Source: Aminobacter aganoensis (lineage in GTDB: Bacteria; Pseudomonadota; Alphaproteobacteria; Rhizobiales; Rhizobiaceae). From it: a stretch of 64,000 nucleotides of DNA. The position numbers were made by a program, and so were the translations under genes. Positions 1 to 64,000 of this stretch are shown here, one piece after another; position 1 is the stretch's first letter; the number at the start of each line of letters is the position of its first letter. The stretch lies in the NCBI RefSeq assembly GCF_014206975.1, contig NZ_JACHOU010000011.1, positions 1 through 64,000 of the forward strand, in the 5' to 3' direction. The notes under the pieces were generated by a model. That model searched no databases. It saw only the letters and a program-made list of their open reading frames with translations, and was not told the origin of the DNA.

Positions 1-92
1 CAGCCGTCGAGGCAGATGGCAATCGCCGGCACCCGCGGCCAGTCGTAGGTGCGGCCGTTGGCGCTGACGTTGATCGTGGTCATCTTGTTCAT
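1..92 (-). CDS. phnA: phosphonoacetate hydrolase, 5' end only (gene runs off the window)
   Basis: Only about 30 N-terminal codons are present; the rest lies left of base 1. The reading begins at the ATG complementary to 90-92 and gives MNKMTTINVSANGRTYDWPR followed by VPAIAICLDG. The 'NGRTYxWP...CLDG' opening resembles the start of phosphonoacetate hydrolases of the alkaline-phosphatase superfamily, which split phosphonoacetate into acetate and phosphate. A second in-frame ATG lies at 81-83 with no better ribosome site. The gene is 136 bases downstream of, and on the same strand as, the Na/Pi-family gene, and beside phosphonate uptake genes, which supports the call. With so short a fragment the family assignment is an inference. 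Confidence 0.62.
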   Translation of the reverse strand, partial: MNKMTTINVSANGRTYDWPRVPAIAICLDG

Positions 93-228
93 GGGGGGGA
101 AGGTCCTTTGGCTTGGAGCAATCCGATTGCCGGTGATACGCGCCGCCTCGGATATCGATCGCCCCTTTTTTGGAGCAACTCGATCTATTTGCCAAATCGC
201 AATTATGAATTTGTTCGATAGATCAGGC

Positions 229-1899
229 CTATGGTTGGCTTGCCTTGGCTAGGCGGCTTTCCAACAGATCGCCGCTTGCAGTCAGAATGGGGTAGGCGAC
301 CGTAACCAATAACGAATTGATCTCTTTCAGGCCGCGCGCAATTTCGAGATGCATTCCACTGGTTTCAATGCTTTCCGGAGTACCGGATTGCAGCCGCTTC
401 AAATGCTGGCCATGGGTATGGCGGTGCAAGTCGCGCATTCTTTGCTTCTCGATAACGAGCTGCCGCGCGGACAGCTGGTCCTGCGAAATGAGAACGTTGA
501 GGGCAAGATGCATATTCTCGAGCAGCCGCTCGTGCAAATCGGCCAGTTCTTGCCAGCCCTCATCGGAGAAGCGCCAGTTCTTGTCAGCGCGCTCCTCGGC
601 GAGTACCAGCAGGTTCTTGGCGACTACGTCGCCGGCATGCTCGAGATTGATTGCCAGATCGGTCAGTTCGATGCTGCGCCGCGCTTCCTCAACGGTCATC
701 TGGCCGCGGTTCACCTCCGCTAGGTAGAGCTTGATTTCGGTGTGGGCCTGATTGACCGCTTCATCCATGTCGCGGACGCGAGCGATCTCGCTGCGGTTGC
801 CGGCCCGCAGCAGATCCATCACGGGCCGCACCATGGTTTCCAGAAGTTCGCCCATGCGCAGTAGTTCGCGCGTGGCACTGGCGAGGGCCAGGCGCGGCGT
901 CAAGATGACGGAACGATCAAGGGCGCTGATGCGGTGGCTCAAGGAGGCGCTGCTGGCTTCAACCTGCGGATCGGGCAGCAGGTGGCGGGTGAGCGACGCC
1001 ATCGCTGATATGAAAGGAAGGCTCACGGCGACCAAGCCGGCGTTGAACAGGAGATGGAAATTGACCAGCGCCGTGCCAGCCCCAGACCCCAGCCTGTCGA
1101 TCGAAAACCCGCTTGTTTCGAGCGCGGCAAGAGTAAGAAGGGCACCAGTCGCACGGAAGATCAGATTGCCAACCGGGATCCGCTGTGCTGCGGCAGGCAG
1201 GCCGCGAGACAGCCAGAATGCGATGAGGCCGCCGCCGAGATTGCAGCCAAGCACAAGCGGCACGCCGGCCTCCAGCGGCACGAGGCCCTGTGCGGTAAAA
1301 GCCGTGACCATGAGGATGGCGGCAACGCTTGAATGGACGACCCAGGTAAAGACGGCGCCGACGAGAAAGGCTGTGAGGTAGTCGTCGGCCAGATAGGCTG
1401 ACAGAGATGGCAGCATGGCGCCGTTGCGCAACGGACCCGTGGCCGTCCCGATCAACTGCAGCGACAAGAGGACGAAGCCAATGCCGAGGATCATGCGCCC
1501 GGTTTCGCGGACCTTTTCGCCCGATAGCTTCAAATACATTAGCCCACCGGTGAACAAGCAGACTGGCACCAGCCAGCCGAGATCGAACGACAGGATGCGC
1601 ACCACCACCGCCGAGCCAAGGTCGGCGCCAAGCAGCAAGGCAAGCCCAGTCGGCAGTGCAAGAGCACCACTAACCGCGAAACCGCAAGCAAGCATGGCCA
1701 CTGCGGTCGAGCTTTGGAGCATCACGGCCATAGTCACTCCACCAGCCGCGGCTTTGATTTCGCCACGTTTGGCCTGTCTCAGCATGGTGCGCAGCGTGTC
1801 GCCATGCGCGCGCTCCATTCCGCTGCGCACCAAATGCACGGCAAAAAGCAGGAGCATGGTCGCACCAGCCAGATGGAGCAGGATGAGCGAAAAATGCAT
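229..1899 (-). CDS. Na/Pi cotransporter family protein with C-terminal PhoU-like region
   Basis: 556 residues. The N-terminal two thirds are strongly hydrophobic and show the internal duplication of the Na/Pi-cotransporter family: QSSTAVAM at 62-69 with GADLGSA at 91-97 in the first half, and HSS at 189-191 followed by GCNLGGG in the second. Residues from about 345 onward form a charged helical PhoU-like domain. Members move phosphate with sodium across the inner membrane, and several bacterial ones are thought to export excess phosphate. The start has AAGGGAC seven bases upstream. It lies between a LysR regulator and phosphonoacetate hydrolase, so handling of phosphate released from phosphonates is a reasonable inference, but direction of transport cannot be read from sequence. 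Confidence 0.88.
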   Translation of the reverse strand: MHFSLILLHLAGATMLLLFAVHLVRSGMERAHGDTLRTMLRQAKRGEIKAAAGGVTMAVMLQSSTAVAMLACGFAVSGALALPTGLALLLGADLGSAVVVRILSFDLGWLVPVCLFTGGLMYLKLSGEKVRETGRMILGIGFVLLSLQLIGTATGPLRNGAMLPSLSAYLADDYLTAFLVGAVFTWVVHSSVAAILMVTAFTAQGLVPLEAGVPLVLGCNLGGGLIAFWLSRGLPAAAQRIPVGNLIFRATGALLTLAALETSGFSIDRLGSGAGTALVNFHLLFNAGLVAVSLPFISAMASLTRHLLPDPQVEASSASLSHRISALDRSVILTPRLALASATRELLRMGELLETMVRPVMDLLRAGNRSEIARVRDMDEAVNQAHTEIKLYLAEVNRGQMTVEEARRSIELTDLAINLEHAGDVVAKNLLVLAEERADKNWRFSDEGWQELADLHERLLENMHLALNVLISQDQLSARQLVIEKQRMRDLHRHTHGQHLKRLQSGTPESIETSGMHLEIARGLKEINSLLVTVAYPILTASGDLLESRLAKASQP

Positions 1900-1973
1900 G
1901 GGATGTCCCTTCGTCGACTAAACAAAGGGTCGGGCGTCACTGTCTATTCGTCAACTCGATAGTTTCAATGGCG

Positions 1974-1992
1974 CCATAGCCTGTAGCTATGG
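1974..1992 (-). promoter_or_regulatory. short stem-loop between LysR and Na/Pi genes
   Basis: CCATAGC (1974-1980), a five-base loop, and GCTATGG (1986-1992) form a perfect seven-base-pair hairpin immediately after the LysR stop codon on the minus strand. No T-run follows, so it is more likely an RNA-stability or partial attenuation element than a full terminator. Confidence 0.4.
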
Positions 1993-1993
1993 A

Positions 1994-2866
1994 TCAAGTT
2001 CCGGGGTGGAGGACTGACGTCATAAAAGCCTCGATCTTGGGCGAGTACTGGCGTTCTTGCAGGCACGCAAGCCGATACTCGGTCCGGATCATGGCATCCT
2101 CGATGCGGATCGTCTCGAGACGAGGGTGCGCGACAAACTCGAAGTCCGCGACGACCCCAATACCCAGTCCACGCTCCACGGCCTTCCAGACCCCCTCGCG
2201 GCTGCCGATCTCGAGCAACGGCTTTGTGAGCACTCCTGCCTTCTCTGCCGCCAGCTCAAAGGCACGGCGGGTCGTAGATCCGGTTTCGCGCAGGATAAGG
2301 GGCTGATCCGCCAGTTCGGCGATCTTGATGCTCTCGCGGCCATGCCAAGGATGATCCGCATTTACGAACACGACCACCTCATGAGTGCTGAAGGGAACCG
2401 AGTAGATCCGAGGATCATCCACGACATGGGCGAGGATGGCGACGTCGGATTCCAGATCGAGGATCCTCTGGAGTGTCTGGTCCGAATTACCCAAGAGCAT
2501 GCTGACTTTGATTGACGGGTACTTGGCAAGGAAGCGTGCCACCATCTCTGTGGCATGGAAAGGCCCGACTGCCGCCAGCCGCAACTGGCCTGTCGTCAGC
2601 CGCCCGCTGCTGAGCAGCAATTCCTCGGCCTCGTCTTGTAAGCTCATGATGCGCCGGCTGATGTCGAAGAGAGCGGCGCCTGTCTCCGTAAGCTCGACGC
2701 GGCGTCCACGGCGAACCAGCAATTCAACGCCGTAGCGGTCCTCCAACTCCTTCACCTGCGTCGTGACAGTCGGTTGGCTGATGTGAAGGGCGTTGGCCGC
2801 GGCGGTGAAACCACGGTTTTCTGCGACGGCATGGAACGAGCGGAGATGGGTAAATACTATAGCCAT
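1994..2866 (-). CDS. LysR-family regulator of phosphonate genes
   Basis: 290 residues, the usual LysR length. The N-terminal winged helix-turn-helix spans about residues 3-62 (FTAAANALHISQPTVTTQVK is the recognition region), followed by a periplasmic-binding-like effector domain from about 90 to 290. The gene is divergent from the Fe-alcohol dehydrogenase/phnDCEE operon and shares a 93-base intergenic region with it. LysR regulators are known companions of aminoethylphosphonate clusters and normally activate the divergent operon on binding a pathway compound. Control of both arms of this cluster is inferred from position. Confidence 0.88.
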   Translation of the reverse strand: MAIVFTHLRSFHAVAENRGFTAAANALHISQPTVTTQVKELEDRYGVELLVRRGRRVELTETGAALFDISRRIMSLQDEAEELLLSSGRLTTGQLRLAAVGPFHATEMVARFLAKYPSIKVSMLLGNSDQTLQRILDLESDVAILAHVVDDPRIYSVPFSTHEVVVFVNADHPWHGRESIKIAELADQPLILRETGSTTRRAFELAAEKAGVLTKPLLEIGSREGVWKAVERGLGIGVVADFEFVAHPRLETIRIEDAMIRTEYRLACLQERQYSPKIEAFMTSVLHPGT

Positions 2867-2959
2867 GGTCTATGATAAGCGACAAAGATTTGTATTAGTC
2901 AATGGATCGGGACTTCGCCACACTCCTCCTTGCCATCAGTTCAGGACAGGAATTCAACC
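2867..2959. promoter_or_regulatory. divergent promoter/operator region, LysR gene versus phosphonate operon
   Basis: This 93-base AT-richer gap separates two diverging transcripts and must hold both promoters and the LysR sites. No consensus Pho box (paired CTGTCAT-like repeats) is visible, suggesting substrate induction rather than classic phosphate-starvation control. The exact LysR boxes could not be assigned by eye. Confidence 0.5.
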
Positions 2960-4087
2960 GTGTGGTCATATAGCAATCCCGTCGACATCCGTTTTGGCCG
3001 GGGCAGTTTTTCCAGGCTTGCCGACGCCATCGGCGGCCGCAGATACGCTCTGGTCACTTATGGCGATCCATATTTCCGGAACCTTGTTGCCGAACTTGAG
3101 AAAAAGGCGGGCCGCCCTTCCTTGGTCATCGATGACATCGCGCCCAATCCAGACATCGTCCTCTTGGAGATGCAGACCGCGCGCTTCGCCAGGCTCGCCG
3201 AGCAGCCAGAAGTCATCGTCGCGCTCGGCGGAGGGTCGGTCATCGACTCGGCCAAGGTCTTTGCCGCAGCACTGGGAGATTTCGCGACGGTAGACGCTTA
3301 TCTCAAGAAGCGAGCTGGCGGCGAGACGATCAAACCCTGGCCGCTGATTGCAGTCCCGACAACCGCTGGCACCGGAAGCGAAGTCACTTGCTGGGGAACC
3401 GTCTGGGACAATGCGGGCGGGGTAAAGTTCTCGCTGGCGCACCCGGGTCTCTATCCCGAATTCTCAATCGTCGATCCCGACCTGATGGTCGGCAAACCGC
3501 GCGAGCTGACTATCCAGACCGGGCTCGACGCGCTGTCGCACTCGCTGGAAAGCCTCTGGAACCGCAACTCCAATCCCGTTTCCATGGCGCATGCTGTCAT
3601 GGCGGCCCGCGGCGTGCTCTCGACCTTGCCGCTTCTTGCCAACGACCTTCGCAATCCCGACCTCCGTGAGCGGATGGCTCGCGCAGCCACACTTGCCGGA
3701 TTTGCCTTCTCGAACACCAAGACGGCCATCGCGCATTCGCTGTCTTATCCCATCACCTTGCGCCACGGCGTCCCGCACGGCATCGCCTGCTCGTTCTCCT
3801 TGCCGATGATCATTCGCAGCGTTGCGGGAGAGGGGGGCATCTGTGCGGAGGGACTGAACGCGATATTTGGTAGGGGTGCAGACGGCGCGGCCGATCAACT
3901 CATGGCGTTCCTAGCCAAGCTCGGGGTCGCCACTAACCACCACCACTACGGCATCGAAGATGGCGAATGGCGCGAGTTGATTGACCTCGCCTTCGATGGT
4001 GAGCGTGGACAGAACTTCATCGGCCGCAAGGACAACCTGCTGAAGGCTGCTGGTCTAGGCAAGGAGAAACGCCAGGCAGTTGCATGA
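2960..4087 (+). CDS. phosphonate-associated iron-containing alcohol dehydrogenase
   Basis: 375 residues from a GTG at 2960, preceded by CAGGACAGG nine bases upstream. A TTG at 2930 would add ten residues but has only pyrimidines before it, so GTG is preferred. The protein has the group III (Fe-dependent) alcohol dehydrogenase fold: nucleotide-binding LGGGSVIDSAK near residues 89-99, PTTAGTGSEVT, and the metal-site histidines around GLDALSHSLES and the later AHSLSYP and HGVPHG segments. A subfamily of these enzymes occurs in phosphonate-use gene clusters, where reduction of phosphonoacetaldehyde or a related aldehyde is the likely role. The stop is 56 bases before phnD, so the two form one operon. 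Confidence 0.85.
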   Translation: MWSYSNPVDIRFGRGSFSRLADAIGGRRYALVTYGDPYFRNLVAELEKKAGRPSLVIDDIAPNPDIVLLEMQTARFARLAEQPEVIVALGGGSVIDSAKVFAAALGDFATVDAYLKKRAGGETIKPWPLIAVPTTAGTGSEVTCWGTVWDNAGGVKFSLAHPGLYPEFSIVDPDLMVGKPRELTIQTGLDALSHSLESLWNRNSNPVSMAHAVMAARGVLSTLPLLANDLRNPDLRERMARAATLAGFAFSNTKTAIAHSLSYPITLRHGVPHGIACSFSLPMIIRSVAGEGGICAEGLNAIFGRGADGAADQLMAFLAKLGVATNHHHYGIEDGEWRELIDLAFDGERGQNFIGRKDNLLKAAGLGKEKRQAVA

Positions 4088-4095
4088 TTGAAGTG

Positions 4096-4117
4096 CCGCA
4101 GCGGGAGGACGCTGCGG
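4096..4117 (+). promoter_or_regulatory. intercistronic stem-loop upstream of phnD
   Basis: CCGCAGC (4096-4102) and GCTGCGG (4111-4117) pair perfectly around an eight-base loop between the dehydrogenase stop and the phnD ribosome site (GGGAGGA at 4133-4139). With the stronger hairpin after phnD it would bracket the phnD message, a common way to raise binding-protein levels over the rest of a transporter operon. Confidence 0.45.
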
Positions 4118-4143
4118 TATCACCGTTTTCATGGGAGGAAAAC

Positions 4144-5055
4144 ATGAGTGCTCTGAAACATACGTTCGCCGGCCTGATGACTGCCGGGGCAGTCGTCGCC
4201 TATGCGAGCTCGGGACTGGCGCAGGAGTGCAAGAATCCGGACCAGCTGGTCTTCTCGATTATCCCGACCGAAGAGACTACCCAGGAACTCGACATCTACA
4301 AACCGTTGCTCGACAAGCTGAAGGAGAAGACCGGCAAGCCTGTCGAATTCTTTATGCCGACGTCCTACGCCTCGGTGATCGAAGGCATGGTCAATGGCTG
4401 GGTCCAAATCGGTGTCCACGGGCCCAACTCCTACGTGCTGGCCAAGGAAAAGGACCCGGCCTTAGAGGTCTTTGCTACCTATACCAAGGCCAAGGGACAC
4501 TTCCAGGAGGAAGGACCCGGTTACAGGGCGGTACTCATTAGCAAGGCCGATTCCAAGTTCGACAGCATTGAGACCGTCAAGGGTTCGGTTGTCGGCCTGG
4601 CCGATCCCGCCAGCACCTCAGGCAACTTGTTGCCGCGCATGGTATTCGGCGACCTGGTGAAGGTCGGCCCGGAGCTCGAGAAGTACTTCTCCAAAGTGGT
4701 CTACACTGGGGGTCATGACCAATCAGCGCTCGCGGTGAAAGAGGGCCGTGTCGATGACGCGTTCGTCGCCACGCACCGGCTCGACAATGTTATCGACCGT
4801 GGTCTTGCGAAGGCGGAAGACTTCAAGGTCGTCTGGTCCTCGGAGATCATCCCGCAGGACCCGATGGTCTATCGTGGCGATCTCTGCGAGCCGCTGAAGG
4901 CGGCAATTCGCGCAGCCTTCCTGACCCTCCACGAGGATGCGAATTCGAAGCCATTCTTTGACGGCATCAAGTCGACCAAGTTCGTGCCCATGAAAGACAG
5001 CGACTACGATATTATTCGTAAGCTCGTCGCGGCAGAGAAGGCGGCGGGCCAGTGA
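4144..5055 (+). CDS. phnD: phosphonate ABC transporter, periplasmic substrate-binding protein
   Basis: 303 residues from the ATG at 4144, which has GGGAGGA at ideal spacing; an upstream in-frame start at 4084 would add 20 residues and destroy the signal peptide. Residues 1-26 are a Sec signal peptide ending near GLAQ|E. The mature protein matches the PhnD/PhnS-like family: FSIIPTEET near the front (position of the usual P-x-E-x), 'GWVQIGVHGPNSYVLAKE', and DPASTSGNLLPR in the second lobe. It captures phosphonates in the periplasm and delivers them to PhnC/PhnE. Substrate (2-aminoethylphosphonate, phosphonoacetate or other) is not certain. Confidence 0.92.
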   Translation: MSALKHTFAGLMTAGAVVAYASSGLAQECKNPDQLVFSIIPTEETTQELDIYKPLLDKLKEKTGKPVEFFMPTSYASVIEGMVNGWVQIGVHGPNSYVLAKEKDPALEVFATYTKAKGHFQEEGPGYRAVLISKADSKFDSIETVKGSVVGLADPASTSGNLLPRMVFGDLVKVGPELEKYFSKVVYTGGHDQSALAVKEGRVDDAFVATHRLDNVIDRGLAKAEDFKVVWSSEIIPQDPMVYRGDLCEPLKAAIRAAFLTLHEDANSKPFFDGIKSTKFVPMKDSDYDIIRKLVAAEKAAGQ

Positions 5056-5075
5056 GACACGAAACGGTCATAGTC

Positions 5076-5100
5076 GAAGGCCGCGCGCAGCGCGGCCTTC
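5076..5100 (+). promoter_or_regulatory. strong intercistronic hairpin between phnD and phnC
   Basis: GAAGGCCGCGC (5076-5086), loop GCA, and GCGCGGCCTTC (5090-5100) form a perfect eleven-base-pair stem 21 bases after the phnD stop. No T-run follows, so full termination is unlikely; protection of phnD mRNA or partial attenuation of the membrane and ATPase genes is the better reading. Confidence 0.65.
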
Positions 5101-5120
5101 CTGCCAAGGTGGCGGATGCC

Positions 5121-5873
5121 ATGTCTGTTCTTGAGGTTTGCAATCTTAAGGTCAGCTATTCGGCCGGAGGCCCTCAGATCCTCAAGGGTATCGGTTTTGA
5201 GGTTGGCAGCGATGATTTCTGTGCAGTCATCGGGCCGAGCGGTGCAGGCAAGTCGACCTTGATCCGTTGCATCAACAGGCTGGTGGAGCCGACTGAAGGC
5301 GACATCATCCTGTTCGGGCAGTCCGTTTGCCCGCTCAAGAGTGGCGAGCTGCGTCGCTTGCGCCGACGGATCGGCATGATCTTCCAGGAATTCAACCTGG
5401 TGAACCGCATGTCGGTGATGGACAACGTGTTGTCCGGCCGCCTCGGCTACACAGGCGCCTTCCGCAGCTTCTTCAAGGCGTTTCCGAAAGAGGACATCGA
5501 TCGGGCGCTGAACTTGCTGGAGCGCGTTGGCCTGCAGGATCATGTCGACAAGCGCGCCGATGCCTTGTCGGGTGGCCAACGCCAGCGTGTCGGCATCGCG
5601 CGCGCTCTGATGCAGCGGCCGGAGATACTGCTTCTTGACGAACCGACGTCGGCCCTCGACCCGAAGATTTCACGTGACGTGATGGGGTTGATCCGCGAAC
5701 TGGCGGCCGAGTTCAAGATCCCGGTACTGTGCAACATCCACGATGTGCAGCTCGCACTCGAAACCTGCAATCGCATCATCGGCATGCAGGACGGCTACAA
5801 GAAGTTCGATGGCCCAGCCAAGGGCATGCGCAAGCAGGACCTCGACGAAATCTATGCCATGGAAGTGCTGTGA
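5121..5873 (+). CDS. phnC: phosphonate ABC transporter, ATP-binding protein
   Basis: 250 residues from the ATG at 5121, with AAGGTGG upstream; a longer reading from 5052 runs through the hairpin and is rejected. Walker A GPSGAGKST lies at 38-46, the Q-loop at FQEFN about 88-92, the ABC signature LSGGQ at 149-153 and Walker B LLLDEP at about 170-175, all intact. It powers phosphonate import with two PhnE permeases. The stop TGA overlaps the phnE start (TGATG), pointing to coupled translation. Confidence 0.93.
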   Translation: MSVLEVCNLKVSYSAGGPQILKGIGFEVGSDDFCAVIGPSGAGKSTLIRCINRLVEPTEGDIILFGQSVCPLKSGELRRLRRRIGMIFQEFNLVNRMSVMDNVLSGRLGYTGAFRSFFKAFPKEDIDRALNLLERVGLQDHVDKRADALSGGQRQRVGIARALMQRPEILLLDEPTSALDPKISRDVMGLIRELAAEFKIPVLCNIHDVQLALETCNRIIGMQDGYKKFDGPAKGMRKQDLDEIYAMEVL

Positions 5874-6700
5874 TGAGCAGTGCCGCCGCAACAGTTTCCG
5901 AACACGGGTTCGATGCCTATCTCGCCCACAAGCGCCGCCGGCGCATCAACAATTGGTTGCTTGTCGCCTGTAGCCTCGCGCTGCTTGCCTGGTGTTTCTG
6001 GGACACCATCATGTTCGACACCGACTGGCAACGCATGGGCGGCGTGCTTGGCATCGGCGGCACGCTTGAACGCTTCCTTTTGATCGATTGGTCGCTCCTT
6101 CCCAAGCTCATGGTGCCGGCGCTGGAAACGCTTATGATGGCGACACTTGGCACCATTCTGGGCTGCGTCTTTTCGCTGCCCGTCGCTTGGTTCGGTGCCG
6201 CCAACGTCACGCCCAGCAAGTATTTCTTCTATCCCTTCGGCCGCTTCTTGATGGTGCTCAGCCGTTCGATTCACGAGATCATCTGGGCGCTGCTGTTCGT
6301 CGGCGCTGTTGGTCTTGGTGCGCTGCCCGGCATTCTGGCTGTCGCGATGCGCTCGGTGGGCTTCATCTCGAAAATTACAGCCGAGGCGATCGAGAACATC
6401 GATCCCAAGCCGGTCGAGGCGATCCGCGCCGTCGGCGGTAACCAGTTCCAGGTCATGTACTACGGCATCGTGCCGCAGATCCTGCCGGTGATTATCGGGA
6501 CGATCATATTCGAGTGGGACATCAACATTCGCCGTTCGGCGATCATGGGGCTTGTCGGAGCAGGGGGGCTTGGTCTGGTCTTCTTCCGTCAGATGGCGAT
6601 GTTCAACTATGGCGGCGTCACGCTGGTGGTGCTCGCCGTCCTTGTGCTGATCGCCATTGGGGAAGTCGTTTCCCACTATGCCCGCAAAGCCGTGATCTGA
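5873..6700 (+). CDS. phnE: phosphonate ABC transporter, permease (first PhnE)
   Basis: 275 residues from the ATG overlapping the phnC stop. The protein begins with a basic cytoplasmic stretch (HKRRRRINN) followed by about six membrane segments. The permease EAA-type loop is visible as EAIENIDPKPVEAIRAVGG, where the ATPase docks. It is a BPD_transp_1 (MetI-like) inner-membrane subunit. It pairs with the next gene, forming a heterodimeric channel; two unequal phnE copies are common in rhizobia. Confidence 0.92.
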   Translation: MSSAAATVSEHGFDAYLAHKRRRRINNWLLVACSLALLAWCFWDTIMFDTDWQRMGGVLGIGGTLERFLLIDWSLLPKLMVPALETLMMATLGTILGCVFSLPVAWFGAANVTPSKYFFYPFGRFLMVLSRSIHEIIWALLFVGAVGLGALPGILAVAMRSVGFISKITAEAIENIDPKPVEAIRAVGGNQFQVMYYGIVPQILPVIIGTIIFEWDINIRRSAIMGLVGAGGLGLVFFRQMAMFNYGGVTLVVLAVLVLIAIGEVVSHYARKAVI

Positions 6701-6707
6701 GGACGCG

Positions 6708-7556
6708 ATGATGCCTACAACAACCGCCGCTATCCCTTCAATGCCGGCCGCGAAACGTACATGGTCGCGTTACCGCCATCCGGAATCGACAGTTCGCTTC
6801 GCCGTCATCATGGCAATCCTTGCCTTCCTCGGCTACTCGGTTGCCTATCTCAACATCGACCTGTCTCGCATTCTCGGCGCTTTCCCAAGGCTCGTCGAAA
6901 TTCTCGCGACCCGCTATTTTCCTCCGGACATGAACTACGTGTCCGACGCGGACTTCGTGCGCTCGGTCCTGCGCACGCTGGAAATGTCATTGCTCGGCGG
7001 CTTCTTCGGTGTTGTCTGTTCGATCCCGCTTGCCTGGCTCGCCGCGCGCAACATCACCGTCAGCAAGCGAATTGCCTATCCGTTCGGGCGCTTTGCCATC
7101 ATGAGCAGTCGCTCCATCCACGAGACGATCTGGACTATCCTCTTCGTCACCGTTCTTGGATTTGGCATGCTGGCGGGCACGTTGGCGCTGACTGTTTTCT
7201 GCGTCGGATTTGCCGGAAAACTCTTTTCGGATGAGCTGGAGGCAATCGACATGGGACCGGTCGAGGCGATGCGCTCGGTCGGCGCCAATCCGCTGCAGGT
7301 TTTCCAGTACGCGGTCCTACCGCAAGTGCGCGTCGCCTTCACCGGTATCGCAATCTACACTTGGGATGTGGCTTTCCGCGCCGCGACAGTCGTTGGGTTC
7401 TTCGGTGGCGGTGGCATGGGCTGGTACCTGAAACGCACGACGCAGCAAATGGAGAGCACGCGGGTTGCCGCCATATTGCTCGTGATTATCGGTCTCGTGC
7501 TTCTTGCCGAAGTTGGTTCGGGATGGCTGCGTAAGCGCATCGGGAAGATGCGATGA
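6708..7556 (+). CDS. phnE: phosphonate ABC transporter, permease (second PhnE)
   Basis: 282 residues. It starts at 6708 with GAGGA close upstream, seven bases after the first permease, so the two are co-transcribed. The same architecture is seen: about six membrane segments and an EAA-type loop (ELEAIDMGPVEAMRSVGAN). It is clearly homologous to its neighbour (shared SRSIHE and PYPFGRF-like stretches), indicating an old duplication. No further phosphonate gene follows; the next 480 bases hold a decayed gene. Confidence 0.92.
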   Translation: MMPTTTAAIPSMPAAKRTWSRYRHPESTVRFAVIMAILAFLGYSVAYLNIDLSRILGAFPRLVEILATRYFPPDMNYVSDADFVRSVLRTLEMSLLGGFFGVVCSIPLAWLAARNITVSKRIAYPFGRFAIMSSRSIHETIWTILFVTVLGFGMLAGTLALTVFCVGFAGKLFSDELEAIDMGPVEAMRSVGANPLQVFQYAVLPQVRVAFTGIAIYTWDVAFRAATVVGFFGGGGMGWYLKRTTQQMESTRVAAILLVIIGLVLLAEVGSGWLRKRIGKMR

Positions 7557-7677
7557 TCTGTTCCTGGTGCTGCCTTCCGGGCGTCGCGACAGGGTACGCC
7601 CGTGCTGTAGACGGTGATGATGTGAACTCCGTCGATCGCATGTTGGTTGCTGCACACGAGCATCAGATGAGATCGCC

Positions 7678-7898
7678 ATGCGGTTGTCTTGCCGGCTCGT
7701 CGCCATCCATCCATTTCTGAACGGCAACGAGCGGCATGTGCGGTTGATGCCGATCTATCGATCTGCGCTGCGGCGATCCGTTCAGTTGGGGCGGCGGGCT
7801 TGCCGATACCTGTGGTCTGCGCACAAAGGTATGTCGAGGCGCTGCGTGCCGCGGACCATCACGACATTGGGCCGTTACTGGCGTTCGCGCGATCGTAA
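7678..7898 (+). pseudogene. remnant of a Fic-family gene (mobile mystery protein B type), frameshifted
   Basis: Frame 1 from 7678 reads RLVAIHPFLNGNERHVRLM, a clear Fic active-site segment (family form HPFxxGNGRxxR) in which the second Gly of GNGR has become Glu. A second frame at the end (about 7830-7898) reads RYVEALRAADHHDIGPLL followed by AFARS, the typical C-terminus of the same family. The two halves are out of frame and the upstream part of the gene is missing, so this is a degraded copy. Fic proteins transfer AMP or related groups to target proteins and are frequent on mobile elements. The assignment rests on remembered motif patterns. Confidence 0.6.
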
Positions 7899-8036
7899 AC
7901 GTCCTCGCGGGTACAAACCGAATGGCGGCTTACCGCGAACCCGATTGAAAACCGGACTGTCCGTTGTCGGCCCCCAAACGGGACATATGGCGCCGGAGGC
8001 CGACCGTTGGCGTCTAGTGCCAAGTAAGATGGCAAG

Positions 8037-8249
8037 TCATTCGTCCTGGCTCTTCAAGTCTGCGCTTATGTCGGCCTGTCGGGGCGCGTTGTTCAAAGTG
8101 GGCAGGCTTTCCCCCTTCTTGAAGAGAGCTTCTTCCAAGTCAGGCACCCGATACGGCTGCTCGGCCGGCGGATTAAGCGCCAGTTCACTTGGCGGACCAT
8201 CGCGCGAGAAACGCGCATAAAGATCCGCTCCTGTCGCAGGTTTTCTCAT
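8037..8249 (-). CDS. small hypothetical protein, 70 aa
   Basis: From the ATG complementary to 8247-8249 the reading gives 70 residues, hydrophilic and Pro/Glu-rich, with no membrane segment and no family I recognise. Codon use (many G/C third positions) looks like coding sequence. A ribosome site is weak (AAGG about 13 bases upstream), and an in-frame GTG four codons earlier is an alternative start. It stands alone inside the accessory region between the Fic remnant and the putative DNA-binding protein. Confidence 0.4.
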   Translation of the reverse strand: MRKPATGADLYARFSRDGPPSELALNPPAEQPYRVPDLEEALFKKGESLPTLNNAPRQADISADLKSQDE

Positions 8250-8747
8250 GAGCGGCGACACCTTCTGCAAGGTTGTATTGTGACGCCGCCCAAGCCGGCG
8301 CGCAAGCAGCAGGTGGTGGGTGACCGAAGCGGTTGCGTCTTGTCCGATTATGCTGCGGGTTGCGGACGGCGCGCGGGCTTGGTTCCAGAAATCCGATATG
8401 CTGCGAGGACGGAGGCTTCGCCTGGCCGTACCGATGGCGTCACCATGTCCATGAATGTCAGGCAAAGTTTGCCTAGTTTGGCACCATGATCGGGTGGCGC
8501 CGCAAATCCGCGCGAACATTGCTTTGAAACGGTATCGATCGGCCAGCCGTGTAAGGCCGTCAGGCCGCGGTGGTGCCAGCGAAGTACTCGTGGATGCGGA
8601 TCAGCACAAGTTAATGATGATAATCCCTGGCGAAGAATTTTCGCAATGCAAGTAAGAAAGTTTTCAGTTGTAACAATAGTGGGAAAAATCTGGGATGTCT
8701 TGTAGGTTGAAGTTTTGAATTTACTTCGTGCTTAAGTATTGTGTGTT
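8250..8747. other. non-coding stretch, AT-rich towards its right end
   Basis: No convincing gene was found. The left part has genome-like composition and contains the 8458-8474 palindrome. From about 8610 the sequence turns distinctly AT-rich, including a small GCGAA/TTCGC hairpin near 8629-8643, and leads into the promoter at 8748. Such a composition change is typical of a regulated promoter region on transferred DNA. Confidence 0.5.
8458..8474. promoter_or_regulatory. palindrome, GGCAAAGTTTGCC type, copy 1
   Basis: The 13-base palindrome GGCAAAGTTTGCC occupies 8461-8473 and sits in a 17-base block (8458-8474) that is identical to the copy at 10612-10628. It has the odd-length symmetry of a dimeric protein's binding site and lies in non-coding DNA 387 bases upstream of the putative DNA-binding protein gene. 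Confidence 0.6.
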
Positions 8748-8776
8748 TTGACCTGTCGAATACTTGTTGGCATAAT
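8748..8776 (+). promoter_or_regulatory. sigma-70-type promoter for the DUF3102-like gene
   Basis: TTGACC (8748-8753) and CATAAT (8771-8776) are separated by exactly 17 bases, close to the housekeeping consensus. Transcription would start near 8783, giving a leader of about 65 bases before the ATG at 8848. Confidence 0.65.
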
Positions 8777-8847
8777 GGGTTGTCCTGTAGATTTTGCTTC
8801 CCGCAGTTCTTCGGGCGCAATCTGAACCGCCATCCAAGGAGTCTTCC

Positions 8848-10032
8848 ATGGCAAAACACACCCCTTCGACCGACCTTGCCGACGCAATGCCGCTTCCCGC
8901 CAGCTTCGACATCAAGGTCCCCACGCGCAGAGAAAGAAGCGCGCGCGTGGCAATCGTCCCGCCCTCCATCGCGACGCCTGCAGCAGGCGAAGCTCCCGAT
9001 TATTCCGGTCTCGGAATCCCTGCCGAGGCTGTTCCCGCCCTGGAAGCGGCCCGCGTGCGGCTGGCCGCTCTCGGCCGGCTCGAGACATCGCATGTCTATG
9101 AATACGGCGCGGTCATCCATGACGTGCGCGAAGCAGCGCCAGATCAGGCAACCTTCGCCAAATGGGCCAAGAAGATTCTGAATCTTTCGCGGCGCGGTGC
9201 TGAGAACTACGTCTCTGTTTATCGGATCTTGAGCCCGTACCGGAACCGTGTCGAGGCCCTGCGCCTGAGGCCGAGCACACTTTATCTGATGGCAAGTGCC
9301 CAGCCGGAGCGCATCGAGAATCTGCTGGCGCAGCAGGAAGCTGGCCACAAGCTAGCGGTCAAAGATGTGAAGGCGATCCTTCGCGAAGGCAACGAGCCGG
9401 AGACAGAGAAACGGGCCGTTTCAAGAGGTGGCGTCGCGGGCCTGAGAGCCCAGATCGCCGAGAAGACCAGTTGTGGCGTCGCGGCGATGATGGACACGGC
9501 CGTCGACATCCTCAAGGCAATCCACGTCGCCCTCGAGCCGCATCGACAGGGCAAACGGGTGCCCAAGGACGCGACGATGCGGCCGTTGATTCATCCCGTC
9601 CGCTTGCTGCGCGAGCAGCTGGAGTCGCTGATCTGGCTCGCTCAACCGGCGGGGCAGGGGTTCCAGGATGGCGTCGTGCATGTGATGCCGCTGAGCCGAG
9701 ATGATGAGTGGTATAGGCTCTGGGCGATGCTCCAGGATCTTGGCGGCTACGAGACTTGGCCGCAGGCTGCCGACATTGGAACCTGGCTTAGCGACACTGT
9801 GGTGCCGCAGCTCGAGTGGCTGGTCGGCGATCGCGCGGAGAAGGCGGCTGCCGTGATCGATGAGATGGCGAAAGCTGCCGCTGCGCGCGACAAGGCCGCG
9901 AAGAAATCGGGTGCGAAGGCTAGCGCCAACAAGACGGGCAAGGGAGCCAAGGCAACCAGGCGAGATAGCATCGAGACCTTGTCTGCGGCCGTGGACGCCA
10001 TTGCAATCCGACCGCCGTCGACCAACGTCTGA
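8848..10032 (+). CDS. putative DNA-binding protein with DUF3102-like domain
   Basis: 394 residues from the ATG at 8848, which has AAGGAG eight bases upstream; an in-frame start at 8794 has no such site. Residues about 65-165 (alpha-helical, 'HVYEYGAVIHDVRE...FAKWAKKILNLSRRGAENYV') resemble the DUF3102/KorB-like helical domain in which a cell with sterile-alpha-like spacing recognises a site before a conserved 'Y-x-S-V-Y' helix. The middle is rich in Trp and acidic residues; the last 60 residues are Lys/Ala/Gly-rich and likely disordered. It has its own promoter and is followed by a strong hairpin. A role in regulating or partitioning the element is inferred; the family match is by eye only. 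Confidence 0.6.
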   Translation: MAKHTPSTDLADAMPLPASFDIKVPTRRERSARVAIVPPSIATPAAGEAPDYSGLGIPAEAVPALEAARVRLAALGRLETSHVYEYGAVIHDVREAAPDQATFAKWAKKILNLSRRGAENYVSVYRILSPYRNRVEALRLRPSTLYLMASAQPERIENLLAQQEAGHKLAVKDVKAILREGNEPETEKRAVSRGGVAGLRAQIAEKTSCGVAAMMDTAVDILKAIHVALEPHRQGKRVPKDATMRPLIHPVRLLREQLESLIWLAQPAGQGFQDGVVHVMPLSRDDEWYRLWAMLQDLGGYETWPQAADIGTWLSDTVVPQLEWLVGDRAEKAAAVIDEMAKAAAARDKAAKKSGAKASANKTGKGAKATRRDSIETLSAAVDAIAIRPPSTNV

Positions 10033-10104
10033 GCCCGGCGGTTCATGGCGGTGGCCATTGGCTACCTTTGCTGGCCCAGCACCGTCATCTCAGCGCTTTC
10101 AGCC

Positions 10105-10132
10105 AGATCGGCCCGGTTCTCCGGGCCGATCT
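10105..10132 (+). terminator. hairpin terminator after the DUF3102-like gene
   Basis: AGATCGGCCCGG (10105-10116), loop TTCT, CCGGGCCGATCT (10121-10132) form a perfect twelve-base-pair stem, followed by GCTTT. It lies 72 bases after the stop at 10032. The next 270 bases hold nothing I can assign before the small ORF at 10402. Confidence 0.75.
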
Positions 10133-10401
10133 GCTTTGAGGGATACGGACCCCGTCGAGACAGCGCTGTCTGATGCGGTTGCACTGCCCGGTATTCGGTC
10201 GAGCCCCTGGACAAGGAGAGCCCATTCTTAACCTAACGATCGCCTTTTTTGTCGGGCCTGCATTTTAAGGGCTCAGATCTCCCGCAGATCCTGCCAGGAT
10301 GAGTCTGCTCGGCCAAATCAGCCGGGCAAGACGGCCCTCGACGGTGTTGGCGCACCATCGAAGGCCTGACCCAGATCCCTTACGCAGAAGGCCCTGAGCT
10401 T

Positions 10402-10581
10402 ATGAGCACCTTTATCCCATCATCTGTGAACGACAAGTCAGGGGGCTATGTCGGCGGCCCCGTTGACATCGACTCGGTTCTGTTCAGCGAGGCGGTCGCA
10501 CCGGTCAGCCTCCTCGGCTCGGCAGGCGCAAGGTCGCGCGATCACTATGAGTGTCTGATCATCCCCGTCAGTGCCTGGTAG
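10402..10581 (+). CDS. small hypothetical protein, 59 aa
   Basis: ATG at 10402 to TAG at 10579-10581. The 59 residues (starting MSTFIPSSVNDKSGGYVGG) show strongly GC-ending codons, as expected of real genes here, but the upstream ribosome site is poor. No family recognised. The position between the putative DNA-binding protein and the ATPase operon suggests it belongs to the same element. Confidence 0.4.
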   Translation: MSTFIPSSVNDKSGGYVGGPVDIDSVLFSEAVAPVSLLGSAGARSRDHYECLIIPVSAW

Positions 10582-10609
10582 CCGTCGGGCGAGGAGCCTC
10601 GCTTTTACT

Positions 10610-10632
10610 CCTCAGGCAAAGTTTGCCTGAGG
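10610..10632. promoter_or_regulatory. palindrome, GGCAAAGTTTGCC type, copy 2 (longest)
   Basis: A 23-base perfect odd palindrome: eleven-base arms (left arm CCTCAGGCAAA at 10610-10620) around a central G at 10621. The core is the same as at 8461 and 14124. It lies 133 bases upstream of the 173-aa gene that opens the ATPase operon, a natural operator position. Confidence 0.7.
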
Positions 10633-10764
10633 TCGGGGCTCGCTGACATCAGGGTGCATCGACATCCCTGACATGGCAGCCGCGTCCCGCGTCATCGCCA
10701 CCACCCATCGCTTCTTGTTCCAGCTTTACCCGTGGCGCTGCCGCGGGCGGGAGATTTTTTGCCC

Positions 10765-11286
10765 ATGCTCAAGCCTCACGCCGACAATCCGAAGCGACAT
10801 TCTGATTCCGCGTCTCCGTCGCCAGTCAGCGACCTCACTGGAACTGCCGCGAATCCATTGTCTCGCGACCAGCGTCTGATCCGACAGTCACTGCATGGTC
10901 TCGGCAAGCAGCCTATGTCACATGCCGCCGAGCCCGACGCGCGTCCAATTCCGAACCCTGGGCGACGCCAGGCCAGTTCCATGCAGACCGTGCTGGAGCT
11001 TCTCGGCCACAGTCCGGAATGCGCACGGCTGGCCCGGGCAGGCTTGGTGACGTCCTGCAACTGCCACCTGAAAGCGGCCGACGATCCGGCTGTCGTCGTT
11101 GGCCTTGCCGTCCATTTTGCACGTTCGGCACTCATGCATGGCGTGCCTCTGCCGGCGTCGGTCGCCGAGCAGCTAACCAAGGCTGTCGAGGCAGGGGATT
11201 CGGCATGCCGTTCGGTCGCGGAGTGGCTTGCCGACCTCGGGCTGCTGGTGCTGGCGCCGCATTTGTCGGCCGAGGCGGGCCGATGA
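10765..11286 (+). CDS. hypothetical protein preceding the AAA+ ATPase, 173 aa
   Basis: Start chosen at the ATG 10765, with GGGAG about eleven bases upstream; an in-frame ATG at 10732 lacks a site. The N-terminal 70 residues are polar and Pro/Ser-rich; the C-terminal 100 are helical and Ala/Leu-rich and include a Cys-rich patch (SPECARLARAGLVTSCNCHL). No family recognised. The stop TGA overlaps the ATG of the ATPase gene (ATGATG), so translation is coupled and the two products probably act together. Confidence 0.65.
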   Translation: MLKPHADNPKRHSDSASPSPVSDLTGTAANPLSRDQRLIRQSLHGLGKQPMSHAAEPDARPIPNPGRRQASSMQTVLELLGHSPECARLARAGLVTSCNCHLKAADDPAVVVGLAVHFARSALMHGVPLPASVAEQLTKAVEAGDSACRSVAEWLADLGLLVLAPHLSAEAGR

Positions 11287-13046
11287 TGGAGGCGCGTCTT
11301 GCGAGATTTTTTGTCAGGCGGCTCCGACGTCGGGCGACTAGCGAGGCGGTCCACGACGCGGTCGCCAGCGGCATCCTGCGTGTGCTCCCGGAAGATCGGG
11401 CGGACTTTGAGTCTGGTGCCAGCCCGCGCGCTTTTGCCGTCGGCCCCCTGGTTGCGGGGACATCAGCGGAAGAAGCACTGCGGATGATCCGCCGCAGCAG
11501 TGCAGCCGGGCGCGCCAGGCGTAGCGATGACAACGCCGATTTTTTCCGCACCACCTCGGTGAAGCTGCGCAACGAGGCACGCCGGGCCGGCGAGGAGGCC
11601 TCGCAGGCCGAAGCCGAAAGCCCTCGGGTTGAGCACCAGGCGCGTGCGCTCCTCGACGCCGTCCGAGCCTCCGCCATGCCTTTGCGGGCCGGCGATGTCG
11701 CAGCCGCGCTTCTGGTTGCGCAAGCTGCCGGCAAGAGTGGTCTGCCGCCGGCGGAGATCGCAGCAGCCCTTTCGATGCTCTCGCCGATGGTCACGCTCAC
11801 GGCAGAAGTCGAAGGTTTCGAAGAGACCGTCCTGGGCCTGCTTGCGGGCGGTGTGCTCGCGCCAGGGCGGGTCGCTGTTTGCGAAGGTAGTGAGCTGTCG
11901 CGGTCCGGGTCGCAGCGCTTCTCGCGAGCCAGGGATCCAAGATGGCACGCCATCGTCTTCAAGGCGTCGGAACTCGATGACGACGGCGACTGGCGAGAGC
12001 GCCAGCTCGGTTTCGCCGCCGAAAGCGGTTATCCGATCGTCGGCATCTCCGAGCGCGGACCGGTAATCCCGGAGGTCTTGCGACGGGTCGCTGCCGTGCA
12101 CCTCGACTGCGGATCGCTGACACCTGATATCGTAATGAACACGATGCTTGTGGTCCTGGGCTCGCGCCACGATGATCATCTTGATCCCGAGCACACGGCG
12201 GTGCTTGCCCTTTCGGACCTTGCGCTCGCCATCCGTCCGGGCCAGTCGCCGGCCCGTGCTTTTGCATTGCTGGGCGATCTCGGTCGCCGGCGCATTAGGG
12301 CGAAGCAGGAAACGAGAAGGGCGGGCAGTGCCGGGCACGCGACTGCGGGCGGCCTAGTGAAGCGCAAGACGGGCCGCGGGTCAGGCAGTGGCGCCGATGT
12401 CATCCAGCCCCGCATGCCAGGCAGCACGGCAACCGATCGCTTCCTTCCCCGCATCGAAACCCTTGCCGGATATGGCGAGGCTGCCGAATGGGCGATGTCG
12501 CTCAAGGAAGACCTGGAGCTTTGGCGGGCGGGCGAACTTGCCTGGTCGGAAATGAGCACCAGGATCTTGCTGTCGGGACCGCCGGGCACCGGCAAGACAC
12601 TGTTCGCCCGCGCTCTCTGCAACACCTTGCAAGTGCCGCTGGTCGCAACGTCGGTGGCGACGTGGCTGGAGCCGGGATACCTGGGCGATGCGCTCAGGCG
12701 CATGAGCGCAACCTTTGCCGAAGCAGAAGCGATGAAGCCGGCGATTGTCTTCATCGACGAGATCGACGGGATTGGCCGCCGCGAACGGCGCGGCGAGTGG
12801 GATCAATATTGGACATCGATCGTCAACAGAGGTCTCGAACTTCTTGATGGCGCGGTCAAAACGCCGGGTGTCATTGTTGTTGCAGCGACGAACAATGCTC
12901 AGGCAATCGACCCGGCGCTGCTGCGGTCGGGTCGGCTCGAGAAACATGTCGACATCCCGCCACCCGGCATCGCAGCCCTCACTGGCATCCTGCGCCACCA
13001 TCTTGGCGACGATCTCGAAACCATCGCCGCCAGCGCGGCGGAGTGA
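11283..13046 (+). CDS. FtsH-like AAA+ ATPase without peptidase domain (lid truncated)
   Basis: 587 residues from the ATG overlapping the previous stop. Residues 1-400 are soluble, with no membrane segment, unlike true FtsH. The AAA+ module follows: Walker A GPPGTGKT at about 432-439, Walker B IVFIDEID at about 488-495, and second-region-of-homology TNNAQAIDPALLRSGRLEKH at about 537-556 with the arginine fingers. It ends soon after GILRHHLGDDLETIA, where FtsH-type proteins continue into the helical lid. The missing lid helices are encoded at the start of the M41 gene 541 bases downstream. The protein should unfold substrates for that peptidase. Whether the split is native or due to insertion is open. 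Confidence 0.8.
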   Translation: MMEARLARFFVRRLRRRATSEAVHDAVASGILRVLPEDRADFESGASPRAFAVGPLVAGTSAEEALRMIRRSSAAGRARRSDDNADFFRTTSVKLRNEARRAGEEASQAEAESPRVEHQARALLDAVRASAMPLRAGDVAAALLVAQAAGKSGLPPAEIAAALSMLSPMVTLTAEVEGFEETVLGLLAGGVLAPGRVAVCEGSELSRSGSQRFSRARDPRWHAIVFKASELDDDGDWRERQLGFAAESGYPIVGISERGPVIPEVLRRVAAVHLDCGSLTPDIVMNTMLVVLGSRHDDHLDPEHTAVLALSDLALAIRPGQSPARAFALLGDLGRRRIRAKQETRRAGSAGHATAGGLVKRKTGRGSGSGADVIQPRMPGSTATDRFLPRIETLAGYGEAAEWAMSLKEDLELWRAGELAWSEMSTRILLSGPPGTGKTLFARALCNTLQVPLVATSVATWLEPGYLGDALRRMSATFAEAEAMKPAIVFIDEIDGIGRRERRGEWDQYWTSIVNRGLELLDGAVKTPGVIVVAATNNAQAIDPALLRSGRLEKHVDIPPPGIAALTGILRHHLGDDLETIAASAAE

Positions 13047-13171
13047 CCAACAAACGATAGTCACGGCCGAATGCACTCAATCCGCAAATGCCGTTCTGCT
13101 GATCCCAACTCCAGGCATGACAATCCACTGAACCAAGCACGACGCCCACTCAACAGGAGCACCCCTGACAC

Positions 13172-13510
13172 ATGCTGATGTTCGATCCACAGAACGGCCG
13201 GTATGACCCACGTTTCGAGCGCGAGACCGACCGGCTGATAGCCCTTGCTTCCGATATGGAGAAAATCCGCAATGGCGCCGATCCCAGCGATCTGGCTGCC
13301 GGAGCACCGATCCTCGATCAATGGATTGTTGCCGAGCACTCGGTTCCCTGTCTGGCCGGCCTGTCGTCCGGTCACCCGATCCTCACCGGCACCGGCAGGC
13401 TGATCGCCACGTCGGACCTCATGCTCGTCGCCCACGACCAATCCTGGGCACGGACACGCTCGCGCTTCTACCGCCTCGGTCGGCCAGGTGGTGCTGCATC
13501 CAATTCCTAG
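13172..13510 (+). CDS. small conserved protein, DUF6634-like
   Basis: 112 residues from the ATG at 13172, with AGGAGC 13 bases upstream. Sequence opens MLMFDPQNGRYDPRFERETD and contains PILDQWIVAEHSVPCLAGLS and SGHPILTGTGRLIATSDL, which I associate with the DUF6634 family of small rhizobial proteins of unknown function. No membrane segment or catalytic motif is seen. It sits exactly between the two halves of the FtsH-like protease, in the same direction, so it is either a third subunit of the system or a gene moved in between. Confidence 0.6.
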   Translation: MLMFDPQNGRYDPRFERETDRLIALASDMEKIRNGADPSDLAAGAPILDQWIVAEHSVPCLAGLSSGHPILTGTGRLIATSDLMLVAHDQSWARTRSRFYRLGRPGGAASNS

Positions 13511-13555
13511 GCTCACAGATGACGAACCGGAAATGAGTGAGGGGACCGGAGTGAA

Positions 13556-13565
13556 CTCAGGCAAA
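13556..13565. promoter_or_regulatory. half-site of the GGCAAAGTTTGCC palindrome
   Basis: CTCAGGCAAA matches ten bases of the left arm at 10611-10620 exactly, 23 bases before the M41 gene start. The right arm is absent. It may be a weak single-arm site or chance. Confidence 0.3.
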
Positions 13566-13587
13566 CCCATGGAGCAAAAGACAGCCG

Positions 13588-14340
13588 ATGCATGAGCATG
13601 CCATTGATCCTGGCACCGAGGCGGTGCTGCATACCCTTGCGCGGCAGGCGAGTGGGCTGACCGGCGCCGATGTCGAGCGGATCGTGCGTGAAGCGCGCCA
13701 GAAGGCCCGACGCGAACGTCGTCACCTGAGCTTCGACGATCTGCAGGCCGGGCTTGCCGCCACCAGGCCAATCTGGCCCGAGACCCTGCGGCGGCGCATG
13801 GCGATCCATGAAGCCGGCCATGTCGTGGCCCACCTGACGCTCGGCACGGCCCGGATCGAGACCGTCACAATCGACGGTCCTCAAGGCGGGCATGTCGAAG
13901 GCGAGACCTACAGTCTCGTCGCCCAGAGCGAGGCAGGCATTGCCGCACAGATCGTCACGAAGCTGGCCGGTCGCGCCGCGGAAGAGGAGATTCTGGGAAG
14001 CGTGTCCGCCGGTGCCGGCGGCTCGCCGCGGAGCGACCTCGGCCTGGCCACCGAGCTGGCATTGGCAATGGAGACGACTTTGGGCTTTTCCAAGCAGATG
14101 CCGCTGCTGCACAGGCAGGTCGAGGCAAAGTTTGCCCAACTGGCGGATGGGGCTGACCTCGCCATCCGTGTCAACGACCGGCTCGAGCATGCCTATCGGC
14201 AGGCGCGGGAGCTCATCCGGCGCCATCGTCCCTCGGTCCAAAGGATCGCCGATGCGCTGATGACGGTCGGCACCCTCGATGGAAATGAACTCGATGCGCT
14301 GATGTCCGACAGCGACCGTAACGGAAATACCGGGTCTTGA
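13588..14340 (+). CDS. FtsH-like M41 zinc metallopeptidase subunit
   Basis: 250 residues. Residues about 10-60 (LARQASGLTGADVERIVREA) are the AAA+ lid/sensor-2 helices of an FtsH-type protein, normally attached to the ATPase. The peptidase follows: HEAGH at 74-78 supplies two zinc histidines and the catalytic Glu, and the later GSPRSDLGLATELA segment holds the Asp that is the third zinc ligand in FtsH. The protein lacks its own ATPase. The ATG at 13588 has GGAG 13 bases upstream, a weak site; no longer in-frame reading exists because a TGA lies at 13552. It most likely assembles with the ATPase encoded upstream to form a soluble ATP-dependent protease. Confidence 0.8.
   Translation: MHEHAIDPGTEAVLHTLARQASGLTGADVERIVREARQKARRERRHLSFDDLQAGLAATRPIWPETLRRRMAIHEAGHVVAHLTLGTARIETVTIDGPQGGHVEGETYSLVAQSEAGIAAQIVTKLAGRAAEEEILGSVSAGAGGSPRSDLGLATELALAMETTLGFSKQMPLLHRQVEAKFAQLADGADLAIRVNDRLEHAYRQARELIRRHRPSVQRIADALMTVGTLDGNELDALMSDSDRNGNTGS
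14124..14136. promoter_or_regulatory. GGCAAAGTTTGCC copy inside the M41 gene
   Basis: The 13-base palindrome is identical to the two non-coding copies but here falls within codons for E-A-K-F-A-Q, a sequence constrained by protein. It could be a real third site or coincidence. Confidence 0.35.
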
Positions 14341-14354
14341 ATCGCTGGTGCCGA

Positions 14355-14365
14355 AAACGCCGTTT
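14355..14365. promoter_or_regulatory. AAACGCCGTTT palindrome, copy 1
   Basis: Perfect odd palindrome AAACG-C-CGTTT, 15 bases after the M41 stop. Four identical copies occur between 14355 and 15208. Confidence 0.6.
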
Positions 14366-14401
14366 GACGGAGTAATGGGGGGAGAACGAACAGGGCCATG
14401 T

Positions 14402-14412
14402 AAACGCCGTTT
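14402..14412. promoter_or_regulatory. AAACGCCGTTT palindrome, copy 2
   Basis: Identical core, 47 bases centre to centre from copy 1. Spacing of about 4.5 helical turns places the two on roughly opposite faces. The bases to 14551 hold no gene. Confidence 0.6.
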
Positions 14413-14551
14413 GTGTCAGCGATATCGTGCCCGGGGAATGCGCGGCCGCATGACAAACCATGCAGCCGCGCCTTCGTGAGGTCGGAACTGGGTGACGGAT
14501 CACCGCAATGCCAAGTCTGGCAAGATAGCAGCGCGAGGGGACGGCTTTGCG

Positions 14552-14890
14552 TCAGTCCCTGGATCCACCGCCAGCGGCGTCGACCTTGTGCCGCCTCAGA
14601 TGCGGCTTCGGGAAAAAGTCCCAGCCGTCTTCGTAACGCTCAAGCAGCCCTTCCCACGCGGCTCGCGTTGCCTCGGCGTTGAAGCCCTGGTCGACCAGCT
14701 GTCGCGAAACCTCGACGATCACTCGGCCCAGTAGCCGATCGCTGCCGCGTTGCTGCGCCGACACGATCATGTAGCGCAGCATGGCCCGTGCGATATCGTC
14801 GCGATCGGGAGCCCGCTCCTGCCTGCGCTTTGCCCGGTACTCACGCTGATAAATCCGCTGCCTCTCCAGTCTCTCGTGTCTCCGCGCCAT
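14552..14890 (-). CDS. small basic protein of unknown function, 112 aa
   Basis: Start chosen at the ATG complementary to 14888-14890 because a perfect AGGAGG lies six bases upstream on the minus strand; longer readings up to 15199 run through repeats and are unlikely. The first 30 residues are extremely basic (MARRHERLERQRIYQREYRA, then KRRQERAP), a likely nucleic-acid-binding helix. The rest is helical (ARAMLRYMIVSAQQRGSDRL, RAAWEGLLERYEDGW). No family recognised. It is convergent with the M41 gene, and AAACGCCGTTT sites lie on both sides, so it may regulate itself through them. That is inference. Confidence 0.6.
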   Translation of the reverse strand: MARRHERLERQRIYQREYRAKRRQERAPDRDDIARAMLRYMIVSAQQRGSDRLLGRVIVEVSRQLVDQGFNAEATRAAWEGLLERYEDGWDFFPKPHLRRHKVDAAGGGSRD

Positions 14891-14948
14891 CGTCATCCTC
14901 CTCATCTCATGGTGCAGGACAATCGTCGGCTCAGGCCATGCAAGCGAC

Positions 14949-14959
14949 AAACGCCGTTT
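14949..14959. promoter_or_regulatory. AAACGCCGTTT palindrome, copy 3
   Basis: Within the wider palindrome CAAACGCCGTTTG (14948-14960), about 59 bases upstream of the 112-aa minus-strand gene, a natural operator position over its promoter. Confidence 0.65.
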
Positions 14960-14981
14960 GCGCTGTAACGACATTCTCGAA

Positions 14982-15030
14982 TTCTGAATCGTCTGCGGAG
15001 GCTTCTGAATCGCGGTACGAAAGATCAGAA
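14982..15030. repeat. direct TTCTGAATCG repeats plus inverted copy of the half-site
   Basis: TTCTGAATCG occurs at 14982-14991 and 15003-15012, 21 bases apart (two helical turns), followed by the inverted TCAGAA at 15025-15030. They lie upstream of the 112-aa gene and beside AAACGCCGTTT copy 3, so a second regulator may bind here. Confidence 0.5.
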
Positions 15031-15197
15031 TCCGAATAGCGCAAATTTTTCTGATTTGTTTTGCGTTGTGCGCAGCGTGGACCGACATGCCAGGCCATCG
15101 AATGCACGTGCCGATGAGGTGTCGCCTGTCGCAAAGGCATTGATCTGGGTCTTGCAAGGCGAACTGCATGCCGAAGCGTATCGACCAGGAGCTGGAC

Positions 15198-15208
15198 AAA
15201 CGCCGTTT
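15198..15208. promoter_or_regulatory. AAACGCCGTTT palindrome, copy 4
   Basis: Within CAAACGCCGTTTG (15197-15209), the same extended form as copy 3 and 249 bases from it, in non-coding DNA between the 112-aa gene and the integrase. Confidence 0.6.
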
Positions 15209-15630
15209 GCATCTGCCCGAACGCTGCGTTCGTCAAGCCATCTGCCCTATGTTGCAAACGCGTCGGCGACGGAGTTGGGCACAAGGCTGATGGGGCGCGC
15301 GGCAGGAGAGATCGCGGGTTGAGCAGCCGAAAAACCACCAGCTCGTGACCACAAGACGCGTCGCTTGCCGGCGCTCTGCTTTATCCCGCGGTCATCTTCT
15401 TGCGAGCGCTCTTCTTCGGCCGCCGTCCACGCTTGTCGCCGAACCGGTCGCCGCTCTTCTTGCCAGCCCAAGGCGGCGGGAGCTTCTGCTCCACCCAGGG
15501 AAGCAATTGGATCGGTTGCGGCTCCAGGTGTCCGGTAATCACCGGATAGCGTGAGATGATGAGCCGCAGCAGTGCCAAGCCCACCGGGTTGGTGTACCGC
15601 GTTGCGGTTTCCGTCTCGCACGATCCTTGG
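15209..15630. other. stretch without a clear gene downstream of the integrase
   Basis: Two overlapping minus-strand readings exist (ending at 15247 and 15381), but neither has a usable start or a recognised family. One contains GHLEPQPIQLLPW, faintly like the GH-x7-LLPW end of IS66 transposases, followed by a very basic tail. I regard it as unexplained, possibly a decayed gene end. Confidence 0.35.
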
Positions 15631-17535
15631 TCAGATGTTGCTACGGCGTCCGAACGTGCGCTTGCCTCTTGCCAGCCGCTCAAAATCCAAACCGTCGAAC
15701 ATGGAGTAATCGACCCCCTCTTTCAGCGGTGTTCGCGCCATTTCGCGGGCGCGGCTTTCGCTGATCGCCCGAAACCCGTAGAAGTCATGCTCGTCGTCGA
15801 GCGTGTGGCCAGCCTGTAGTTTGCGGTCACGCGTATCGACCCTGTTGTCACGCATCAATTCAATATTGCCGCCACGAAGGGAATGGAAAACTTCCTTGCG
15901 CTTCTCCGTGACGCCTGCCTTTTCGAACAGCCGGCTCATGTAAGAACTGGCGCTCTTTGACGGATCAATGAGGCGCATCAGTTCCGGGAACAGAAACTGG
16001 TCGCCGCGCGCTGCCGCCCATTGGACGAAACCGATCTCCTTCAGGAAGCCGTGCAGCACAAAGAACGTGGAACTGGCTTCAGTCTTGATCGGTACACGTC
16101 TCCAAGTCTTGCCGACCTTGATGATGCCGCTGGTCTGAGCAATCCAGACGTCTTTGTATTTCTCGCGGATATCATTTCCCGTGAGGTGGACGAGCAGGCC
16201 AAGCCGACGCCCTGTGAGATGACCAAGCAGTGGCAGCATGGCCTCGTCCAGAAGTCCGCGATCGATGCCTATTCTGAAGATGCGACTGATCTGGTCTGCG
16301 CTGAGCGGCTCTGTCGCCTGACTTGGCGCGGCCGTCTCGGGATAGAAAATCTTGGCGCCGGAGAATGGATCGCGGTAATCGTGCTCGGTCAACTTTGAGC
16401 GAACCATCGCCTTGATGTTGGCGACATAGCCCTCGCGCAGCGTCTTGATACCGAGCGGCTTTTGCGACAGGTCCCGGTTGGACGCGATGATCTCGCGGGC
16501 GCTCATGCGGACGGGGCGTTCCTTCACCGAAGCCGGCCAATATTTCAGGAGCGCGACGTAGGCCTGCAGATCGGTGCCCGTGTACGTGTCGACGGGATGG
16601 TCGCCGATCAACTCGATGAACAGGTCGCGCCTGAAGCGGGCCGTTTCCACGTCGGCATTGTCCTCGCCCGATCTGGCTTTTCTTGCGGCCAGGTATTCGT
16701 TCGAAATGGTGCTAAACAGCGGTTTACAGGAGGGGCGCCGCTCCACCGTGCGACGATCGAGCTCGAAGGCAGGCACCGACGAGGTGGCTTTGGACATTGT
16801 CCGGGCTGCTGGGCGCGGCTGTCCTGCAGCAGCGGGGCCGAGTTCCGACCCTGAGGTGGCTGGCTGGGTAAGCACTGGCGGAGCGATGGTCGCTCCCTCG
16901 CGGTTCGTGGCGAGCGGCTCGGCACCGATTGCACTCGTGCGAGCAATCTTGTCGACATAGCGCGTCTTCAGGAGTTCGACATTGTCGACGACCACTGGAT
17001 TTCCCGCCGGACCCATTGCCAGTTCGCGCGCGATGCCCACCAGCCCGCGAACCCCTTCGAAGGCAGCTTCCTGATGCGGCGGGCTCGGAGGGGGTTCCTG
17101 CGACAGGAGCGAGGTCATGGCCTTTAGGTAACCTCGAACCTCGGATGCCACTTCGCCCGCTGTCTCGCCCGAGAACTGCGGGGTACCATGCCCGTATCTT
17201 CCCTTGCCGCCGTCATTGTCCTGCCCGCTAGCCAATCGCCGTGTCCTGATCCTGTCGAAGCAAAAGCGGGCATGCGCCGCCATCAGGTCTGCCTGGACAC
17301 GTGCCTGCCGCGCCGTCAGCGCGCCGAGGCTGACGCGGACGGGGCGCAGGGCTTGGTCGCACAGGTCCTTCGGGACCTTAATCTGAAAGATGTAAACAGA
17401 GCCTGACCGTACCAGGTAGCGACCGGGTCGCGCTTTCCCAGGCCGTGCGTTGCCCGCTGATCGCAGCGGTTCCGCATCTTTCGCGGGTGATACTTCGCCC
17501 GATACACCAAGCGATACTTTCGACGATACTTCCAT
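15631..17535 (-). CDS. tyrosine recombinase (integrase) of a tRNA-Ser element
   Basis: 634 residues, longer than typical phage integrases. An N-terminal SAM-like arm region (LVRSGSVYIFQIKVPKDL, DUF6538-like) is followed by a variable, low-complexity middle (about 210-260), a core-binding domain and a C-terminal catalytic domain. Catalytic residues seen: Arg in TGRRLGLL, His551-x-x-Arg554 in HSLRGG, His577 in AGH and the nucleophile Tyr586 in DEHDFYG. The gene starts 90 bases from the 3' end of tRNA-Ser and reads away from it, the usual arrangement for an element integrated at a tRNA gene. It should mediate excision and integration of the accessory region to its left. Confidence 0.87.
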   Translation of the reverse strand: MEVSSKVSLGVSGEVSPAKDAEPLRSAGNARPGKARPGRYLVRSGSVYIFQIKVPKDLCDQALRPVRVSLGALTARQARVQADLMAAHARFCFDRIRTRRLASGQDNDGGKGRYGHGTPQFSGETAGEVASEVRGYLKAMTSLLSQEPPPSPPHQEAAFEGVRGLVGIARELAMGPAGNPVVVDNVELLKTRYVDKIARTSAIGAEPLATNREGATIAPPVLTQPATSGSELGPAAAGQPRPAARTMSKATSSVPAFELDRRTVERRPSCKPLFSTISNEYLAARKARSGEDNADVETARFRRDLFIELIGDHPVDTYTGTDLQAYVALLKYWPASVKERPVRMSAREIIASNRDLSQKPLGIKTLREGYVANIKAMVRSKLTEHDYRDPFSGAKIFYPETAAPSQATEPLSADQISRIFRIGIDRGLLDEAMLPLLGHLTGRRLGLLVHLTGNDIREKYKDVWIAQTSGIIKVGKTWRRVPIKTEASSTFFVLHGFLKEIGFVQWAAARGDQFLFPELMRLIDPSKSASSYMSRLFEKAGVTEKRKEVFHSLRGGNIELMRDNRVDTRDRKLQAGHTLDDEHDFYGFRAISESRAREMARTPLKEGVDYSMFDGLDFERLARGKRTFGRRSNI

Positions 17536-17625
17536 CCCGGAAACCCTTTTCTGGGCTCCCGGTCGGGCGATTGCCGTGGGAAATCAGCTGCTTGCGTGCA
17601 ATTTGGGGAAGAGTGACACCCCAAG

Positions 17626-17715
17626 TGGCGGAGAGGGAGGGATTCGAACCCCCGATGGGCTTGCACCCATGCCGCATTTCGAGTGCGGTGCATTCGACCA
17701 CTCTGCCACCTCTCC
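17626..17715 (-). tRNA. tRNA-Ser(CGA), reads codon UCG
   Basis: On the minus strand: acceptor GGAGAGG pairs with CCTCTCC, anticodon stem CCGCA/TGCGG encloses the loop CTCGAAA (anticodon CGA), a long variable arm typical of serine tRNAs follows, and the T-loop is TTCGAAT. Discriminator G (17629) and an encoded CCA (17626-17628) are present. The length of 90 with CCA is normal for tRNA-Ser. The 3' end faces the integrase gene, so it probably serves as the attachment site. Confidence 0.95.
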
Positions 17716-18202
17716 GCGGTCGTGATCGGCCGTTGCCGGCGCGGCGCAGTAGATAACGGCTCATCGCCTGTCGCACAAGGCCAAATATGACTCTCATCGC
17801 GCATCTTTTCCGCCGGCTCCGAATTGGCCCGCGAGACGCTGCGTCAGATGGCCGGGCTATCTCCTGGCGTGGCGACGTCAGCCGGGTCGCCTGGCGCGCG
17901 TGCAGGGCGTACAGGAAGCAGATTGAGGGTGTCTGTCCGGCTTGCTCGTTGCGGGTCCAGCGCGTATCTAAGGTAGCATTGTCGGTTCGCCATATCAGTG
18001 CCGGCTGAGTTGTAGCCACTAGATGTCCGTTTGGCAGCCTGTTTGCCTTGACTCCACGACAACCTTCGGTTACGGGACGCCCTGCATTCGGCGTGGGGGA
18101 TTCTCTGCGCCGTTTGTTTTGAACCCGTAAAGACTGACAAAAAGACGGCCGGGACCGCTTCGAGTGGTTCAACAAGGTCGACCGAACAGCGAAAGGCATA
18201 AA
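17716..18202. other. non-coding region between tRNA-Ser and rplU
   Basis: 487 bases with no supportable gene; readings across it conflict with the tRNA or with each other. It must contain the tRNA promoter (minus strand) and the rplU promoter and leader. A TTGACT at about 18049 is a possible -35 element, without a good -10. Confidence 0.5.
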
Positions 18203-18634
18203 ATGTTCGCAGTCATCAAAACGGGCGGCAAGCAGTACCGCGTCGCCGCCAATGATGTGATCAAGATCGAGAAGCTCGTCGGCGTCGCCGGCGATACCGT
18301 TGAATTCGTTGAAGTGCTCGCCGTTGGCGAAGGCGACAATGCAGAGATCGGCGCGCCCTTCGTGGCCGGCGCCGTGGTGACGGCGGAAGTGGTCGAACAG
18401 GGCCGCGCCAAGACCGTCATCGCCTTCAAGAAGCGTCGCCGCCAGAACTCGCGCCGTTCGCGCGGCCATCGTCAGCACCTGACGACGGTCCGGATCGCCG
18501 AGATCCTGACGGGCGGTGCCAAGCCTTCGAAGAAGGCGGCAGTGAAGGCCGAAGCCGTGGCTGACGAAGCCGCAGAAAAGCCCGCGAAGAAGGCAGCGCC
18601 GAAAAAGGCTGCAGCCGTCGCGGAATCAGAGTAA
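18203..18634 (+). CDS. rplU: 50S ribosomal protein L21
   Basis: 143 residues from the ATG at 18203, with GAAAGG upstream; the protein begins [20 protein letters not shown], the hallmark of L21. The [16 protein letters not shown] segment binds 23S rRNA. The last 40 residues are an Ala/Lys/Glu-rich tail common in Hyphomicrobiales, without the extra helix-hairpin-helix domain that some relatives carry. It is followed 25 bases later by rpmA, the universal rplU-rpmA pair. Confidence 0.97.
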
Positions 18635-18659
18635 TCAGAGCGACTGAAGGAGAACACCC

Positions 18660-18929
18660 ATGGCACATAAGAAAGCTGGCGGTTCGTCGCGCAACGGTCG
18701 CGATTCCGAGTCGAAGCGCCTTGGCGTCAAGAAGTTCGGCAGCGAATCCGTGATTCCGGGCAACATCATCGTCCGTCAACGCGGCACCACATGGCATCCC
18801 GGCGTCAACGTCGGCATGGGCAAGGATCACACCCTTTTTGCGCTCGAAGCCGGCGCCGTGACCTTCAACAAAAAAGCCAATGGCCGAACCTACGTATCGG
18901 TTAATCCGATTCTCAAGGCCGCGGAGTAG
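18660..18929 (+). CDS. rpmA: 50S ribosomal protein L27
   Basis: 89 residues, standard length. [20 protein letters not shown] is the conserved N-terminus that reaches towards the peptidyl-transferase centre; VIVRQRG and KDHTLFA follow as expected. AAGGAGAA is the ribosome site. Co-transcribed with rplU and closed by a strong terminator at 19000. Confidence 0.98.
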
Positions 18930-18999
18930 CCGGTTCCGCACTACAACACCGGCGCCCCATCTCGGGAACCGGTGTCTGGCCAAGCCAGGAAAAGGATCA

Positions 19000-19028
19000 G
19001 GGGAGATGGGTCGCCATCTCCCCTTTTT
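19000..19028 (+). terminator. intrinsic terminator of rplU-rpmA
   Basis: GGGGAGATGG (19000-19009), loop GTCG, CCATCTCCCC (19014-19023), then TTTTT: a perfect ten-base-pair stem with T-run. Confidence 0.93.
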
Positions 19029-19051
19029 CATTTTCCTGGAGGATATGTGAC

Positions 19052-19639
19052 ATGGTTGCCGAGAAGGACGACGTCGAAGACGAAAGACTGTCGATCGACT
19101 GCCCGATACTGCTGACGGAGCGGCTCGTGCTGCGCCCGCCGCACGAGGACGACATCCCCGAGCTGGTGCAGCTCGCAGACAACAGGCACGTCGCCGAAAT
19201 GCTGTCGCGCATGCCGCACCCCTATGGCGAAGCCGAGGCGCGGGCCTTCCTGTCGATGGCGCGCGGCCAGCGTGGCGGCGTGGTCTATGCGATCACCCTT
19301 GCCGACACCGGCGCCTTCGTCGGTTCGGCCGGGCTCAACTACACCGACCGCGGCCTCGAACTCGGCTACTGGGTCGGCGAGCCCTACTGGAAGCACGGAT
19401 ACGCCACCGAGGCGGCGCACGCGCTGGTCGATCTCGCCTTCCGGGTGACCGACATCAACGTGCTCAACGTCTCGTGCCGCGTCATCAACCCGGCGTCGCG
19501 CCGGGTCATCCACAAGTGCGGCTTCCAGTATGCGGGGCAGGGCATGCTGAACTCGATTGTCGCCGGCCAGGTGCCGGTCGAGCGCTACCGCCTCGACCGC
19601 AAGACCTGGGCGAGCCTCAGGTCGTGGGCGCGCAGCTAG
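19052..19639 (+). CDS. GNAT-family N-acetyltransferase (RimJ/RimL type)
   Basis: 195 residues. LTERLVLRPPHEDDIPEL is the typical first strand and helix of RimJ-like GNAT enzymes, and ELGYWVGEPYWKHGYATEA holds the acetyl-CoA pyrophosphate-binding loop; NPASRRVIHKCGF is the conserved late motif. It acetylates an amino group of a protein or small molecule, substrate unknown. Commonly found between rpmA and obgE in rhizobia. GGAGG lies just upstream of the ATG. Confidence 0.88.
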   Translation: MVAEKDDVEDERLSIDCPILLTERLVLRPPHEDDIPELVQLADNRHVAEMLSRMPHPYGEAEARAFLSMARGQRGGVVYAITLADTGAFVGSAGLNYTDRGLELGYWVGEPYWKHGYATEAAHALVDLAFRVTDINVLNVSCRVINPASRRVIHKCGFQYAGQGMLNSIVAGQVPVERYRLDRKTWASLRSWARS

Positions 19640-19644
19640 CCGGC

Positions 19645-20505
19645 TCATGCCAGCTCGAGCCAGACCGGCTGGTGGTCGGAGCCTTGCGCGTCCTTGTCGA
19701 TGCGGATGGACCTGACGCTTGCGGCGAGGCCGGCCTGCACGAAGGCATAGTCGATGAGGCGGGATTTTTCCGGATGGGTCGCGTCGGTCCAGGAGACCGA
19801 CCCATCCGGAACGCCACCCGCCAGCGCATAGGCATCGACCGGGTGGTGGGCGACGATCTGTGCGCCCTCCACCGGGTCGGGCGCACCGGCCATGACGAGA
19901 TGCTCGGGCGAGCCGGGGACCATGTTGAAATCGCCCATCAGTACGAATTCTTCGGGGCTGGGGAGCTCGGGGAAGCCGTATTCGACAGCGCCTGATATGG
20001 CGCCGCCTTCCATCGGATAGGCATAGACCCGCTCCTTGAGGTGGCGGATCTGCGCGATCCTTTCCTCGAGATTGACGTGGTCGAGATGCACCGAATAGAC
20101 GCGCAACGCTCCGGACGGCGCCATGACGAGCGCTTCCAGCGCCGAACGCTGCAGGTTGCCGCGGCTCAGGCGCCGGCTGCGCGGCAGAAGCAGGTTGCGC
20201 GACGCCACGATCGGCCAGCGCGACAGCACCATGTTGCCGAATTGCAGGCGCTTGTTTGCCGGCTTGCCGTCGTCGCCGACCGTGCCGAAATCGATGTCCA
20301 TGGCAACGCCGTAGACATGGAAGTAGTCGGGCAGCAGGCGCGCCAGGCCTTCGACCATGTCGGCCATGTTGTTGCGCATGAAGTTGCGGGTCACCTCCTG
20401 CAGGGCGATGATGTCGGCACCCTCGATCGCGGCGGCAATGCGCCCGAGGTCGTAGCGTCCGTCGCGACCGACCCCATATTGGGTGTTGTAGGTGACCAGT
20501 TTCAT
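19645..20505 (-). CDS. endonuclease/exonuclease/phosphatase family protein
   Basis: 286 residues. All signature segments of the EEP fold are present in order: NTQYG near the N-terminus (metal-binding Asn), ALQEV (catalytic Glu), YSVHLDH, GDFNM (Asp and Asn), IDYAFV and a C-terminal GSDHQPVW (catalytic Asp-His). No signal peptide, so cytoplasmic. Members are nucleases or phosphodiesterases, including sphingomyelinase-like and inositol-phosphatase relatives; the substrate is unknown. Convergent with the acetyltransferase and divergent from obgE. Confidence 0.85.
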   Translation of the reverse strand: MKLVTYNTQYGVGRDGRYDLGRIAAAIEGADIIALQEVTRNFMRNNMADMVEGLARLLPDYFHVYGVAMDIDFGTVGDDGKPANKRLQFGNMVLSRWPIVASRNLLLPRSRRLSRGNLQRSALEALVMAPSGALRVYSVHLDHVNLEERIAQIRHLKERVYAYPMEGGAISGAVEYGFPELPSPEEFVLMGDFNMVPGSPEHLVMAGAPDPVEGAQIVAHHPVDAYALAGGVPDGSVSWTDATHPEKSRLIDYAFVQAGLAASVRSIRIDKDAQGSDHQPVWLELA

Positions 20506-20598
20506 CTACGTCCTTTCCATGCGCGTCTCCGCGCCCAATCCGCTCTCGCCCTTCGCCGCGCCTTGCGCTATGGCAAGTGCGCTGAAACAACGAAATAA

Positions 20599-21657
<1,059 letters not shown>

Positions 21658-21665
21658 GCCTGGAC

Positions 21666-22814
21666 ATGACCATCCCTTCGCTGAGGACCTACAAGCGCAT
21701 CACCGTCAAGATCGGCTCGGCGTTGCTGGTCGACCGCTCGACCGGTCTCAAGCGCGAATGGCTGGCCTCGATGGCCGACGACATTGCGACGCTTTCGGAA
21801 CGCGGCGCCGAGGTTCTGGTCGTGTCCTCGGGCGCCATCGCGCTCGGCCGCACCATGCTTGGTCTGGGCAAGCGCGCGCTGAAGCTCGAAGAGAGCCAGG
21901 CAGCCGCCGCCGTCGGCCAGATCGAGCTGGCCGGTGCCTGGTCCGACGCGCTTGGGCGCAAGGGCCTGAAATCGGGCCAGATCCTGGTGACGCTGGGCGA
22001 CACCGAGGAGCGCCGGCGCTACCTCAACGCACGCGCCACCATCTCGACGCTGCTCAAGATGAAGGCGGTGCCCGTGATCAACGAGAACGACACGGTCGCC
22101 ACCACCGAAATCCGCTACGGTGACAACGACCGCCTGGCCGCGCGCATGGCGACGATGATGGGCGCCGACCTGCTGGTGCTGCTCTCAGACATCGACGGGC
22201 TCTACACCGCGCCGCCGGCGCATGACCCGAACGCCAGGTTCATTCCTGTCGTCGACCGCATCACGCCCGACATCGAGGCGATGGCGGGTGCCGCCGCCTC
22301 CGAACTGTCGCGCGGGGGCATGCGCACCAAGCTCGACGCCGGCAAGATTGCCACTGCCGCAGGCACGGCGATGATCATCACCGCCGGCACGCGGATGTCG
22401 CCGCTGCTGGCCATCGATCGCGGCGAACGCGCCACCTATTTCCGCCCGAGCGGTAATCCGGTGAAGGGCTACAAGACCTGGATCGCCGGTCAGCTCGAGC
22501 CGGCAGGCCGGTTGACGGTCGATGCCGGTGCGGTGGGTGCGCTGCTCTCCGGCAAGTCGTTGTTGCCGGCCGGCGTGAAGCTGGTCAGCGGCAATTTTTC
22601 GCGCGGCGACACGGTGGCGATCCTGGCGCCCGAGGGTCGCGAGATCGCGCGCGGGCTGGTTGCCTATGACGCAGCGGATGCCGTAAGGATCGCTGGGCTG
22701 AAGACGGCGGAAATCGAAACCGTGCTTGGCTACGAGGCGCGTTCGGCGATGGTCCATCGCGACGATCTCGTTGTCAGCCACAATGATACGGTTGCGGTGC
22801 AAGCGGAAGGGTGA
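21666..22814 (+). CDS. proB: glutamate 5-kinase
   Basis: 382 residues from the ATG at 21666; an alternative start at 21645 would overlap obgE by 13 bases. The amino-acid-kinase domain starts [14 protein letters not shown], with [15 protein letters not shown] and [18 protein letters not shown] as the nucleotide and glutamate sites; a C-terminal PUA domain covers about residues 285-380. It phosphorylates glutamate, the first step of proline synthesis, and normally is inhibited by proline. Co-transcribed with proA, four bases downstream. Confidence 0.95.
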
Positions 22815-22818
22815 GGAC

Positions 22819-24105
22819 ATGCTGAAGGCGCATGAGAAGTCCCATGAGGATACGGCGCGGCTAATGGCCGAGATCGGCCGCAAGGCTCGTGCAGCCGCCC
22901 GCCCACTCGCCATCGCTTCTGCCGAACGCAAGCACGCCGCCCTGATCGGTATGGCCGAGGCGATCACCCGCCGCGAACAGGAAATCCTCGACGCCAATGC
23001 CATCGACGTTTCGAATGGCGAGGAGGCTGGCCTGAGCGGCTCGTTCATGGACCGGCTCAAGCTGACGCCCGCGCGCATCCGCGACATGGCCGATGGCATC
23101 CGCGCGATTGCCGATCTTCGCGACCCGGTCGGCGAGGTCATCGCCGCATGGGACCGTCCCAACGGCCTGCACATCGAGCGCGTGCGCACGCCGCTCGGCG
23201 TCATCGGCGTGATCTATGAAAGCCGGCCGAACGTAACGGCCGACGCGGGCGCGCTCTGCCTCAAGGCGGGCAATTCGGTGATCCTGCGCGGCGGCTCGGA
23301 CTCGCTCAATTCGTCGCTGGCGATCCATTCCTGCCTGGTCGAAGGTTTGAAGGCGGCCAAGCTGCCCGAGGACGCGATCCAGCTGGTGCCGGTGGCCGAT
23401 CGCGCTGCCGTCGGCGAGATGCTGAAGGGCCTGTCGGGCAATCTCGACGTCATCATCCCGCGTGGCGGCAAGAGCCTGGTCGAGCGCGTGCAGAACGAGG
23501 CGCGCGTGCCTGTGTTTGCCCATCTCGAAGGGATCTGCCATCTCTACATCGACAAGTCGGCCAAGCTCGACATGGCGGTGGCGATCGCCGTCAACGCCAA
23601 GATGCGCCGTACCGGCATTTGCGGGGCTGCGGAGACGCTGCTGGTTGACCGTGCCGTTGCTTCGACCCATCTGGTACCGGTGCTCGAGGCGCTGCATGCG
23701 GCTGGCTGCGAAATCCACGCCGAAGAGGACGTGCTTGCAGCCTTCGCCGACGCCAAGCCCGCGACCGATGCCGATTGGGTGACGGAATACCTCGACGCCA
23801 TCATTTCGGTGAAGCTTGTCGATGGCGTCGCCGGTGCCATCGAGCACATCGAGACGTTCTCTTCGCACCATACCGAGGCGCTCGTCGCCGAGGATGCCAA
23901 GGCGGTCGAGCGCTTCTTCAACGAGATCGACTCGGCGATCCTGCTGCACAACGCCTCGACGCAGTTTGCCGATGGCGGCGAGTTCGGCATGGGCGCCGAG
24001 ATCGGCATCGCCACCGGCAAGATGCATGCGCGCGGACCGGTCGGCGTCGAGCAGCTGACCTCGTTCAAGTACCGCGTGCGCGGCAACGGACAGCTCAGGC
24101 CGTGA
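22819..24105 (+). CDS. proA: glutamate-5-semialdehyde dehydrogenase
   Basis: 428 residues from the ATG at 22819, with GTGAGG just upstream overlapping the proB end; a reading from 22726 would overlap proB by 89 bases and is rejected. It has the aldehyde-dehydrogenase fold: [32 protein letters not shown] and the catalytic Cys in [13 protein letters not shown]. It reduces glutamyl-5-phosphate to the semialdehyde, which cyclises towards proline. Confidence 0.96.
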
Positions 24106-24147
24106 CGGGACGCATCGGGTCGGTGTGACGGCTCAGGGGGCTTAGAG

Positions 24148-24783
24148 TTGCTGTTGCCGTCAGAGCCGCCAGTTTCGCAAAAATACCTGCGCATGCCGCA
24201 TGCGATGAAGGGCGTGCAGGTCGGGCTGTTTGGTGGCTCGTTCAACCCGCCGCATGCCGGCCATGGCCTTGTCGCGGAAATCGCGATGCGCCGCCTGCAA
24301 CTCGACCAGTTGTGGTGGATGGTGACGCCAGGCAATCCGCTCAAGAGCACGCGCGAGCTGGCACCTCTGGCAAAACGCATCGAATTGTCGGAGCAGGTCG
24401 CCAAGAATCCGCGCATCAAGGTCACGGCCTTCGAAGCCGCGCATCACGTGCGCTACACCGCCGACACGCTGGCGCTGATCAAGGCGCGCAATCCGGGCGT
24501 CGATTTCGTCTGGATCATGGGTGCCGACAATCTGCGCGGCTTCCACCGCTGGCAGCGCTGGCGCCAGATCGTCATGACCTTTCCGATCGCGGTCATCGAC
24601 CGGCCGGGGGCGACGCTGTCGTTCCTGTCTTCGGTCGTCGCCAAGACCTTCGACTACGCCCGCGTCGACGAGGGTGACGCGCCGCTTCTGGCGCGGATGA
24701 AGGCCCCGGCCTGGACCTTCATCCACGGACCGCGTTCGCTGCTGTCGTCGACGGCTTTGCGGAACGGCACAGCCAAAACCTAG
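24148..24783 (+). CDS. nadD: nicotinate-nucleotide adenylyltransferase
   Basis: 211 residues from a TTG at 24148, preferred because CAGGGGG lies seven bases upstream; the first in-frame ATG (24193) has no ribosome site but would still leave the complete enzyme. VGLFGGSFNPPHAGH is the nucleotidyl-transferase (H/T)xGH region, and HGPRSLLSSTALR near the end holds the ISSTxIR-type motif. It joins nicotinate mononucleotide and ATP for NAD synthesis. The proA-nadD-rsfS-rlmH order is typical of Hyphomicrobiales, here interrupted by an AraC regulator and an MFS gene. Confidence 0.93.
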   Translation: MLLPSEPPVSQKYLRMPHAMKGVQVGLFGGSFNPPHAGHGLVAEIAMRRLQLDQLWWMVTPGNPLKSTRELAPLAKRIELSEQVAKNPRIKVTAFEAAHHVRYTADTLALIKARNPGVDFVWIMGADNLRGFHRWQRWRQIVMTFPIAVIDRPGATLSFLSSVVAKTFDYARVDEGDAPLLARMKAPAWTFIHGPRSLLSSTALRNGTAKT

Positions 24784-24832
24784 AGTGGGCGCAATTGCGG
24801 ACGGAAACCGTGCGCACTTTTCTGAAATCTAG

Positions 24833-25663
24833 CTAGCCCCTGATCGGGATCCAGAGCTCGTAGCCGCCATTGCCCGTCGCAGGGTCGAAGCTCTCGGGGT
24901 AGAGTTCGAAATTGGGGCCGTCGGCGGCCTGATGTCCCGAGGTGGGCAACCACTTGCTCCACACAGTGTGGGTGATGCGCCGGATCATCGAGATGTGGTC
25001 GGTGGTGGCGAACACGGCGTAACGCTGCGGCGGAATGCGCAGGCGGCTGTATTCCGACGTCAGGCTGGAGAAATCGGAGACCTCGACACCGGCAATGTAC
25101 TCGAAGCTGTCGTCGTCGAAGTTGTAGCAGACGCCATAGCCGACATGGTTCTTCTGGCTTGGAACGCTGCCGAAATGCGGGCCGAAACGCTGCCACAGCG
25201 CAGGTATGCCATGGCTGGTTTCGCTGGTGTAGCGCTCGCTGAGACCAGCGATGAGCAAGGGGGTGCCGTCGACGAAGCGCGACGGGGCAAGGTTTTCGAC
25301 AAAGGTTTCATCCATCTTGAGATGCTCCACGCATTCGAATTGGGGAACGGTGCCATTGGCCCGCACCTCCTCGGGCGTCTGCCCGAATTGGCTGCGGAAA
25401 GCCCGGGTGAACGCCTCATGCGAGCCGTAGCCGGCGTCGAGCGCTATCGCCAATATGTCGGGTGCGCCCTTGGCCAGCGCATGCGCCGCGTCTGTCAGGC
25501 GGCGCGCACGGATGTAACCCATGACCGAATAGCCGGTGGCGGCAGCGAAAGCTCGGGACATGTGGAAACGCGAAACGCCGCCAGCCGTGGCGATTTCGTC
25601 GAGCCCGATGTCGCTGAAGTAGTGGCTTTCGATGAACCAGATGGCTTTCTGAACGGGGGTCAT
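24833..25663 (-). CDS. AraC-family regulator with GyrI-like effector domain
   Basis: 276 residues from the ATG at 25663, with GGAAGC upstream; longer readings have no ribosome site. Residues 1-105 are the two helix-turn-helix motifs (IATAGGVSRFHMSRAF and DAGYGSHEAFTRAFR with FGQTPEEVR), and residues about 125-276 are the GyrI/SOUL-like small-molecule-binding domain. This order is that of Rob/SoxS-related regulators that sense hydrophobic or cationic compounds. The gene is divergent from an MFS transporter 210 bases away, which it probably controls. Confidence 0.88.
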   Translation of the reverse strand: MTPVQKAIWFIESHYFSDIGLDEIATAGGVSRFHMSRAFAAATGYSVMGYIRARRLTDAAHALAKGAPDILAIALDAGYGSHEAFTRAFRSQFGQTPEEVRANGTVPQFECVEHLKMDETFVENLAPSRFVDGTPLLIAGLSERYTSETSHGIPALWQRFGPHFGSVPSQKNHVGYGVCYNFDDDSFEYIAGVEVSDFSSLTSEYSRLRIPPQRYAVFATTDHISMIRRITHTVWSKWLPTSGHQAADGPNFELYPESFDPATGNGGYELWIPIRG

Positions 25664-25873
25664 GGTTGCTTCCGGCATGAGGACGGCCCCGATATGCCTG
25701 CTGCCGGGGCGGCCCATTTGATCGCGCTTGCTGCACAGCGCTTTTTTGCGAAGATGTCGATGGCGAAAACGCCGGCGGACGACTTTTGATCCAGTCCGGG
25801 ATTTTGGCCAAGCCAGCACGATCCATGTCGCAATCGCGGCTGCGCAAGGGTCTTGGGCAGGCGAGGTTGATGC

Positions 25874-27124
25874 ATGGGTCAGCGGGGCGATGTTGCGGTT
25901 GCAGTGGAGGATGGCGGACGGACGCCGGCCATAGCCGTCGTCGGCGTGATCCTGGCCATGGCGCTGGTTGCCGTCGGCAACGGCCTGATGTTCGGCTACA
26001 TCCCCGTTCGCCTCGGCGCGGCAGGATATGCGCCGGCCTGGGCAGGCTCGATCCTCACCGGCCTCTCGGCCGGCGGCATCGCCGGCTGCCTGCTCACCGG
26101 CATGCTGGTTCGCCGCGTCGGCCATGCGCGCGCCTACATGGTCTTCTCCGCGTTGATCGTGTTGTCGAATGTCGCCGTTGGCGCAGGCACTTTCCCGTTC
26201 GTCTGGATCGCTGCGCGGGTGCTCTACGGCTTTGCCATATGCGGGCTGTTCATCGTTGCCCAGAGCTGGCTCAACGATGCCGTCGGCAACGAGATACGCG
26301 GCAGAGTCATGGCGATCTTCTACGTAGCTTATGTCGTCGGCCTTGGCGTCGGCTCGTTCTTGCTGCGCTTCGTCGACATCGCCACGGCCCAGGCGCCGCT
26401 GCTGTGCGTTGCCTTCGCTGCCATCTCCATCCTGCCTGTCGGGCTGACCCGCCTGCGCCAGCCGCCACCGCCGATGTCGGCATCGGTGGCGCTCGCACGG
26501 GCCTGGCGCATCTCGCCCGTGGGCGTCGCAGGCATGCTGGCCGTTGGCGGCCTATCTATGATGATTACCGGCTTTGCGCCGATCCACGCCACCGCCAGCG
26601 GCTTCAGCCAGCAGGAGGTGGCGACGCTGTTGTTTGCCATGCCGCTCGGCACGCTGCTGTTCCAGATTCCGTTCGGGTGGGTTTCCGACCGCACGGACCG
26701 GCGCCATGTCCTGGTGGCGGCGGGGTTGCTGGTGGTGATTGCCGGCCTTGCCGCCAGCCGTTTCGACGGCAGCGCGCTGCCGATCATGGTTGCGATCTAC
26801 GTCGTGTGGAGCGGCGCGAGCGAATCGATCTATTCGCTGTCGAGCGCGCATGCCAGCGACCGGGCCCACAAGGACGATCTCGTGGCGTTGTCCAGCAGCA
26901 TGCTGTTCGCCTGGTCGCTGTCGGGTTTCGTCGTCCCCGGCCTCGGGACCGTGCTGACCGCGGTCTACGGCACCCAGGCCTTCATGCATGTGGCGATTGT
27001 CATAGCAGCCGTGTTCACGGCGTTCGTCCTGTGGCGGCTGCGGACCAGCCGAGCCGTGCCGGCGGGCGAAGCGGGCAGCTTTTCGCCGATGTCGGCGCAG
27101 CTGCCGCCGTCGGTCGATCCCTAG
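25874..27124 (+). CDS. MFS transporter (YcaD-like)
   Basis: 416 residues with about twelve membrane segments. The cytoplasmic loop RRVGHARAY after the second segment and GWVSDRTDRRH after the eighth are the two MFS motif A positions. The family pattern is closest to YcaD/YfkF-type permeases of unknown substrate. The gene is divergent from an AraC/GyrI regulator, a pairing often linked to drug efflux. Together with its regulator it interrupts the nadD-rsfS core order. Confidence 0.85.
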   Translation: MGQRGDVAVAVEDGGRTPAIAVVGVILAMALVAVGNGLMFGYIPVRLGAAGYAPAWAGSILTGLSAGGIAGCLLTGMLVRRVGHARAYMVFSALIVLSNVAVGAGTFPFVWIAARVLYGFAICGLFIVAQSWLNDAVGNEIRGRVMAIFYVAYVVGLGVGSFLLRFVDIATAQAPLLCVAFAAISILPVGLTRLRQPPPPMSASVALARAWRISPVGVAGMLAVGGLSMMITGFAPIHATASGFSQQEVATLLFAMPLGTLLFQIPFGWVSDRTDRRHVLVAAGLLVVIAGLAASRFDGSALPIMVAIYVVWSGASESIYSLSSAHASDRAHKDDLVALSSSMLFAWSLSGFVVPGLGTVLTAVYGTQAFMHVAIVIAAVFTAFVLWRLRTSRAVPAGEAGSFSPMSAQLPPSVDP

Positions 27125-27261
27125 GGGAAAGTCGTGCACGGCCAGCCCCAGGCGATCAACTTGTTGGGTCTCGTCTTGAAACTGTACCCCAACTCTGCCT
27201 ATTTAAATGGTGTCATCCGAGTTCAGGGTGATTTGGTTGTTCCTGTCGGAAAGGAAAGACA

Positions 27262-27672
27262 CTGAGAACAGCACTTCGGAAGAGGGCGGAAATCCTGCCT
27301 TCGCCGGCCGGGATAGGCGAAATAGACGCTGTTGCCCGCGCCATCAAGACAGTCCTTGCCAGTCTGGAAGACTCCAAGGCCGAAGACATCGTCTCCATCG
27401 ACATTCAGGGGAAATCGAGCCTGGGCGACTACATGGTCGTAGCCTCGGGCCGGTCGCACCGTCATGTCGCGGCGGTAGCCGATCATCTCCTCAAGGCGCT
27501 CAAGGATGCCGGTCTCGGCGCGCCCCGCGTCGAGGGCATGTCGGGTGCCGACTGGGTGCTCATCGATTCCGGTGATGTCATCGTGCACGTCTTCCGGCCC
27601 GAAATCCGCGAGTTCTACAACATCGAAAAGATGTGGCAGGCCCCGGATCTCGAGGAAGAAACGGTTCATTGA
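27262..27672 (+). CDS. rsfS: ribosomal silencing factor, apparently with a CTG start
   Basis: 136 residues if begun at CTG 27262, preceded by AAAGGAAAG at good spacing. The sequence homologous to RsfS starts well before the first ATG (27433): AVARAIKTVLASLEDSKAED, then IVSIDIQGKSSLGDYMVV. In that frame no ATG, GTG or TTG lies between the upstream TGA and the conserved region, so a CTG (or other rare) start is forced unless the sequence has an error. RsfS binds L14 and blocks 50S-30S joining in starvation. The gene is directly followed by rlmH. Confidence 0.85.
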   Translation: MRTALRKRAEILPSPAGIGEIDAVARAIKTVLASLEDSKAEDIVSIDIQGKSSLGDYMVVASGRSHRHVAAVADHLLKALKDAGLGAPRVEGMSGADWVLIDSGDVIVHVFRPEIREFYNIEKMWQAPDLEEETVH

Positions 27673-27689
27673 GCCGTTAGACGACAGGG

Positions 27690-28172
27690 ATGAAGGTCGC
27701 GATACATGCCGTGGGCCGGATGAAAGCCGGCCCTGAGAAGGATCTCGCCGACCGCTATCTTGACCGGTTCTCGAAAAGCGGCGGGCCACTCGGCCTGGAC
27801 TTTTCCGGGGTCACCGAGATTGCCGAAAGCCGGGCGCAGAACGTCGACGAACGGCGGCGCGAGGAAGCCGACAGGCTGCGCGCGCAGATGGCGTCGGGAA
27901 CGGCGCTGGTCCTGCTCGACGAGCGCGGCAAGAACCTTTCATCGCAACAATTTGCCGACAAGATCGCCGGGCTGCGCGACGGTGGCCAGCGCGGGTTGAT
28001 GATCGCCATCGGCGGCCCCGACGGCCATGACGAGGCGCTTCGCAACGAGGCGCAATTGCTGATCTCGTTCGGTGCTGCCACATGGCCGCACCAGATGGTT
28101 CGTATCATGCTCGGCGAGCAACTCTATCGTGCCGCGACAATTCTCTCGGGGCATCCGTACCACCGCGCGTGA
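27690..28172 (+). CDS. rlmH: 23S rRNA (pseudouridine1915-N3)-methyltransferase
   Basis: 160 residues, standard length. It is a SPOUT methyltransferase: VAIHAVGRMKAGPE at the front, LVLLDERGKNLSSQQFA in the middle and the trefoil-knot AdoMet site with IAIGGPDGHDE, ending RIMLGEQLYRAATILSGHPYH as is typical. It methylates pseudouridine 1915 of helix 69. Eighteen bases separate it from rsfS, so the pair is co-transcribed. Confidence 0.97.
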   Translation: MKVAIHAVGRMKAGPEKDLADRYLDRFSKSGGPLGLDFSGVTEIAESRAQNVDERRREEADRLRAQMASGTALVLLDERGKNLSSQQFADKIAGLRDGGQRGLMIAIGGPDGHDEALRNEAQLLISFGAATWPHQMVRIMLGEQLYRAATILSGHPYHRA

Positions 28173-28294
28173 GTGCCCGGAATTCGACAAAATGGCCGGG
28201 CAAAAGTCCGCATGCGGTCGCGCCCGGCAAACATGGTTGATGGTTCGTTAACGATGCCGCCGCTAAGGTCACAGACATAGAACCGGATCATCGC

Positions 28295-29614
28295 ATGGCG
28301 CGGAATTTTTCCCTGAAGGCGTGGCTCCAGCCATGCCGCGGCATCGTCGCGGCGGGCTGGATTGCGCTCGCCTGCGGGGCTGCGTCAGCGCAGATGGGGC
28401 CACCCTTGCCCGATCCCGACAGGACCCGTTCCGAGCTCGAGAACCTGTCGCGCGACATCCAGGTTTCGTCCGAGCGCCGCGAGAAGCTGGCAGCCGAAAT
28501 CGCCCAGGTGAAAAAGGATCACGCCTCGATCACGGCGGCGCTCATCCAGTCGGCCAAGACCGAACGCAAGCTTTCGCAGGACATCGAGGACATCGCCGGC
28601 AAGCTCGAAGGGATGAAGGAGCAGGAATCCGGCATCCGCAGCTCGCTCAACATGCGCAAATCCGTGCTGGCCGAGGTGCTCGGCGCGTTGCAGCGCATGG
28701 GGCTCAATCCGCCGCCGGCCATCCTGGTCAAGCCGGAGGATGCGTTGTCATCGGTGCGCAGCGCCATCCTGCTCGGCGCGGTGGTGCCCGAACTGCGGTC
28801 GGAGACCGAGATCCTGATGGCCGACCTCAAGGAGTTGTCGCGGGTCGTGACCTCGATCGAAGGCGAGCGCGATCGGCTGACAACAGCGATGACTGCGCAA
28901 GCCGGCGAAAAGGCGCGGCTCGACCTGCTGCTCGAGGCCAAGAGCCGGCTGCGCTCGAGCACCGAGACAGCGCTTGCCGAAGAATCCAAGAACGCGGCCC
29001 AACTGGCCGCGCGCGCCGACAGTCTCAAAGATTTGATCGCCTCGCTCGACAAGCTGGCGATCAAGAAAGCAGCCGATGCGGAGGCCGCGAGAAAGGCTGC
29101 CGAAGCGGCGGCAAAAGCGGCCAACGAGCCCGTCGTCGCTGCCGTGCCGGAAGCCAACCAACTTGTTGCTTCCGCTCCGTTTTCCCTGCTTCAAGGTCAG
29201 GTTTCCCTGCCTGTCACAGGGCGCATCAAGCGCCGCTTCGGGGCTGACGACGGCATAGGCGGGACCATGCTCGGGGACATGGTTGCGACACAATCGGGCG
29301 CCATCGTGACCGCTCCGGCGGATGGAAGCGTTCTTTATGCGGGGCCTTTCCGCTCCTATGGTCAACTCTTGATCCTCAATGCCGGCGACGGCTATCATGT
29401 CGTCTTGGCGGGGATGAGCAGAATCACCGTTGCGCCGGGTCAGTCCGTACTAGCTGGCGAACCGATCGGTGCGATGGGAGAGGCGAGGGTGGCGAGCACC
29501 TCGGCCTCCGACAATGCGAATGCGACGCCGGAACTCTATGTCGAGTTCCGCAAGGATGGAAAACCCGTCGATCCGACCCCGTGGTGGGCGGACCGCACCT
29601 CTGGAAGGACATGA
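28295..29614 (+). CDS. EnvC-like murein hydrolase activator (degenerate LytM/M23)
   Basis: 439 residues. A signal peptide ends near ASAQ (about 33). A long coiled coil spans about 38-270, rich in Glu, Lys and Arg. An M23/LytM domain occupies about 300-435 (GRIKRRFG, GAIVTAPADGSVLYAG, YGQLLILNAGDGYHVVLAGM). The usual zinc ligands (HxxxD and HxH) are replaced, so it is an activator of amidases rather than an enzyme, like EnvC. It acts at the division septum. The stop lies two bases before ctpA. Confidence 0.9.
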   Translation: MARNFSLKAWLQPCRGIVAAGWIALACGAASAQMGPPLPDPDRTRSELENLSRDIQVSSERREKLAAEIAQVKKDHASITAALIQSAKTERKLSQDIEDIAGKLEGMKEQESGIRSSLNMRKSVLAEVLGALQRMGLNPPPAILVKPEDALSSVRSAILLGAVVPELRSETEILMADLKELSRVVTSIEGERDRLTTAMTAQAGEKARLDLLLEAKSRLRSSTETALAEESKNAAQLAARADSLKDLIASLDKLAIKKAADAEAARKAAEAAAKAANEPVVAAVPEANQLVASAPFSLLQGQVSLPVTGRIKRRFGADDGIGGTMLGDMVATQSGAIVTAPADGSVLYAGPFRSYGQLLILNAGDGYHVVLAGMSRITVAPGQSVLAGEPIGAMGEARVASTSASDNANATPELYVEFRKDGKPVDPTPWWADRTSGRT

Positions 29615-29615
29615 A

Positions 29616-30944
29616 ATGATGCGTAAACTGTCGCTTCTGCTTGCCGGGGCGCTGATGGGAGCCACGGCCATGGGCCTGGTGTATGGTGCGCCAGGCTCGA
29701 CGGCAAACGCGGCAGGTTCGGAAACCTACCGCCAGCTCGCCATCTTCGGCGATATCTTCGAGCGCGTGCGCGGCCAGTATGTGACCCCGCCGGACGAGAA
29801 GTCGCTGATCGAGAATGCCATCAACGGAATGCTGACGTCGCTCGACCCGCATTCGTCGTATCTCAACGCCGAAGCTGCCAAGGACATGCGCGTCCAGACC
29901 AAGGGCGAGTTCGGCGGCCTCGGCATCGAGGTGACGATGGAGAACGAGCTGGTCAAGGTCATCACTCCGATCGACGACACTCCTGCCGCCAAGGCGGGCG
30001 TGCTGGCCGGCGACTTCATCTCCAAGATCGATGGCGAGGAAGTTCGCGGTCTGACGTTGAACGACGCCGTCGAGAAGATGCGCGGACTGATCAACACGCC
30101 GATCAAGCTGACGATTTTGCGCGAAGGTGCCGACAAGCCGATCGAGATTTCGATCGTGCGCGACGTCATCAAGGTCAAGGCCGTCAAGTTCCGCGTCGAC
30201 AACGACGTCGGCTACATGAAGATCACCTCGTTCACCGAGAAGACCTTCGACGACCTGCAGAATGCCATCGAGCAGATCAAGAAGCAGGTGCCGGACGACA
30301 AGCTCAAGGGCTACGTGCTCGACCTGCGCCTCAATCCGGGCGGCCTGCTCGACCAGGCGGTCAGCGTGTCCGACACCTTCCTCGATCGTGGCGAGATCGT
30401 CTCGACGCGCGGTCGCGATCCGAAGGACATCACGCGCTTCGATTCGCGTGCCGGCGACGACATCGACGGCAAGCCGCTGATCGTCCTGGTCAATGGCGGT
30501 TCGGCGAGTGCCTCGGAAATCGTGGCGGGCGCGCTGCAGGATCATCGCCGGGCAACCGTTGTGGGCACGCAGTCCTTCGGCAAGGGATCGGTGCAGACCA
30601 TCATCCCGCTGGCCGAGAACGGTGCGCTCCGCCTGACGACAGCGCTCTACTACACGCCGTCGGGCAAGTCGATCCAGGGCAAGGGCATCACGCCCGACAT
30701 CAAGGTCGACCAGCCGTTGCCTGCTGATCTGCAGGGTCGCGACGTGACCCGCGGCGAATCGGAGCTCAAGGGCCACATCAAGGGCGCCGAGGAGAGCGAC
30801 ACGGGCTCGGGTTCGGCCGCCTATGTGCCGCCGGAGCCGAAGGACGACCTGCAGCTCAACTATGCGCTTGAGTTGCTGCGCGGCCAGAAGACCGATCCGG
30901 CGTTCCCGCCGAATCCGGACAAGGCCGTGATGAACAACCAGTAG
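29616..30944 (+). CDS. ctpA: C-terminal processing peptidase (S41)
   Basis: 442 residues from the ATG at 29616 (or 29619), just after the envC-like stop. A signal peptide or anchor covers about 1-33. A PDZ domain lies at about 95-180 (GEFGGLGIEVTMENELVKVI), followed by the S41 peptidase with Ser298 in GGSASASE and Lys323 in FGKGSVQ as the catalytic dyad. It degrades or trims periplasmic proteins, including cell-wall hydrolases. An envC-ctpA operon is conserved in rhizobia and links the two in envelope remodelling. Confidence 0.95.
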   Translation: MMRKLSLLLAGALMGATAMGLVYGAPGSTANAAGSETYRQLAIFGDIFERVRGQYVTPPDEKSLIENAINGMLTSLDPHSSYLNAEAAKDMRVQTKGEFGGLGIEVTMENELVKVITPIDDTPAAKAGVLAGDFISKIDGEEVRGLTLNDAVEKMRGLINTPIKLTILREGADKPIEISIVRDVIKVKAVKFRVDNDVGYMKITSFTEKTFDDLQNAIEQIKKQVPDDKLKGYVLDLRLNPGGLLDQAVSVSDTFLDRGEIVSTRGRDPKDITRFDSRAGDDIDGKPLIVLVNGGSASASEIVAGALQDHRRATVVGTQSFGKGSVQTIIPLAENGALRLTTALYYTPSGKSIQGKGITPDIKVDQPLPADLQGRDVTRGESELKGHIKGAEESDTGSGSAAYVPPEPKDDLQLNYALELLRGQKTDPAFPPNPDKAVMNNQ

Positions 30945-30990
30945 GCAAGAGCCAGCGAAAAGCTGGCCTGCATGGCTGGGCAATGCGATG

Positions 30991-31019
30991 CTGCCGGGAC
31001 CGCAAGGTTCCGGCAGTTT
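30991..31019 (+). terminator. terminator after ctpA
   Basis: CTGCCGGGACC (30991-31001), loop GCAA, GGTTCCGGCAG (31006-31016), one G-T pair, then TTT. Moderately strong; the short T-run suggests partial termination before the next gene. Confidence 0.65.
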
Positions 31020-31042
31020 GATTCGGGGGCTAGCCGCAGGTC

Positions 31043-32197
31043 GTGGTGCAGATCGACAAGGAAATCGACCGTCCGCTCGGACAAACGTCAGGGCGTCGTC
31101 CTGGAGGCAGGCGCGCGGCCCGGCTGCGCAAGGGGCCGCTAGTCGCCGGGATTTGCCTGCTGGCGGTCGTCGCGGTTTCGGCGGCCATCGCGCTGCGCGA
31201 CAAGCCATTCCGGGCGCCCGAGCTTGTTGCCGTGTCCAAGCCGGAAGCAGTTCCGGTCCCCGCCGAGGCGTTGCCTGCGGCCAAGCCATCGAGCCCGGTC
31301 TCCAATGGCGGCCCGTCAATCATCAAGGTCAACCCGACCGAAGGCAGTGGCGCGATCGTCATCCGCGACCCGTCGGCGGTGGGTCAGAACCCGCGGATAG
31401 CGCATCTTCCCGACAGGGCGCTGATCGAAGACAGCGCAACCGGCCCGCTGCCTATTCGCGCGGCAGACGGCCGGCGGGCGTTCGACGTCTATGCGGGAGC
31501 GTGGTCGGGTGCGCGCGGCGCCAGGGTGGCGATCGTCATCGGCGGGCTCGGCCTGTCGCAAACCGGGACGCAGCAAGCGATCGGCAAGCTGCCGCCCGAG
31601 GTGACGCTGGGATTTGCGCCGCAAGGCAACAGCCTTGGCCGCTGGATGCAGACGGCGCGGCGCGAGGGCCATGAGATCGTCATGCAGGTGCCGCTCGAGC
31701 CGTTCGACTTTCCCAACGTCAATCCCGGCCGCAACACGCTGACCGTTGACGCCAGCGCCGACGAAAATCTCAAGAACCTGCGCTGGACGCTGTCGCGGAC
31801 CACCAATTATACCGCCGTGATGAGCTACATGGGCGCGCGTTTCTCGACGAGCCCCGAGGCGATGGGCCTGCTGATGGCAGAGCTCGGCAAGCGCGGCATC
31901 GGATATGTCGACGACGGCTCGTCGGCGCGCAGCCTGGCGCCCGAACAGGCGCTGAAGAACGGCGTGCCGTTCGCGGCGGGAGATGCAGTCATCGATGCCG
32001 TCCAGGATCGAGGCGCGATCCTGAGCAAGCTCGACGAGCTCGAGCGGACCGCCCGCGCCAAGGGGTTCGCCATCGGCACGGGCAACGCCTTCGACGTCAC
32101 CGTTGATGCGGTCGCGTCATGGGCAAGCGAGGCACGCAAGCGCGGCATCGAGATCGTACCGATCTCGGCGGTCGCGAGCGACCCGGAACGAGGATAG
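31043..32197 (+). CDS. divergent polysaccharide deacetylase family protein (YibQ-like)
   Basis: 384 residues from a GTG at 31043, whose ribosome site is poor, so the start is uncertain by a few codons. One membrane segment lies at about 33-50 (LVAGICLLAVVAVSAAIAL), then a Pro/Ala-rich linker. From about 155 the deacetylase-like barrel appears: ARVAIVIGGLGLSQTGTQQA, EIVMQVPLEPFDFPN and GYVDDGSS. The family is related to polysaccharide deacetylases but with divergent metal residues. It is usually found with envC-ctpA, implying a role in the periplasm in wall metabolism. Confidence 0.87.
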   Translation: MVQIDKEIDRPLGQTSGRRPGGRRAARLRKGPLVAGICLLAVVAVSAAIALRDKPFRAPELVAVSKPEAVPVPAEALPAAKPSSPVSNGGPSIIKVNPTEGSGAIVIRDPSAVGQNPRIAHLPDRALIEDSATGPLPIRAADGRRAFDVYAGAWSGARGARVAIVIGGLGLSQTGTQQAIGKLPPEVTLGFAPQGNSLGRWMQTARREGHEIVMQVPLEPFDFPNVNPGRNTLTVDASADENLKNLRWTLSRTTNYTAVMSYMGARFSTSPEAMGLLMAELGKRGIGYVDDGSSARSLAPEQALKNGVPFAAGDAVIDAVQDRGAILSKLDELERTARAKGFAIGTGNAFDVTVDAVASWASEARKRGIEIVPISAVASDPERG

Positions 32198-32203
32198 GGA
32201 TGC

Positions 32204-32722
32204 ATGTCGAAGAACAGGATCGCTCCGGAGGATCTGCCCTACCGTCCCTGTGTCGGCATCATGGTGTTGAATGCCAAGGGCCTGGTCTGGGCAGGGCGAC
32301 GCATTGCCGAGCCTGACGGCGAGCTGTCTGATGCCAGCCAGCTTTGGCAGATGCCGCAAGGCGGTATCGACACGGGCGAGGCGCCCTATCCGGCCGCGAC
32401 GCGCGAACTCTACGAGGAAACCGGCATGCGCAGCGTCACGCTGCTCGCCGAGGCCCCCGACTGGATCAACTACGACCTGCCGCCGCACCTCCTGGGCATT
32501 GCGCTGAAGGGCAGATATCGCGGCCAGACGCAAAAATGGTTCGCCTTCCGCTTCGACGGCGATGAGAACGAGATCGCCATCGACCCACCTCCGGGAGGGC
32601 ATTCCGCCGAGTTCGACCGCTGGGCATGGAAGCCGATGTTCGAGTTGCCGGACCTGATCGTGCCATTCAAGCGCAAGGTCTATGACGAGGTCGTGGCGGC
32701 GTTCAGGCACCTCGTGGCATAG
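32204..32722 (+). CDS. rppH: RNA pyrophosphohydrolase
   Basis: 172 residues. The Nudix box runs from residue 53 ([16 protein letters not shown]) to 75 (LYEETGM), matching GX5EX7[18 protein letters not shown] and the C-terminal [13 protein letters not shown] are typical of RppH. It removes pyrophosphate from the 5' end of mRNA and so starts decay. The gene follows the deacetylase by seven bases. Confidence 0.95.
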
Positions 32723-33009
32723 GCCCCGCGGCCGCTGCCCTTGACAAGCCGTGCCGGGTCAGCGACCCTTTACGCATGTGCACCATCGCTCATATTGGCA
32801 GTTTTGCCCTGTTTCGGGTCTGCCCCATCGCGGGATCCTAGCCCCGGCTCGGTCGCTATGCGACTTCCGAGCCCCTGGGGCACATTCTTCAACGCATGAA
32901 ATCATGAGCAACGAACCGCATCGCGGTTCGGCTTGAACATTTAGGTAGTCCGTTTCGCGGACGACCGGTCGCGCGCGTTCGCATCGAAGCGGCGGCCGGG
33001 TAAGAATTC

Positions 33010-33438
33010 ATGAGGCTTCCATTGCGCCAGAACATTAAGCAGCGTCGCGAGCACGAGATCGTGCTGAGTGAAAGCGACCACGCCAAGCTGACCGGGCTTG
33101 CCGAATCCAGCCTCGACCGGCTGCCCGAAATTGCCGAGGAGCTGCTCTCGGAAATGGACCGGGCCAAGATCAAGCCGCTCAGCCGCATTCCGGCCAATGT
33201 CATCCGCATGGGCTCGAAGGTGACGTTCCGCAGCGGCGACGGCGAGGTCAAGACAGTCACGCTGGTCTATCCCGGCAAGGCCGATATCGCCGAAGGCAAA
33301 GTGTCCATCCTGACCCCGGTCGGTGCAGCCTTGATCGGCCTGCGCGAGGGTCAGTCGGTTGCCTGGACCTCCAGGGCCGGCCGCCGTCTCGAGATCGAGA
33401 TTGTTTCGGTGGAAGCACCCGTCGAAGGCGTCAACTGA
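33010..33438 (+). CDS. Rnk-like nucleoside diphosphate kinase regulator (first copy)
   Basis: 142 residues. The N-terminal helical part (ESDHAKLTGLAESSLDRLPE) is followed from about 65 by the GreA/GreB C-terminal FKBP-like domain: IRMGSKVTFRSGDGEVKTVT and the ending ILTPVGAALIGLREGQSVAW. This is the pattern of Rnk, which binds RNA polymerase but lacks the long coiled coil needed for transcript cleavage. A 287-base gap separates it from rppH; a TTGACA at 32741 there has no convincing -10. Confidence 0.85.
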   Translation: MRLPLRQNIKQRREHEIVLSESDHAKLTGLAESSLDRLPEIAEELLSEMDRAKIKPLSRIPANVIRMGSKVTFRSGDGEVKTVTLVYPGKADIAEGKVSILTPVGAALIGLREGQSVAWTSRAGRRLEIEIVSVEAPVEGVN

Positions 33439-33505
33439 CCGCCCGCCAACCAAGTTCCGAACTGTGCGAGTGCAGGGCCGATGGCCGCGCTTGCGGAGAT
33501 GCGCC

Positions 33506-34048
33506 ATGACCGAATGCCAATTGACGACCAAGGATTTCGCCATCGTGAAAACGATGCTCGACCGCCTGGCGTGGTCGGGTGGTCCGCTCGTTGCACTGCT
33601 GCGACGTAAGCTTGCTTCGGCGCAGGTGGTGTTCTCCAACGAAGCGGATGCCGATGTGGTGACACTGAACAGCCGCGTGACCTTCAGTGTCGACGGCGGC
33701 GCGCCTCATACCCGCATCGTGGCGCACGGGCCGATGGACGGCATGGTCGGACAGATCATCCCGATCACCGTGCCACGCGGGCTGGCATTGCTTGGCCTGC
33801 GCAAGGGCCAATCGATCTCGGTCGATTGCGGCCGCGGCTCGACGGAGACCATCCGGGTCGACGAGATCCACTACCAGCCGGAGGCAGCGCGACCGGCAAT
33901 CACGACGCCGGAAGCCGATCCCGATCCATCCGGACGCCGCTTTCCGGTGCTGGTGTTCAGCTCGGATGCGCCGCAGACACTTGGCGCGCCGAAAAAAATC
34001 CGGCACAGCTCCAGCAATGGCGATGATCCGGGCCCCTCGGCGGCCTGA
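33506..34048 (+). CDS. Rnk/GreA-like C-terminal domain protein (second, diverged copy)
   Basis: 180 residues from the ATG at 33506. Residues about 48-125 repeat the GreA/GreB C-terminal domain (TLNSRVTFSVDGGAPHTRIV, PRGLALLGLRKGQSISVDCG), homologous to the gene just upstream. The last 50 residues are a polar, Pro/Ser-rich extension not seen in Rnk. A recent tandem duplication is unlikely given the divergence. Both may tune transcription; function of the second is not known. Confidence 0.75.
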   Translation: MTECQLTTKDFAIVKTMLDRLAWSGGPLVALLRRKLASAQVVFSNEADADVVTLNSRVTFSVDGGAPHTRIVAHGPMDGMVGQIIPITVPRGLALLGLRKGQSISVDCGRGSTETIRVDEIHYQPEAARPAITTPEADPDPSGRRFPVLVFSSDAPQTLGAPKKIRHSSSNGDDPGPSAA

Positions 34049-34174
34049 GGAGGCGCCTGCTACAGCAACACGCATCCCAAAGGCTTGCGCAACAACGCTG
34101 TAGGATCTTGTGTTTGTGCATGGTCCACTCTGAAAATCGATTATGGTTCAGGGGGACAGGCACCTGGGGGCGCA

Positions 34175-35431
34175 ATGAAGGTCATAGTCGTCGGCGGCGG
34201 TGTCATCGGGGTGACGACCGCCTACTATCTTGCCGAGGCCGGGCACGAGGTGGTCGTCTACGATCGCCAGAAGGCGCCGGCGCAGGAGACCAGCTTTGCA
34301 AATTCGGGCGAAATCTCGTCCGGCTACGCCTCTCCGCTGGCTGCCCCCGGCGTGCCTCTCAAAGCGCTCAAATGGCTTGGCATGAAGGACGGGCCATTTT
34401 CCTTCCGCCCGAAGCTCGATCCCAAGATGTGGCTCTGGCTGGCCAGGATGCTGCGCAACTGCACGGCATCGCGCTATGCGGCGAACAAGGCCTTGATGAT
34501 GCCGCTGGCCGAATACAGCCGCGACATGCTGCGGGTCCTGCGCGAAGGCACCGGCATAAGCTACGACGAGCGCAGCCATGGCACGTTGCAACTGTTTCGC
34601 ACCCAAGAACAGCTGGACGGCATAGCCTCCGACGTTGCGGTCCTCGACAGGTTTGAGGTGCCTTATGAAATTCTCGATGCGGCGGGCTGTATCGCAGCCG
34701 AACCAGGCCTTGCCGGGGCACGCCAGGGCATAAGCGGCGGCTTGCGGCTTCCGGACGACGAAACCGGCGACTGCCGGTTGTTCACCGAGCGCCTTGCCGA
34801 ATTATGCGCCGAACGCGGTGTCGTCTTCAGGTTCGGCAAGGGCGTTTTTTCGCTGGAGCACTGGGGAGGGCAGGTCCGGCAGATCACTTCCGGCGACGGC
34901 CGCGTGGGAGCGGATGCCTTCGTGCTGGCCGCCGGCAGCTATTCCGAACGCTTCATGCGCAAGCTGCAGCAGCGTGTGCCGGTCTATCCGCTCAAGGGCT
35001 ACTCGCTCACGGTGCCGGTGGCGGATGCGGCCCGGGCACCGGTTTCGACAGTCATCGACGAAACCTACAAGGTTGCCGTCACCCGGCTCGGCGACCGCAT
35101 CCGCATCGGCGGCACTGTCGAGATGTCGGGCTTCGACCTGACCCTGCACGAGTCGCGTCGCGCGCCGCTCGAACGGTCGCTGTCCGAACTGTTCGGCGGC
35201 GCCGGCAATCTGCGCGAGGCGCATTTCTGGTGCGGCCTGCGGCCGATGACACCCGACGGACCGCCCATTGTCGGCCGGACCAAGTTGCCGAACCTCTACA
35301 TCAACACCGGCCACGGCATGCTCGGCTGGACGATGGCCTGCGGCTCGGCGAAAATCCTGGCCGACACGATCTCCGGCCGCGAGCCGGAGATCGACGCCAG
35401 CGGCCTTGGCCCCGAGCGCTATTGGGTCTGA
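34175..35431 (+). CDS. dadA: D-amino acid dehydrogenase
   Basis: 418 residues from the ATG at 34175. MKVIVVGGGVIGVTTAYYLA is the FAD-binding Rossmann motif, followed by ANSGEISSGYASPLAAPGVP, and GLRPMTPDGPPIVGRTK with TGHGMLGWTMACGSA near the end: the DadA signature. It oxidises D-amino acids to keto acids and ammonia, passing electrons to the respiratory chain at the inner membrane. A partner alanine racemase is not in the immediate neighbourhood. Confidence 0.92.
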   Translation: MKVIVVGGGVIGVTTAYYLAEAGHEVVVYDRQKAPAQETSFANSGEISSGYASPLAAPGVPLKALKWLGMKDGPFSFRPKLDPKMWLWLARMLRNCTASRYAANKALMMPLAEYSRDMLRVLREGTGISYDERSHGTLQLFRTQEQLDGIASDVAVLDRFEVPYEILDAAGCIAAEPGLAGARQGISGGLRLPDDETGDCRLFTERLAELCAERGVVFRFGKGVFSLEHWGGQVRQITSGDGRVGADAFVLAAGSYSERFMRKLQQRVPVYPLKGYSLTVPVADAARAPVSTVIDETYKVAVTRLGDRIRIGGTVEMSGFDLTLHESRRAPLERSLSELFGGAGNLREAHFWCGLRPMTPDGPPIVGRTKLPNLYINTGHGMLGWTMACGSAKILADTISGREPEIDASGLGPERYWV

Positions 35432-35435
35432 ACCT

Positions 35436-35840
35436 TCACGCGACCTTTTTCAGCGAACGCGGCACTTCCGTCGACTGGTACATCGAGATGACGTGGCCGT
35501 CGGGATCGGCGAATTCGGACGACCAGCCGCCTGGTGCATGACTCACCGGGGTGACGATGGTCACGCCCTTGCCGGCCAGCGACGAGACGATGTCGTCGAT
35601 GCCGCCGTCGGCGATCTCGAAGACGATGATGGGCGAGTTGCCAGGGTGCGACTCCATCTTGAAGAAGATCAGGTCGACGCCGTTGACGGTGCTGGCGATC
35701 AGCCAGTCGCCCTCTCCGTCGCCCTCCATGCGCTGGACGTCCAGCCCCATGACATCGCGATAAAAGGCCTCGGTCCTGTCGATATCCGAGACGTAATAGC
35801 AGATGTTGCCGAGTTTGCGTTTGCCGAACATTCTGGTCAC
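35436..35840 (-). CDS. VOC (glyoxalase/bleomycin resistance) family protein
   Basis: 134 residues with two beta-alpha-beta-beta-beta units: LGNICYYVSDIDRTEAFYRD in the first and VTIVTPVSHAPGG with FADPDGHVISMYQ in the second. Such proteins bind a metal and act as isomerases, dioxygenases or binding proteins; the substrate is unknown. The ATG overlaps the stop of the sigma-like gene by four bases (35837-35840), so the two are translated together. Confidence 0.88.
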   Translation of the reverse strand: MTRMFGKRKLGNICYYVSDIDRTEAFYRDVMGLDVQRMEGDGEGDWLIASTVNGVDLIFFKMESHPGNSPIIVFEIADGGIDDIVSSLAGKGVTIVTPVSHAPGGWSSEFADPDGHVISMYQSTEVPRSLKKVA

Positions 35841-36466
35841 TCCGTGATTTCGGTTGCACGCCTGTTGAGTTGCCGTGCGGCAGGGTTTTGTGAGGTGCCG
35901 ATCACAAAAAGATGTCCGTCGGGATCGTGGCTTGCGAGTAGGGCGCCCGGTTGCCGCGCCATCGCCAGCAGGGAGCGCCTGATGCTTCCGAAGGCTAGCG
36001 CGCCGGCCAGGCCGGGGATTTCGGCGACCGGGTCGCCGCCAAAGGCCGTCCAGCGCCGCCGGATCTCGGCGATGCGCTGGCGAAGTGCGGGGTCGGCAAG
36101 GCGCTGCAGCCAGGCGATCTCCTGCCGCGTGTGACCCGTCAGGGCCAGCAGCGTGGTCGTGCGCAGGCTGGGCGGCAAAGTCGCCACGAAACGCACGGGC
36201 ACGGTTTCGGCATGCGCCGGCTCGCAGCTGCCGGCGGCAAACGGTGCCTCACGCTGCCTGCGGCGTACAGCCGAACGCGCGTCGAAGGCAGCACGGCGCC
36301 GCAACGCGCCTTCCAGCCAGCGCCGGTTCTCGATCTTTGACAGGTCGGTGCGCCCTGCTTCGACCGCCGCGACAAGGATCGTCTGCAGCAGGTCTTCGGC
36401 CTCGTCGGCGCGTCGCGTGGCGCGCCGGGCCTTGCGCAGCAATTCTGCGTAGGGGCGGGGCAGCAA
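35837..36466 (-). CDS. sigma-70-like (ECF type) protein
   Basis: 209 residues. Residues about 5-40 (AELLRKARRATRRADEAEDL followed by LQ) match sigma region 2, including the core-binding acidic motif. A region-4-like segment is seen at about 98-145 (LPPSLRTTTLLALTGHTRQE followed by IAW). The C-terminal 60 residues are an unusual extension. The divergence from classical sigma factors leaves it open whether it works as a sigma factor. No anti-sigma gene is adjacent; its partner is the VOC protein. Confidence 0.68.
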   Translation of the reverse strand: MLPRPYAELLRKARRATRRADEAEDLLQTILVAAVEAGRTDLSKIENRRWLEGALRRRAAFDARSAVRRRQREAPFAAGSCEPAHAETVPVRFVATLPPSLRTTTLLALTGHTRQEIAWLQRLADPALRQRIAEIRRRWTAFGGDPVAEIPGLAGALAFGSIRRSLLAMARQPGALLASHDPDGHLFVIGTSQNPAARQLNRRATEITE

Positions 36467-36571
36467 ATCGGTTTCCTCGCATGGAAGGGCGATGTTAGCG
36501 GATGTGCGAGATTGTCGGAAGGGCTCAGGACACGCCGCACGCGTGAAAGCATGACGCTCAAAGCCTATGGG

Positions 36572-37453
36572 CTAGATGAACAGAGCCCGTTCGCGCTCCA
36601 CCGCCTTGGTGATGAAACCCGCCACTGTCTGGACGCGGCGCAGCGGCCGGACGGATTCGTGGTAGACGAGCCAGTAGGCGCGGCGGATCGGGGCTATGGC
36701 CGTCACCGGCACGATCTCTGAAATGGTGCGGGCGATGAAGGTGTGCAGGATGCCGATGCCGGCGCCGGAACGCACCGCCTCGACCTGTCCGAGCGCCGAC
36801 GAGATCGAAAAGGCCGACTCCCAGGAGGGACTGAACTCGGCGGCGTAGTCGAGCGAGGGGCTGACGACGAGATCGGGCACGTAGCCGATCAGGCGGTGGG
36901 CCGAAAGCTCCGTGCGCGAAGTGGGCAGGCCGTGTTCTTCGGCATAGGCGCGCGAGGCAAACAGGCCGAGCGAATAGTCGACGAGCTTTGCCGCCACCAG
37001 CCGGCCTTCGCTCGGCCGCTCGGTGGTGATGGCAATGTCGGCCTCGCGCCGCGACAGCGAAAAGGTTCTGGGAACCGGGACGAGCTGGATGCGGAGGTCG
37101 GCGTGCTGGGCCGTCAGCGCACCGAGGCGCTGGGCCAGGAAGGCGACGCCAAAGCCGTCGGGGGCGCCGATGCGCACGGTGCCCGCGACCTCGTCGCCTT
37201 CACCCGAAATCTCGGCGCGGGCAGTCAGCATGTCGGCTTCCATGCGCTCGGCGACTTCCAGGAAACGTTCGCCGGACGGCGTCAGTTCGCTTCCCGTCGT
37301 CAGCCGGCGAAAAAGCTTGGTCTTGAGCGCTTCCTCGAGTGCTGCCACGCGGCGCGACACCGTTGCGTGGTTGAGCTCCAGCCGGCGCGCGGCCCCCAGG
37401 ATCTGGCCGGTGCGGGCGACAGCGAGGAAGATGCGGACGTCGTCCCAGTTCAT
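36572..37453 (-). CDS. LysR-family regulator
   Basis: 293 residues from the ATG at 37453 (protein begins MNWDDVRIFLAVARTGQILG); an upstream extension to 37579 is not homologous. The winged helix-turn-helix (AARRLELNHATVSRRVAALE) is at about 18-40 and a co-inducer domain from about 90. The subfamily with N-terminal 'WDD' and H-A-T-V-S-R is common in rhizobia. It is divergent from mmsA across 180 bases and is the likely regulator of that gene. Confidence 0.9.
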   Translation of the reverse strand: MNWDDVRIFLAVARTGQILGAARRLELNHATVSRRVAALEEALKTKLFRRLTTGSELTPSGERFLEVAERMEADMLTARAEISGEGDEVAGTVRIGAPDGFGVAFLAQRLGALTAQHADLRIQLVPVPRTFSLSRREADIAITTERPSEGRLVAAKLVDYSLGLFASRAYAEEHGLPTSRTELSAHRLIGYVPDLVVSPSLDYAAEFSPSWESAFSISSALGQVEAVRSGAGIGILHTFIARTISEIVPVTAIAPIRRAYWLVYHESVRPLRRVQTVAGFITKAVERERALFI

Positions 37454-37633
37454 CGGCGATTCCCATCCTGAGGGCGAGGAAAGCTGCGGTCCGCACACCC
37501 TACTATGCATGAAATCGCATTCAAGCTCTTGTCGGGCTTTATTTTCTGCACAACGGTTGCGTTCGCCCTCGCGTTGCAAAGGCGCGTGTTAAGCGGGACA
37601 ATAGGCCATCAGCAAGGAATTGGGAGAGAAGCA

Positions 37634-39130
37634 ATGGTCGACTACGGTCATTTCATCGGCGGCAAGCATGTCGCCGGCACCAGCGGACGCAAGCAGGACG
37701 TGCTGCAGCCGATGGACGGCTCGGTGCGCGCCACCGTGGCGCTGGCCTCGGCGCAGGAACTGCGCGCCGCAGTCGAAAACGCCAAGGCAGCGCAGCCGGC
37801 ATGGGCAGCCACCAATCCGCAGCGCCGCGTGCGCGTGCTGATGAAGTTCCTGGAGCTGGTGCAGAAGGAATACGACTCGCTGGCCGAACTGCTGGCCCGC
37901 GAACACGGCAAGACCATCGCCGACGCCAAGGGCGACATCCAGCGCGGCCTTGAAGTGGTCGAGGTCTGCATCGGCGCTCCGCACATGATGAAGGGCGAGT
38001 TCACCGACGGCGCTGGTCCCGGCATCGACGTCTACTCGATGCGCCAGGCGCTCGGCGTCGTCGCCGGCATCACCCCGTTCAACTTCCCGGCGATGATCCC
38101 CCTGTGGAAAATCGCCCCGGCCATCGCCTGCGGCAACGCCTTCATCCTGAAGCCTTCCGAGCGCGACCCGGGCGTGCCGCTGCGCATTGCCGAGCTGTTC
38201 CTTGAAGCGGGTCTTCCCGCCGGCATCCTCAACGTCGTCAACGGCGACAAGACCGTGGTCGACGCCATCCTCGACGATCCCGACATCAAGGCCGTCGGCT
38301 TTGTCGGCTCGACGCCGATCGCCCAGTACATCTACAGCCGCGGCTGCGCCAACGGTAAGCGCGTGCAGTGCTTCGGCGGCGCCAAGAACCACATGATCAT
38401 CATGCCAGACGCCGACATGGACCAGACAGTCGACGCGCTGATCGGCGCCGGCTACGGCTCGGCCGGCGAGCGCTGCATGGCGATCTCGGTGGCGGTGCCG
38501 GTCGGCCACGACACGGCCGAGCGGCTGATGGAAAAGCTGGTTCCGCGCGTCGAAAGCCTGAAGGTCGGCCCTTCGACCGACTCGTCGGCCGATTTCGGCC
38601 CGGTGGTGACGCGCGAGGCGCTGGAGCGCATCAAGGGTTACGTCGACATCGGCGTCAAGGAAGGCGCCAAGCTGGTCGTCGACGGCCGCGGCTTCAAGAT
38701 GCAGGGCTACGAGAACGGCTTCTACATGGGCGGCTGCCTGTTCGACCATGTCACCGCCGAAATGCGCGTCTACAAGGAAGAGATCTTCGGTCCGGTGCTG
38801 TCGGTCGTCCGTGCGCCGAACTATGAGAACGCGATCAAGCTCGCCAACGACCACGAGATGGGCAACGGCGTTGCCATCTTCACCCGTGACGGCGACGCTG
38901 CCCGCGATTTCGCCTCCCGCGTCCAGGTCGGCATGGTCGGGATCAACGTGCCGATCCCGGTGCCGATCGCCTACTACACCTTCGGCGGCTGGAAGGCGTC
39001 GTCCTTCGGCGACCTGAACCAGCACGGCACCGATGCCTTCCGCTTCTACACCAAGACCAAGACGGTGACGTCGCGCTGGCCCTCGGGTGTGAAGGATGGT
39101 GCGGAGTTCGTCATTCCGACGATGAACTGA
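37634..39130 (+). CDS. mmsA: methylmalonate-semialdehyde dehydrogenase, CoA-acylating
   Basis: 498 residues from the ATG at 37634, with GGGAGAGAAG upstream. It has the aldehyde-dehydrogenase fold: GVVAGITPFNFPAMIPLW (about 141-158), CoA-type insertions, and catalytic Cys281 in GERCMAIS. MmsA converts methylmalonate semialdehyde to propionyl-CoA and malonate semialdehyde to acetyl-CoA, in valine, beta-alanine and inositol breakdown. No other gene of those routes is adjacent; it stands alone with its LysR neighbour. Confidence 0.94.
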   Translation: MVDYGHFIGGKHVAGTSGRKQDVLQPMDGSVRATVALASAQELRAAVENAKAAQPAWAATNPQRRVRVLMKFLELVQKEYDSLAELLAREHGKTIADAKGDIQRGLEVVEVCIGAPHMMKGEFTDGAGPGIDVYSMRQALGVVAGITPFNFPAMIPLWKIAPAIACGNAFILKPSERDPGVPLRIAELFLEAGLPAGILNVVNGDKTVVDAILDDPDIKAVGFVGSTPIAQYIYSRGCANGKRVQCFGGAKNHMIIMPDADMDQTVDALIGAGYGSAGERCMAISVAVPVGHDTAERLMEKLVPRVESLKVGPSTDSSADFGPVVTREALERIKGYVDIGVKEGAKLVVDGRGFKMQGYENGFYMGGCLFDHVTAEMRVYKEEIFGPVLSVVRAPNYENAIKLANDHEMGNGVAIFTRDGDAARDFASRVQVGMVGINVPIPVPIAYYTFGGWKASSFGDLNQHGTDAFRFYTKTKTVTSRWPSGVKDGAEFVIPTMN

Positions 39131-39155
39131 TAGCCCTCGATCAATCCTAAAACTG

Positions 39156-39187
39156 AAACGGCCCGGAACTCGCTTCTGGGCCGTTTT
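39156..39187. terminator. bidirectional terminator between mmsA and the GntR gene
   Basis: AAACGGCCCGGAA (39156-39168), loop CTCGC, TTCTGGGCCGTTT (39174-39186) with one G-T pair, flanked by T on one side and A-run on the other, so usable by both convergent genes. Confidence 0.85.
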
Positions 39188-39213
39188 GCGTATCCGGTTC
39201 GACTCCGGAGCTG

Positions 39214-39861
39214 CTACCGTGTCGCCGCCGACTCGGCGTGGGCGCGCAGCATCGACATAAGCCGCTCGGCTTCCTGAGCCGCACCTTCCTCGTCATGCTC
39301 GAGGATCGAGCGGATCAACGCGACATGGTGTTCGGCCGACGCGGCGAGGCCGGTCTCGCGCTGGTAGCGGAACCAGAAGCGGCGGCTGTGGGTCTGCAAG
39401 GGCGCGGCCAGCCGGGCGGCGAAATCATTGTCGGCGGCGAGCGCCAGCGCTTCGTCGAGGGCCTTGTCGGCTTCGAGGAAGCCGAGCACGTCGGCCGCAA
39501 TCACTGCCTTCTGCATCGCCAGGGCGGCGGCATGGAACTGGTTGGCGGCGTCGCGGGTGACGAAGCGCGCCGCCGAGCGGGCGAGCACGAGTTCGATGCC
39601 GCGCCGCGCGTCGAGCACGCGCAGCCAGTCGCCGGGGTGGAGCGGCGCAATCGCCAGGCCGGCGCGCGGCCTGATCTCGACGAGCCCTTCCCAAGCCAGC
39701 CGCTGGATCGCCTCGCGCACCGGCGTGCGGCCGAGGCCGAGCCGATCGATCAGTCCGCCTTCGGTGGCAACGCTGCCGGGGGCGAGTTCCAGGGTCACGA
39801 TCAGCCGTTCCAGCTCGTGATAGGCGCGGGTCGCTGCCGGTTCCAGTTTCTCAACTTGCAT
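39214..39861 (-). CDS. hypR: GntR-family repressor of the hydroxyproline operon
   Basis: 215 residues from the ATG at 39861; a reading from 40254 would run through the operators. Residues about 10-75 form a GntR winged helix (AYHELERLIVTLELAPGS and RTPVREAIQRLAWEGLVEIR), followed by an all-helical FadR/FCD effector domain with ALAADNDFAARLA. The gene is divergent from three hydroxyproline genes, and four half-sites of TGATATATCA type lie between. Sinorhizobium meliloti has a GntR repressor of this name in its hydroxyproline cluster; equivalence is inferred. Confidence 0.82.
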   Translation of the reverse strand: MQVEKLEPAATRAYHELERLIVTLELAPGSVATEGGLIDRLGLGRTPVREAIQRLAWEGLVEIRPRAGLAIAPLHPGDWLRVLDARRGIELVLARSAARFVTRDAANQFHAAALAMQKAVIAADVLGFLEADKALDEALALAADNDFAARLAAPLQTHSRRFWFRYQRETGLAASAEHHVALIRSILEHDEEGAAQEAERLMSMLRAHAESAATR

Positions 39862-39884
39862 GATCGAATCGTTTGAAAGCGCAA

Positions 39885-39961
39885 TGATATATTTTTGATA
39901 TATCAGAGCCGAATCCGGATTGACAGCACTGGTTTCCTCGTCATATATCAGTGATATATCA
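39885..39961. promoter_or_regulatory. GntR operators, TGATATATCA type (paired)
   Basis: Pair A: TGATATAT at 39885-39892 and TGATATATCA at 39897-39906. Pair B: TCATATATCA at 39941-39950 and TGATATATCA at 39952-39961. Pair A lies just upstream of the repressor gene, pair B just upstream of the deaminase gene, so one protein can control both directions. Confidence 0.8.
39920..39948 (+). promoter_or_regulatory. promoter of the hydroxyproline operon
   Basis: TTGACA (39920-39925) and ATATAT (39943-39948) at 17-base spacing. The -10 element lies inside operator TCATATATCA, so a bound repressor would block RNA polymerase directly. Confidence 0.65.
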
Positions 39962-39976
39962 GATGGAGAAAGCACC

Positions 39977-40870
39977 ATGTGGGCCGGAGTCATCCCAGCA
40001 GTCACCACCAAGTTCACGGCGGACGACCGCCTCGACCATGCCGAGATGGAGCGCTGCTTTGCGTTGCAGATGGAGGCAGGGTGCGACGGCCTGATCGTCG
40101 CCGGCTCGCTCGGCGAAGGCCCGATGCTGTCGCATGACGAGAAGATCGAGGTGCTGAAGACGGCCCAGAAGGTCGCCGGCAACAAGCCGGTGCTGCTGAC
40201 CGTCAACGAGGCCGGCACCCGCGAAGCAGCCGCGATCGCCAGGCGCGCCGCCAAGGAAGGCGCCTCCGGCCTGATGGTTGTGCCGAGCCCGATCTACCAC
40301 ACCAATCCGGAAGAGACGGTGGCCGCCCTTCGCGCCGTGGCCGAAGCCGGCGACCTGCCGGTGATGATCTATTCCAATCGCCTCGCCTATCGCGTCGACG
40401 TCACCGTCGACCAGATGGAGGAGCTGGCGTCGGACAAGCGCTTCGTCGCGGTCAAGGAATCGTCGGACGACATCCGCCGCTCGACCGAGATCATCAATCG
40501 CCTGGGCAACCGCTACGATCTGTTCACCGGCGTCGACAACCTCGCCTTCGAGGCACTGTCGGTCGGCGCCATCGGCTGGGTCGCGGGACTGGTTGTTGCC
40601 TTCCCGCGCGAGACGGTCGCCATCTACCAGCTGATGAAGCAGGGCCGCCGCGAAGAGGCGCTTGCGATCTACCGTTGGTTCCGCCCACTGCTCGACCTCG
40701 ACGTCTCGACCTATCTGGTCCAGAACATCAAGCTGGCGGAGGTGCTGGCGATCGGCTCCAACGACCGCGTGCGCATGCCGCGCAAGCCGCTTTCCGGCGA
40801 GCGCCGCAACGCGGCCGAAAAGATCATCAAGGATGCGCTGGCGATCAGGCCCAAACTGCCGTCGTTCTGA
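39977..40870 (+). CDS. hypD: 1-pyrroline-4-hydroxy-2-carboxylate deaminase (DapA family)
   Basis: 297 residues from the ATG at 39977, with GGAGAAAG upstream. It is a (beta/alpha)8 barrel of the dihydrodipicolinate synthase family: GLIVAGSLGEGPMLS near 38-52, Tyr132 in MIYSNR and the Schiff-base Lys160 in FVAVKESSDD. The general family has several functions; the neighbours (an oxidase and a hydroxyproline epimerase) make the deamination of the cyclic imine to alpha-ketoglutarate semialdehyde the likely reaction. The Pseudomonas name is lhpC. Confidence 0.85.
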   Translation: MWAGVIPAVTTKFTADDRLDHAEMERCFALQMEAGCDGLIVAGSLGEGPMLSHDEKIEVLKTAQKVAGNKPVLLTVNEAGTREAAAIARRAAKEGASGLMVVPSPIYHTNPEETVAALRAVAEAGDLPVMIYSNRLAYRVDVTVDQMEELASDKRFVAVKESSDDIRRSTEIINRLGNRYDLFTGVDNLAFEALSVGAIGWVAGLVVAFPRETVAIYQLMKQGRREEALAIYRWFRPLLDLDVSTYLVQNIKLAEVLAIGSNDRVRMPRKPLSGERRNAAEKIIKDALAIRPKLPSF

Positions 40871-40900
40871 TCAGGGGCAAGCCCGGGGGAGGGGCAAGGC

Positions 40901-42154
40901 ATGAATGCAGCGGTCGAGGAGATCGACATCGCCATCATCGGTGCCGGCATCGTCGGCATCGCGGCTGCTGCCTATCTCGTCGACGCCGGGTGCAAGGTGA
41001 TGGTGCTTGACCGCACCGGCATCTGTGAGGAAACAAGCTCTGGCAATGCCGGGGCTTTCGCCTTCTCCGACGTGCTGCCGCTCGCCCACAAGGGCATGAT
41101 GCGCAACGTGCCGAAATGGCTTGCCGATCCGCTGGGACCGCTCAGCATTCCGCCTGCCTACCTGCCAAAACTCCTGCCGTGGCTCTACCGCTTCTGGCGT
41201 GCCGGGGCGCCCGCCAATTACGAGGCGAGCCTTGCAGCGCAAGCGGGGCTGATGAAACTCGCCGAGCAGGAATGGGCGTCGCTTATGGCCCGTACCGGCG
41301 CCAGCTCGATGCTGCGCGAGGACGGCTCGCTCGAGCTTTACGAGAGCAATGCGGAATTCAAGGACGCGCTGCCAAGTTGGGCGGCGCGCGACCGTTTCGG
41401 CATTGCCTGCCGCCATCTCGACAAGAGCGAGCTCGCCGACTACCAGCCCGGTCTCGCCGACCGGTTTACGCGCGGCACGTTCGTTCCCGGCTGGAAGACC
41501 GTGTCCGACCCCAAGGACCTCGGCAAGGCGATCTGGCGCCATGCCGAAGCAAGGGGGGCTGCCTTCGTCAAGGGCGATGTCGGGCTGGTTCGTCCGACCG
41601 GAGACCGCGTCCTGATCCAGCTCAAGCAGGGCCGTACGCTGTTTGCGCAAAAGGTGCTGATCGCTGCCGGGGCCTGGTCGCATCTTCTCGCCCGCCAGCT
41701 TGGCGACGTCATTCCGCTCGAAACCGAGCGCGGCTACAACACCACGCTTCCGTCTTCCGCCTTCGACGTGAAGCGGCAACTCATCTTCACCGGCCACGGC
41801 TTCGTCATCACCCCACTCGCCACTGGCCTGCGTGTCGGCGGGGCGGTCGAGCTCGGCGGCATTTCGCGGCCGCCCAACTATGCCCGCTCGAAGGCAATGC
41901 TGGCCAAGGCCAGAAAGTTCCTGCCGGGACTGGATCCGTCAGGCGGGCGCGAATGGATGGGCTTTCGCCCGTCGCTACCTGATTCACTGCCGGTCATCGG
42001 CGGCTCCCGCAGTCACCCCAACGTGCACTACGCCTTCGGCCATGGTCATCTCGGCCTGACCCAGGCCGCTGCCACAGGCCGGCTGGTGCGGGACCTTGTT
42101 CTGGGCCAAAGGCCGCCGCTCGATCTCACCCCCTTTTCGGCCCAACGTTTCTGA
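40901..42154 (+). CDS. hypO: cis-4-hydroxy-D-proline oxidase (FAD, DadA-like)
   Basis: 417 residues. IAIIGAGIVGIAAAAYLVDA (about 10-29) is the FAD-binding motif; SSGNAGAFAFSDVLP and WMGFRPSLPDSLPVIGGS followed by YAFGHGHLGLT match the D-amino-acid dehydrogenase family. It would oxidise cis-4-hydroxy-D-proline, made by the next gene's product, to the imine used by the deaminase. A GGGGGAGGGG ribosome site lies upstream. A specificity for hydroxyproline is inferred from context. Confidence 0.85.
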   Translation: MNAAVEEIDIAIIGAGIVGIAAAAYLVDAGCKVMVLDRTGICEETSSGNAGAFAFSDVLPLAHKGMMRNVPKWLADPLGPLSIPPAYLPKLLPWLYRFWRAGAPANYEASLAAQAGLMKLAEQEWASLMARTGASSMLREDGSLELYESNAEFKDALPSWAARDRFGIACRHLDKSELADYQPGLADRFTRGTFVPGWKTVSDPKDLGKAIWRHAEARGAAFVKGDVGLVRPTGDRVLIQLKQGRTLFAQKVLIAAGAWSHLLARQLGDVIPLETERGYNTTLPSSAFDVKRQLIFTGHGFVITPLATGLRVGGAVELGGISRPPNYARSKAMLAKARKFLPGLDPSGGREWMGFRPSLPDSLPVIGGSRSHPNVHYAFGHGHLGLTQAAATGRLVRDLVLGQRPPLDLTPFSAQRF

Positions 42155-42172
42155 CGCAAGGTATCTCCTATC

Positions 42173-43174
42173 ATGGCGCGCCATTCCTTCTTCTGTATCG
42201 ACGGCCACACCTGCGGCAATCCGGTGCGGCTGGTGGCGGGCGGCGGGCCGCGCCTCGAAGGCTCGACCATGATGGAAAGGCGGGCGCATTTCCTCGCCGA
42301 GTATGACTGGATCCGCACCGGGCTGATGTTCGAGCCGCGTGGGCACGACGTCATGTCCGGATCGATCCTCTATCCGCCGACGCGCGAGGACTGCGATGTC
42401 GCCATCCTGTTCATCGAGACGTCGGGCTGCCTGCCGATGTGCGGGCACGGCACCATCGGCACCGTCACCATGGCGATCGAGCATGGGCTGGTGAAGCCGA
42501 GGACCCCGGGCGTCCTTCGCCTCGACACCCCGGCCGGGCTGGTCATCGCCGAGTACAAGCAGGTCGGCGACTATGTCGAGGAGGTGCGCATCACCAACGT
42601 GCCGTCCTTCCTCTACGCCGAAGGGCTGTCGGTCGAGTGCCCCGGTCTCGGCGAGATCAAGGTAGACGTCGCCTATGGCGGCAATTTCTACGCCATCGTC
42701 GAGCCGCAGGAAAACTACCGCGACATGGCCGACTGCGGCGCCGGCGATTTCATCGCCTGGAGCCCGGTCGTGCGCCAGCGTCTCAACGAGAAGTACTCGT
42801 TCGTCCATCCCGAGAATCCCGGCATCAACCGGCTGTCCCACATGTTGTGGACCGGCGTCGCCAAGCATCCTGAAGCGCATGCCCGCAATGCCGTGTTCTA
42901 CGGCGACAAGGCCATCGACCGGTCGCCCTGCGGCACCGGAACTTCGGCGCGCATGGCGCAGCTTCACGGCAAGGGCAAGCTCAAGGCCGGCGACGATTTC
43001 GTGCACGAATCGATCATCGGTTCGCTGTTCAAGGGACGCGTCGAACGCGAGGTCGAAGTGGCCGGCAAGCCGGCCATCATTCCCTCGATCGGTGGCTGGG
43101 CGCGGATGACCGGATTGAACACCATCTTCATCGACGACCGCGATCCGTTCGCCCATGGATTTGTAGTCATTTAG
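42173..43174 (+). CDS. hypRE: 4-hydroxyproline 2-epimerase
   Basis: 333 residues of the proline-racemase superfamily. Both catalytic cysteines are present: Cys90 in CLPMCGHGTIG and Cys253 in DRSPCGTGTSARM, the two-base arrangement of true epimerases rather than the Thr/Cys dehydratases. It converts trans-4-hydroxy-L-proline to cis-4-hydroxy-D-proline, the entry step of the pathway. The last gene of the three-gene operon; the alpha-ketoglutarate-semialdehyde dehydrogenase needed to finish the route is not beside it. Confidence 0.92.
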   Translation: MARHSFFCIDGHTCGNPVRLVAGGGPRLEGSTMMERRAHFLAEYDWIRTGLMFEPRGHDVMSGSILYPPTREDCDVAILFIETSGCLPMCGHGTIGTVTMAIEHGLVKPRTPGVLRLDTPAGLVIAEYKQVGDYVEEVRITNVPSFLYAEGLSVECPGLGEIKVDVAYGGNFYAIVEPQENYRDMADCGAGDFIAWSPVVRQRLNEKYSFVHPENPGINRLSHMLWTGVAKHPEAHARNAVFYGDKAIDRSPCGTGTSARMAQLHGKGKLKAGDDFVHESIIGSLFKGRVEREVEVAGKPAIIPSIGGWARMTGLNTIFIDDRDPFAHGFVVI

Positions 43175-43520
43175 TCGTATGGCGGGAGGCAGAAACGGCC
43201 AATATGTCTAGACAATCTTAGGAAGGATATCGGCGGCGAGGCGCAAGGAAATATTGCCGAGGTGCATTCAGGCGCTACGTTCTTCGAATATGGCGCGCAA
43301 AATCACCGGAATCGGCAAAGACATTGCGTTGAGCCAATGGTAGGTTGCGCAATGGTCCAGGGCCTGGACAGCATAAAAACAGAGACGGCTTCAAGTGCCG
43401 TCCGGCAGGCGGCAACGGGCATAAGAATCACGTTGCAATCCAGGCTCGAAACTTTAGGACTAGGGGAAATATCAAAAGGAATGCGTGCATAGCGCGACAT
43501 TCCAGGGGAGCCGCATTCAC
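43175..43520. other. intergenic region upstream of the liv operon
   Basis: 346 bases between the epimerase and livH. It holds no gene that I can support. Several short readings lack a usable start and have no related neighbour. It probably contains the liv promoter; no terminator hairpin or clear operator was seen. Confidence 0.5.
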
Positions 43521-44423
43521 ATGCAGTACTTCGTCCAGCAGATGGTCAACGGGCTGACGCTGGGGTCCATCTATGGCCTCATCGCTATCGGCTACACGAT
43601 GGTCTACGGCATCATCGGGATGATCAATTTCGCCCATGGCGACATTTTCATGCTCGGGGCATTCGTCGCCCTGATCGTGTTCCTGATCCTCACCGCCATG
43701 TTCTATTCGGTGCCGGTCGTCGTCGCCTTGCTGATTATGATGGTGGTGGCGATGCTGATGACCAGCCTCTACAACTGGACCATCGAAAAGGTCGCCTACC
43801 GGCCGCTGCGCGGTTCGTTCCGGCTGGCGCCGCTGATCACTGCAATCGGCATGTCGATCGCGCTGTCGAACTTCGTCCAGGTGACGCAAGGTCCGCGCAA
43901 CAAGCCGATCCCGCCGATGGTCTCGACGGTCTACAATGTCGGCGGCATCTCGATCTCGCTCAAGCAGATCATCATCGTCATCGTCACCGTGTCGCTGCTG
44001 GCGCTGTTCTGGTACCTGGTCAACAAGACATCGCTCGGCCGCGCCCAAAGGGCGTGTGAGCAGGACCGCAAGATGGCTGCCCTGCTCGGCATCGACGTCG
44101 ACCGCACGATCTCCATCACCTTCATCATGGGCGCCGCTCTCGCCGCCGTCGCCGGCACGCTGTTCCTGATGTATTACGGCGTCGTCGCCTTCTCCGACGG
44201 TTTCGTGCCAGGCGTCAAAGCGTTCACCGCGGCCGTTCTCGGCGGCATCGGCTCGCTGCCCGGCGCCATGTTGGGCGGGCTGATGATCGGCTTCATCGAA
44301 AGCATGTGGTCGGCCTATTTCTCGATCGACTACAAGGACGTCGCGGCGTTCTCGATCCTTGCCATCGTGCTGATCTTCCTGCCCTCCGGCATTCTTGGCC
44401 GGCCCGAAGTCGAGAAGGTCTGA
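43521..44423 (+). CDS. livH: branched-chain amino acid ABC transporter permease LivH
   Basis: 300 residues from the ATG at 43521; a reading from 43485 adds 12 polar residues and spoils the first helix. About eight membrane segments. [20 protein letters not shown] and [14 protein letters not shown] are the LivH hallmark, and [20 protein letters not shown] is the ATPase-docking loop. It forms the membrane channel with LivM. Start of the livHMGF operon. Confidence 0.95.
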
Positions 44424-44427
44424 GCCC

Positions 44428-46023
44428 ATGGCCAACATTGCTCAAGCCACACGCGAAGAATCCGCTACCCCGTTCCAGCGCGGCATCAAGGAGGCGCTTT
44501 ATGCGGGCGCGATCTCCTTCGGCCTGTTCTTCCTGTTCATCGGGCTTAGGACCGACCAGAACATCCGCAACGAACTGATCCTCGTTCCGCGCTGGGGCCT
44601 GCTCGCCAGCGTCGTCGCACTGGTGATGGCCGGTCGCTTCCTCTACGTCGCCTACGGCCAGCCGTTCATGGCCAAGCAGAAGATCGTCGACGTCGCGAGC
44701 GGCCTGTTGCCGGACAGCGTGGCGACGCGGTTCTTCCGCCTGCCCTATTTCATCGCTGCGCTCGTCGCCGTCGTGCTGCTGTTCGTGCTCGCCGGTTCGC
44801 TCGACTCTATCTTTGGGCCGGTGCTTGCCGGCTACCTGCGCTTCTTCCGCGCGCTGGCGATCATCTATGCGCTGGCCTCGGTGATGTTCTATTTCCGCGC
44901 CTTCATCCAGGCCCATTTCTCGGCGCTGGGCATCGGCGTCCTGGTGGCCTATCCGATCGTCGTGGTGGTGGCCCTGACCCTCATCTCCGGTTCGATGGCG
45001 GGCGGCTTCCAGGGCTCGCTCAAATGGGTCGACAATTTCGGCATCCAGATCCTGATCTACGTGATGCTGGCCTGGGGCCTGAACATCGTCGTCGGCCTCG
45101 CCGGGCTGCTCGACCTCGGCTATGTCGCCTTCTACGCCGTCGGCGCCTATGCCTACGCCTTGCTGGCGACGCAGCTCGGCTGGTCGTTCTGGATCCTGCT
45201 GCCGGTAGCCGGCATCATGGCTGCCTTCTGGGGCGTCATGCTCGGGTTCCCGGTGCTGCGCCTTCGAGGAGACTATCTGGCGATCGTGACGCTGGCGTTC
45301 GGCGAAATCATCCGCCTGGTACTGATCAACTGGCGCGAAGTGACCAACGGCGCTGCCGGCATCTCGGGCATCCCGAAGGTCAGCTTCTTCGGCCTGATGT
45401 CGTTCAACGTTTCCGACCCGAACTACATCGCCAAGGTGCTCGGCATCGCCCAGTCCGGTGCCTACTACAAGATCTTCCTCTACTACCTCATCCTCGGCCT
45501 GGCGCTGCTGACCGCCTTCGTCACCATCCGGCTTCGGCGCATGCCGGTCGGCCGTGCCTGGGAAGCGCTGCGCGAGGACGAGATCGCCTGCCGCTCGCTC
45601 GGCATCAACACGACCACGACCAAGCTCACCGCCTTTGCCACCGGCGCGATGTTCGGCGGCTTCGCCGGCTCGTTCTTCGCCGCGCGCCAGGGCTTCGTGT
45701 CGCCCGAATCCTTCGTCTTCCTGGAATCGGCGATCATCCTTGCCATCGTCGTGCTCGGCGGCATGGGCTCGCTGGTCGGCATCGCGGTTGCGGCCGCCGT
45801 GATGATCGGCGGCACCGAGATCCTGCGCGAGATGGAGTTCCTGAAAGCGGTCTTCGGGCAGGACTTCACGCCCGAGCTCTACCGCATGCTGCTGTTCGGC
45901 ATGGCGATGGTCATCGTGATGCTGTGGAAGCCGCGAGGTTTTGTCGGCAGTCGAGAGCCCACTGCCTTCCTGCATGAGCGAAAAGCCGTCTCCGGTGCCT
46001 TCACCAAGGAAGGACACGGCTGA
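44428..46023 (+). CDS. livM: branched-chain amino acid ABC transporter permease LivM
   Basis: 531 residues from the ATG at 44428, five bases after livH. The C-terminal 330 residues are the LivM permease ([55 protein letters not shown]). The N-terminal 190 residues add about four membrane helices, as seen in the DUF3382 extension of proteobacterial LivM. The protein is therefore longer than the E. coli form. The stop overlaps the livG start by one base (TGATG). Confidence 0.94.
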
Positions 46024-47963
46024 TGAACGCGAGCACATCCATGAACAATGCGATCCTGCAGGTCGAGCATCTGTCGATGAAGTTCGGCGGCCTGGTTGCC
46101 ATCGGCGACCTTTCGTTCGAGGTCCGGCGCGGCGAGATCACCGCGCTGATCGGCCCGAACGGCGCCGGCAAGACGACGGTCTTCAACTGCATCACCGGTT
46201 TCTACAAGCCGACCGAAGGCATGATCCGGTTCAACGGTCGGGAAGGCGGCGAGTTCCTGCTCGAGCGCATGCCCGACTTCCAGATCACGGCCAAGGCGAA
46301 GGTGGCGCGCACGTTCCAGAACATCCGGCTGTTCTCGGGCATGACGCTGCTCGAAAACCTGCTGGTGGCACAGCACAATAAGCTGATGAAGGCTTCGGGC
46401 TTCACCGTCATGGGCCTGCTGGGGCTTGGCGGCTATCGCAAGGCGTCGGCGGAATCGGTCGAACTCGCCAAGCATTGGCTCGAAAAAGCCGAGCTGATCG
46501 ACCGCGCCGACGATCCGGCGGGCGACCTGCCCTATGGCGCGCAACGGCGGCTGGAGATCGCGCGCGCCATGTGCACCGGGCCGGAGCTGCTCTGCCTCGA
46601 CGAGCCTGCGGCCGGCCTCAATCCGAAGGAGTCGCTGGCGCTCAACACGCTGCTCATCGACATCAAGGAAAATACCGGCACGTCGATCCTGCTCATCGAG
46701 CACGACATGTCGGTCGTCATGCAGATTTCCGACCATGTCGTCGTGCTCGAATATGGCCGCAAGATCTCCGACGGCGACCCGATCTCGGTCAGGACCGATC
46801 CGAAGGTGATTGCAGCCTATCTCGGCGTCGACGACGAAGAGGTCAGCGAGGTGCTGATCGAGGTTGGCGACGAGCAGGTGATCGAGGAACTGGAGGGCGT
46901 GCCCGATCCGTCGCATGGCCCGAGTTCGTCGTCCTCGATGATGGCAGGGCCGGTCAGCGATACGATCAGCCACAGCGACGGACACGGCGAGATCGTGACC
47001 GTTTCCAAGGGTGCGTCGAAGGCGGGACAGGTCGAGGCGCGCGACGCCAAGGCCGCATCCAAGCCGGCGACAAAGACGGCTCCGGCGAAGGCGCCCAAAG
47101 CCAAGTCGGCGGCCACCCCGCCTGCCGGCCTGATGGCCGCGCCCGCGCCTGCGAAGGCGAAGGCCCCGGCCGAGACCGCGGCGGCTCCGGCGGCCAAGGC
47201 AACGGCCCCGGCCGCCAAGACGCCGGCCAAGCCGACAAAGACGGCCGCGGTGAAGGCAGAGCCGGCGAAGGTTGCTTCCACGCCGGTCAAGGCGCCGGCC
47301 CCGAAGGCCGCGACGAAACCAGCGGCGGCTCCGAAAGCAGCGGCCAAGCCGGCGAAGGCCGACGCGGCAAAGGCGGCCCCGGCACCGAAGCCCGCGCCTG
47401 CCGCCAAGGCATCAGCCAAGCCGATCAAGCCTGCCGCGGTCAAGACCGAGCCGGTGAAGGTTGCTTCCAAGTCTGCCAAGGCGCCAGCGCCGAAGGCAGC
47501 GGCAAAGCCTGCAGCCGCGGCTCCAAAGGCTGCTGCCAAGCCGGCAAAGGCCGAGGCTCCGAAGGCAGCCAAGGCGGCTCCTGCTGCGGCCAAGGCATCG
47601 CCGAAACCCGCGCCAGCAGCCAAGGGCGCAGCCGCAAAACATAAGGCGGCTGGCAAGGCGCCCGCAGCCAAGGCTCCGGCTGCCAAGACGATCGCCAATG
47701 TGCTCGCCGCTCCGCGCGGTGGGGTGCCGGACCGGCTGATCCTGATCAAGGGCATCGGACCGGTGAACGAAAAGAAGCTCAACGAGCACGGCATCTTCCA
47801 TTTCGACCAGGTGGCGGCGTGGAAGAAGTCGGACATCGCGGCGGCGGAGGCCTATCTCGCCTTCGACGGCCGGATCGAGCGTGAAGACTGGGTGGGGCAG
47901 GCCAAGGCGCTGGCGCGTGAAGCGGCCAAGCCGGCGAAAGCCAAGCGCGGAGGTGGCAAGTGA
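46023..47963 (+). CDS. livG: LivG ATPase fused to Ala/Lys/Pro linker and helix-hairpin-helix domain
   Basis: 646 residues, more than twice the usual LivG. Residues 10-275 are a complete ABC ATPase: Walker A GPNGAGKTT at 44-52, QNIRLF, signature-region YGAQRRLEIARAM at 171-183 and Walker B LLCLDEPAAGL at 189-199. Residues about 330-565 are an Ala/Lys/Pro-rich tract, surely unstructured. Residues about 570-646 form a folded end: LILIKGIGPVNEKKLNEHGI and FHFDQVAAW, then FDGRIEREDWVGQAKALA, resembling the helix-hairpin-helix domain found at the C-terminus of some alphaproteobacterial NuoE and L21 proteins. The linker keeps codon bias and frame, so it is not a frameshift artefact. Function of the added domain is unknown. 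Confidence 0.9.
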   Translation: MNASTSMNNAILQVEHLSMKFGGLVAIGDLSFEVRRGEITALIGPNGAGKTTVFNCITGFYKPTEGMIRFNGREGGEFLLERMPDFQITAKAKVARTFQNIRLFSGMTLLENLLVAQHNKLMKASGFTVMGLLGLGGYRKASAESVELAKHWLEKAELIDRADDPAGDLPYGAQRRLEIARAMCTGPELLCLDEPAAGLNPKESLALNTLLIDIKENTGTSILLIEHDMSVVMQISDHVVVLEYGRKISDGDPISVRTDPKVIAAYLGVDDEEVSEVLIEVGDEQVIEELEGVPDPSHGPSSSSSMMAGPVSDTISHSDGHGEIVTVSKGASKAGQVEARDAKAASKPATKTAPAKAPKAKSAATPPAGLMAAPAPAKAKAPAETAAAPAAKATAPAAKTPAKPTKTAAVKAEPAKVASTPVKAPAPKAATKPAAAPKAAAKPAKADAAKAAPAPKPAPAAKASAKPIKPAAVKTEPVKVASKSAKAPAPKAAAKPAAAAPKAAAKPAKAEAPKAAKAAPAAAKASPKPAPAAKGAAAKHKAAGKAPAAKAPAAKTIANVLAAPRGGVPDRLILIKGIGPVNEKKLNEHGIFHFDQVAAWKKSDIAAAEAYLAFDGRIEREDWVGQAKALAREAAKPAKAKRGGGK

Positions 47964-48691
47964 CGGCGGGTAAGAGCTTGCTCGACATCAGGGGTGTCGA
48001 GACCTACTACGGCAACATCCGTGCGCTTAACGGCGTCGACGTTACGGTCAACGAGGGCGAGATCGTCGCCTTGATCGGCGCCAACGGCGCCGGCAAGTCG
48101 ACGCTCATGATGACCATCTTCGGCACGCCCCGGGCGCGCCGTGGCACCATCACCTTCGGCGGCACTGACATCACCGATCTGCCGACGCACGAGATCGCCC
48201 GGCTGCGCATCGCGCAGTCGCCGGAGGGACGGCGCATTTTTCCACGCATGACGGTGATGGAAAACCTGCAGATGGGCGCCAGCCTCGACAACCTCAAATT
48301 CTTCGATGAGGACGTCGAGAAGGTGTTCGCGCTGTTCCCCCGGCTCAAGGAGCGCATCGCCCAGCGTGGCGGCACGCTGTCCGGCGGCGAGCAGCAGATG
48401 CTGTCCATCGGCCGTGCGCTGATGGCACGGCCCAAGCTGCTCCTGCTCGACGAGCCGTCGCTGGGTCTGGCACCGCTGATCGTCAAGCAGATCTTCGACG
48501 CCATCCGCGAGCTCAATCGCACCCAGGGCCTGACCGTCTTCCTCGTCGAGCAGAACGCCTTCGGGGCGCTCAAGCTCGCGACGCGCGGCTACGTCATGGT
48601 CAATGGCGTCGTCACGATGAGCGGTACCGGCAAGGACCTGCTCGCCGATCCCGAGGTTCGCGCCGCCTATCTCGAAGGCGGGCGTCACTAG
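47960..48691 (+). CDS. livF: branched-chain amino acid ABC transporter ATPase LivF
   Basis: 243 residues from a GTG that overlaps the livG stop (GTGA). Walker A GANGAGKST, QSPEGRRIFPRMTVMENL, signature LSGGEQQMLSIGRALM and Walker B LLLLDEPSLGLAP are intact. It pairs with LivG to drive uptake. The normal length shows that the extension in LivG is peculiar to that subunit. Confidence 0.95.
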   Translation: MTAGKSLLDIRGVETYYGNIRALNGVDVTVNEGEIVALIGANGAGKSTLMMTIFGTPRARRGTITFGGTDITDLPTHEIARLRIAQSPEGRRIFPRMTVMENLQMGASLDNLKFFDEDVEKVFALFPRLKERIAQRGGTLSGGEQQMLSIGRALMARPKLLLLDEPSLGLAPLIVKQIFDAIRELNRTQGLTVFLVEQNAFGALKLATRGYVMVNGVVTMSGTGKDLLADPEVRAAYLEGGRH

Positions 48692-48702
48692 GAGGTTCCA
48701 TC

Positions 48703-49050
48703 ATGCAGGGCATTCTCTACGAGGAACCCTCGATCTGGCAGTTCTTCTTCGTCACCTGCCTGCTCGGCGGCTGGGCGGCCTGGATGACCGGCCGTGCCTG
48801 CGCCCAGACATGGCGCAGCTACGGCCAGCTGGTGCTTTACATCCTGGGACTTGGCATCGCGGTGCGCTTCATCCACCACGCCTTGTTCGATGGCACGATG
48901 TTCACGCTGCAATATTACATTGTCGACACTATCGTGCTGATGGCGTTCGCATTCCTTGGATATAAATACACCCGCACCAACCAGATGGTGACGCAATACA
49001 ACTGGCTTTATGAAAAGGTATCGCCGCTTTCTTGGAGATCGAAGTCCTGA
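48703..49050 (+). CDS. small inner-membrane protein of the liv operon, DUF6867-like
   Basis: 115 residues with three membrane helices (about 13-30, 43-60 and 68-87). GGAGG is upstream, 11 bases after livF. The pattern 'SIWQFFFVTCLLGGWAAWMTGRA' is shortened here as SIWQFFFVTCLLGG and resembles DUF6867, a family of rhizobial proteins found with liv genes. Function unknown; possibly an accessory subunit of the transporter. Confidence 0.7.
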   Translation: MQGILYEEPSIWQFFFVTCLLGGWAAWMTGRACAQTWRSYGQLVLYILGLGIAVRFIHHALFDGTMFTLQYYIVDTIVLMAFAFLGYKYTRTNQMVTQYNWLYEKVSPLSWRSKS

Positions 49051-49194
49051 GCGTCAGAACTTCAATATCGGCGCCGATTCGCCAATGAATCGGCGTGACA
49101 ACTGCCGGAAAATCGGCAAACTCACCTTTCTGCGATATGGGTGGGCATCGCACGAAAGAAACTCCACGCCCACTCAATTAATGGGAGTGTTTCT

Positions 49195-50313
49195 ATGAAA
49201 AAGTCACTTTTGTCGGCTGTTGCACTGACCGCGCTCGTGGCGTTCAGCGGCAGCGCATGGGCCGATATCCTGGTCGGCGTCGCCGGTCCGATCACCGGCC
49301 CGAACGCGGCCTTTGGCGCACAGCTCCAGAAGGGCGCTGAACAGGCGGTCGCCGACATCAACGCGGCCGGCGGCATCAACGGCGAGCAGATCAAGCTTGT
49401 CGTCGGCGACGACGTCTCGGATCCGAAGCAGGGCATCTCGGTTGCCAACAAGTTCGTCGCTGACGGCGTCAAGTTCGTGGTCGGCCACTTCAACTCGGGC
49501 GTTTCGATCCCGGCCTCGGAAGTCTACGCCGAGAACGGCATCCTCGAAGTCACCCCGGCGGCAACCAACCCGACCTTCACCGAGCGTGGCCTGTGGAACG
49601 TGTTCCGCACCTGCGGCCGCGACGACCAGCAGGGCGGCATTGCCGGCGCCTATCTGGCGGAGAAGTTCAAGGACGCCAAGATCGCCGTCATCCACGACAA
49701 GACGCCTTACGGCCAGGGCCTCGCTGACGAAACCAAGAAGGCGATGAACGCCGCCGGCGTCACCGAAGTCATGTATGAAGGCGTCAACATCGGCGACAAG
49801 GACTTCTCGGCGCTCATCGCCAAGATGAAGGAAGCCGGCGTTTCGATCATCTACTGGGGCGGCCTTCACACCGAAGCCGGCCTGATCATCCGCCAGTCGG
49901 CTGACCAGGGTCTCAAGGCAACGCTCGTTTCGGGTGACGGCATCGTCTCCAACGAACTCGCCTCGATCGCTGGCGACGCCGTTGCCGGCACGCTCAACAC
50001 CTTCGGTCCGGACCCGCGCCTGATCCCCGAGAACAAGGATCTGGTCGAGAAGTTCCGCGCCGCTGGCTTCGAGCCGGAAGCCTACACGCTCTACTCCTAC
50101 GCCGCGATGCAGTCGATCGCAGCGGCCGCAACTGCCGCCGGTTCGACCGACACGCAGGAAGTGGCCAAGGCTCTCAAGGAGAAGGGCCCGTTCAAGACGG
50201 CGCTCGGCGACATCTCCTTCGACGAGAAGGGCGATCCGAAGCTTCCCGGCTACGTCATGTACGAGTGGCAGAAGGGTGCCGACGGCAAGTACACCTACGT
50301 GCAGCAGAAGTAA
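49195..50313 (+). CDS. livJ: branched-chain amino acid ABC transporter substrate-binding protein
   Basis: 372 residues from the ATG at 49195, with GGGAG upstream. Signal peptide [20 protein letters not shown] ends near AWA|DI. The mature part has [20 protein letters not shown] and [20 protein letters not shown] of the Leu/Ile/Val-binding family. It captures amino acids in the periplasm. The gene lies last, 144 bases after the small membrane protein, and may have its own promoter to reach the high levels such proteins need. Confidence 0.94.
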
Positions 50314-50336
50314 TTCTCCAGCACAGCTGACCAAGG

Positions 50337-50367
50337 AATGCCCGGCGCTTTGCGTCGGGCATTTTTT
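50337..50367 (+). terminator. intrinsic terminator of the liv operon
   Basis: AATGCCCGGCG (50337-50347), loop CTTTG, CGTCGGGCATT (50353-50363), then T-run to 50367. Eleven pairs with one G-T. Confidence 0.92.
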
Positions 50368-50405
50368 ATGGCCGTGGAAAAAATGGCCATCTGACGCTAC
50401 GGAAA

Positions 50406-50419
50406 TTAAATCGATTTAA
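50406..50419. promoter_or_regulatory. LacI-type palindrome upstream of pyruvate carboxylase
   Basis: TTAAATCGATTTAA is a perfect 14-base palindrome 84 bases before the pyc GTG. The AAATCGATTT core recurs twice upstream of the MFS gene at 55211. GalR/LacI regulators have operators of this form; PckR of Sinorhizobium meliloti, which controls gluconeogenic genes, is a candidate by function. Confidence 0.6.
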
Positions 50420-50502
50420 GAGGGTGTGATTTCGGTTGCACCGCAGCATTTTCCCGCTAATCATTCGCGGCCTCTTAAATATCCGGTTTCTGGAGTGTTT
50501 TC

Positions 50503-53500
50503 GTGCCGATCAGCAAGATCCTCGTCGCCAACCGATCCGAAATTGCCATTCGCGTTTTCCGCGCGGCCAACGAGCTGGGCATCAAAACCGTGGCGATCTG
50601 GGCGGAAGAGGACAAATACTCGCTGCATCGGTTCAAGTCTGACGAAAGCTATCAGGTCGGCCGCGGCCCCTGGCTCGCCAAAGACATGGGACCGATCGAG
50701 AGCTACCTGTCGATCGACGAGATCATGCGCGTCGCCAAGCTGTCCGGCGCCGACGCCATTCACCCCGGCTACGGGCTCCTGTCGGAAAGCCCGGAATTCG
50801 CCGAGGCGTGCGCTGCCAACGGCATCACCTTCATCGGCCCGAAGCCGGAGACGATGCGCCGGCTCGGCAACAAGGTCGCCGCGCGCAACCTCGCCATCGA
50901 AGTGGGCGTGCCCGTGGTTCCGGCCACCAATCCGCTGCCCGACGACATGGAGGCGGTGAAGGCGCTGGCCGCCGAGATCGGCTACCCGGTCATGCTCAAG
51001 GCGTCGTGGGGCGGTGGCGGCCGCGGTATGCGCGCCATCCGCAGCGAGGGCGACCTCGTTCGTGAAGTGATGGAAGGCAAGCGCGAGGCCAAGGCTGCGT
51101 TCGGCAAGGATGAGGTCTATCTCGAGAAGCTGGTCGAGCGTGCGCGCCATGTCGAGGTGCAGATCCTCGGCGACACGCACGGCAATGCCGTCCATCTGTT
51201 CGAGCGCGATTGCTCGATCCAGCGGCGCAACCAGAAGGTCGTCGAGCGCGCGCCGGCACCCTACCTTTCCGACGCGCTGCGCGAGGAGCTCTGCGGCCAT
51301 GCGCTGAAGATCGCCAAGGAAACCAGCTATATCGGCGCCGGCACGGTGGAGTTCCTGCAGGACGCCGATACCGGCAAATTCTACTTCATAGAGGTCAATC
51401 CGCGCATTCAGGTCGAGCACACCGTCACCGAGCAGGTGACCGGCATCGACATCGTCAAGGCGCAAATCCACATCCTCGACGGCGCTGCGATCGGCACGCC
51501 GGAATCGGGCGTGCCTGTCCAGGCCGACATCAGGCTTAACGGCCACGCGCTCCAGTGCCGCATCACCACCGAAGATCCCGAGCAGAACTTCATCCCCGAC
51601 TATGGCCGCATCACCGCCTATCGCGGGGCGACCGGCTTCGGCATCCGGCTCGACGGCGGCACGGCCTATTCGGGCGCGGTCATCACCCGCTTCTACGATC
51701 CGCTGCTCGAGAAGGTCACGGCCTGGGCACCGACGCCGCACGAGACGATCGCGCGCATGCACCGGGCGCTGCGCGAGTTCCGCATCCGCGGCGTTGCAAC
51801 CAACCTGACCTTTCTCGAAGCGATCATCACGCACCCGGCGTTCCACGACAATTCCTACACCACCAGGTTCATCGATTCGACGCCGGAGCTGTTCGCCCAG
51901 GTCAAGCGCCAGGACCGCGCCACCAAGTTGCTCAACTATCTCGCCGACGTTACCGTCAACGGCCATCCGGAAACGCGTGGCCGCGCACTGCCCAATCCGG
52001 AAGCGGCTGCGCCGGTGGTGCCCTGGTTCACCGGCCCGGTTCCCGATGGCTCCAAGCAACGGCTCGACGATCTCGGTCCGGAGAAGTTTGCCGCATGGAT
52101 GCGGGCGCAGAAGCAGGTGCTGATCACTGACACGACGATGCGCGACGGCCATCAGTCGCTGCTCGCCACCCGCGTCCGCACCCATGACATTGCCAGGATC
52201 GCCGGCACCTACGCACGGGCGCTGCCGCAGCTCCTGTCGCTCGAATGCTGGGGCGGGGCGACGTTCGACGTTGCCATGCGCTTCCTGACCGAAGATCCAT
52301 GGGAGCGGCTCGACAAGGTGCGCCAGGCGGCACCGAACATCCTGCTGCAGATGCTGCTGCGCGGCGCCAACGGCGTCGGCTACACCAACTATCCCGACAA
52401 TGTCGTGCAGCATTTCGTGCGCCAGGCGGCGGCCGGTGGCGTCGACCTGTTCCGGGTCTTCGACTGCCTGAACTGGGTCGACAACATGCGCGTGTCGATG
52501 GATGCCGTGGGCGCCGAGGGCAAGCTCTGCGAGGCGGCCATCTGCTATACCGGCGACATTCTCGACCCGAACCGCGCCAAGTACGACCTGAAATATTACG
52601 TCGGCTTGGCCAAGGAACTCGAAGCCGCCGGCGCCCACATCATCGCCGTCAAGGACATGGCCGGCCTGCTCAAGCCGGCGGCGGCACGCGTGTTGTTCAA
52701 GGCGCTGCGCGAGGCGACCGACCTGCCGATCCACTTCCATACCCACGACACGTCGGGCCTGTCGGCGGCAACCGTTCTGGCGGCTGTCGAGAGCGGCGTC
52801 GACGCCATCGACGCGGCGATGGACGCCTTCTCCGGCAACACCTCGCAGCCCTGCCTGGGCTCGATCGTCGAGGCGCTGCGCGGCTCGGATCGCGATCCGG
52901 GCCTGGCTCCGGAATGGATCCGCCGGATCTCGTTCTACTGGGAAGCGGTGCGCAACCAGTATGCCGCCTTCGAGAGCGACCTGAAGGGGCCGGCCTCCGA
53001 AGTCTATCTGCACGAGATGCCGGGCGGCCAGTTCACCAACCTCAAGGAGCAGGCACGCTCGCTCGGCCTGGAAACCCGCTGGCACGAGGTGGCGCAGGCC
53101 TATCACGACGTCAACCTGATGTTCGGCGACATCGTCAAGGTCACGCCGTCGTCGAAGGTCGTCGGCGACATGGCGCTGATGATGGTGAGCCAGGAACTCA
53201 GCGTTGCCGATGTCGAGAGCCCGGCCAAGGACATCGCCTTCCCGGATTCGGTGGTATCGATGCTGCGCGGCGACCTAGGCCAGTCGCCCGGCGGCTGGCC
53301 GGCAGCACTGCAGAAGAAGGTGCTGAAGGGCGAGAAGCCGATTACCGCGCGCCCCGGCTCGCTGCTCAAGGCTGCCGACCTCAAGGCCAACCGTAGCGAC
53401 ATCGAGACCAAGCTCGGCCGCAAGCTCTCGGAAAACGAGTTCGCCTCCTGGCTGATGTACCCGAAGGTGTTTTCGGACTTCGCCAACGCCCAGGAGACCT

Positions 53501-53961
53501 ACGGTCCGGTCAGCGTGCTGCCGACACCGACCTATTTCTACGGCATGAAGCCGGAGGACGAGGTCTTCGTCGACATCGAGAAGGGCAAGACGCTGGTCAT
53601 CCGCTGCCTTGCCGTCGGCGATGTCGACGAAAAGGGTATGGTGACGGTGTTCTTCGAACTCAACGGCCAGCCGCGCCGCGTCAAGGTGCCGGACCGGGCG
53701 CATGGCGCATCCGCTTCCAAGGCAAGGCGCAAGGCCGAACCGGGTAACGATGCCCATATCGGCGCGCCGATGCCCGGCGTGGTGTCGACGCTTGCGGTTG
53801 CGGCCGGCCAGCCGATCAAGGCCGGCGACGTGCTGCTGTCGATCGAGGCGATGAAGATGGAAACGGCGTTGCACGCCGAGCGCGACGGCACGATCGCCGA
53901 AGTGCTTGTGCGCGCCGGCGACCAGATCGACGCCAAGGACCTGCTCGTCGTCTATGGCTGA
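50503..53961 (+). CDS. pyc: pyruvate carboxylase
   Basis: 1152 residues from GTG 50503 with GGAG upstream. Three modules: biotin carboxylase (1-450; HPGYGLLSESPEFAEAC, KASWGGGGRGMR, EVNPRIQVEHTVTEQ), carboxyltransferase (about 540-810; DTTMRDGHQSLLATR, FHTHDTSG) and C-terminal biotinyl domain with Lys1118 in IEAMKMETAL. It makes oxaloacetate from pyruvate, needed for growth on sugars and on lactate or pyruvate. A single-chain enzyme with normal length. Confidence 0.97.
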   Translation: MPISKILVANRSEIAIRVFRAANELGIKTVAIWAEEDKYSLHRFKSDESYQVGRGPWLAKDMGPIESYLSIDEIMRVAKLSGADAIHPGYGLLSESPEFAEACAANGITFIGPKPETMRRLGNKVAARNLAIEVGVPVVPATNPLPDDMEAVKALAAEIGYPVMLKASWGGGGRGMRAIRSEGDLVREVMEGKREAKAAFGKDEVYLEKLVERARHVEVQILGDTHGNAVHLFERDCSIQRRNQKVVERAPAPYLSDALREELCGHALKIAKETSYIGAGTVEFLQDADTGKFYFIEVNPRIQVEHTVTEQVTGIDIVKAQIHILDGAAIGTPESGVPVQADIRLNGHALQCRITTEDPEQNFIPDYGRITAYRGATGFGIRLDGGTAYSGAVITRFYDPLLEKVTAWAPTPHETIARMHRALREFRIRGVATNLTFLEAIITHPAFHDNSYTTRFIDSTPELFAQVKRQDRATKLLNYLADVTVNGHPETRGRALPNPEAAAPVVPWFTGPVPDGSKQRLDDLGPEKFAAWMRAQKQVLITDTTMRDGHQSLLATRVRTHDIARIAGTYARALPQLLSLECWGGATFDVAMRFLTEDPWERLDKVRQAAPNILLQMLLRGANGVGYTNYPDNVVQHFVRQAAAGGVDLFRVFDCLNWVDNMRVSMDAVGAEGKLCEAAICYTGDILDPNRAKYDLKYYVGLAKELEAAGAHIIAVKDMAGLLKPAAARVLFKALREATDLPIHFHTHDTSGLSAATVLAAVESGVDAIDAAMDAFSGNTSQPCLGSIVEALRGSDRDPGLAPEWIRRISFYWEAVRNQYAAFESDLKGPASEVYLHEMPGGQFTNLKEQARSLGLETRWHEVAQAYHDVNLMFGDIVKVTPSSKVVGDMALMMVSQELSVADVESPAKDIAFPDSVVSMLRGDLGQSPGGWPAALQKKVLKGEKPITARPGSLLKAADLKANRSDIETKLGRKLSENEFASWLMYPKVFSDFANAQETYGPVSVLPTPTYFYGMKPEDEVFVDIEKGKTLVIRCLAVGDVDEKGMVTVFFELNGQPRRVKVPDRAHGASASKARRKAEPGNDAHIGAPMPGVVSTLAVAAGQPIKAGDVLLSIEAMKMETALHAERDGTIAEVLVRAGDQIDAKDLLVVYG

Positions 53962-53967
53962 CAAATG

Positions 53968-53996
53968 CAGGCCGGGGACGTTCGTCGCCCGGCCTG
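53968..53996. terminator. hairpin between pyc and the SH3 gene
   Basis: CAGGCCGGG (53968-53976) pairs with CCCGGCCTG (53988-53996); the stem continues with GAC/GTC around a bulged G. No long T-run. Lies between convergent genes. Confidence 0.6.
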
Positions 53997-54010
53997 TCTC
54001 GCGTCCTAGT

Positions 54011-54844
54011 CTAGAACAACCCCTGGCCAGCGGCGGCCTCTTCCTTGACGCTGCGGCGGATCAGGCTCTTGAACATATAGCCGCGCTGGCCGTTGTAGAC
54101 GACCGTGCACCAGTTGCAGCTTGTCTCGGCCTCGATGGCGGCATTGGCCGGTACCACGACGATCACATTGGCTTCATCGGCCGGGCCGTCGCGCAGGTTG
54201 GCGTATTTGGCGGCCTTGGCGGGGCTCAGTTCGGGCAGGGGAGGCTCGATGGCGCCCACCGCATTGGCATCGACCATGCCGGTCGATGCTTCGAGCATCG
54301 CTATTTCGGCTTCCGTTTCCGCGACCTGGACATCGAGCGATCCACGCAAGCCGTCAGGCGCAATCGACGCCGTGTCGGCGGTGTCGGGGGCCGCGGCCAA
54401 GCCCGCGTTGGCTACCGGGCCGCCACTGCGCTCGTCCGGGCCGGCCGCGCTGTCCGGCAGGTTGGCCGCGACAGGCGGCGAAGGACTGAAGTGGGCCTTG
54501 GGCGTTTCCCCTGAAATCGGCGGGGCCGCTGACAGTGCGGATTTCGCGGGCTGGCGAGGCTCGACGGCGGCAGCCGACTTCTCGTCACGCGCAACGGGCG
54601 GCGCGGCGCTTGCTGTTTGGGGCAACGTGACGCGTGGCGGTACGGCTGCCGTCTGGGTCGGGTCGGGCTCCGACGCGCCGATGATCAGGAAGCCGGCTAG
54701 CGCGACCGCCACAACGGTTGCGCCCGCAATCAGCGCGACGCCTGATCTGGACAGGTTTGGTCCCGGCAGGCTGGCGCCCGACTGTCGCAATTGTTCAACC
54801 AGGCGGCTTGATGTTCCGGCGCGCCGGAAAGCAAGGGTATTCAT
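54011..54844 (-). CDS. SH3-domain envelope protein
   Basis: 277 residues from the ATG complementary to 54842-54844. A membrane anchor lies at about 37-55 (SGVALIAGATVVAVALAGFL). A long Ala/Pro-rich region follows to about 205. A bacterial SH3 domain ends the protein: KYANLRDGPADEANVIVVVP and the later GQRGYMFKSLIRR. This design places an SH3 domain in the periplasm to bind cell wall or proteins. Substrate unknown. Confidence 0.82.
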   Translation of the reverse strand: MNTLAFRRAGTSSRLVEQLRQSGASLPGPNLSRSGVALIAGATVVAVALAGFLIIGASEPDPTQTAAVPPRVTLPQTASAAPPVARDEKSAAAVEPRQPAKSALSAAPPISGETPKAHFSPSPPVAANLPDSAAGPDERSGGPVANAGLAAAPDTADTASIAPDGLRGSLDVQVAETEAEIAMLEASTGMVDANAVGAIEPPLPELSPAKAAKYANLRDGPADEANVIVVVPANAAIEAETSCNWCTVVYNGQRGYMFKSLIRRSVKEEAAAGQGLF

Positions 54845-55072
54845 GGTACAACACTCCACAACGGTGCGACCCGGCGTCCAGCCGGCATCGACCCCCAACC
54901 CGCGCAAGCATGCATAGAGCGGAACCAAGCGCGCGAGCGGAGAGTGTTGCCTGTCCGCCGCCATTCCTCAGAGGTTCGCGTACAACGGCTATTGGACGGA
55001 ATTCGGGCAATCGTTAACCTTGGTTAACCGGCTGGCCCAATGATTGCGCGCAGCTACGCCTTGATCTGTATC

Positions 55073-55084
55073 TAAATCGATTTA
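55073..55084. promoter_or_regulatory. AAATCGATTT palindrome, distal copy
   Basis: TAAATCGATTTA, perfect 12-base palindrome, 138 bases from the MFS start. Shares its core with the sites at 50406 and 55163. Confidence 0.55.
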
Positions 55085-55162
55085 AAGATGACCACCGACG
55101 CAATCCTGCTGATGCTGCCCGGCGCGAGCGCGGTAACATTTCGAATCCTTCGGTCACGCCGA

Positions 55163-55180
55163 CCTGAAATCGATTTCAGG
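55163..55180. promoter_or_regulatory. AAATCGATTT palindrome, proximal copy
   Basis: CCTGAAATCGATTTCAGG, perfect 18-base palindrome, 30 bases before the MFS start. Its TGAAA...TTTCA form is typical of LacI-family operators, and the position would repress. Confidence 0.65.
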
Positions 55181-55210
55181 CGCAGGACCCATGTGCTAGG
55201 AGACGCGGCG

Positions 55211-56395
55211 ATGGACGCTCCCAACACCACCACCGCTAGCCGGGCCCGCTGGGCCGTAGCCGCCGCCTTCTTCATCAACGGTTTCATCACCGGAAGCTGG
55301 GCGCCGCAGATCCCGCTGCTGCTGACGCGGCTGGAGATCAGCGAGTTCGTGCTCGGCCTGCTGATCCTGGTGTTCGGTCTCGGCGCGCTGACGGCGATGC
55401 CCTTCTCCGGCTATCTGATGACCAAGCGCGGCTCGCGGCCGGTGGTGATCGGCTTTGCGTGGATCGTGGTCTTTGCCCTGCTGCTGGTGGTGCTGTCGCC
55501 AAATGTCTGGGTGGCGGCGGTGACCATGTTCATCTTCGGCGGTTCGATCGGCGCCATGGACGTGGCGATGAACGCGAATGCGGTTGCGGTTGAAAGAAAG
55601 CTGTCTCGCGCGATCATGTCGTCGTCGCATGGCTTCTGGAGCCTCGGCGGCTTTGCCGGAGGCGGACTTGGCGGTCTCTTCATCCTGAGTTTCGGCCATC
55701 TGCCGCATGCGATGTTCGTCACCGTTGCCGCTGCGGCGATGACGGCATTCGCCCTGCCTCACCTGATCGGCGAGGACAAGCCGGTGGCGCATGAGCACCA
55801 TCATTTCCGCCTGCCGCGGCTGCCCACGATCTACCTCGTCGGCATCATGGCGCTGTTCTCGATGATCCCCGAAGGGGCGGTGCTCGACTGGGCCGCACTC
55901 TATCTCAAGCAGGAACTCGGCGCCGATATCGCCACTGCCGGTTTCGCCTTCGCTGCCTTCTCGGGCATCATGGCGCTGATGCGATTCCTCGGCGACGGCG
56001 TGCGCAATCGTTTCGGCGCGGTGACGACGCTGCGCGTCTCGGCGCTCATCGCGGCATGCGGCATGCTTGCCGCAGGCCTGGCGCCAAACCCGTGGGTGGC
56101 GATCGCGGCATTCGCCTTCTGCGGCCTGGGCGTCGCCAACATGGTGCCGATCGCCTTTTCCGCTGCCGGCAACCAGCCCGGCGTGCCGTCCAATATCGGC
56201 ATGAGCGTCGTCACGACGATGGGCTATTCGGGCATCCTGGTTGCTCCCTCGGGGATCGGGTTCGTTGCCGGACATGTCGGCTTCGCGCCGGTCTTCGTGA
56301 CGTTGTCGGGGTTGCTGGTGGTAGTCTGCCTTATGGCGGGGCTCGCCCGCCATGCCGATTTCAGGGCGATGCCTCATACTGCTCCGGCTGAATAG
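55211..56395 (+). CDS. MFS transporter (FucP/YbjJ-like)
   Basis: 394 residues from the ATG at 55211; a reading from 55088 passes through the operators. About twelve membrane helices. INGFITGSWAPQIPLLLTRL at the start, GYLMTKRGSRPVV after helix two (motif A position) and GGSIGAMDVAMNANAVAVER resemble YbjJ-type carriers, sometimes annotated as sugar or nucleoside permeases. Two LacI-type operators upstream support a carbohydrate substrate, by inference. Confidence 0.87.
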   Translation: MDAPNTTTASRARWAVAAAFFINGFITGSWAPQIPLLLTRLEISEFVLGLLILVFGLGALTAMPFSGYLMTKRGSRPVVIGFAWIVVFALLLVVLSPNVWVAAVTMFIFGGSIGAMDVAMNANAVAVERKLSRAIMSSSHGFWSLGGFAGGGLGGLFILSFGHLPHAMFVTVAAAAMTAFALPHLIGEDKPVAHEHHHFRLPRLPTIYLVGIMALFSMIPEGAVLDWAALYLKQELGADIATAGFAFAAFSGIMALMRFLGDGVRNRFGAVTTLRVSALIAACGMLAAGLAPNPWVAIAAFAFCGLGVANMVPIAFSAAGNQPGVPSNIGMSVVTTMGYSGILVAPSGIGFVAGHVGFAPVFVTLSGLLVVVCLMAGLARHADFRAMPHTAPAE

Positions 56396-56422
56396 CCGTC
56401 GCGGCAACGCCGGTCGGCGCTA

Positions 56423-56581
56423 TCAGACGCGGCCCATCAGCATCAGCACCAGAAGCACGACGAGCAAGACGCCGACAATGCCGGAGGGGCCGTAGCCCCA
56501 GCCGCGGGAATGGGGCCATGCGGGCACTGCGCCGAGCAGGATCAGGATCAGGATGATCAGAAGCAGCGTCGAAATGGTCAT
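56423..56581 (-). CDS. small hydrophobic protein, DUF3309
   Basis: 52 residues from the ATG complementary to 56579-56581, with GAGG seven bases upstream. It begins MTISTLLLIILILILLGAVP, then WPHSRGWGYGPSG and a second helix ending LMLMGRV: the DUF3309 pattern of two helices around a Trp/Gly-rich turn. These proteins are abundant in Hyphomicrobiales and of unknown function, perhaps in the envelope under stress. Confidence 0.85.
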   Translation of the reverse strand: MTISTLLLIILILILLGAVPAWPHSRGWGYGPSGIVGVLLVVLLVLMLMGRV

Positions 56582-56625
56582 TGTCGTGCCTCGCAATATT
56601 CGTGTTGCATCAAGGCAGCAACGCA

Positions 56626-56656
56626 AAAGGCCGCCCGGTCGTTCCGGGCGGCCTTT
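56626..56656 (-). terminator. terminator of the RND efflux operon
   Basis: AAAGGCCGCCCGG (56626-56638), loop TCGTT, CCGGGCGGCCTTT (56644-56656), perfect thirteen pairs with T/A runs on both sides; works for the minus-strand efflux genes. Confidence 0.93.
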
Positions 56657-56677
56657 TTCGATCCAGTTGTAGACTGG

Positions 56678-59600
56678 TTATTCGGCGGCCTTGGGGAAGG
56701 CCACTGCAGGTTCATCCTTGGAGTCCGCCGGCGCGGCAGTCCCCTTGGAAACACGATCCTTGCCCCATCTGAACAGCCTGCTGAACCAGCCGCGCTGGCC
56801 CGGCTTGCGTTTCTCGCGGGTAAACACCATCAGCATTGCCGGCGTCACCACCAGGGTGAGGACCGTGGCGAAGGACAGGCCGAAGACGATGGCCGACGAC
56901 AGCGCGATCCACCACTGGGTCGACGGCGCATTGATCGTCGTCTCATGGTGGAAGATCTCCAGCCCAAGCCCGAAGGCGATGGGCAGAACGCCGAGGATCG
57001 CAGACAACGCCGTCAGCACAACCGGACGGGCACGCTCGCGGCAGGTCTGGAGCACGGCGTCGAGCTTGTTCCAGCCTTCGTCGCGCAACCTGTCATAGGT
57101 GTCGATCAGCACGATGTTGTTGTTCACCACCACGCCCGCCAGCGCGATCATGCCGATGCCGGACATGACGATGACGAAGGACTGGCCGGTCAACAGCATG
57201 CCGAGCAGCGCTCCCACCGTCGCCATGACAACGCAGGTCAGCACCAGGATGACGCTGGTGAACTTGTTGAACTGCGCCAGCAGCACGATGAAGATCAGGA
57301 AGATCGCCGCACCGAAGGCATTGCCGAGGAAGGCACTGGCCTCGGCACTGTCCTCGTTGGAGCCGGCCAGCTTCCAGTCGATGCCGGGCTGGGCCATCTG
57401 CTCGACCACCTTGCTGACCTCGGCCTGCACCGCAGCAACCTGATAACCGGAGGCGACGTTGCCCTGGATGGTGATCGTGCGCTTGGCGTCGACACGGTTC
57501 AGGACGCCGACGGTCTGCTCCGGCTTGCGCGAGACGAAGTTCGAGATCGGCACCGAACCCTGAGGGGTGACGATGCGCAGCTGGTCGAGCGCGGCAAGCG
57601 TGCGGCGGTCTTCCGGCAGGCGCAGCCGGATGTCGACAGCATCGTCGGCGCCGGCCGGGCGATAGTCGGTGAGCTTGAGACCGGTGGTCACCAGCTGCAC
57701 GACGGTGCCGACCGCAGTCGGGCTGACGCCATACTGCGCGGCCTTGGAACGGTCGACTTCCAGCGCCCAGTCGATGCCGGGCGGGGGCAGGCCGTCGGAG
57801 ATGTCGATGACGCCCGGTACCTTGGCGACCGCCGCGGCAACGTCCTTGGCGTAGTCGTTGAGGCCGGTCGGGTCGACGGCGGCGAGCTGGACCTGGATCG
57901 CCTTGCCGGTCGGCGGGCCCGCGTCTGGAACGCGGACTTCGACGTCGACGCCCGGAATGCCGGCCATCGTGGCGCGCAGTTCGTCGAGGATGACGTGCGC
58001 CGACTTGCGTTCGCGCCAGTCAACGAACTCGTACTGGATTACGCCGACGACGTCCTCGGGGATGTCCTGGCCGCCGCGGCTCTTGCCGGAGCGGGTGTAT
58101 ACCGACTTGATGCCAGGCCAGCCGAGGATCCGCTTTTCAGCCTCGAGCGTGGCGGCGTCCATCTCGTCGAGCGAGAGGTTGCCGCGCGCATGGACATAGA
58201 GCAGGCCATAGTCGGGCTCGACCGTCGGGAAGAACTCCACGCCGTTGCCGAACTTGACATAGGCATAGGTGCCGCCGGTCAGCAGCGCGACCGTCAGCAC
58301 CAGCGCGGTGATCGGGTAGGTGACCGCCTTCTTGACGACGCCCATGTAGACGCCGTCCTTGAGGTCTTCTTCGTGATGCTTCGGTGCCTTGGCGAACAGG
58401 GCGCCGATTGTTGGCGCGAAGATCAGCGCGTAGGCCATCGACGCCGCAAGCGTGACGATCAGCGTGATCGGCAGGTACTTCATGAAGTCGCCGATGATGC
58501 CGGGCCAGAACAGCAGCGGCGAGAACGCCGCGATGCGGGTCATGGTGGCGGCGATGACCGGGCCGGCCATGCGCTTGGCGGCCAGCTCGAACGCTTCTTC
58601 CTTTGGCATGCCTTCGGACATGCGCCGTTCGGCAAACTCGGTCACGATGATCGCATCGTCGACCAGCATGCCGACGGCCAGGATCAGGCTGAACAGCACG
58701 ATCATGTTGATCGTGTAGCCCATGAGCGCCAGAGCCAGGATGCCCATCAGGAAGGATGACGGGATGGCGAGGCCGATCAGCAGCGAAGCCCGGCCCGACA
58801 GCGCATAGAGGATGACGATGAAGACCAGGATGACGGCAATCAGGACGTGGTTCTGCAGGTCGTTCAGCAACTGGTTGACGAAGACCGACTTGTCCTGGGT
58901 GTAGGTGACCTTCATGCCTTCCGGCGCGGTCTTGACGAACGCGTCGGCGACGGCCTTTGCGCCGTCGATCGTCTCGACGATGTTGGCGCCGATGCGCTTC
59001 TTGACCTCGATCGCGATTGCCGGCTTGCCGTCGAGGCGGGTGATCGTCTCGGCGTCCTTGAAGGTCGAACGCACCGTGGCCAGGTCCTGGACGCGCACGA
59101 CGGCATTCGGCGTCGCCACCACGGGCAGCCGCGCCACATCCTCCGGCGTTTCGATCAGCGCCGGCACCTTGACGGCGTACTTGCCTTCCGAGCCTTCGAT
59201 GGCGCCAGCGGCGACGAGGCTGTTGGACTGGCTGATGCCCTGGATCATCTGGTCGAGCTGCAGGCCATAGGACGACAGCTTGACCGGATCAATGATCGCC
59301 TCGACGAGTTCGTCGCGCGAGCCCTGCAGCGTGCCTTCGAGCACACCGGGCACTTCCTCGATCTGGTCGCGCAGCCGCTTGGCGGCAGCAGTCAACGCCC
59401 GCTCGGGCACGTCGCCCGACAGGGTGACGACCAGGACCGGGAATTCCGACAGGTTCACCTCGTTGACCGTCGGCTCCTCGACGCCCGCCGGCAGGTCGCG
59501 CTTGGCGTCCTGCACCTTGTTGCGGGTGTCGATCAGCGCATCGCCCAGATCCACCGACGGGTCGAACTCGACGATGACGTTGGCGCCGCCCTGATAGGCG

Positions 59601-59848
59601 TTGGACCTCATCTCCTTGAGGCCCTTGAGGTTCTTGAGCTGTGACTCGACCGGTCTCAGCAGCAGGCGCTCGGCGTCCTCAGGCGAGATGCCCTGATAGA
59701 CGAGGCTGACATACATGATGGGAATGGCGACGTCCGGCTCTGCTTCCTTCGGCACGGCGCGATACGCGAGCGTACCGGCGATGACGAGGAACAGCAGGAC
59801 CGAAAGGGTCAGTCGCGCATTGCGGATCGCAAGCTTGACGATATCCAT
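56678..59848 (-). CDS. RND efflux pump, inner-membrane transporter
   Basis: 1056 residues with the AcrB/MexF plan: one membrane helix at about 12-30, a large periplasmic loop, helices 2-6 about 335-560, a second periplasmic loop and helices 8-12 about 860-1010. The proton-relay pair is visible as GMLVDDAIIVTE (two Asp), and a later VVVNNNIVLIDTYDRLR marks the second repeat. AAIGVVL-like loops support HAE-1/CzcA relatives. It exports drugs or other hydrophobic compounds with the adaptor next to it. No outer-membrane channel is encoded nearby. Confidence 0.93.
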   Translation of the reverse strand: MDIVKLAIRNARLTLSVLLFLVIAGTLAYRAVPKEAEPDVAIPIMYVSLVYQGISPEDAERLLLRPVESQLKNLKGLKEMRSNAYQGGANVIVEFDPSVDLGDALIDTRNKVQDAKRDLPAGVEEPTVNEVNLSEFPVLVVTLSGDVPERALTAAAKRLRDQIEEVPGVLEGTLQGSRDELVEAIIDPVKLSSYGLQLDQMIQGISQSNSLVAAGAIEGSEGKYAVKVPALIETPEDVARLPVVATPNAVVRVQDLATVRSTFKDAETITRLDGKPAIAIEVKKRIGANIVETIDGAKAVADAFVKTAPEGMKVTYTQDKSVFVNQLLNDLQNHVLIAVILVFIVILYALSGRASLLIGLAIPSSFLMGILALALMGYTINMIVLFSLILAVGMLVDDAIIVTEFAERRMSEGMPKEEAFELAAKRMAGPVIAATMTRIAAFSPLLFWPGIIGDFMKYLPITLIVTLAASMAYALIFAPTIGALFAKAPKHHEEDLKDGVYMGVVKKAVTYPITALVLTVALLTGGTYAYVKFGNGVEFFPTVEPDYGLLYVHARGNLSLDEMDAATLEAEKRILGWPGIKSVYTRSGKSRGGQDIPEDVVGVIQYEFVDWRERKSAHVILDELRATMAGIPGVDVEVRVPDAGPPTGKAIQVQLAAVDPTGLNDYAKDVAAAVAKVPGVIDISDGLPPPGIDWALEVDRSKAAQYGVSPTAVGTVVQLVTTGLKLTDYRPAGADDAVDIRLRLPEDRRTLAALDQLRIVTPQGSVPISNFVSRKPEQTVGVLNRVDAKRTITIQGNVASGYQVAAVQAEVSKVVEQMAQPGIDWKLAGSNEDSAEASAFLGNAFGAAIFLIFIVLLAQFNKFTSVILVLTCVVMATVGALLGMLLTGQSFVIVMSGIGMIALAGVVVNNNIVLIDTYDRLRDEGWNKLDAVLQTCRERARPVVLTALSAILGVLPIAFGLGLEIFHHETTINAPSTQWWIALSSAIVFGLSFATVLTLVVTPAMLMVFTREKRKPGQRGWFSRLFRWGKDRVSKGTAAPADSKDEPAVAFPKAAE

Positions 59849-59851
59849 TTT

Positions 59852-60982
59852 TTACTGCGTCCCGGTCGCGTCTTCGGCGAGCTTCTTGAGCACGGCTTCG
59901 CTGGCCGGCTCGGCCTTCACCTCGTCGCCTTCCTTGACCAGATCCTGGCCGGCGATGATGATCTGTGCCGCGGCCGGAATGCCGCCGAGCACCAGCCCCT
60001 TCTGCGTGTCGTCGACAAGGTCGATCGGATAGAAGACCACCTTGGAGGCGGCGTCGATGGCGCGGATGCCGAGGTCGCCGTTTTCGCTCAGCGTCACCAC
60101 CGAGCGCGGCAGCATCACCGCGTCCACCGGCTTGGCGCGCACGGTGATTTCGGCGGTCATGCCAGCGGGTATGGCGCCATCGGCGTTCGGGATGGCGATT
60201 TCAACCGGGAAGGTGCGGGTCTGGGACGTGGCGTCACGGCTGATGTAGCGCACCTTGCCCGTCACGACCTCGCCGTTGACCAGCTTGACTTCCGCCTCGT
60301 CGCCGATCTTGACGTAGCGCAGGTCGCGCTCGCTGATCTCGCCCTTGGCGAGGATCGGATCGAGGCTGAGGATCGTCGCCACTTCGCCGCCCTGGACGAC
60401 CGACGAACCGAGCTCGACAGCGACACGGTCGACGACGCCGTCGAAAGGCGCCTTGATCTGGTTGCGCGACAGTTCGGCTTCGGCTGCCTGCAACTGCGAC
60501 AGCGCGGTCTGGTAATTGGACCATGCGCCGTCGGCCTGCAGCTTGGCCACCGAACCGGCCTTCATCAGCTTCTGGGTCGCTTCCCATTCGGCCTTGCGCT
60601 GAGCGAGCACGGCCTTCGCCGTCTCGGCAGCCGCGGCCTTTTCCTCGGCGTCGAGCATCAGGACGAGATCGCCCTGCTTGATGTGGTCGCCCTGCCTGAC
60701 CGGCAGTTCGGCGATGATGCCGGCGGCGCGCGTCGCCAGCGTCGCGCGCTTGTCGGCTTCGGTCTGGCCGGAGACGCGAATGGCGCGAGCATGGTCAAGG
60801 CGCGGCGGTGCCACCACCATCACGGTGCGCAGCGGTGCCTTGGGCTGTTCGGCCTGAGCCGGCTTTTCGTCAGGGGATGTCTGGGCGCTGCCTACCGACG
60901 AGAATTCGCCGGTGCCCATCCAGGCGGCGAATGCGACGAGCACGACCAAGGCTGCAAGCTTATGGAACCTAATCTTCGACAT
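59852..60982 (-). CDS. RND efflux pump, periplasmic adaptor (membrane fusion protein)
   Basis: 376 residues. An N-terminal membrane anchor or signal at about 10-27, then the barrel-sandwich hybrid halves (VRQGDHIKQGDLVLMLDAEE and AELSRNQIKAPFDGVVDRVA) around a helical hairpin (about 110-165), then beta-barrel (LAKGEISERDLRYVKIGDEA). It links the pump to an outer-membrane channel. The stop lies 3 bases before the pump gene. No TetR-type regulator is seen within 240 bases; that upstream gap (60983-61225) carries no gene. Confidence 0.93.
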   Translation of the reverse strand: MSKIRFHKLAALVVLVAFAAWMGTGEFSSVGSAQTSPDEKPAQAEQPKAPLRTVMVVAPPRLDHARAIRVSGQTEADKRATLATRAAGIIAELPVRQGDHIKQGDLVLMLDAEEKAAAAETAKAVLAQRKAEWEATQKLMKAGSVAKLQADGAWSNYQTALSQLQAAEAELSRNQIKAPFDGVVDRVAVELGSSVVQGGEVATILSLDPILAKGEISERDLRYVKIGDEAEVKLVNGEVVTGKVRYISRDATSQTRTFPVEIAIPNADGAIPAGMTAEITVRAKPVDAVMLPRSVVTLSENGDLGIRAIDAASKVVFYPIDLVDDTQKGLVLGGIPAAAQIIIAGQDLVKEGDEVKAEPASEAVLKKLAEDATGTQ

Positions 60983-61225
60983 TGTCGTTTTCCGTTAAGG
61001 ACGGCTACGGCTCACCGCCATCTTGCTTGGCGCGTCGTCCCGATATGGTAGCGCGCAATGCCGCATTCAATCCGCCACGGGGGCAAAGGGGCGGAAGGGC
61101 GTCTTCTACATCAAATGTGCATCGCAAAATAGTGATAAAAAGTAATGGAAATATCATCCTGACAAAACTGGCAGGATATGTCAGCACGCTGCGGTTGTTG
61201 CTGCCGAAAGCCCGCTTTTCGCGGC

Positions 61226-62356
61226 CTAGTTGTGTTTCCTGACGGCTGCCGGCCTCGTTCTTGTGGCCAGGAATTCACGCACGCGTCGGCCGACGGAGGG
61301 GCCGCGGAGCGGTTTGAAACCATCGTCGAGCTGCCCGGACAGGTCGAGCGTGGGGTGCTTGCCGACCGAATCAAAGTTGTCTTCGAGCCAGTCGCTGGCA
61401 GCGGTGCGGCCGAGGTCGCGCAGATATTCGAGGAACGCCCATTCGGCATTGATCTTGGACGAAGCCGACAGGTCCTTGAACGCCTCGTCGGCATCGATCC
61501 GGTGCATGCGGATGTCGCGGAATTCACCTTCCGGCAGGCGCCTGGCGGCGATCAGTTCCTTGACGAAGGCGATCGCCCGGAATTCGCGCAGCAGGCCGGC
61601 GTTGAAGGTGATCTCGTCGATGCGGTTCTGAATCTCGTTGGCGGTCTTGGGCGCCGCCTCGCGGACCACCGGGTTGATCTGGACCAGCAGCACGTCGTCG
61701 CTGTCGTTGGCCTTGAAGAACGGATAGATCGCCGGGTTGCCGCCGTAGCCGCCATCCCAGTAGGGCACGCCATTGATCTCGACGGCCTGGAAGATCTGCG
61801 GCAGGCAGGCCGATGCCATGACGGTGTCGAGGTCTATCTCGCCGTCGCTGAAGACGCGCAACTGGCCGGTCTCGACGTTGGTGGCCGAGATGAACAGGTC
61901 GATCGCCTTGCAGGCCCGCACGTTGCCAAAATCGATCTCCTGGGCAACGACGTCGCGCAGCGGGTTGAGGTTCAACGGGTTGGCGACATAGGGCGACAAC
62001 ACGCGCGACATGGTGTCGAACCAGATGTAGCCGGGCGTGTTCTCGACAGACCAGTTGCCCCACAACATGTCCCAGGGCGAGCGCTGGACCGGGCTGAAGC
62101 GACCCTTGCGAGCCACCGCGCGCCAGAAGTCGGCAAGCTTGGCGCGGGCGCCGTCGGCGCCGCCGCGCACCCAGCCGTCGGCTAGGGCCACCGCGTTCAT
62201 CGCACCTGCGCTGGTGCCCGACACCGCCTTGATGTCGAGCCGTCCGTCTTCCAGCAGGCGATCGAGAACGCCCCAGGAAAAGGCCCCGTGCGAGCCGCCG
62301 CCCTGCAGGGCGACATTGATCGGCTTCTTCTCCTCCGCCTTGCCGTTTCCAGCCAT
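61226..62356 (-). CDS. patatin-like phospholipase with DUF3734 tail
   Basis: 376 residues from the ATG complementary to 62354-62356; the longer reading crosses the bdhA end. GGGSHG at 19-24 is the oxyanion hole, Ser49 in GTSAG is the nucleophile and Asp201 in WDGGYGGN completes the dyad. The C-terminal 130 residues carry the DUF3734 pattern (NRIDEITFNAGLLREFRAIA, FVKEL). AAGGAAC is the ribosome site, 23 bases after bdhA. Lipid or polyester hydrolysis is likely, and the bdhA neighbour suggests polyhydroxybutyrate turnover. Confidence 0.87.
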   Translation of the reverse strand: MAGNGKAEEKKPINVALQGGGSHGAFSWGVLDRLLEDGRLDIKAVSGTSAGAMNAVALADGWVRGGADGARAKLADFWRAVARKGRFSPVQRSPWDMLWGNWSVENTPGYIWFDTMSRVLSPYVANPLNLNPLRDVVAQEIDFGNVRACKAIDLFISATNVETGQLRVFSDGEIDLDTVMASACLPQIFQAVEINGVPYWDGGYGGNPAIYPFFKANDSDDVLLVQINPVVREAAPKTANEIQNRIDEITFNAGLLREFRAIAFVKELIAARRLPEGEFRDIRMHRIDADEAFKDLSASSKINAEWAFLEYLRDLGRTAASDWLEDNFDSVGKHPTLDLSGQLDDGFKPLRGPSVGRRVREFLATRTRPAAVRKHN

Positions 62357-62379
62357 GGCGGCCTGTTCCTTGCTGCCCG

Positions 62380-63162
62380 TCACTGCGCTGTCCAGCCGCC
62401 GTCCACGGAGATGTGGGTACCGTTTACCTGGGCTGCCGCCGGCGAGGCGAGGAAGACGGCCGTCGCGGCGATCTGCTCCACGGTGGCGAACTCCTTGGTC
62501 GGCTGGCGGTCGAGCATGACCTCGCGGATCACCGTCTCGCGGTCCATGTTGTGCGCCTTCATCTGGTCCGGGATCTGGACCTCGACCAGAGGGGTGAGCA
62601 CATAGCCGGGGCAGATGGCGTTGCAGGTGATCTTCTCCCGCGCGACTTCGAGCGCGACGGTCTTGGTCAGGCCCATGATGCCGTGCTTGGCTGAGACGTA
62701 GGCCGACTTGTAGGCCGAGGCGACAAGGCCGTGGGCGGAGGCGACGTTGATAATGCGGCCGCCGCCGGCCTTCTTCATCAGGGGGATCGCTGCGGCAGTC
62801 GTGTGGAATGCCGAGGTCAGGTTGATGGCGATGATCGCATCCCATTTTTCACTCGGGAATTCGTCGACCGGCGCGACATGCTGGATGCCGGCATTGTTGA
62901 CCAGAACGTCGACGGAGCCGAAGCGTTCGGCTGCCTTGGCGACGAGGTCGCGGCACTCCGCACCCTTGGACATGTCGGCCTTGATGTAGACGACAGCAGC
63001 CTTGTGTTCCTTGGCGAGCTTTTCCGCCAGCGCGTGGTCGGCTGGCGTATCCGAGAAGGAGTTGAGGACGACGTTCAAGCCGTCCCTGGCGAAAGCCTCG
63101 GCAATGGCGAGGCCGATGCCGGAGGTCGAGCCGGTGACGATGGCGGTTCTGGTCGTGGTCAT
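62380..63162 (-). CDS. bdhA: 3-hydroxybutyrate dehydrogenase
   Basis: 260 residues of the short-chain dehydrogenase family. NAD-binding TGSTSGIG at 10-17, NNAG at 89-92, catalytic Ser142, Tyr155 and Lys159 (YKSAYVSAKHG). IQHVAPVDEFPSEKWD and PGYVLTPLVEVQIPDQ are specific to BdhA-type enzymes. It oxidises D-3-hydroxybutyrate from polyhydroxybutyrate to acetoacetate. Operon with the patatin gene. Confidence 0.94.
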   Translation of the reverse strand: MTTTRTAIVTGSTSGIGLAIAEAFARDGLNVVLNSFSDTPADHALAEKLAKEHKAAVVYIKADMSKGAECRDLVAKAAERFGSVDVLVNNAGIQHVAPVDEFPSEKWDAIIAINLTSAFHTTAAAIPLMKKAGGGRIINVASAHGLVASAYKSAYVSAKHGIMGLTKTVALEVAREKITCNAICPGYVLTPLVEVQIPDQMKAHNMDRETVIREVMLDRQPTKEFATVEQIAATAVFLASPAAAQVNGTHISVDGGWTAQ

Positions 63163-63191
63163 GTCGAATGGGTCCTTCCGGAATGCCTATA

Positions 63192-63202
63192 TTGCGATGC
63201 AA
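63192..63202. promoter_or_regulatory. TTGC-N3-GCAA site upstream of bdhA
   Basis: TTGCGATGCAA is an eleven-base odd palindrome 30 bases upstream of the bdhA start, next to TATATT. Regulators of polyhydroxybutyrate storage (PhaR/AniA) bind sites of about this form; assignment is inferred. Confidence 0.45.
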
Positions 63203-63283
63203 CATATACGTGCTGTGCGGCGCAATAAAAGCATTGCCGCAGCACGGTTTCGTGAAATTGCGGGACGAGCGGCCCTTGGAACC

Positions 63284-63889
63284 CTACCAGTCGTCGTAGG
63301 CGGGGCACTCGGCCTGAGGCATTTTCGACAGCAGGAAACGGTTGTCGTCCGCGCCCGGCGTCAGCTCGAACGCATCGGCCTCATCCTCGCCGCAGTCGAG
63401 CGTCATGCGCAGGCGTCCCATTGCCTCGAGATCGACCAGCACCTTGTCGGCGCCGCTTCGCTTAACGATCACGCCGCCTCCGTCGCAGTCGACGCCACAG
63501 AAGATCGACTTGCCGTCCTTTGTCGCCCTGCATTCACCCATGGCGGTCAGGGGCCTGCCCTGTTGCGCGTCGCGCAGCTTGGCCAGAAGCTGGAAGTAGT
63601 AGTTGCGCTGGCCCTTGGGCGCGAACTCGTCCGGATCGTGTATGTAGTAGGCGATGTGGAACTGCATTTCCGTCACCTGCTGCTTCGGGTGGCTCTTCAG
63701 ATGCGCGGCATCGTAGACACGGCTGAAGCAGGCGCGGGCGCCCGCCTGAGGCGGAATGAAATTGGCAAGCTCGCCCTCCTTGCCGGGCTCGATGGCCTGG
63801 GCAAGGGCCTGTCCGGCGACAAACAGGCCCACCGCAAGGGCGAGCGACAGTGCGGGTCCGCGAAGCATCATCGGCATGGCATCCCCCAA
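63284..63889 (-). CDS. secreted protein of unknown function, 201 aa
   Basis: 201 residues, start uncertain between Met1 and Met5-8. A signal peptide ends near AQA (about 32). The mature part contains FIPPQAGARACFSRVYDAAH, VTEMQFHIAYYIHDP and four to five cysteines (ACFSR, GECRATKDGKSIFCGVDCDG) likely to form disulphides. No family recognised with certainty. It stands alone; the last 110 bases of the window hold no gene that I can support. Confidence 0.7.
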   Translation of the reverse strand: MGDAMPMMLRGPALSLALAVGLFVAGQALAQAIEPGKEGELANFIPPQAGARACFSRVYDAAHLKSHPKQQVTEMQFHIAYYIHDPDEFAPKGQRNYYFQLLAKLRDAQQGRPLTAMGECRATKDGKSIFCGVDCDGGGVIVKRSGADKVLVDLEAMGRLRMTLDCGEDEADAFELTPGADDNRFLLSKMPQAECPAYDDW

Positions 63890-64000
63890 TGGAATGGCCC
63901 ATCATAGCCCAATCGCCGTTGCTGTTAAGCCGGTCGGCGAGGTCGAACCGGTCCTCCATGTTCGTTGACAAGGACAGTGCTGTTGGCCACTCATCGCGCC

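Follow-up and report, generated by a model that had tools for sequence, protein, structure and literature searches.

The stretch of Aminobacter aganoensis DNA analysed here (64,000 nucleotides, hereafter the window) encodes an AAA+ ATPase and an M41 zinc peptidase that probably work together as a naturally two-subunit, soluble AAA+ zinc protease descended from FtsH; we give this reading a probability of about 0.75. Proteases of the FtsH type are normally a single membrane-bound chain. Conservation of the two-gene arrangement in many relatives makes a naturally bipartite enzyme the most likely explanation, ahead of a damaged gene. As the first-pass annotation had it, the two genes are separate, with 541 bases between the ATPase stop and the M41 start and a DUF6634 gene lying in this interval. 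The genes of the module and its surroundings are as follows:

8848..10032, + strand, conserved neighbour gene, weakly DUF3102-like
10732..11286, + strand, small conserved upstream gene, with an ATGA start-stop overlap with the ATPase gene
11283..13046, + strand, AAA+ ATPase, predicted soluble (PF00004; FtsH_fam 198-345), its ATG overlapping the upstream stop
13172..13510, + strand, DUF6634 protein, operon partner (PF20339, 32.5 bits against a cut-off of 27)
13588..14340, + strand, M41 zinc peptidase whose N-terminus carries the remainder of the AAA lid (PF17862, PF01434; FtsH_fam 351-598)
14555..15199, - strand, small conserved neighbour gene
15631..17535, - strand, tyrosine integrase with a DUF6538-like N-terminus
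17626..17715, - strand, tRNA-Ser(CGA), on the attachment side of the element (ARAGORN)

The ATPase is 587 residues long and consists of an N-terminal domain of ~390 residues, an AAA large domain, a hinge and a first lid helix. Its frame is open further upstream, but the ATG at 11283 was taken as the start on account of the ATGA overlap. The AAA domain matches PF00004 with an E-value of 5.6e-30 in a Pfam profile search, and the N-terminal domain has no family match and no assigned fold. The Walker A/B and arginine-finger residues are intact, and Gly432, Gly437, Lys438, Asp492, Glu493, Asn537, Arg548, and Arg551 are invariant among the 56 aligned sequences.

The M41 protein contains 250 residues and belongs to peptidase family M41, with PF01434 well above its cut-off (E 6.3e-19, 69 bits against 29.9) and a complete zinc site, including Glu75, His78, and Asp150 in 52/52 aligned sequences and His74 in 51. 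Residues 14-53 match AAA_lid_3 (PF17862, profile positions 4-44 of 45, scoring 27.8 bits with the cut-off at 27.2), so the lid is indeed found nearly entire on the peptidase side. A crude hydropathy scan in 19-residue windows gave no likely transmembrane segment in either protein, with best values of 1.66 for the ATPase and 0.91 for the M41 protein, compared with 2.41 for the host's own FtsH. A transmembrane segment or an inactive zinc site had been named beforehand as evidence against a soluble protease, and neither was found.

The two proteins together tile the 598-position FtsH_fam model, the ATPase covering positions 198-345 and the M41 protein positions 351-598, with each piece far under the whole-protein cut-off of 600 bits. 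The first-pass annotation placed the end of the ATPase just after the second region of homology (SRH). This is close, but the break lies 36 residues beyond it, so the ATPase retains the hinge and what we take to be the first lid helix. The alignments place the interruption of the FtsH-type chain in the loop following this helix. The lid halves on both sides of the break are conserved (Asp577 of the ATPase in 96% of sequences; Leu14, Gly23, Ala27, and Asp28 of the M41 protein in 100%), and the loop itself is unconserved and variable in length. Among the rows meeting a strict motif pattern, the ATPase tail spans 36-109 residues (27 of 61 split rows), and the loop of fused relatives measures 45-81 at the break point (11 of 18 fused rows), longer than the 42 of the host FtsH. 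The long M41 heads of L169, L195, L196, and L244 result from taking the earliest in-frame start codon. The order of lid and peptidase, which had been called unusual, is the normal order of FtsH; the unusual thing is the break in the chain.

To place the window among its relatives, we compared 81 loci, namely the window and the 80 strongest M41 matches, in a genome search that scored up to six candidates per genome and whose counts refer to the matches listed. The two domains are split in 61 loci, single-chain in 18, and located at contig ends in 2; as the loci were selected by likeness to a split protein, 61/81 is no population frequency. L118 was considered as a split locus and rejected, as it is a frameshifted gene in which ATPase and lid motif share one frame and the peptidase continues in another. 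L216 and L224 were left out of the sequence set since they contain no ATPase. The first-pass annotation held that related genomes carrying nearly always one continuous gene would point to simple disruption, and this is not the pattern observed. In 50 of the split loci, the start of the M41 gene overlaps the stop of the ATPase gene; DUF6634 lies between the halves in 10 (the window and 9 others), and one locus has another arrangement. In the window, gaps of 125 and 77 bases flank the DUF6634 gene, compared with an overlap in most relatives. M41 homology adjoins all 89 listed ATPase matches (up to three candidates scored per genome), one of them frameshifted, although for 18 of the 89, which are long single-chain frames, this adjacency is automatic. 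In the hydropathy scan, some relatives score higher than the window proteins, the ATPase reaching 2.15 and a fused form 2.26.

These comparisons bear on the other possibility raised in the first-pass annotation, that a single FtsH-like gene was disrupted by the DUF6634 insertion or by decay and that the pieces are its remnants. A gene does separate the halves in ten loci, and frameshifted members are known (L118, L022, and L272). However, with 50 of the 61 split loci overlapping and DUF6634 between the halves in 10, the DUF6634 insertion did not cause the split. The active sites are kept, and the frameshift of L118 leaves the lid motif in the ATPase frame, unlike the window. The dN/dS ratios of the ATPase, DUF6634, and M41 genes are 0.14-0.17 (0.15 for DUF6634; two relatives, with dS near saturation for the second), pointing to purifying selection on all three. 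We therefore consider a broken gene very improbable, and the natural two-subunit reading is the part of that earlier either-or that stands. The overlaps, mostly of 4 or 8 bases, could also suggest ribosomal frameshifting that yields one fused product. We regard this as scarcely credible: the overlaps are of the start-stop type, with ATG as the M41 start in 48 of 50 and differing offsets, many show a ribosome-site-like stretch just upstream (by eye, uncounted), and in ten loci, the window among them, the halves are separated by a whole gene.

On the tree, the split and fused states change at least 7 times, of which 3 changes are forced by well supported branches; L118 (frameshifted) and L225 (ATPase C-terminus cut off) were omitted from this count. 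A single split clade is rejected (p-AU 1.5e-5), with the AU test chosen after the tree was seen and some branches being long. The phylogeny thus indicates that the split and fused forms interconvert, a Rosetta-stone pattern that suggests a physical pair. The distances of the AAA and M41 parts correlate with r of 0.88 (n=61). This correlation is not specific, because DUF6634 (0.89, n=14), a HYP neighbour (0.84, n=18), and the DUF3102-like neighbour (0.75, n=38) correlate comparably with M41; the AAA-M41 value within the DUF6634 subset is 0.80 (n=14).

The module shares with the FtsH/M41 family the AAA large domain with Walker A/B and arginine fingers, the lid motif, an M41 domain with HExxH and a third Asp ligand, and the linear order of these parts. 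It differs in being two polypeptides broken inside the lid, as in 61 of the 81 loci with the window included, in having no visible N-terminal membrane anchor, and in its long N-domain. The nearest relatives outside the clade are single-chain alphaproteobacterial AAA-M41 proteins, several annotated as AAA family ATPase, which are one chain, mostly in frames of ~640-760 codons, compared with two in the window; L015, L016, L021, L024, L029, and L119 likewise have DUF6634 nearby. In ClpXP and HslUV, the unfoldase and peptidase are separate proteins, and the ATPase retains its whole small domain. The subunits are separate here as well, but the lid is mostly on the peptidase. The small domain of AAA+ proteins is usually regarded as an indivisible part of a single chain. 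In ClpX, altering or deleting the hinge between the large and small domains largely abolishes function (PMC7112951), and the break described here falls past the hinge. In the open-access literature searched, we found no description of a split FtsH.

As separate proteins, the ATPase and the peptidase could act apart, the former as a remodelling ATPase, the latter with another unfoldase or as a toxin checked by an ATPase antitoxin. IetAS and SgiAT, which are AAA ATPase antitoxins paired with protease toxins (PMC5006074), are likewise carried by mobile elements, and IetA models show a weak match to the AAA domain (62 bits for PADLOC IetA, AAA part only). The protease of these systems is of the subtilisin type, and on the IteA equivalog the ATPase of the window scores 59.4 bits against a cut-off of 510. 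The 18 single-chain relatives and the interconversion of states argue for one machine, and half of the lid is located, and strongly conserved, on the peptidase. We consider separate action quite unlikely.

In the two-subunit protease that we favour, six ATPase and six M41 subunits would assemble as stacked rings. The N-terminus of M41 would dock on the ATPase and complete the lid bundle in trans, and this docking would stand in for the lost covalent link and finish the nucleotide pocket. Selection of a cytoplasmic substrate would fall to the ATPase N-domain, possibly aided by DUF6634 acting as an adaptor or gate. By analogy with the IetAS pair, the module may degrade one particular protein as part of maintaining or defending integrative elements and plasmids, a tentative proposal drawn from genomic context that we hold at somewhat under even odds and that is close to the role in mobile-element control or defence suggested at first. 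A switch, in which the motor idles until the peptidase docks with the remaining lid, with DUF6634 gating the docking and proteolysis assembled only in response to an event such as the entry of a phage or plasmid, is conceivable though rather unlikely; if true, the module would represent a new class of AAA+ protease, able to dissociate and used in conflicts between mobile elements. A break kept by selection inside an AAA+ small domain, and repeatedly swapped with fused forms, makes completion of the lid in trans and gating of the motor directly testable.

The linkage to a mobile element, also proposed at first, is supported by the integrase beside a tRNA. The integrase has a weak Pfam match (E 0.01) and a clearer one to the phrog_1 integrase (E 5.4e-12), and its cluster is found in 20 of the 81 loci, window included. 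The window shares the order module, integrase, tRNA with five other loci, the tRNA being 80-134 bp off, so by gene order the module recurs beside tRNA-adjacent integrases. Compared with eight genomes of the same genus, homology ends at 17626 in seven and continues to 17520 in the eighth (L253); the right boundary of the element is likely the tRNA 3′ end at 17626. The left boundary was not found, and no copy of the tRNA end was present within the window as an attachment repeat. Sixteen loci lie on viral contigs, two of which (L256 and L257) appear split, judged by motif only, and 28 records of known phages match the M41 query, all below 60% identity. In rhizobia and related bacteria, this soluble protease module recurs on both integrative elements and plasmids.

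Of 126 DUF6634 places, 43 are no more than 6 kb away from a listed M41 place, where 0.1 would be expected if placement were uniform. A search of solved structures gave nothing below E 0.27 for it, and a literature search found no paper. A nuclease-like neighbour (c1) is present in 50 of the 81 loci, with Glu94, Asp152, Asp167, and Lys169 in 47/47 members and Pro151 in 46. It has no match among solved structures, and its Pfam matches are weak and in single members (VRR_NUC at 0.023, AHJR-like at 0.027, plus four unrelated families, among which DUF1902 matches more strongly, at 5.2e-4). This gene was searched for in the window and not found (best E 0.15), which may mean that the operon here is a reduced version. 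Among neighbour proteins scanned (119 of 156 eligible), there were 3 DNA_methylase and 3 Mrr_cat matches, and several families were metabolic; as raw counts, with no enrichment claimed, these suggest few defence genes. The gene at 8848..10032, whose start was picked for its ribosome site, belongs to a cluster in 47 of the 81 loci, window included; 14 of 36 cluster members match DUF3102, the best of them with E 2.5e-4, and the window's own protein has no such match. The cluster of the small upstream gene comprises 37 loci and omits the window copy, which was displaced by the longer ATPase frame, and that of the gene at 14555..15199 is found in 33 of the 81 loci, including the window.

The AAA+ ATPase and the M41 peptidase of the window are encoded by two of three consecutive genes, and the module lies near a tRNA gene:

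11283-13046, + strand, AAA ATPase, first of three consecutive genes
13172-13510, + strand, DUF6634 protein, second gene
13588-14340, + strand, M41 peptidase, third gene
17626-17715, tRNA-Ser(CGA), 3' end at 17626

Of the 598 positions in the FtsH model, 198-345 are matched by the ATPase and 351-598 by the M41 protein, so between them the two proteins cover an FtsH catalytic core except for five model positions. Beyond the second region of homology, the ATPase continues for 36 residues before it ends. The stretch preceding this end is conserved (consensus PxPDxxALAGILAHHLGxDL), and we take it from FtsH anatomy to be the hinge and first lid helix, which puts the chain break in the loop that connects the first two lid helices. 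The first-pass annotation had assigned the lid to the M41 side; this holds for the part matching the Pfam AAA lid model at M41 residues 14-53 (model 4-44 of 45, score just above the cut-off), but the presumed hinge and first helix remain on the ATPase. Its view that neither protein has a membrane helix agrees with a simple hydropathy scan, which found no likely one in the window pair; some relatives reach higher hydropathy maxima, up to 2.15 among split ATPases and 2.26 for a fused form. The host also carries an ordinary single-chain FtsH (match at C11:106976-107731; frame length 679 codons).

To compare the break point across relatives, the 80 strongest M41 matches among 394 same-family genomes (the window's own excluded) were retrieved with flanks. 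With the window included, 61 of the 81 loci are split, 18 encode one continuous chain, and 2 reach a contig edge before any ATPase; the loci were selected by likeness to a split protein, and some are near-duplicates (the tree rows of L179 and L180 match exactly, as do those of L219 and L220), so 61/81 is not a population frequency. In 50 split loci the stop of the ATPase gene is overlapped by a start codon for M41, as a 4-base ATGA in 33, an ATG at -7 in 11, and other offsets or codons in 6. Immediately upstream, a purine-rich stretch resembling a ribosome site was seen by eye in many of them. DUF6634 lies between the two genes in 10 split loci, and one split locus, L225, has a truncated ATPase. 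Comparing the window with its two closest relatives gives a dN/dS of 0.14-0.17, alike for the ATPase, DUF6634, and M41 genes, with dS to the second relative (1.25-1.45) near saturation. Frameshifts in the wider AAA-M41 family (L118:2362-3656, L022, and L272) do not resemble the conserved split; in L118, the lid motif is kept in frame with the ATPase and the peptidase runs on in another frame. The overlaps, the low dN/dS, and the different look of the frameshifts disfavor the alternative that an insertion broke a single gene, and the split is most simply an old, selected arrangement.

Several observations bear on the partnership of the two proteins. Each of the 89 ATPase matches with a listed E of 1e-60 or better (394 genomes, at most three candidates scored per genome) has M41 homology next to it, although in 18 of these, which lie in long single-chain frames, adjacency is automatic. 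The basis is the listed coordinates in 88 of the 89; for the remaining match, in G688, the M41 gene is in two frames. A quick-search tree contains a clade of 80 rows (SH-aLRT 99) with 63 split and 17 fused members. A more careful tree of 86 rows needs a minimum of 7 state changes (bootstrap range 6-7), 3 of them forced by well supported branches, and a single change sufficed in 0 of 200 bootstrap trees. One split clade was rejected with p-AU 1.5e-5, in a comparison of two trees that was post hoc to the tree and involved long branches. When proteins switch repeatedly between a split and a fused state, this is a classic sign that they are physical partners. Distance matrices of AAA and M41 correlate with r 0.88 (61 split pairs), but this correlation is not specific, as neighbors score similarly: 0.89 for DUF6634 and M41 (14 loci, in which AAA and M41 give 0.80), 0.84 for a small upstream gene (18 loci), and 0.75 for a DUF3102-like neighbor (38 loci).

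In the window pair, the hinge remains covalent on the ATPase, and the chain is broken one helix beyond. In the simplest model, stacked ATPase and M41 rings would be joined via a lid bundle built from both proteins. The junction loop is unconserved and variable in length, and the flanking lid halves are nearly invariant. We note that the loop at the split point is longer in L173, L185, L206, and eight further fused members: in these 11 of the 18 fused rows, the two motifs are 45-81 residues apart, versus 42 in the host FtsH, a possible reason for the repeated breakage and joining at this point.

DUF6634 seems to be a genuine partner: of 126 DUF6634 places, 43 are no more than 6 kb from a listed M41 place, versus 0.1 expected under uniform placement. 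By BLAST it was found in 29 of the 81 loci, lying upstream in 7, between the halves in 10, and downstream in 12, with no match in the other 52. A conserved, possibly DNA-binding DUF3102-like protein, encoded in the window by 8848-10032 (394 residues), recurs in 47 of the 81 loci; of 36 members scanned, 14 show a weak likeness to DUF3102. Another neighbor, present in 50 loci, has E, D, and DxK residues that never vary, with a P ahead of the D that is almost as constant. Among L219:3508-4548 and 46 further full-length members, all 47 have E94, D152, D167, and K169, and 46 have P151. This pattern suggests a PD-(D/E)XK nuclease; a convincing family match is lacking, and no copy was found in the window. 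Two small conserved proteins occur in 37 and 33 of the 81 loci, and a tyrosine integrase in 20.

The window pair consists of FtsH-family parts, but the two-chain soluble form misses two of the defining features of FtsH and is thus regarded as a new variant of it. Among known ATPase-protease pairs of mobile elements, IetAS and SgiAT (PMC5006074) come closest; the window pair differs from them in the score of its ATPase and in its type of protease. The open-access literature searched yielded no account of either a split FtsH or DUF6634. In an order-wide sample, the M41 query matched at 1e-15 in 53 of 397 genomes. Beyond the window's family, the matches listed fall mostly in long single-chain frames, with a few short-frame ones in genomes G210, G375 (L022, frameshifted), G134, and G381; within the samples examined, the conserved split was met in the window's family.

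The proposed linkage to an integrase is borne out by the window and five other loci (L193, L198, L209, L224, and L242), in which M41 is followed by an opposite-strand integrase and, 80-134 bp on, a tRNA (Gln in L193 and L209, Ser in the others). A tRNA search of 27 retrieved M41 loci, including all 19 with an integrase, found a tRNA in 6; L229 has tRNA-Met without such an integrase, and the other 14 integrase loci have no tRNA within the retrieved stretch. In 7 of 8 same-genus genomes, homology to the window ends at 17626, the 3' end of the tRNA; the adjoining sequence in these genomes is unlike that of the window, and the site resembles a hotspot for insertion. In the eighth (L253), a further 106 bases past 17626 are shared, which may be the terminal part of a related integrase gene. 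From the genomic context, we infer a role in element maintenance or defence. Rhizobial plasmids also carry split pairs, plain in L112-L115; in plasmid loci L116 and L117 the ATPase itself is in two frames, and L118 is the frameshifted locus. Two viral-labelled contigs, L256 and L257, carry what appear by motif to be split ATPase/M41 pairs.
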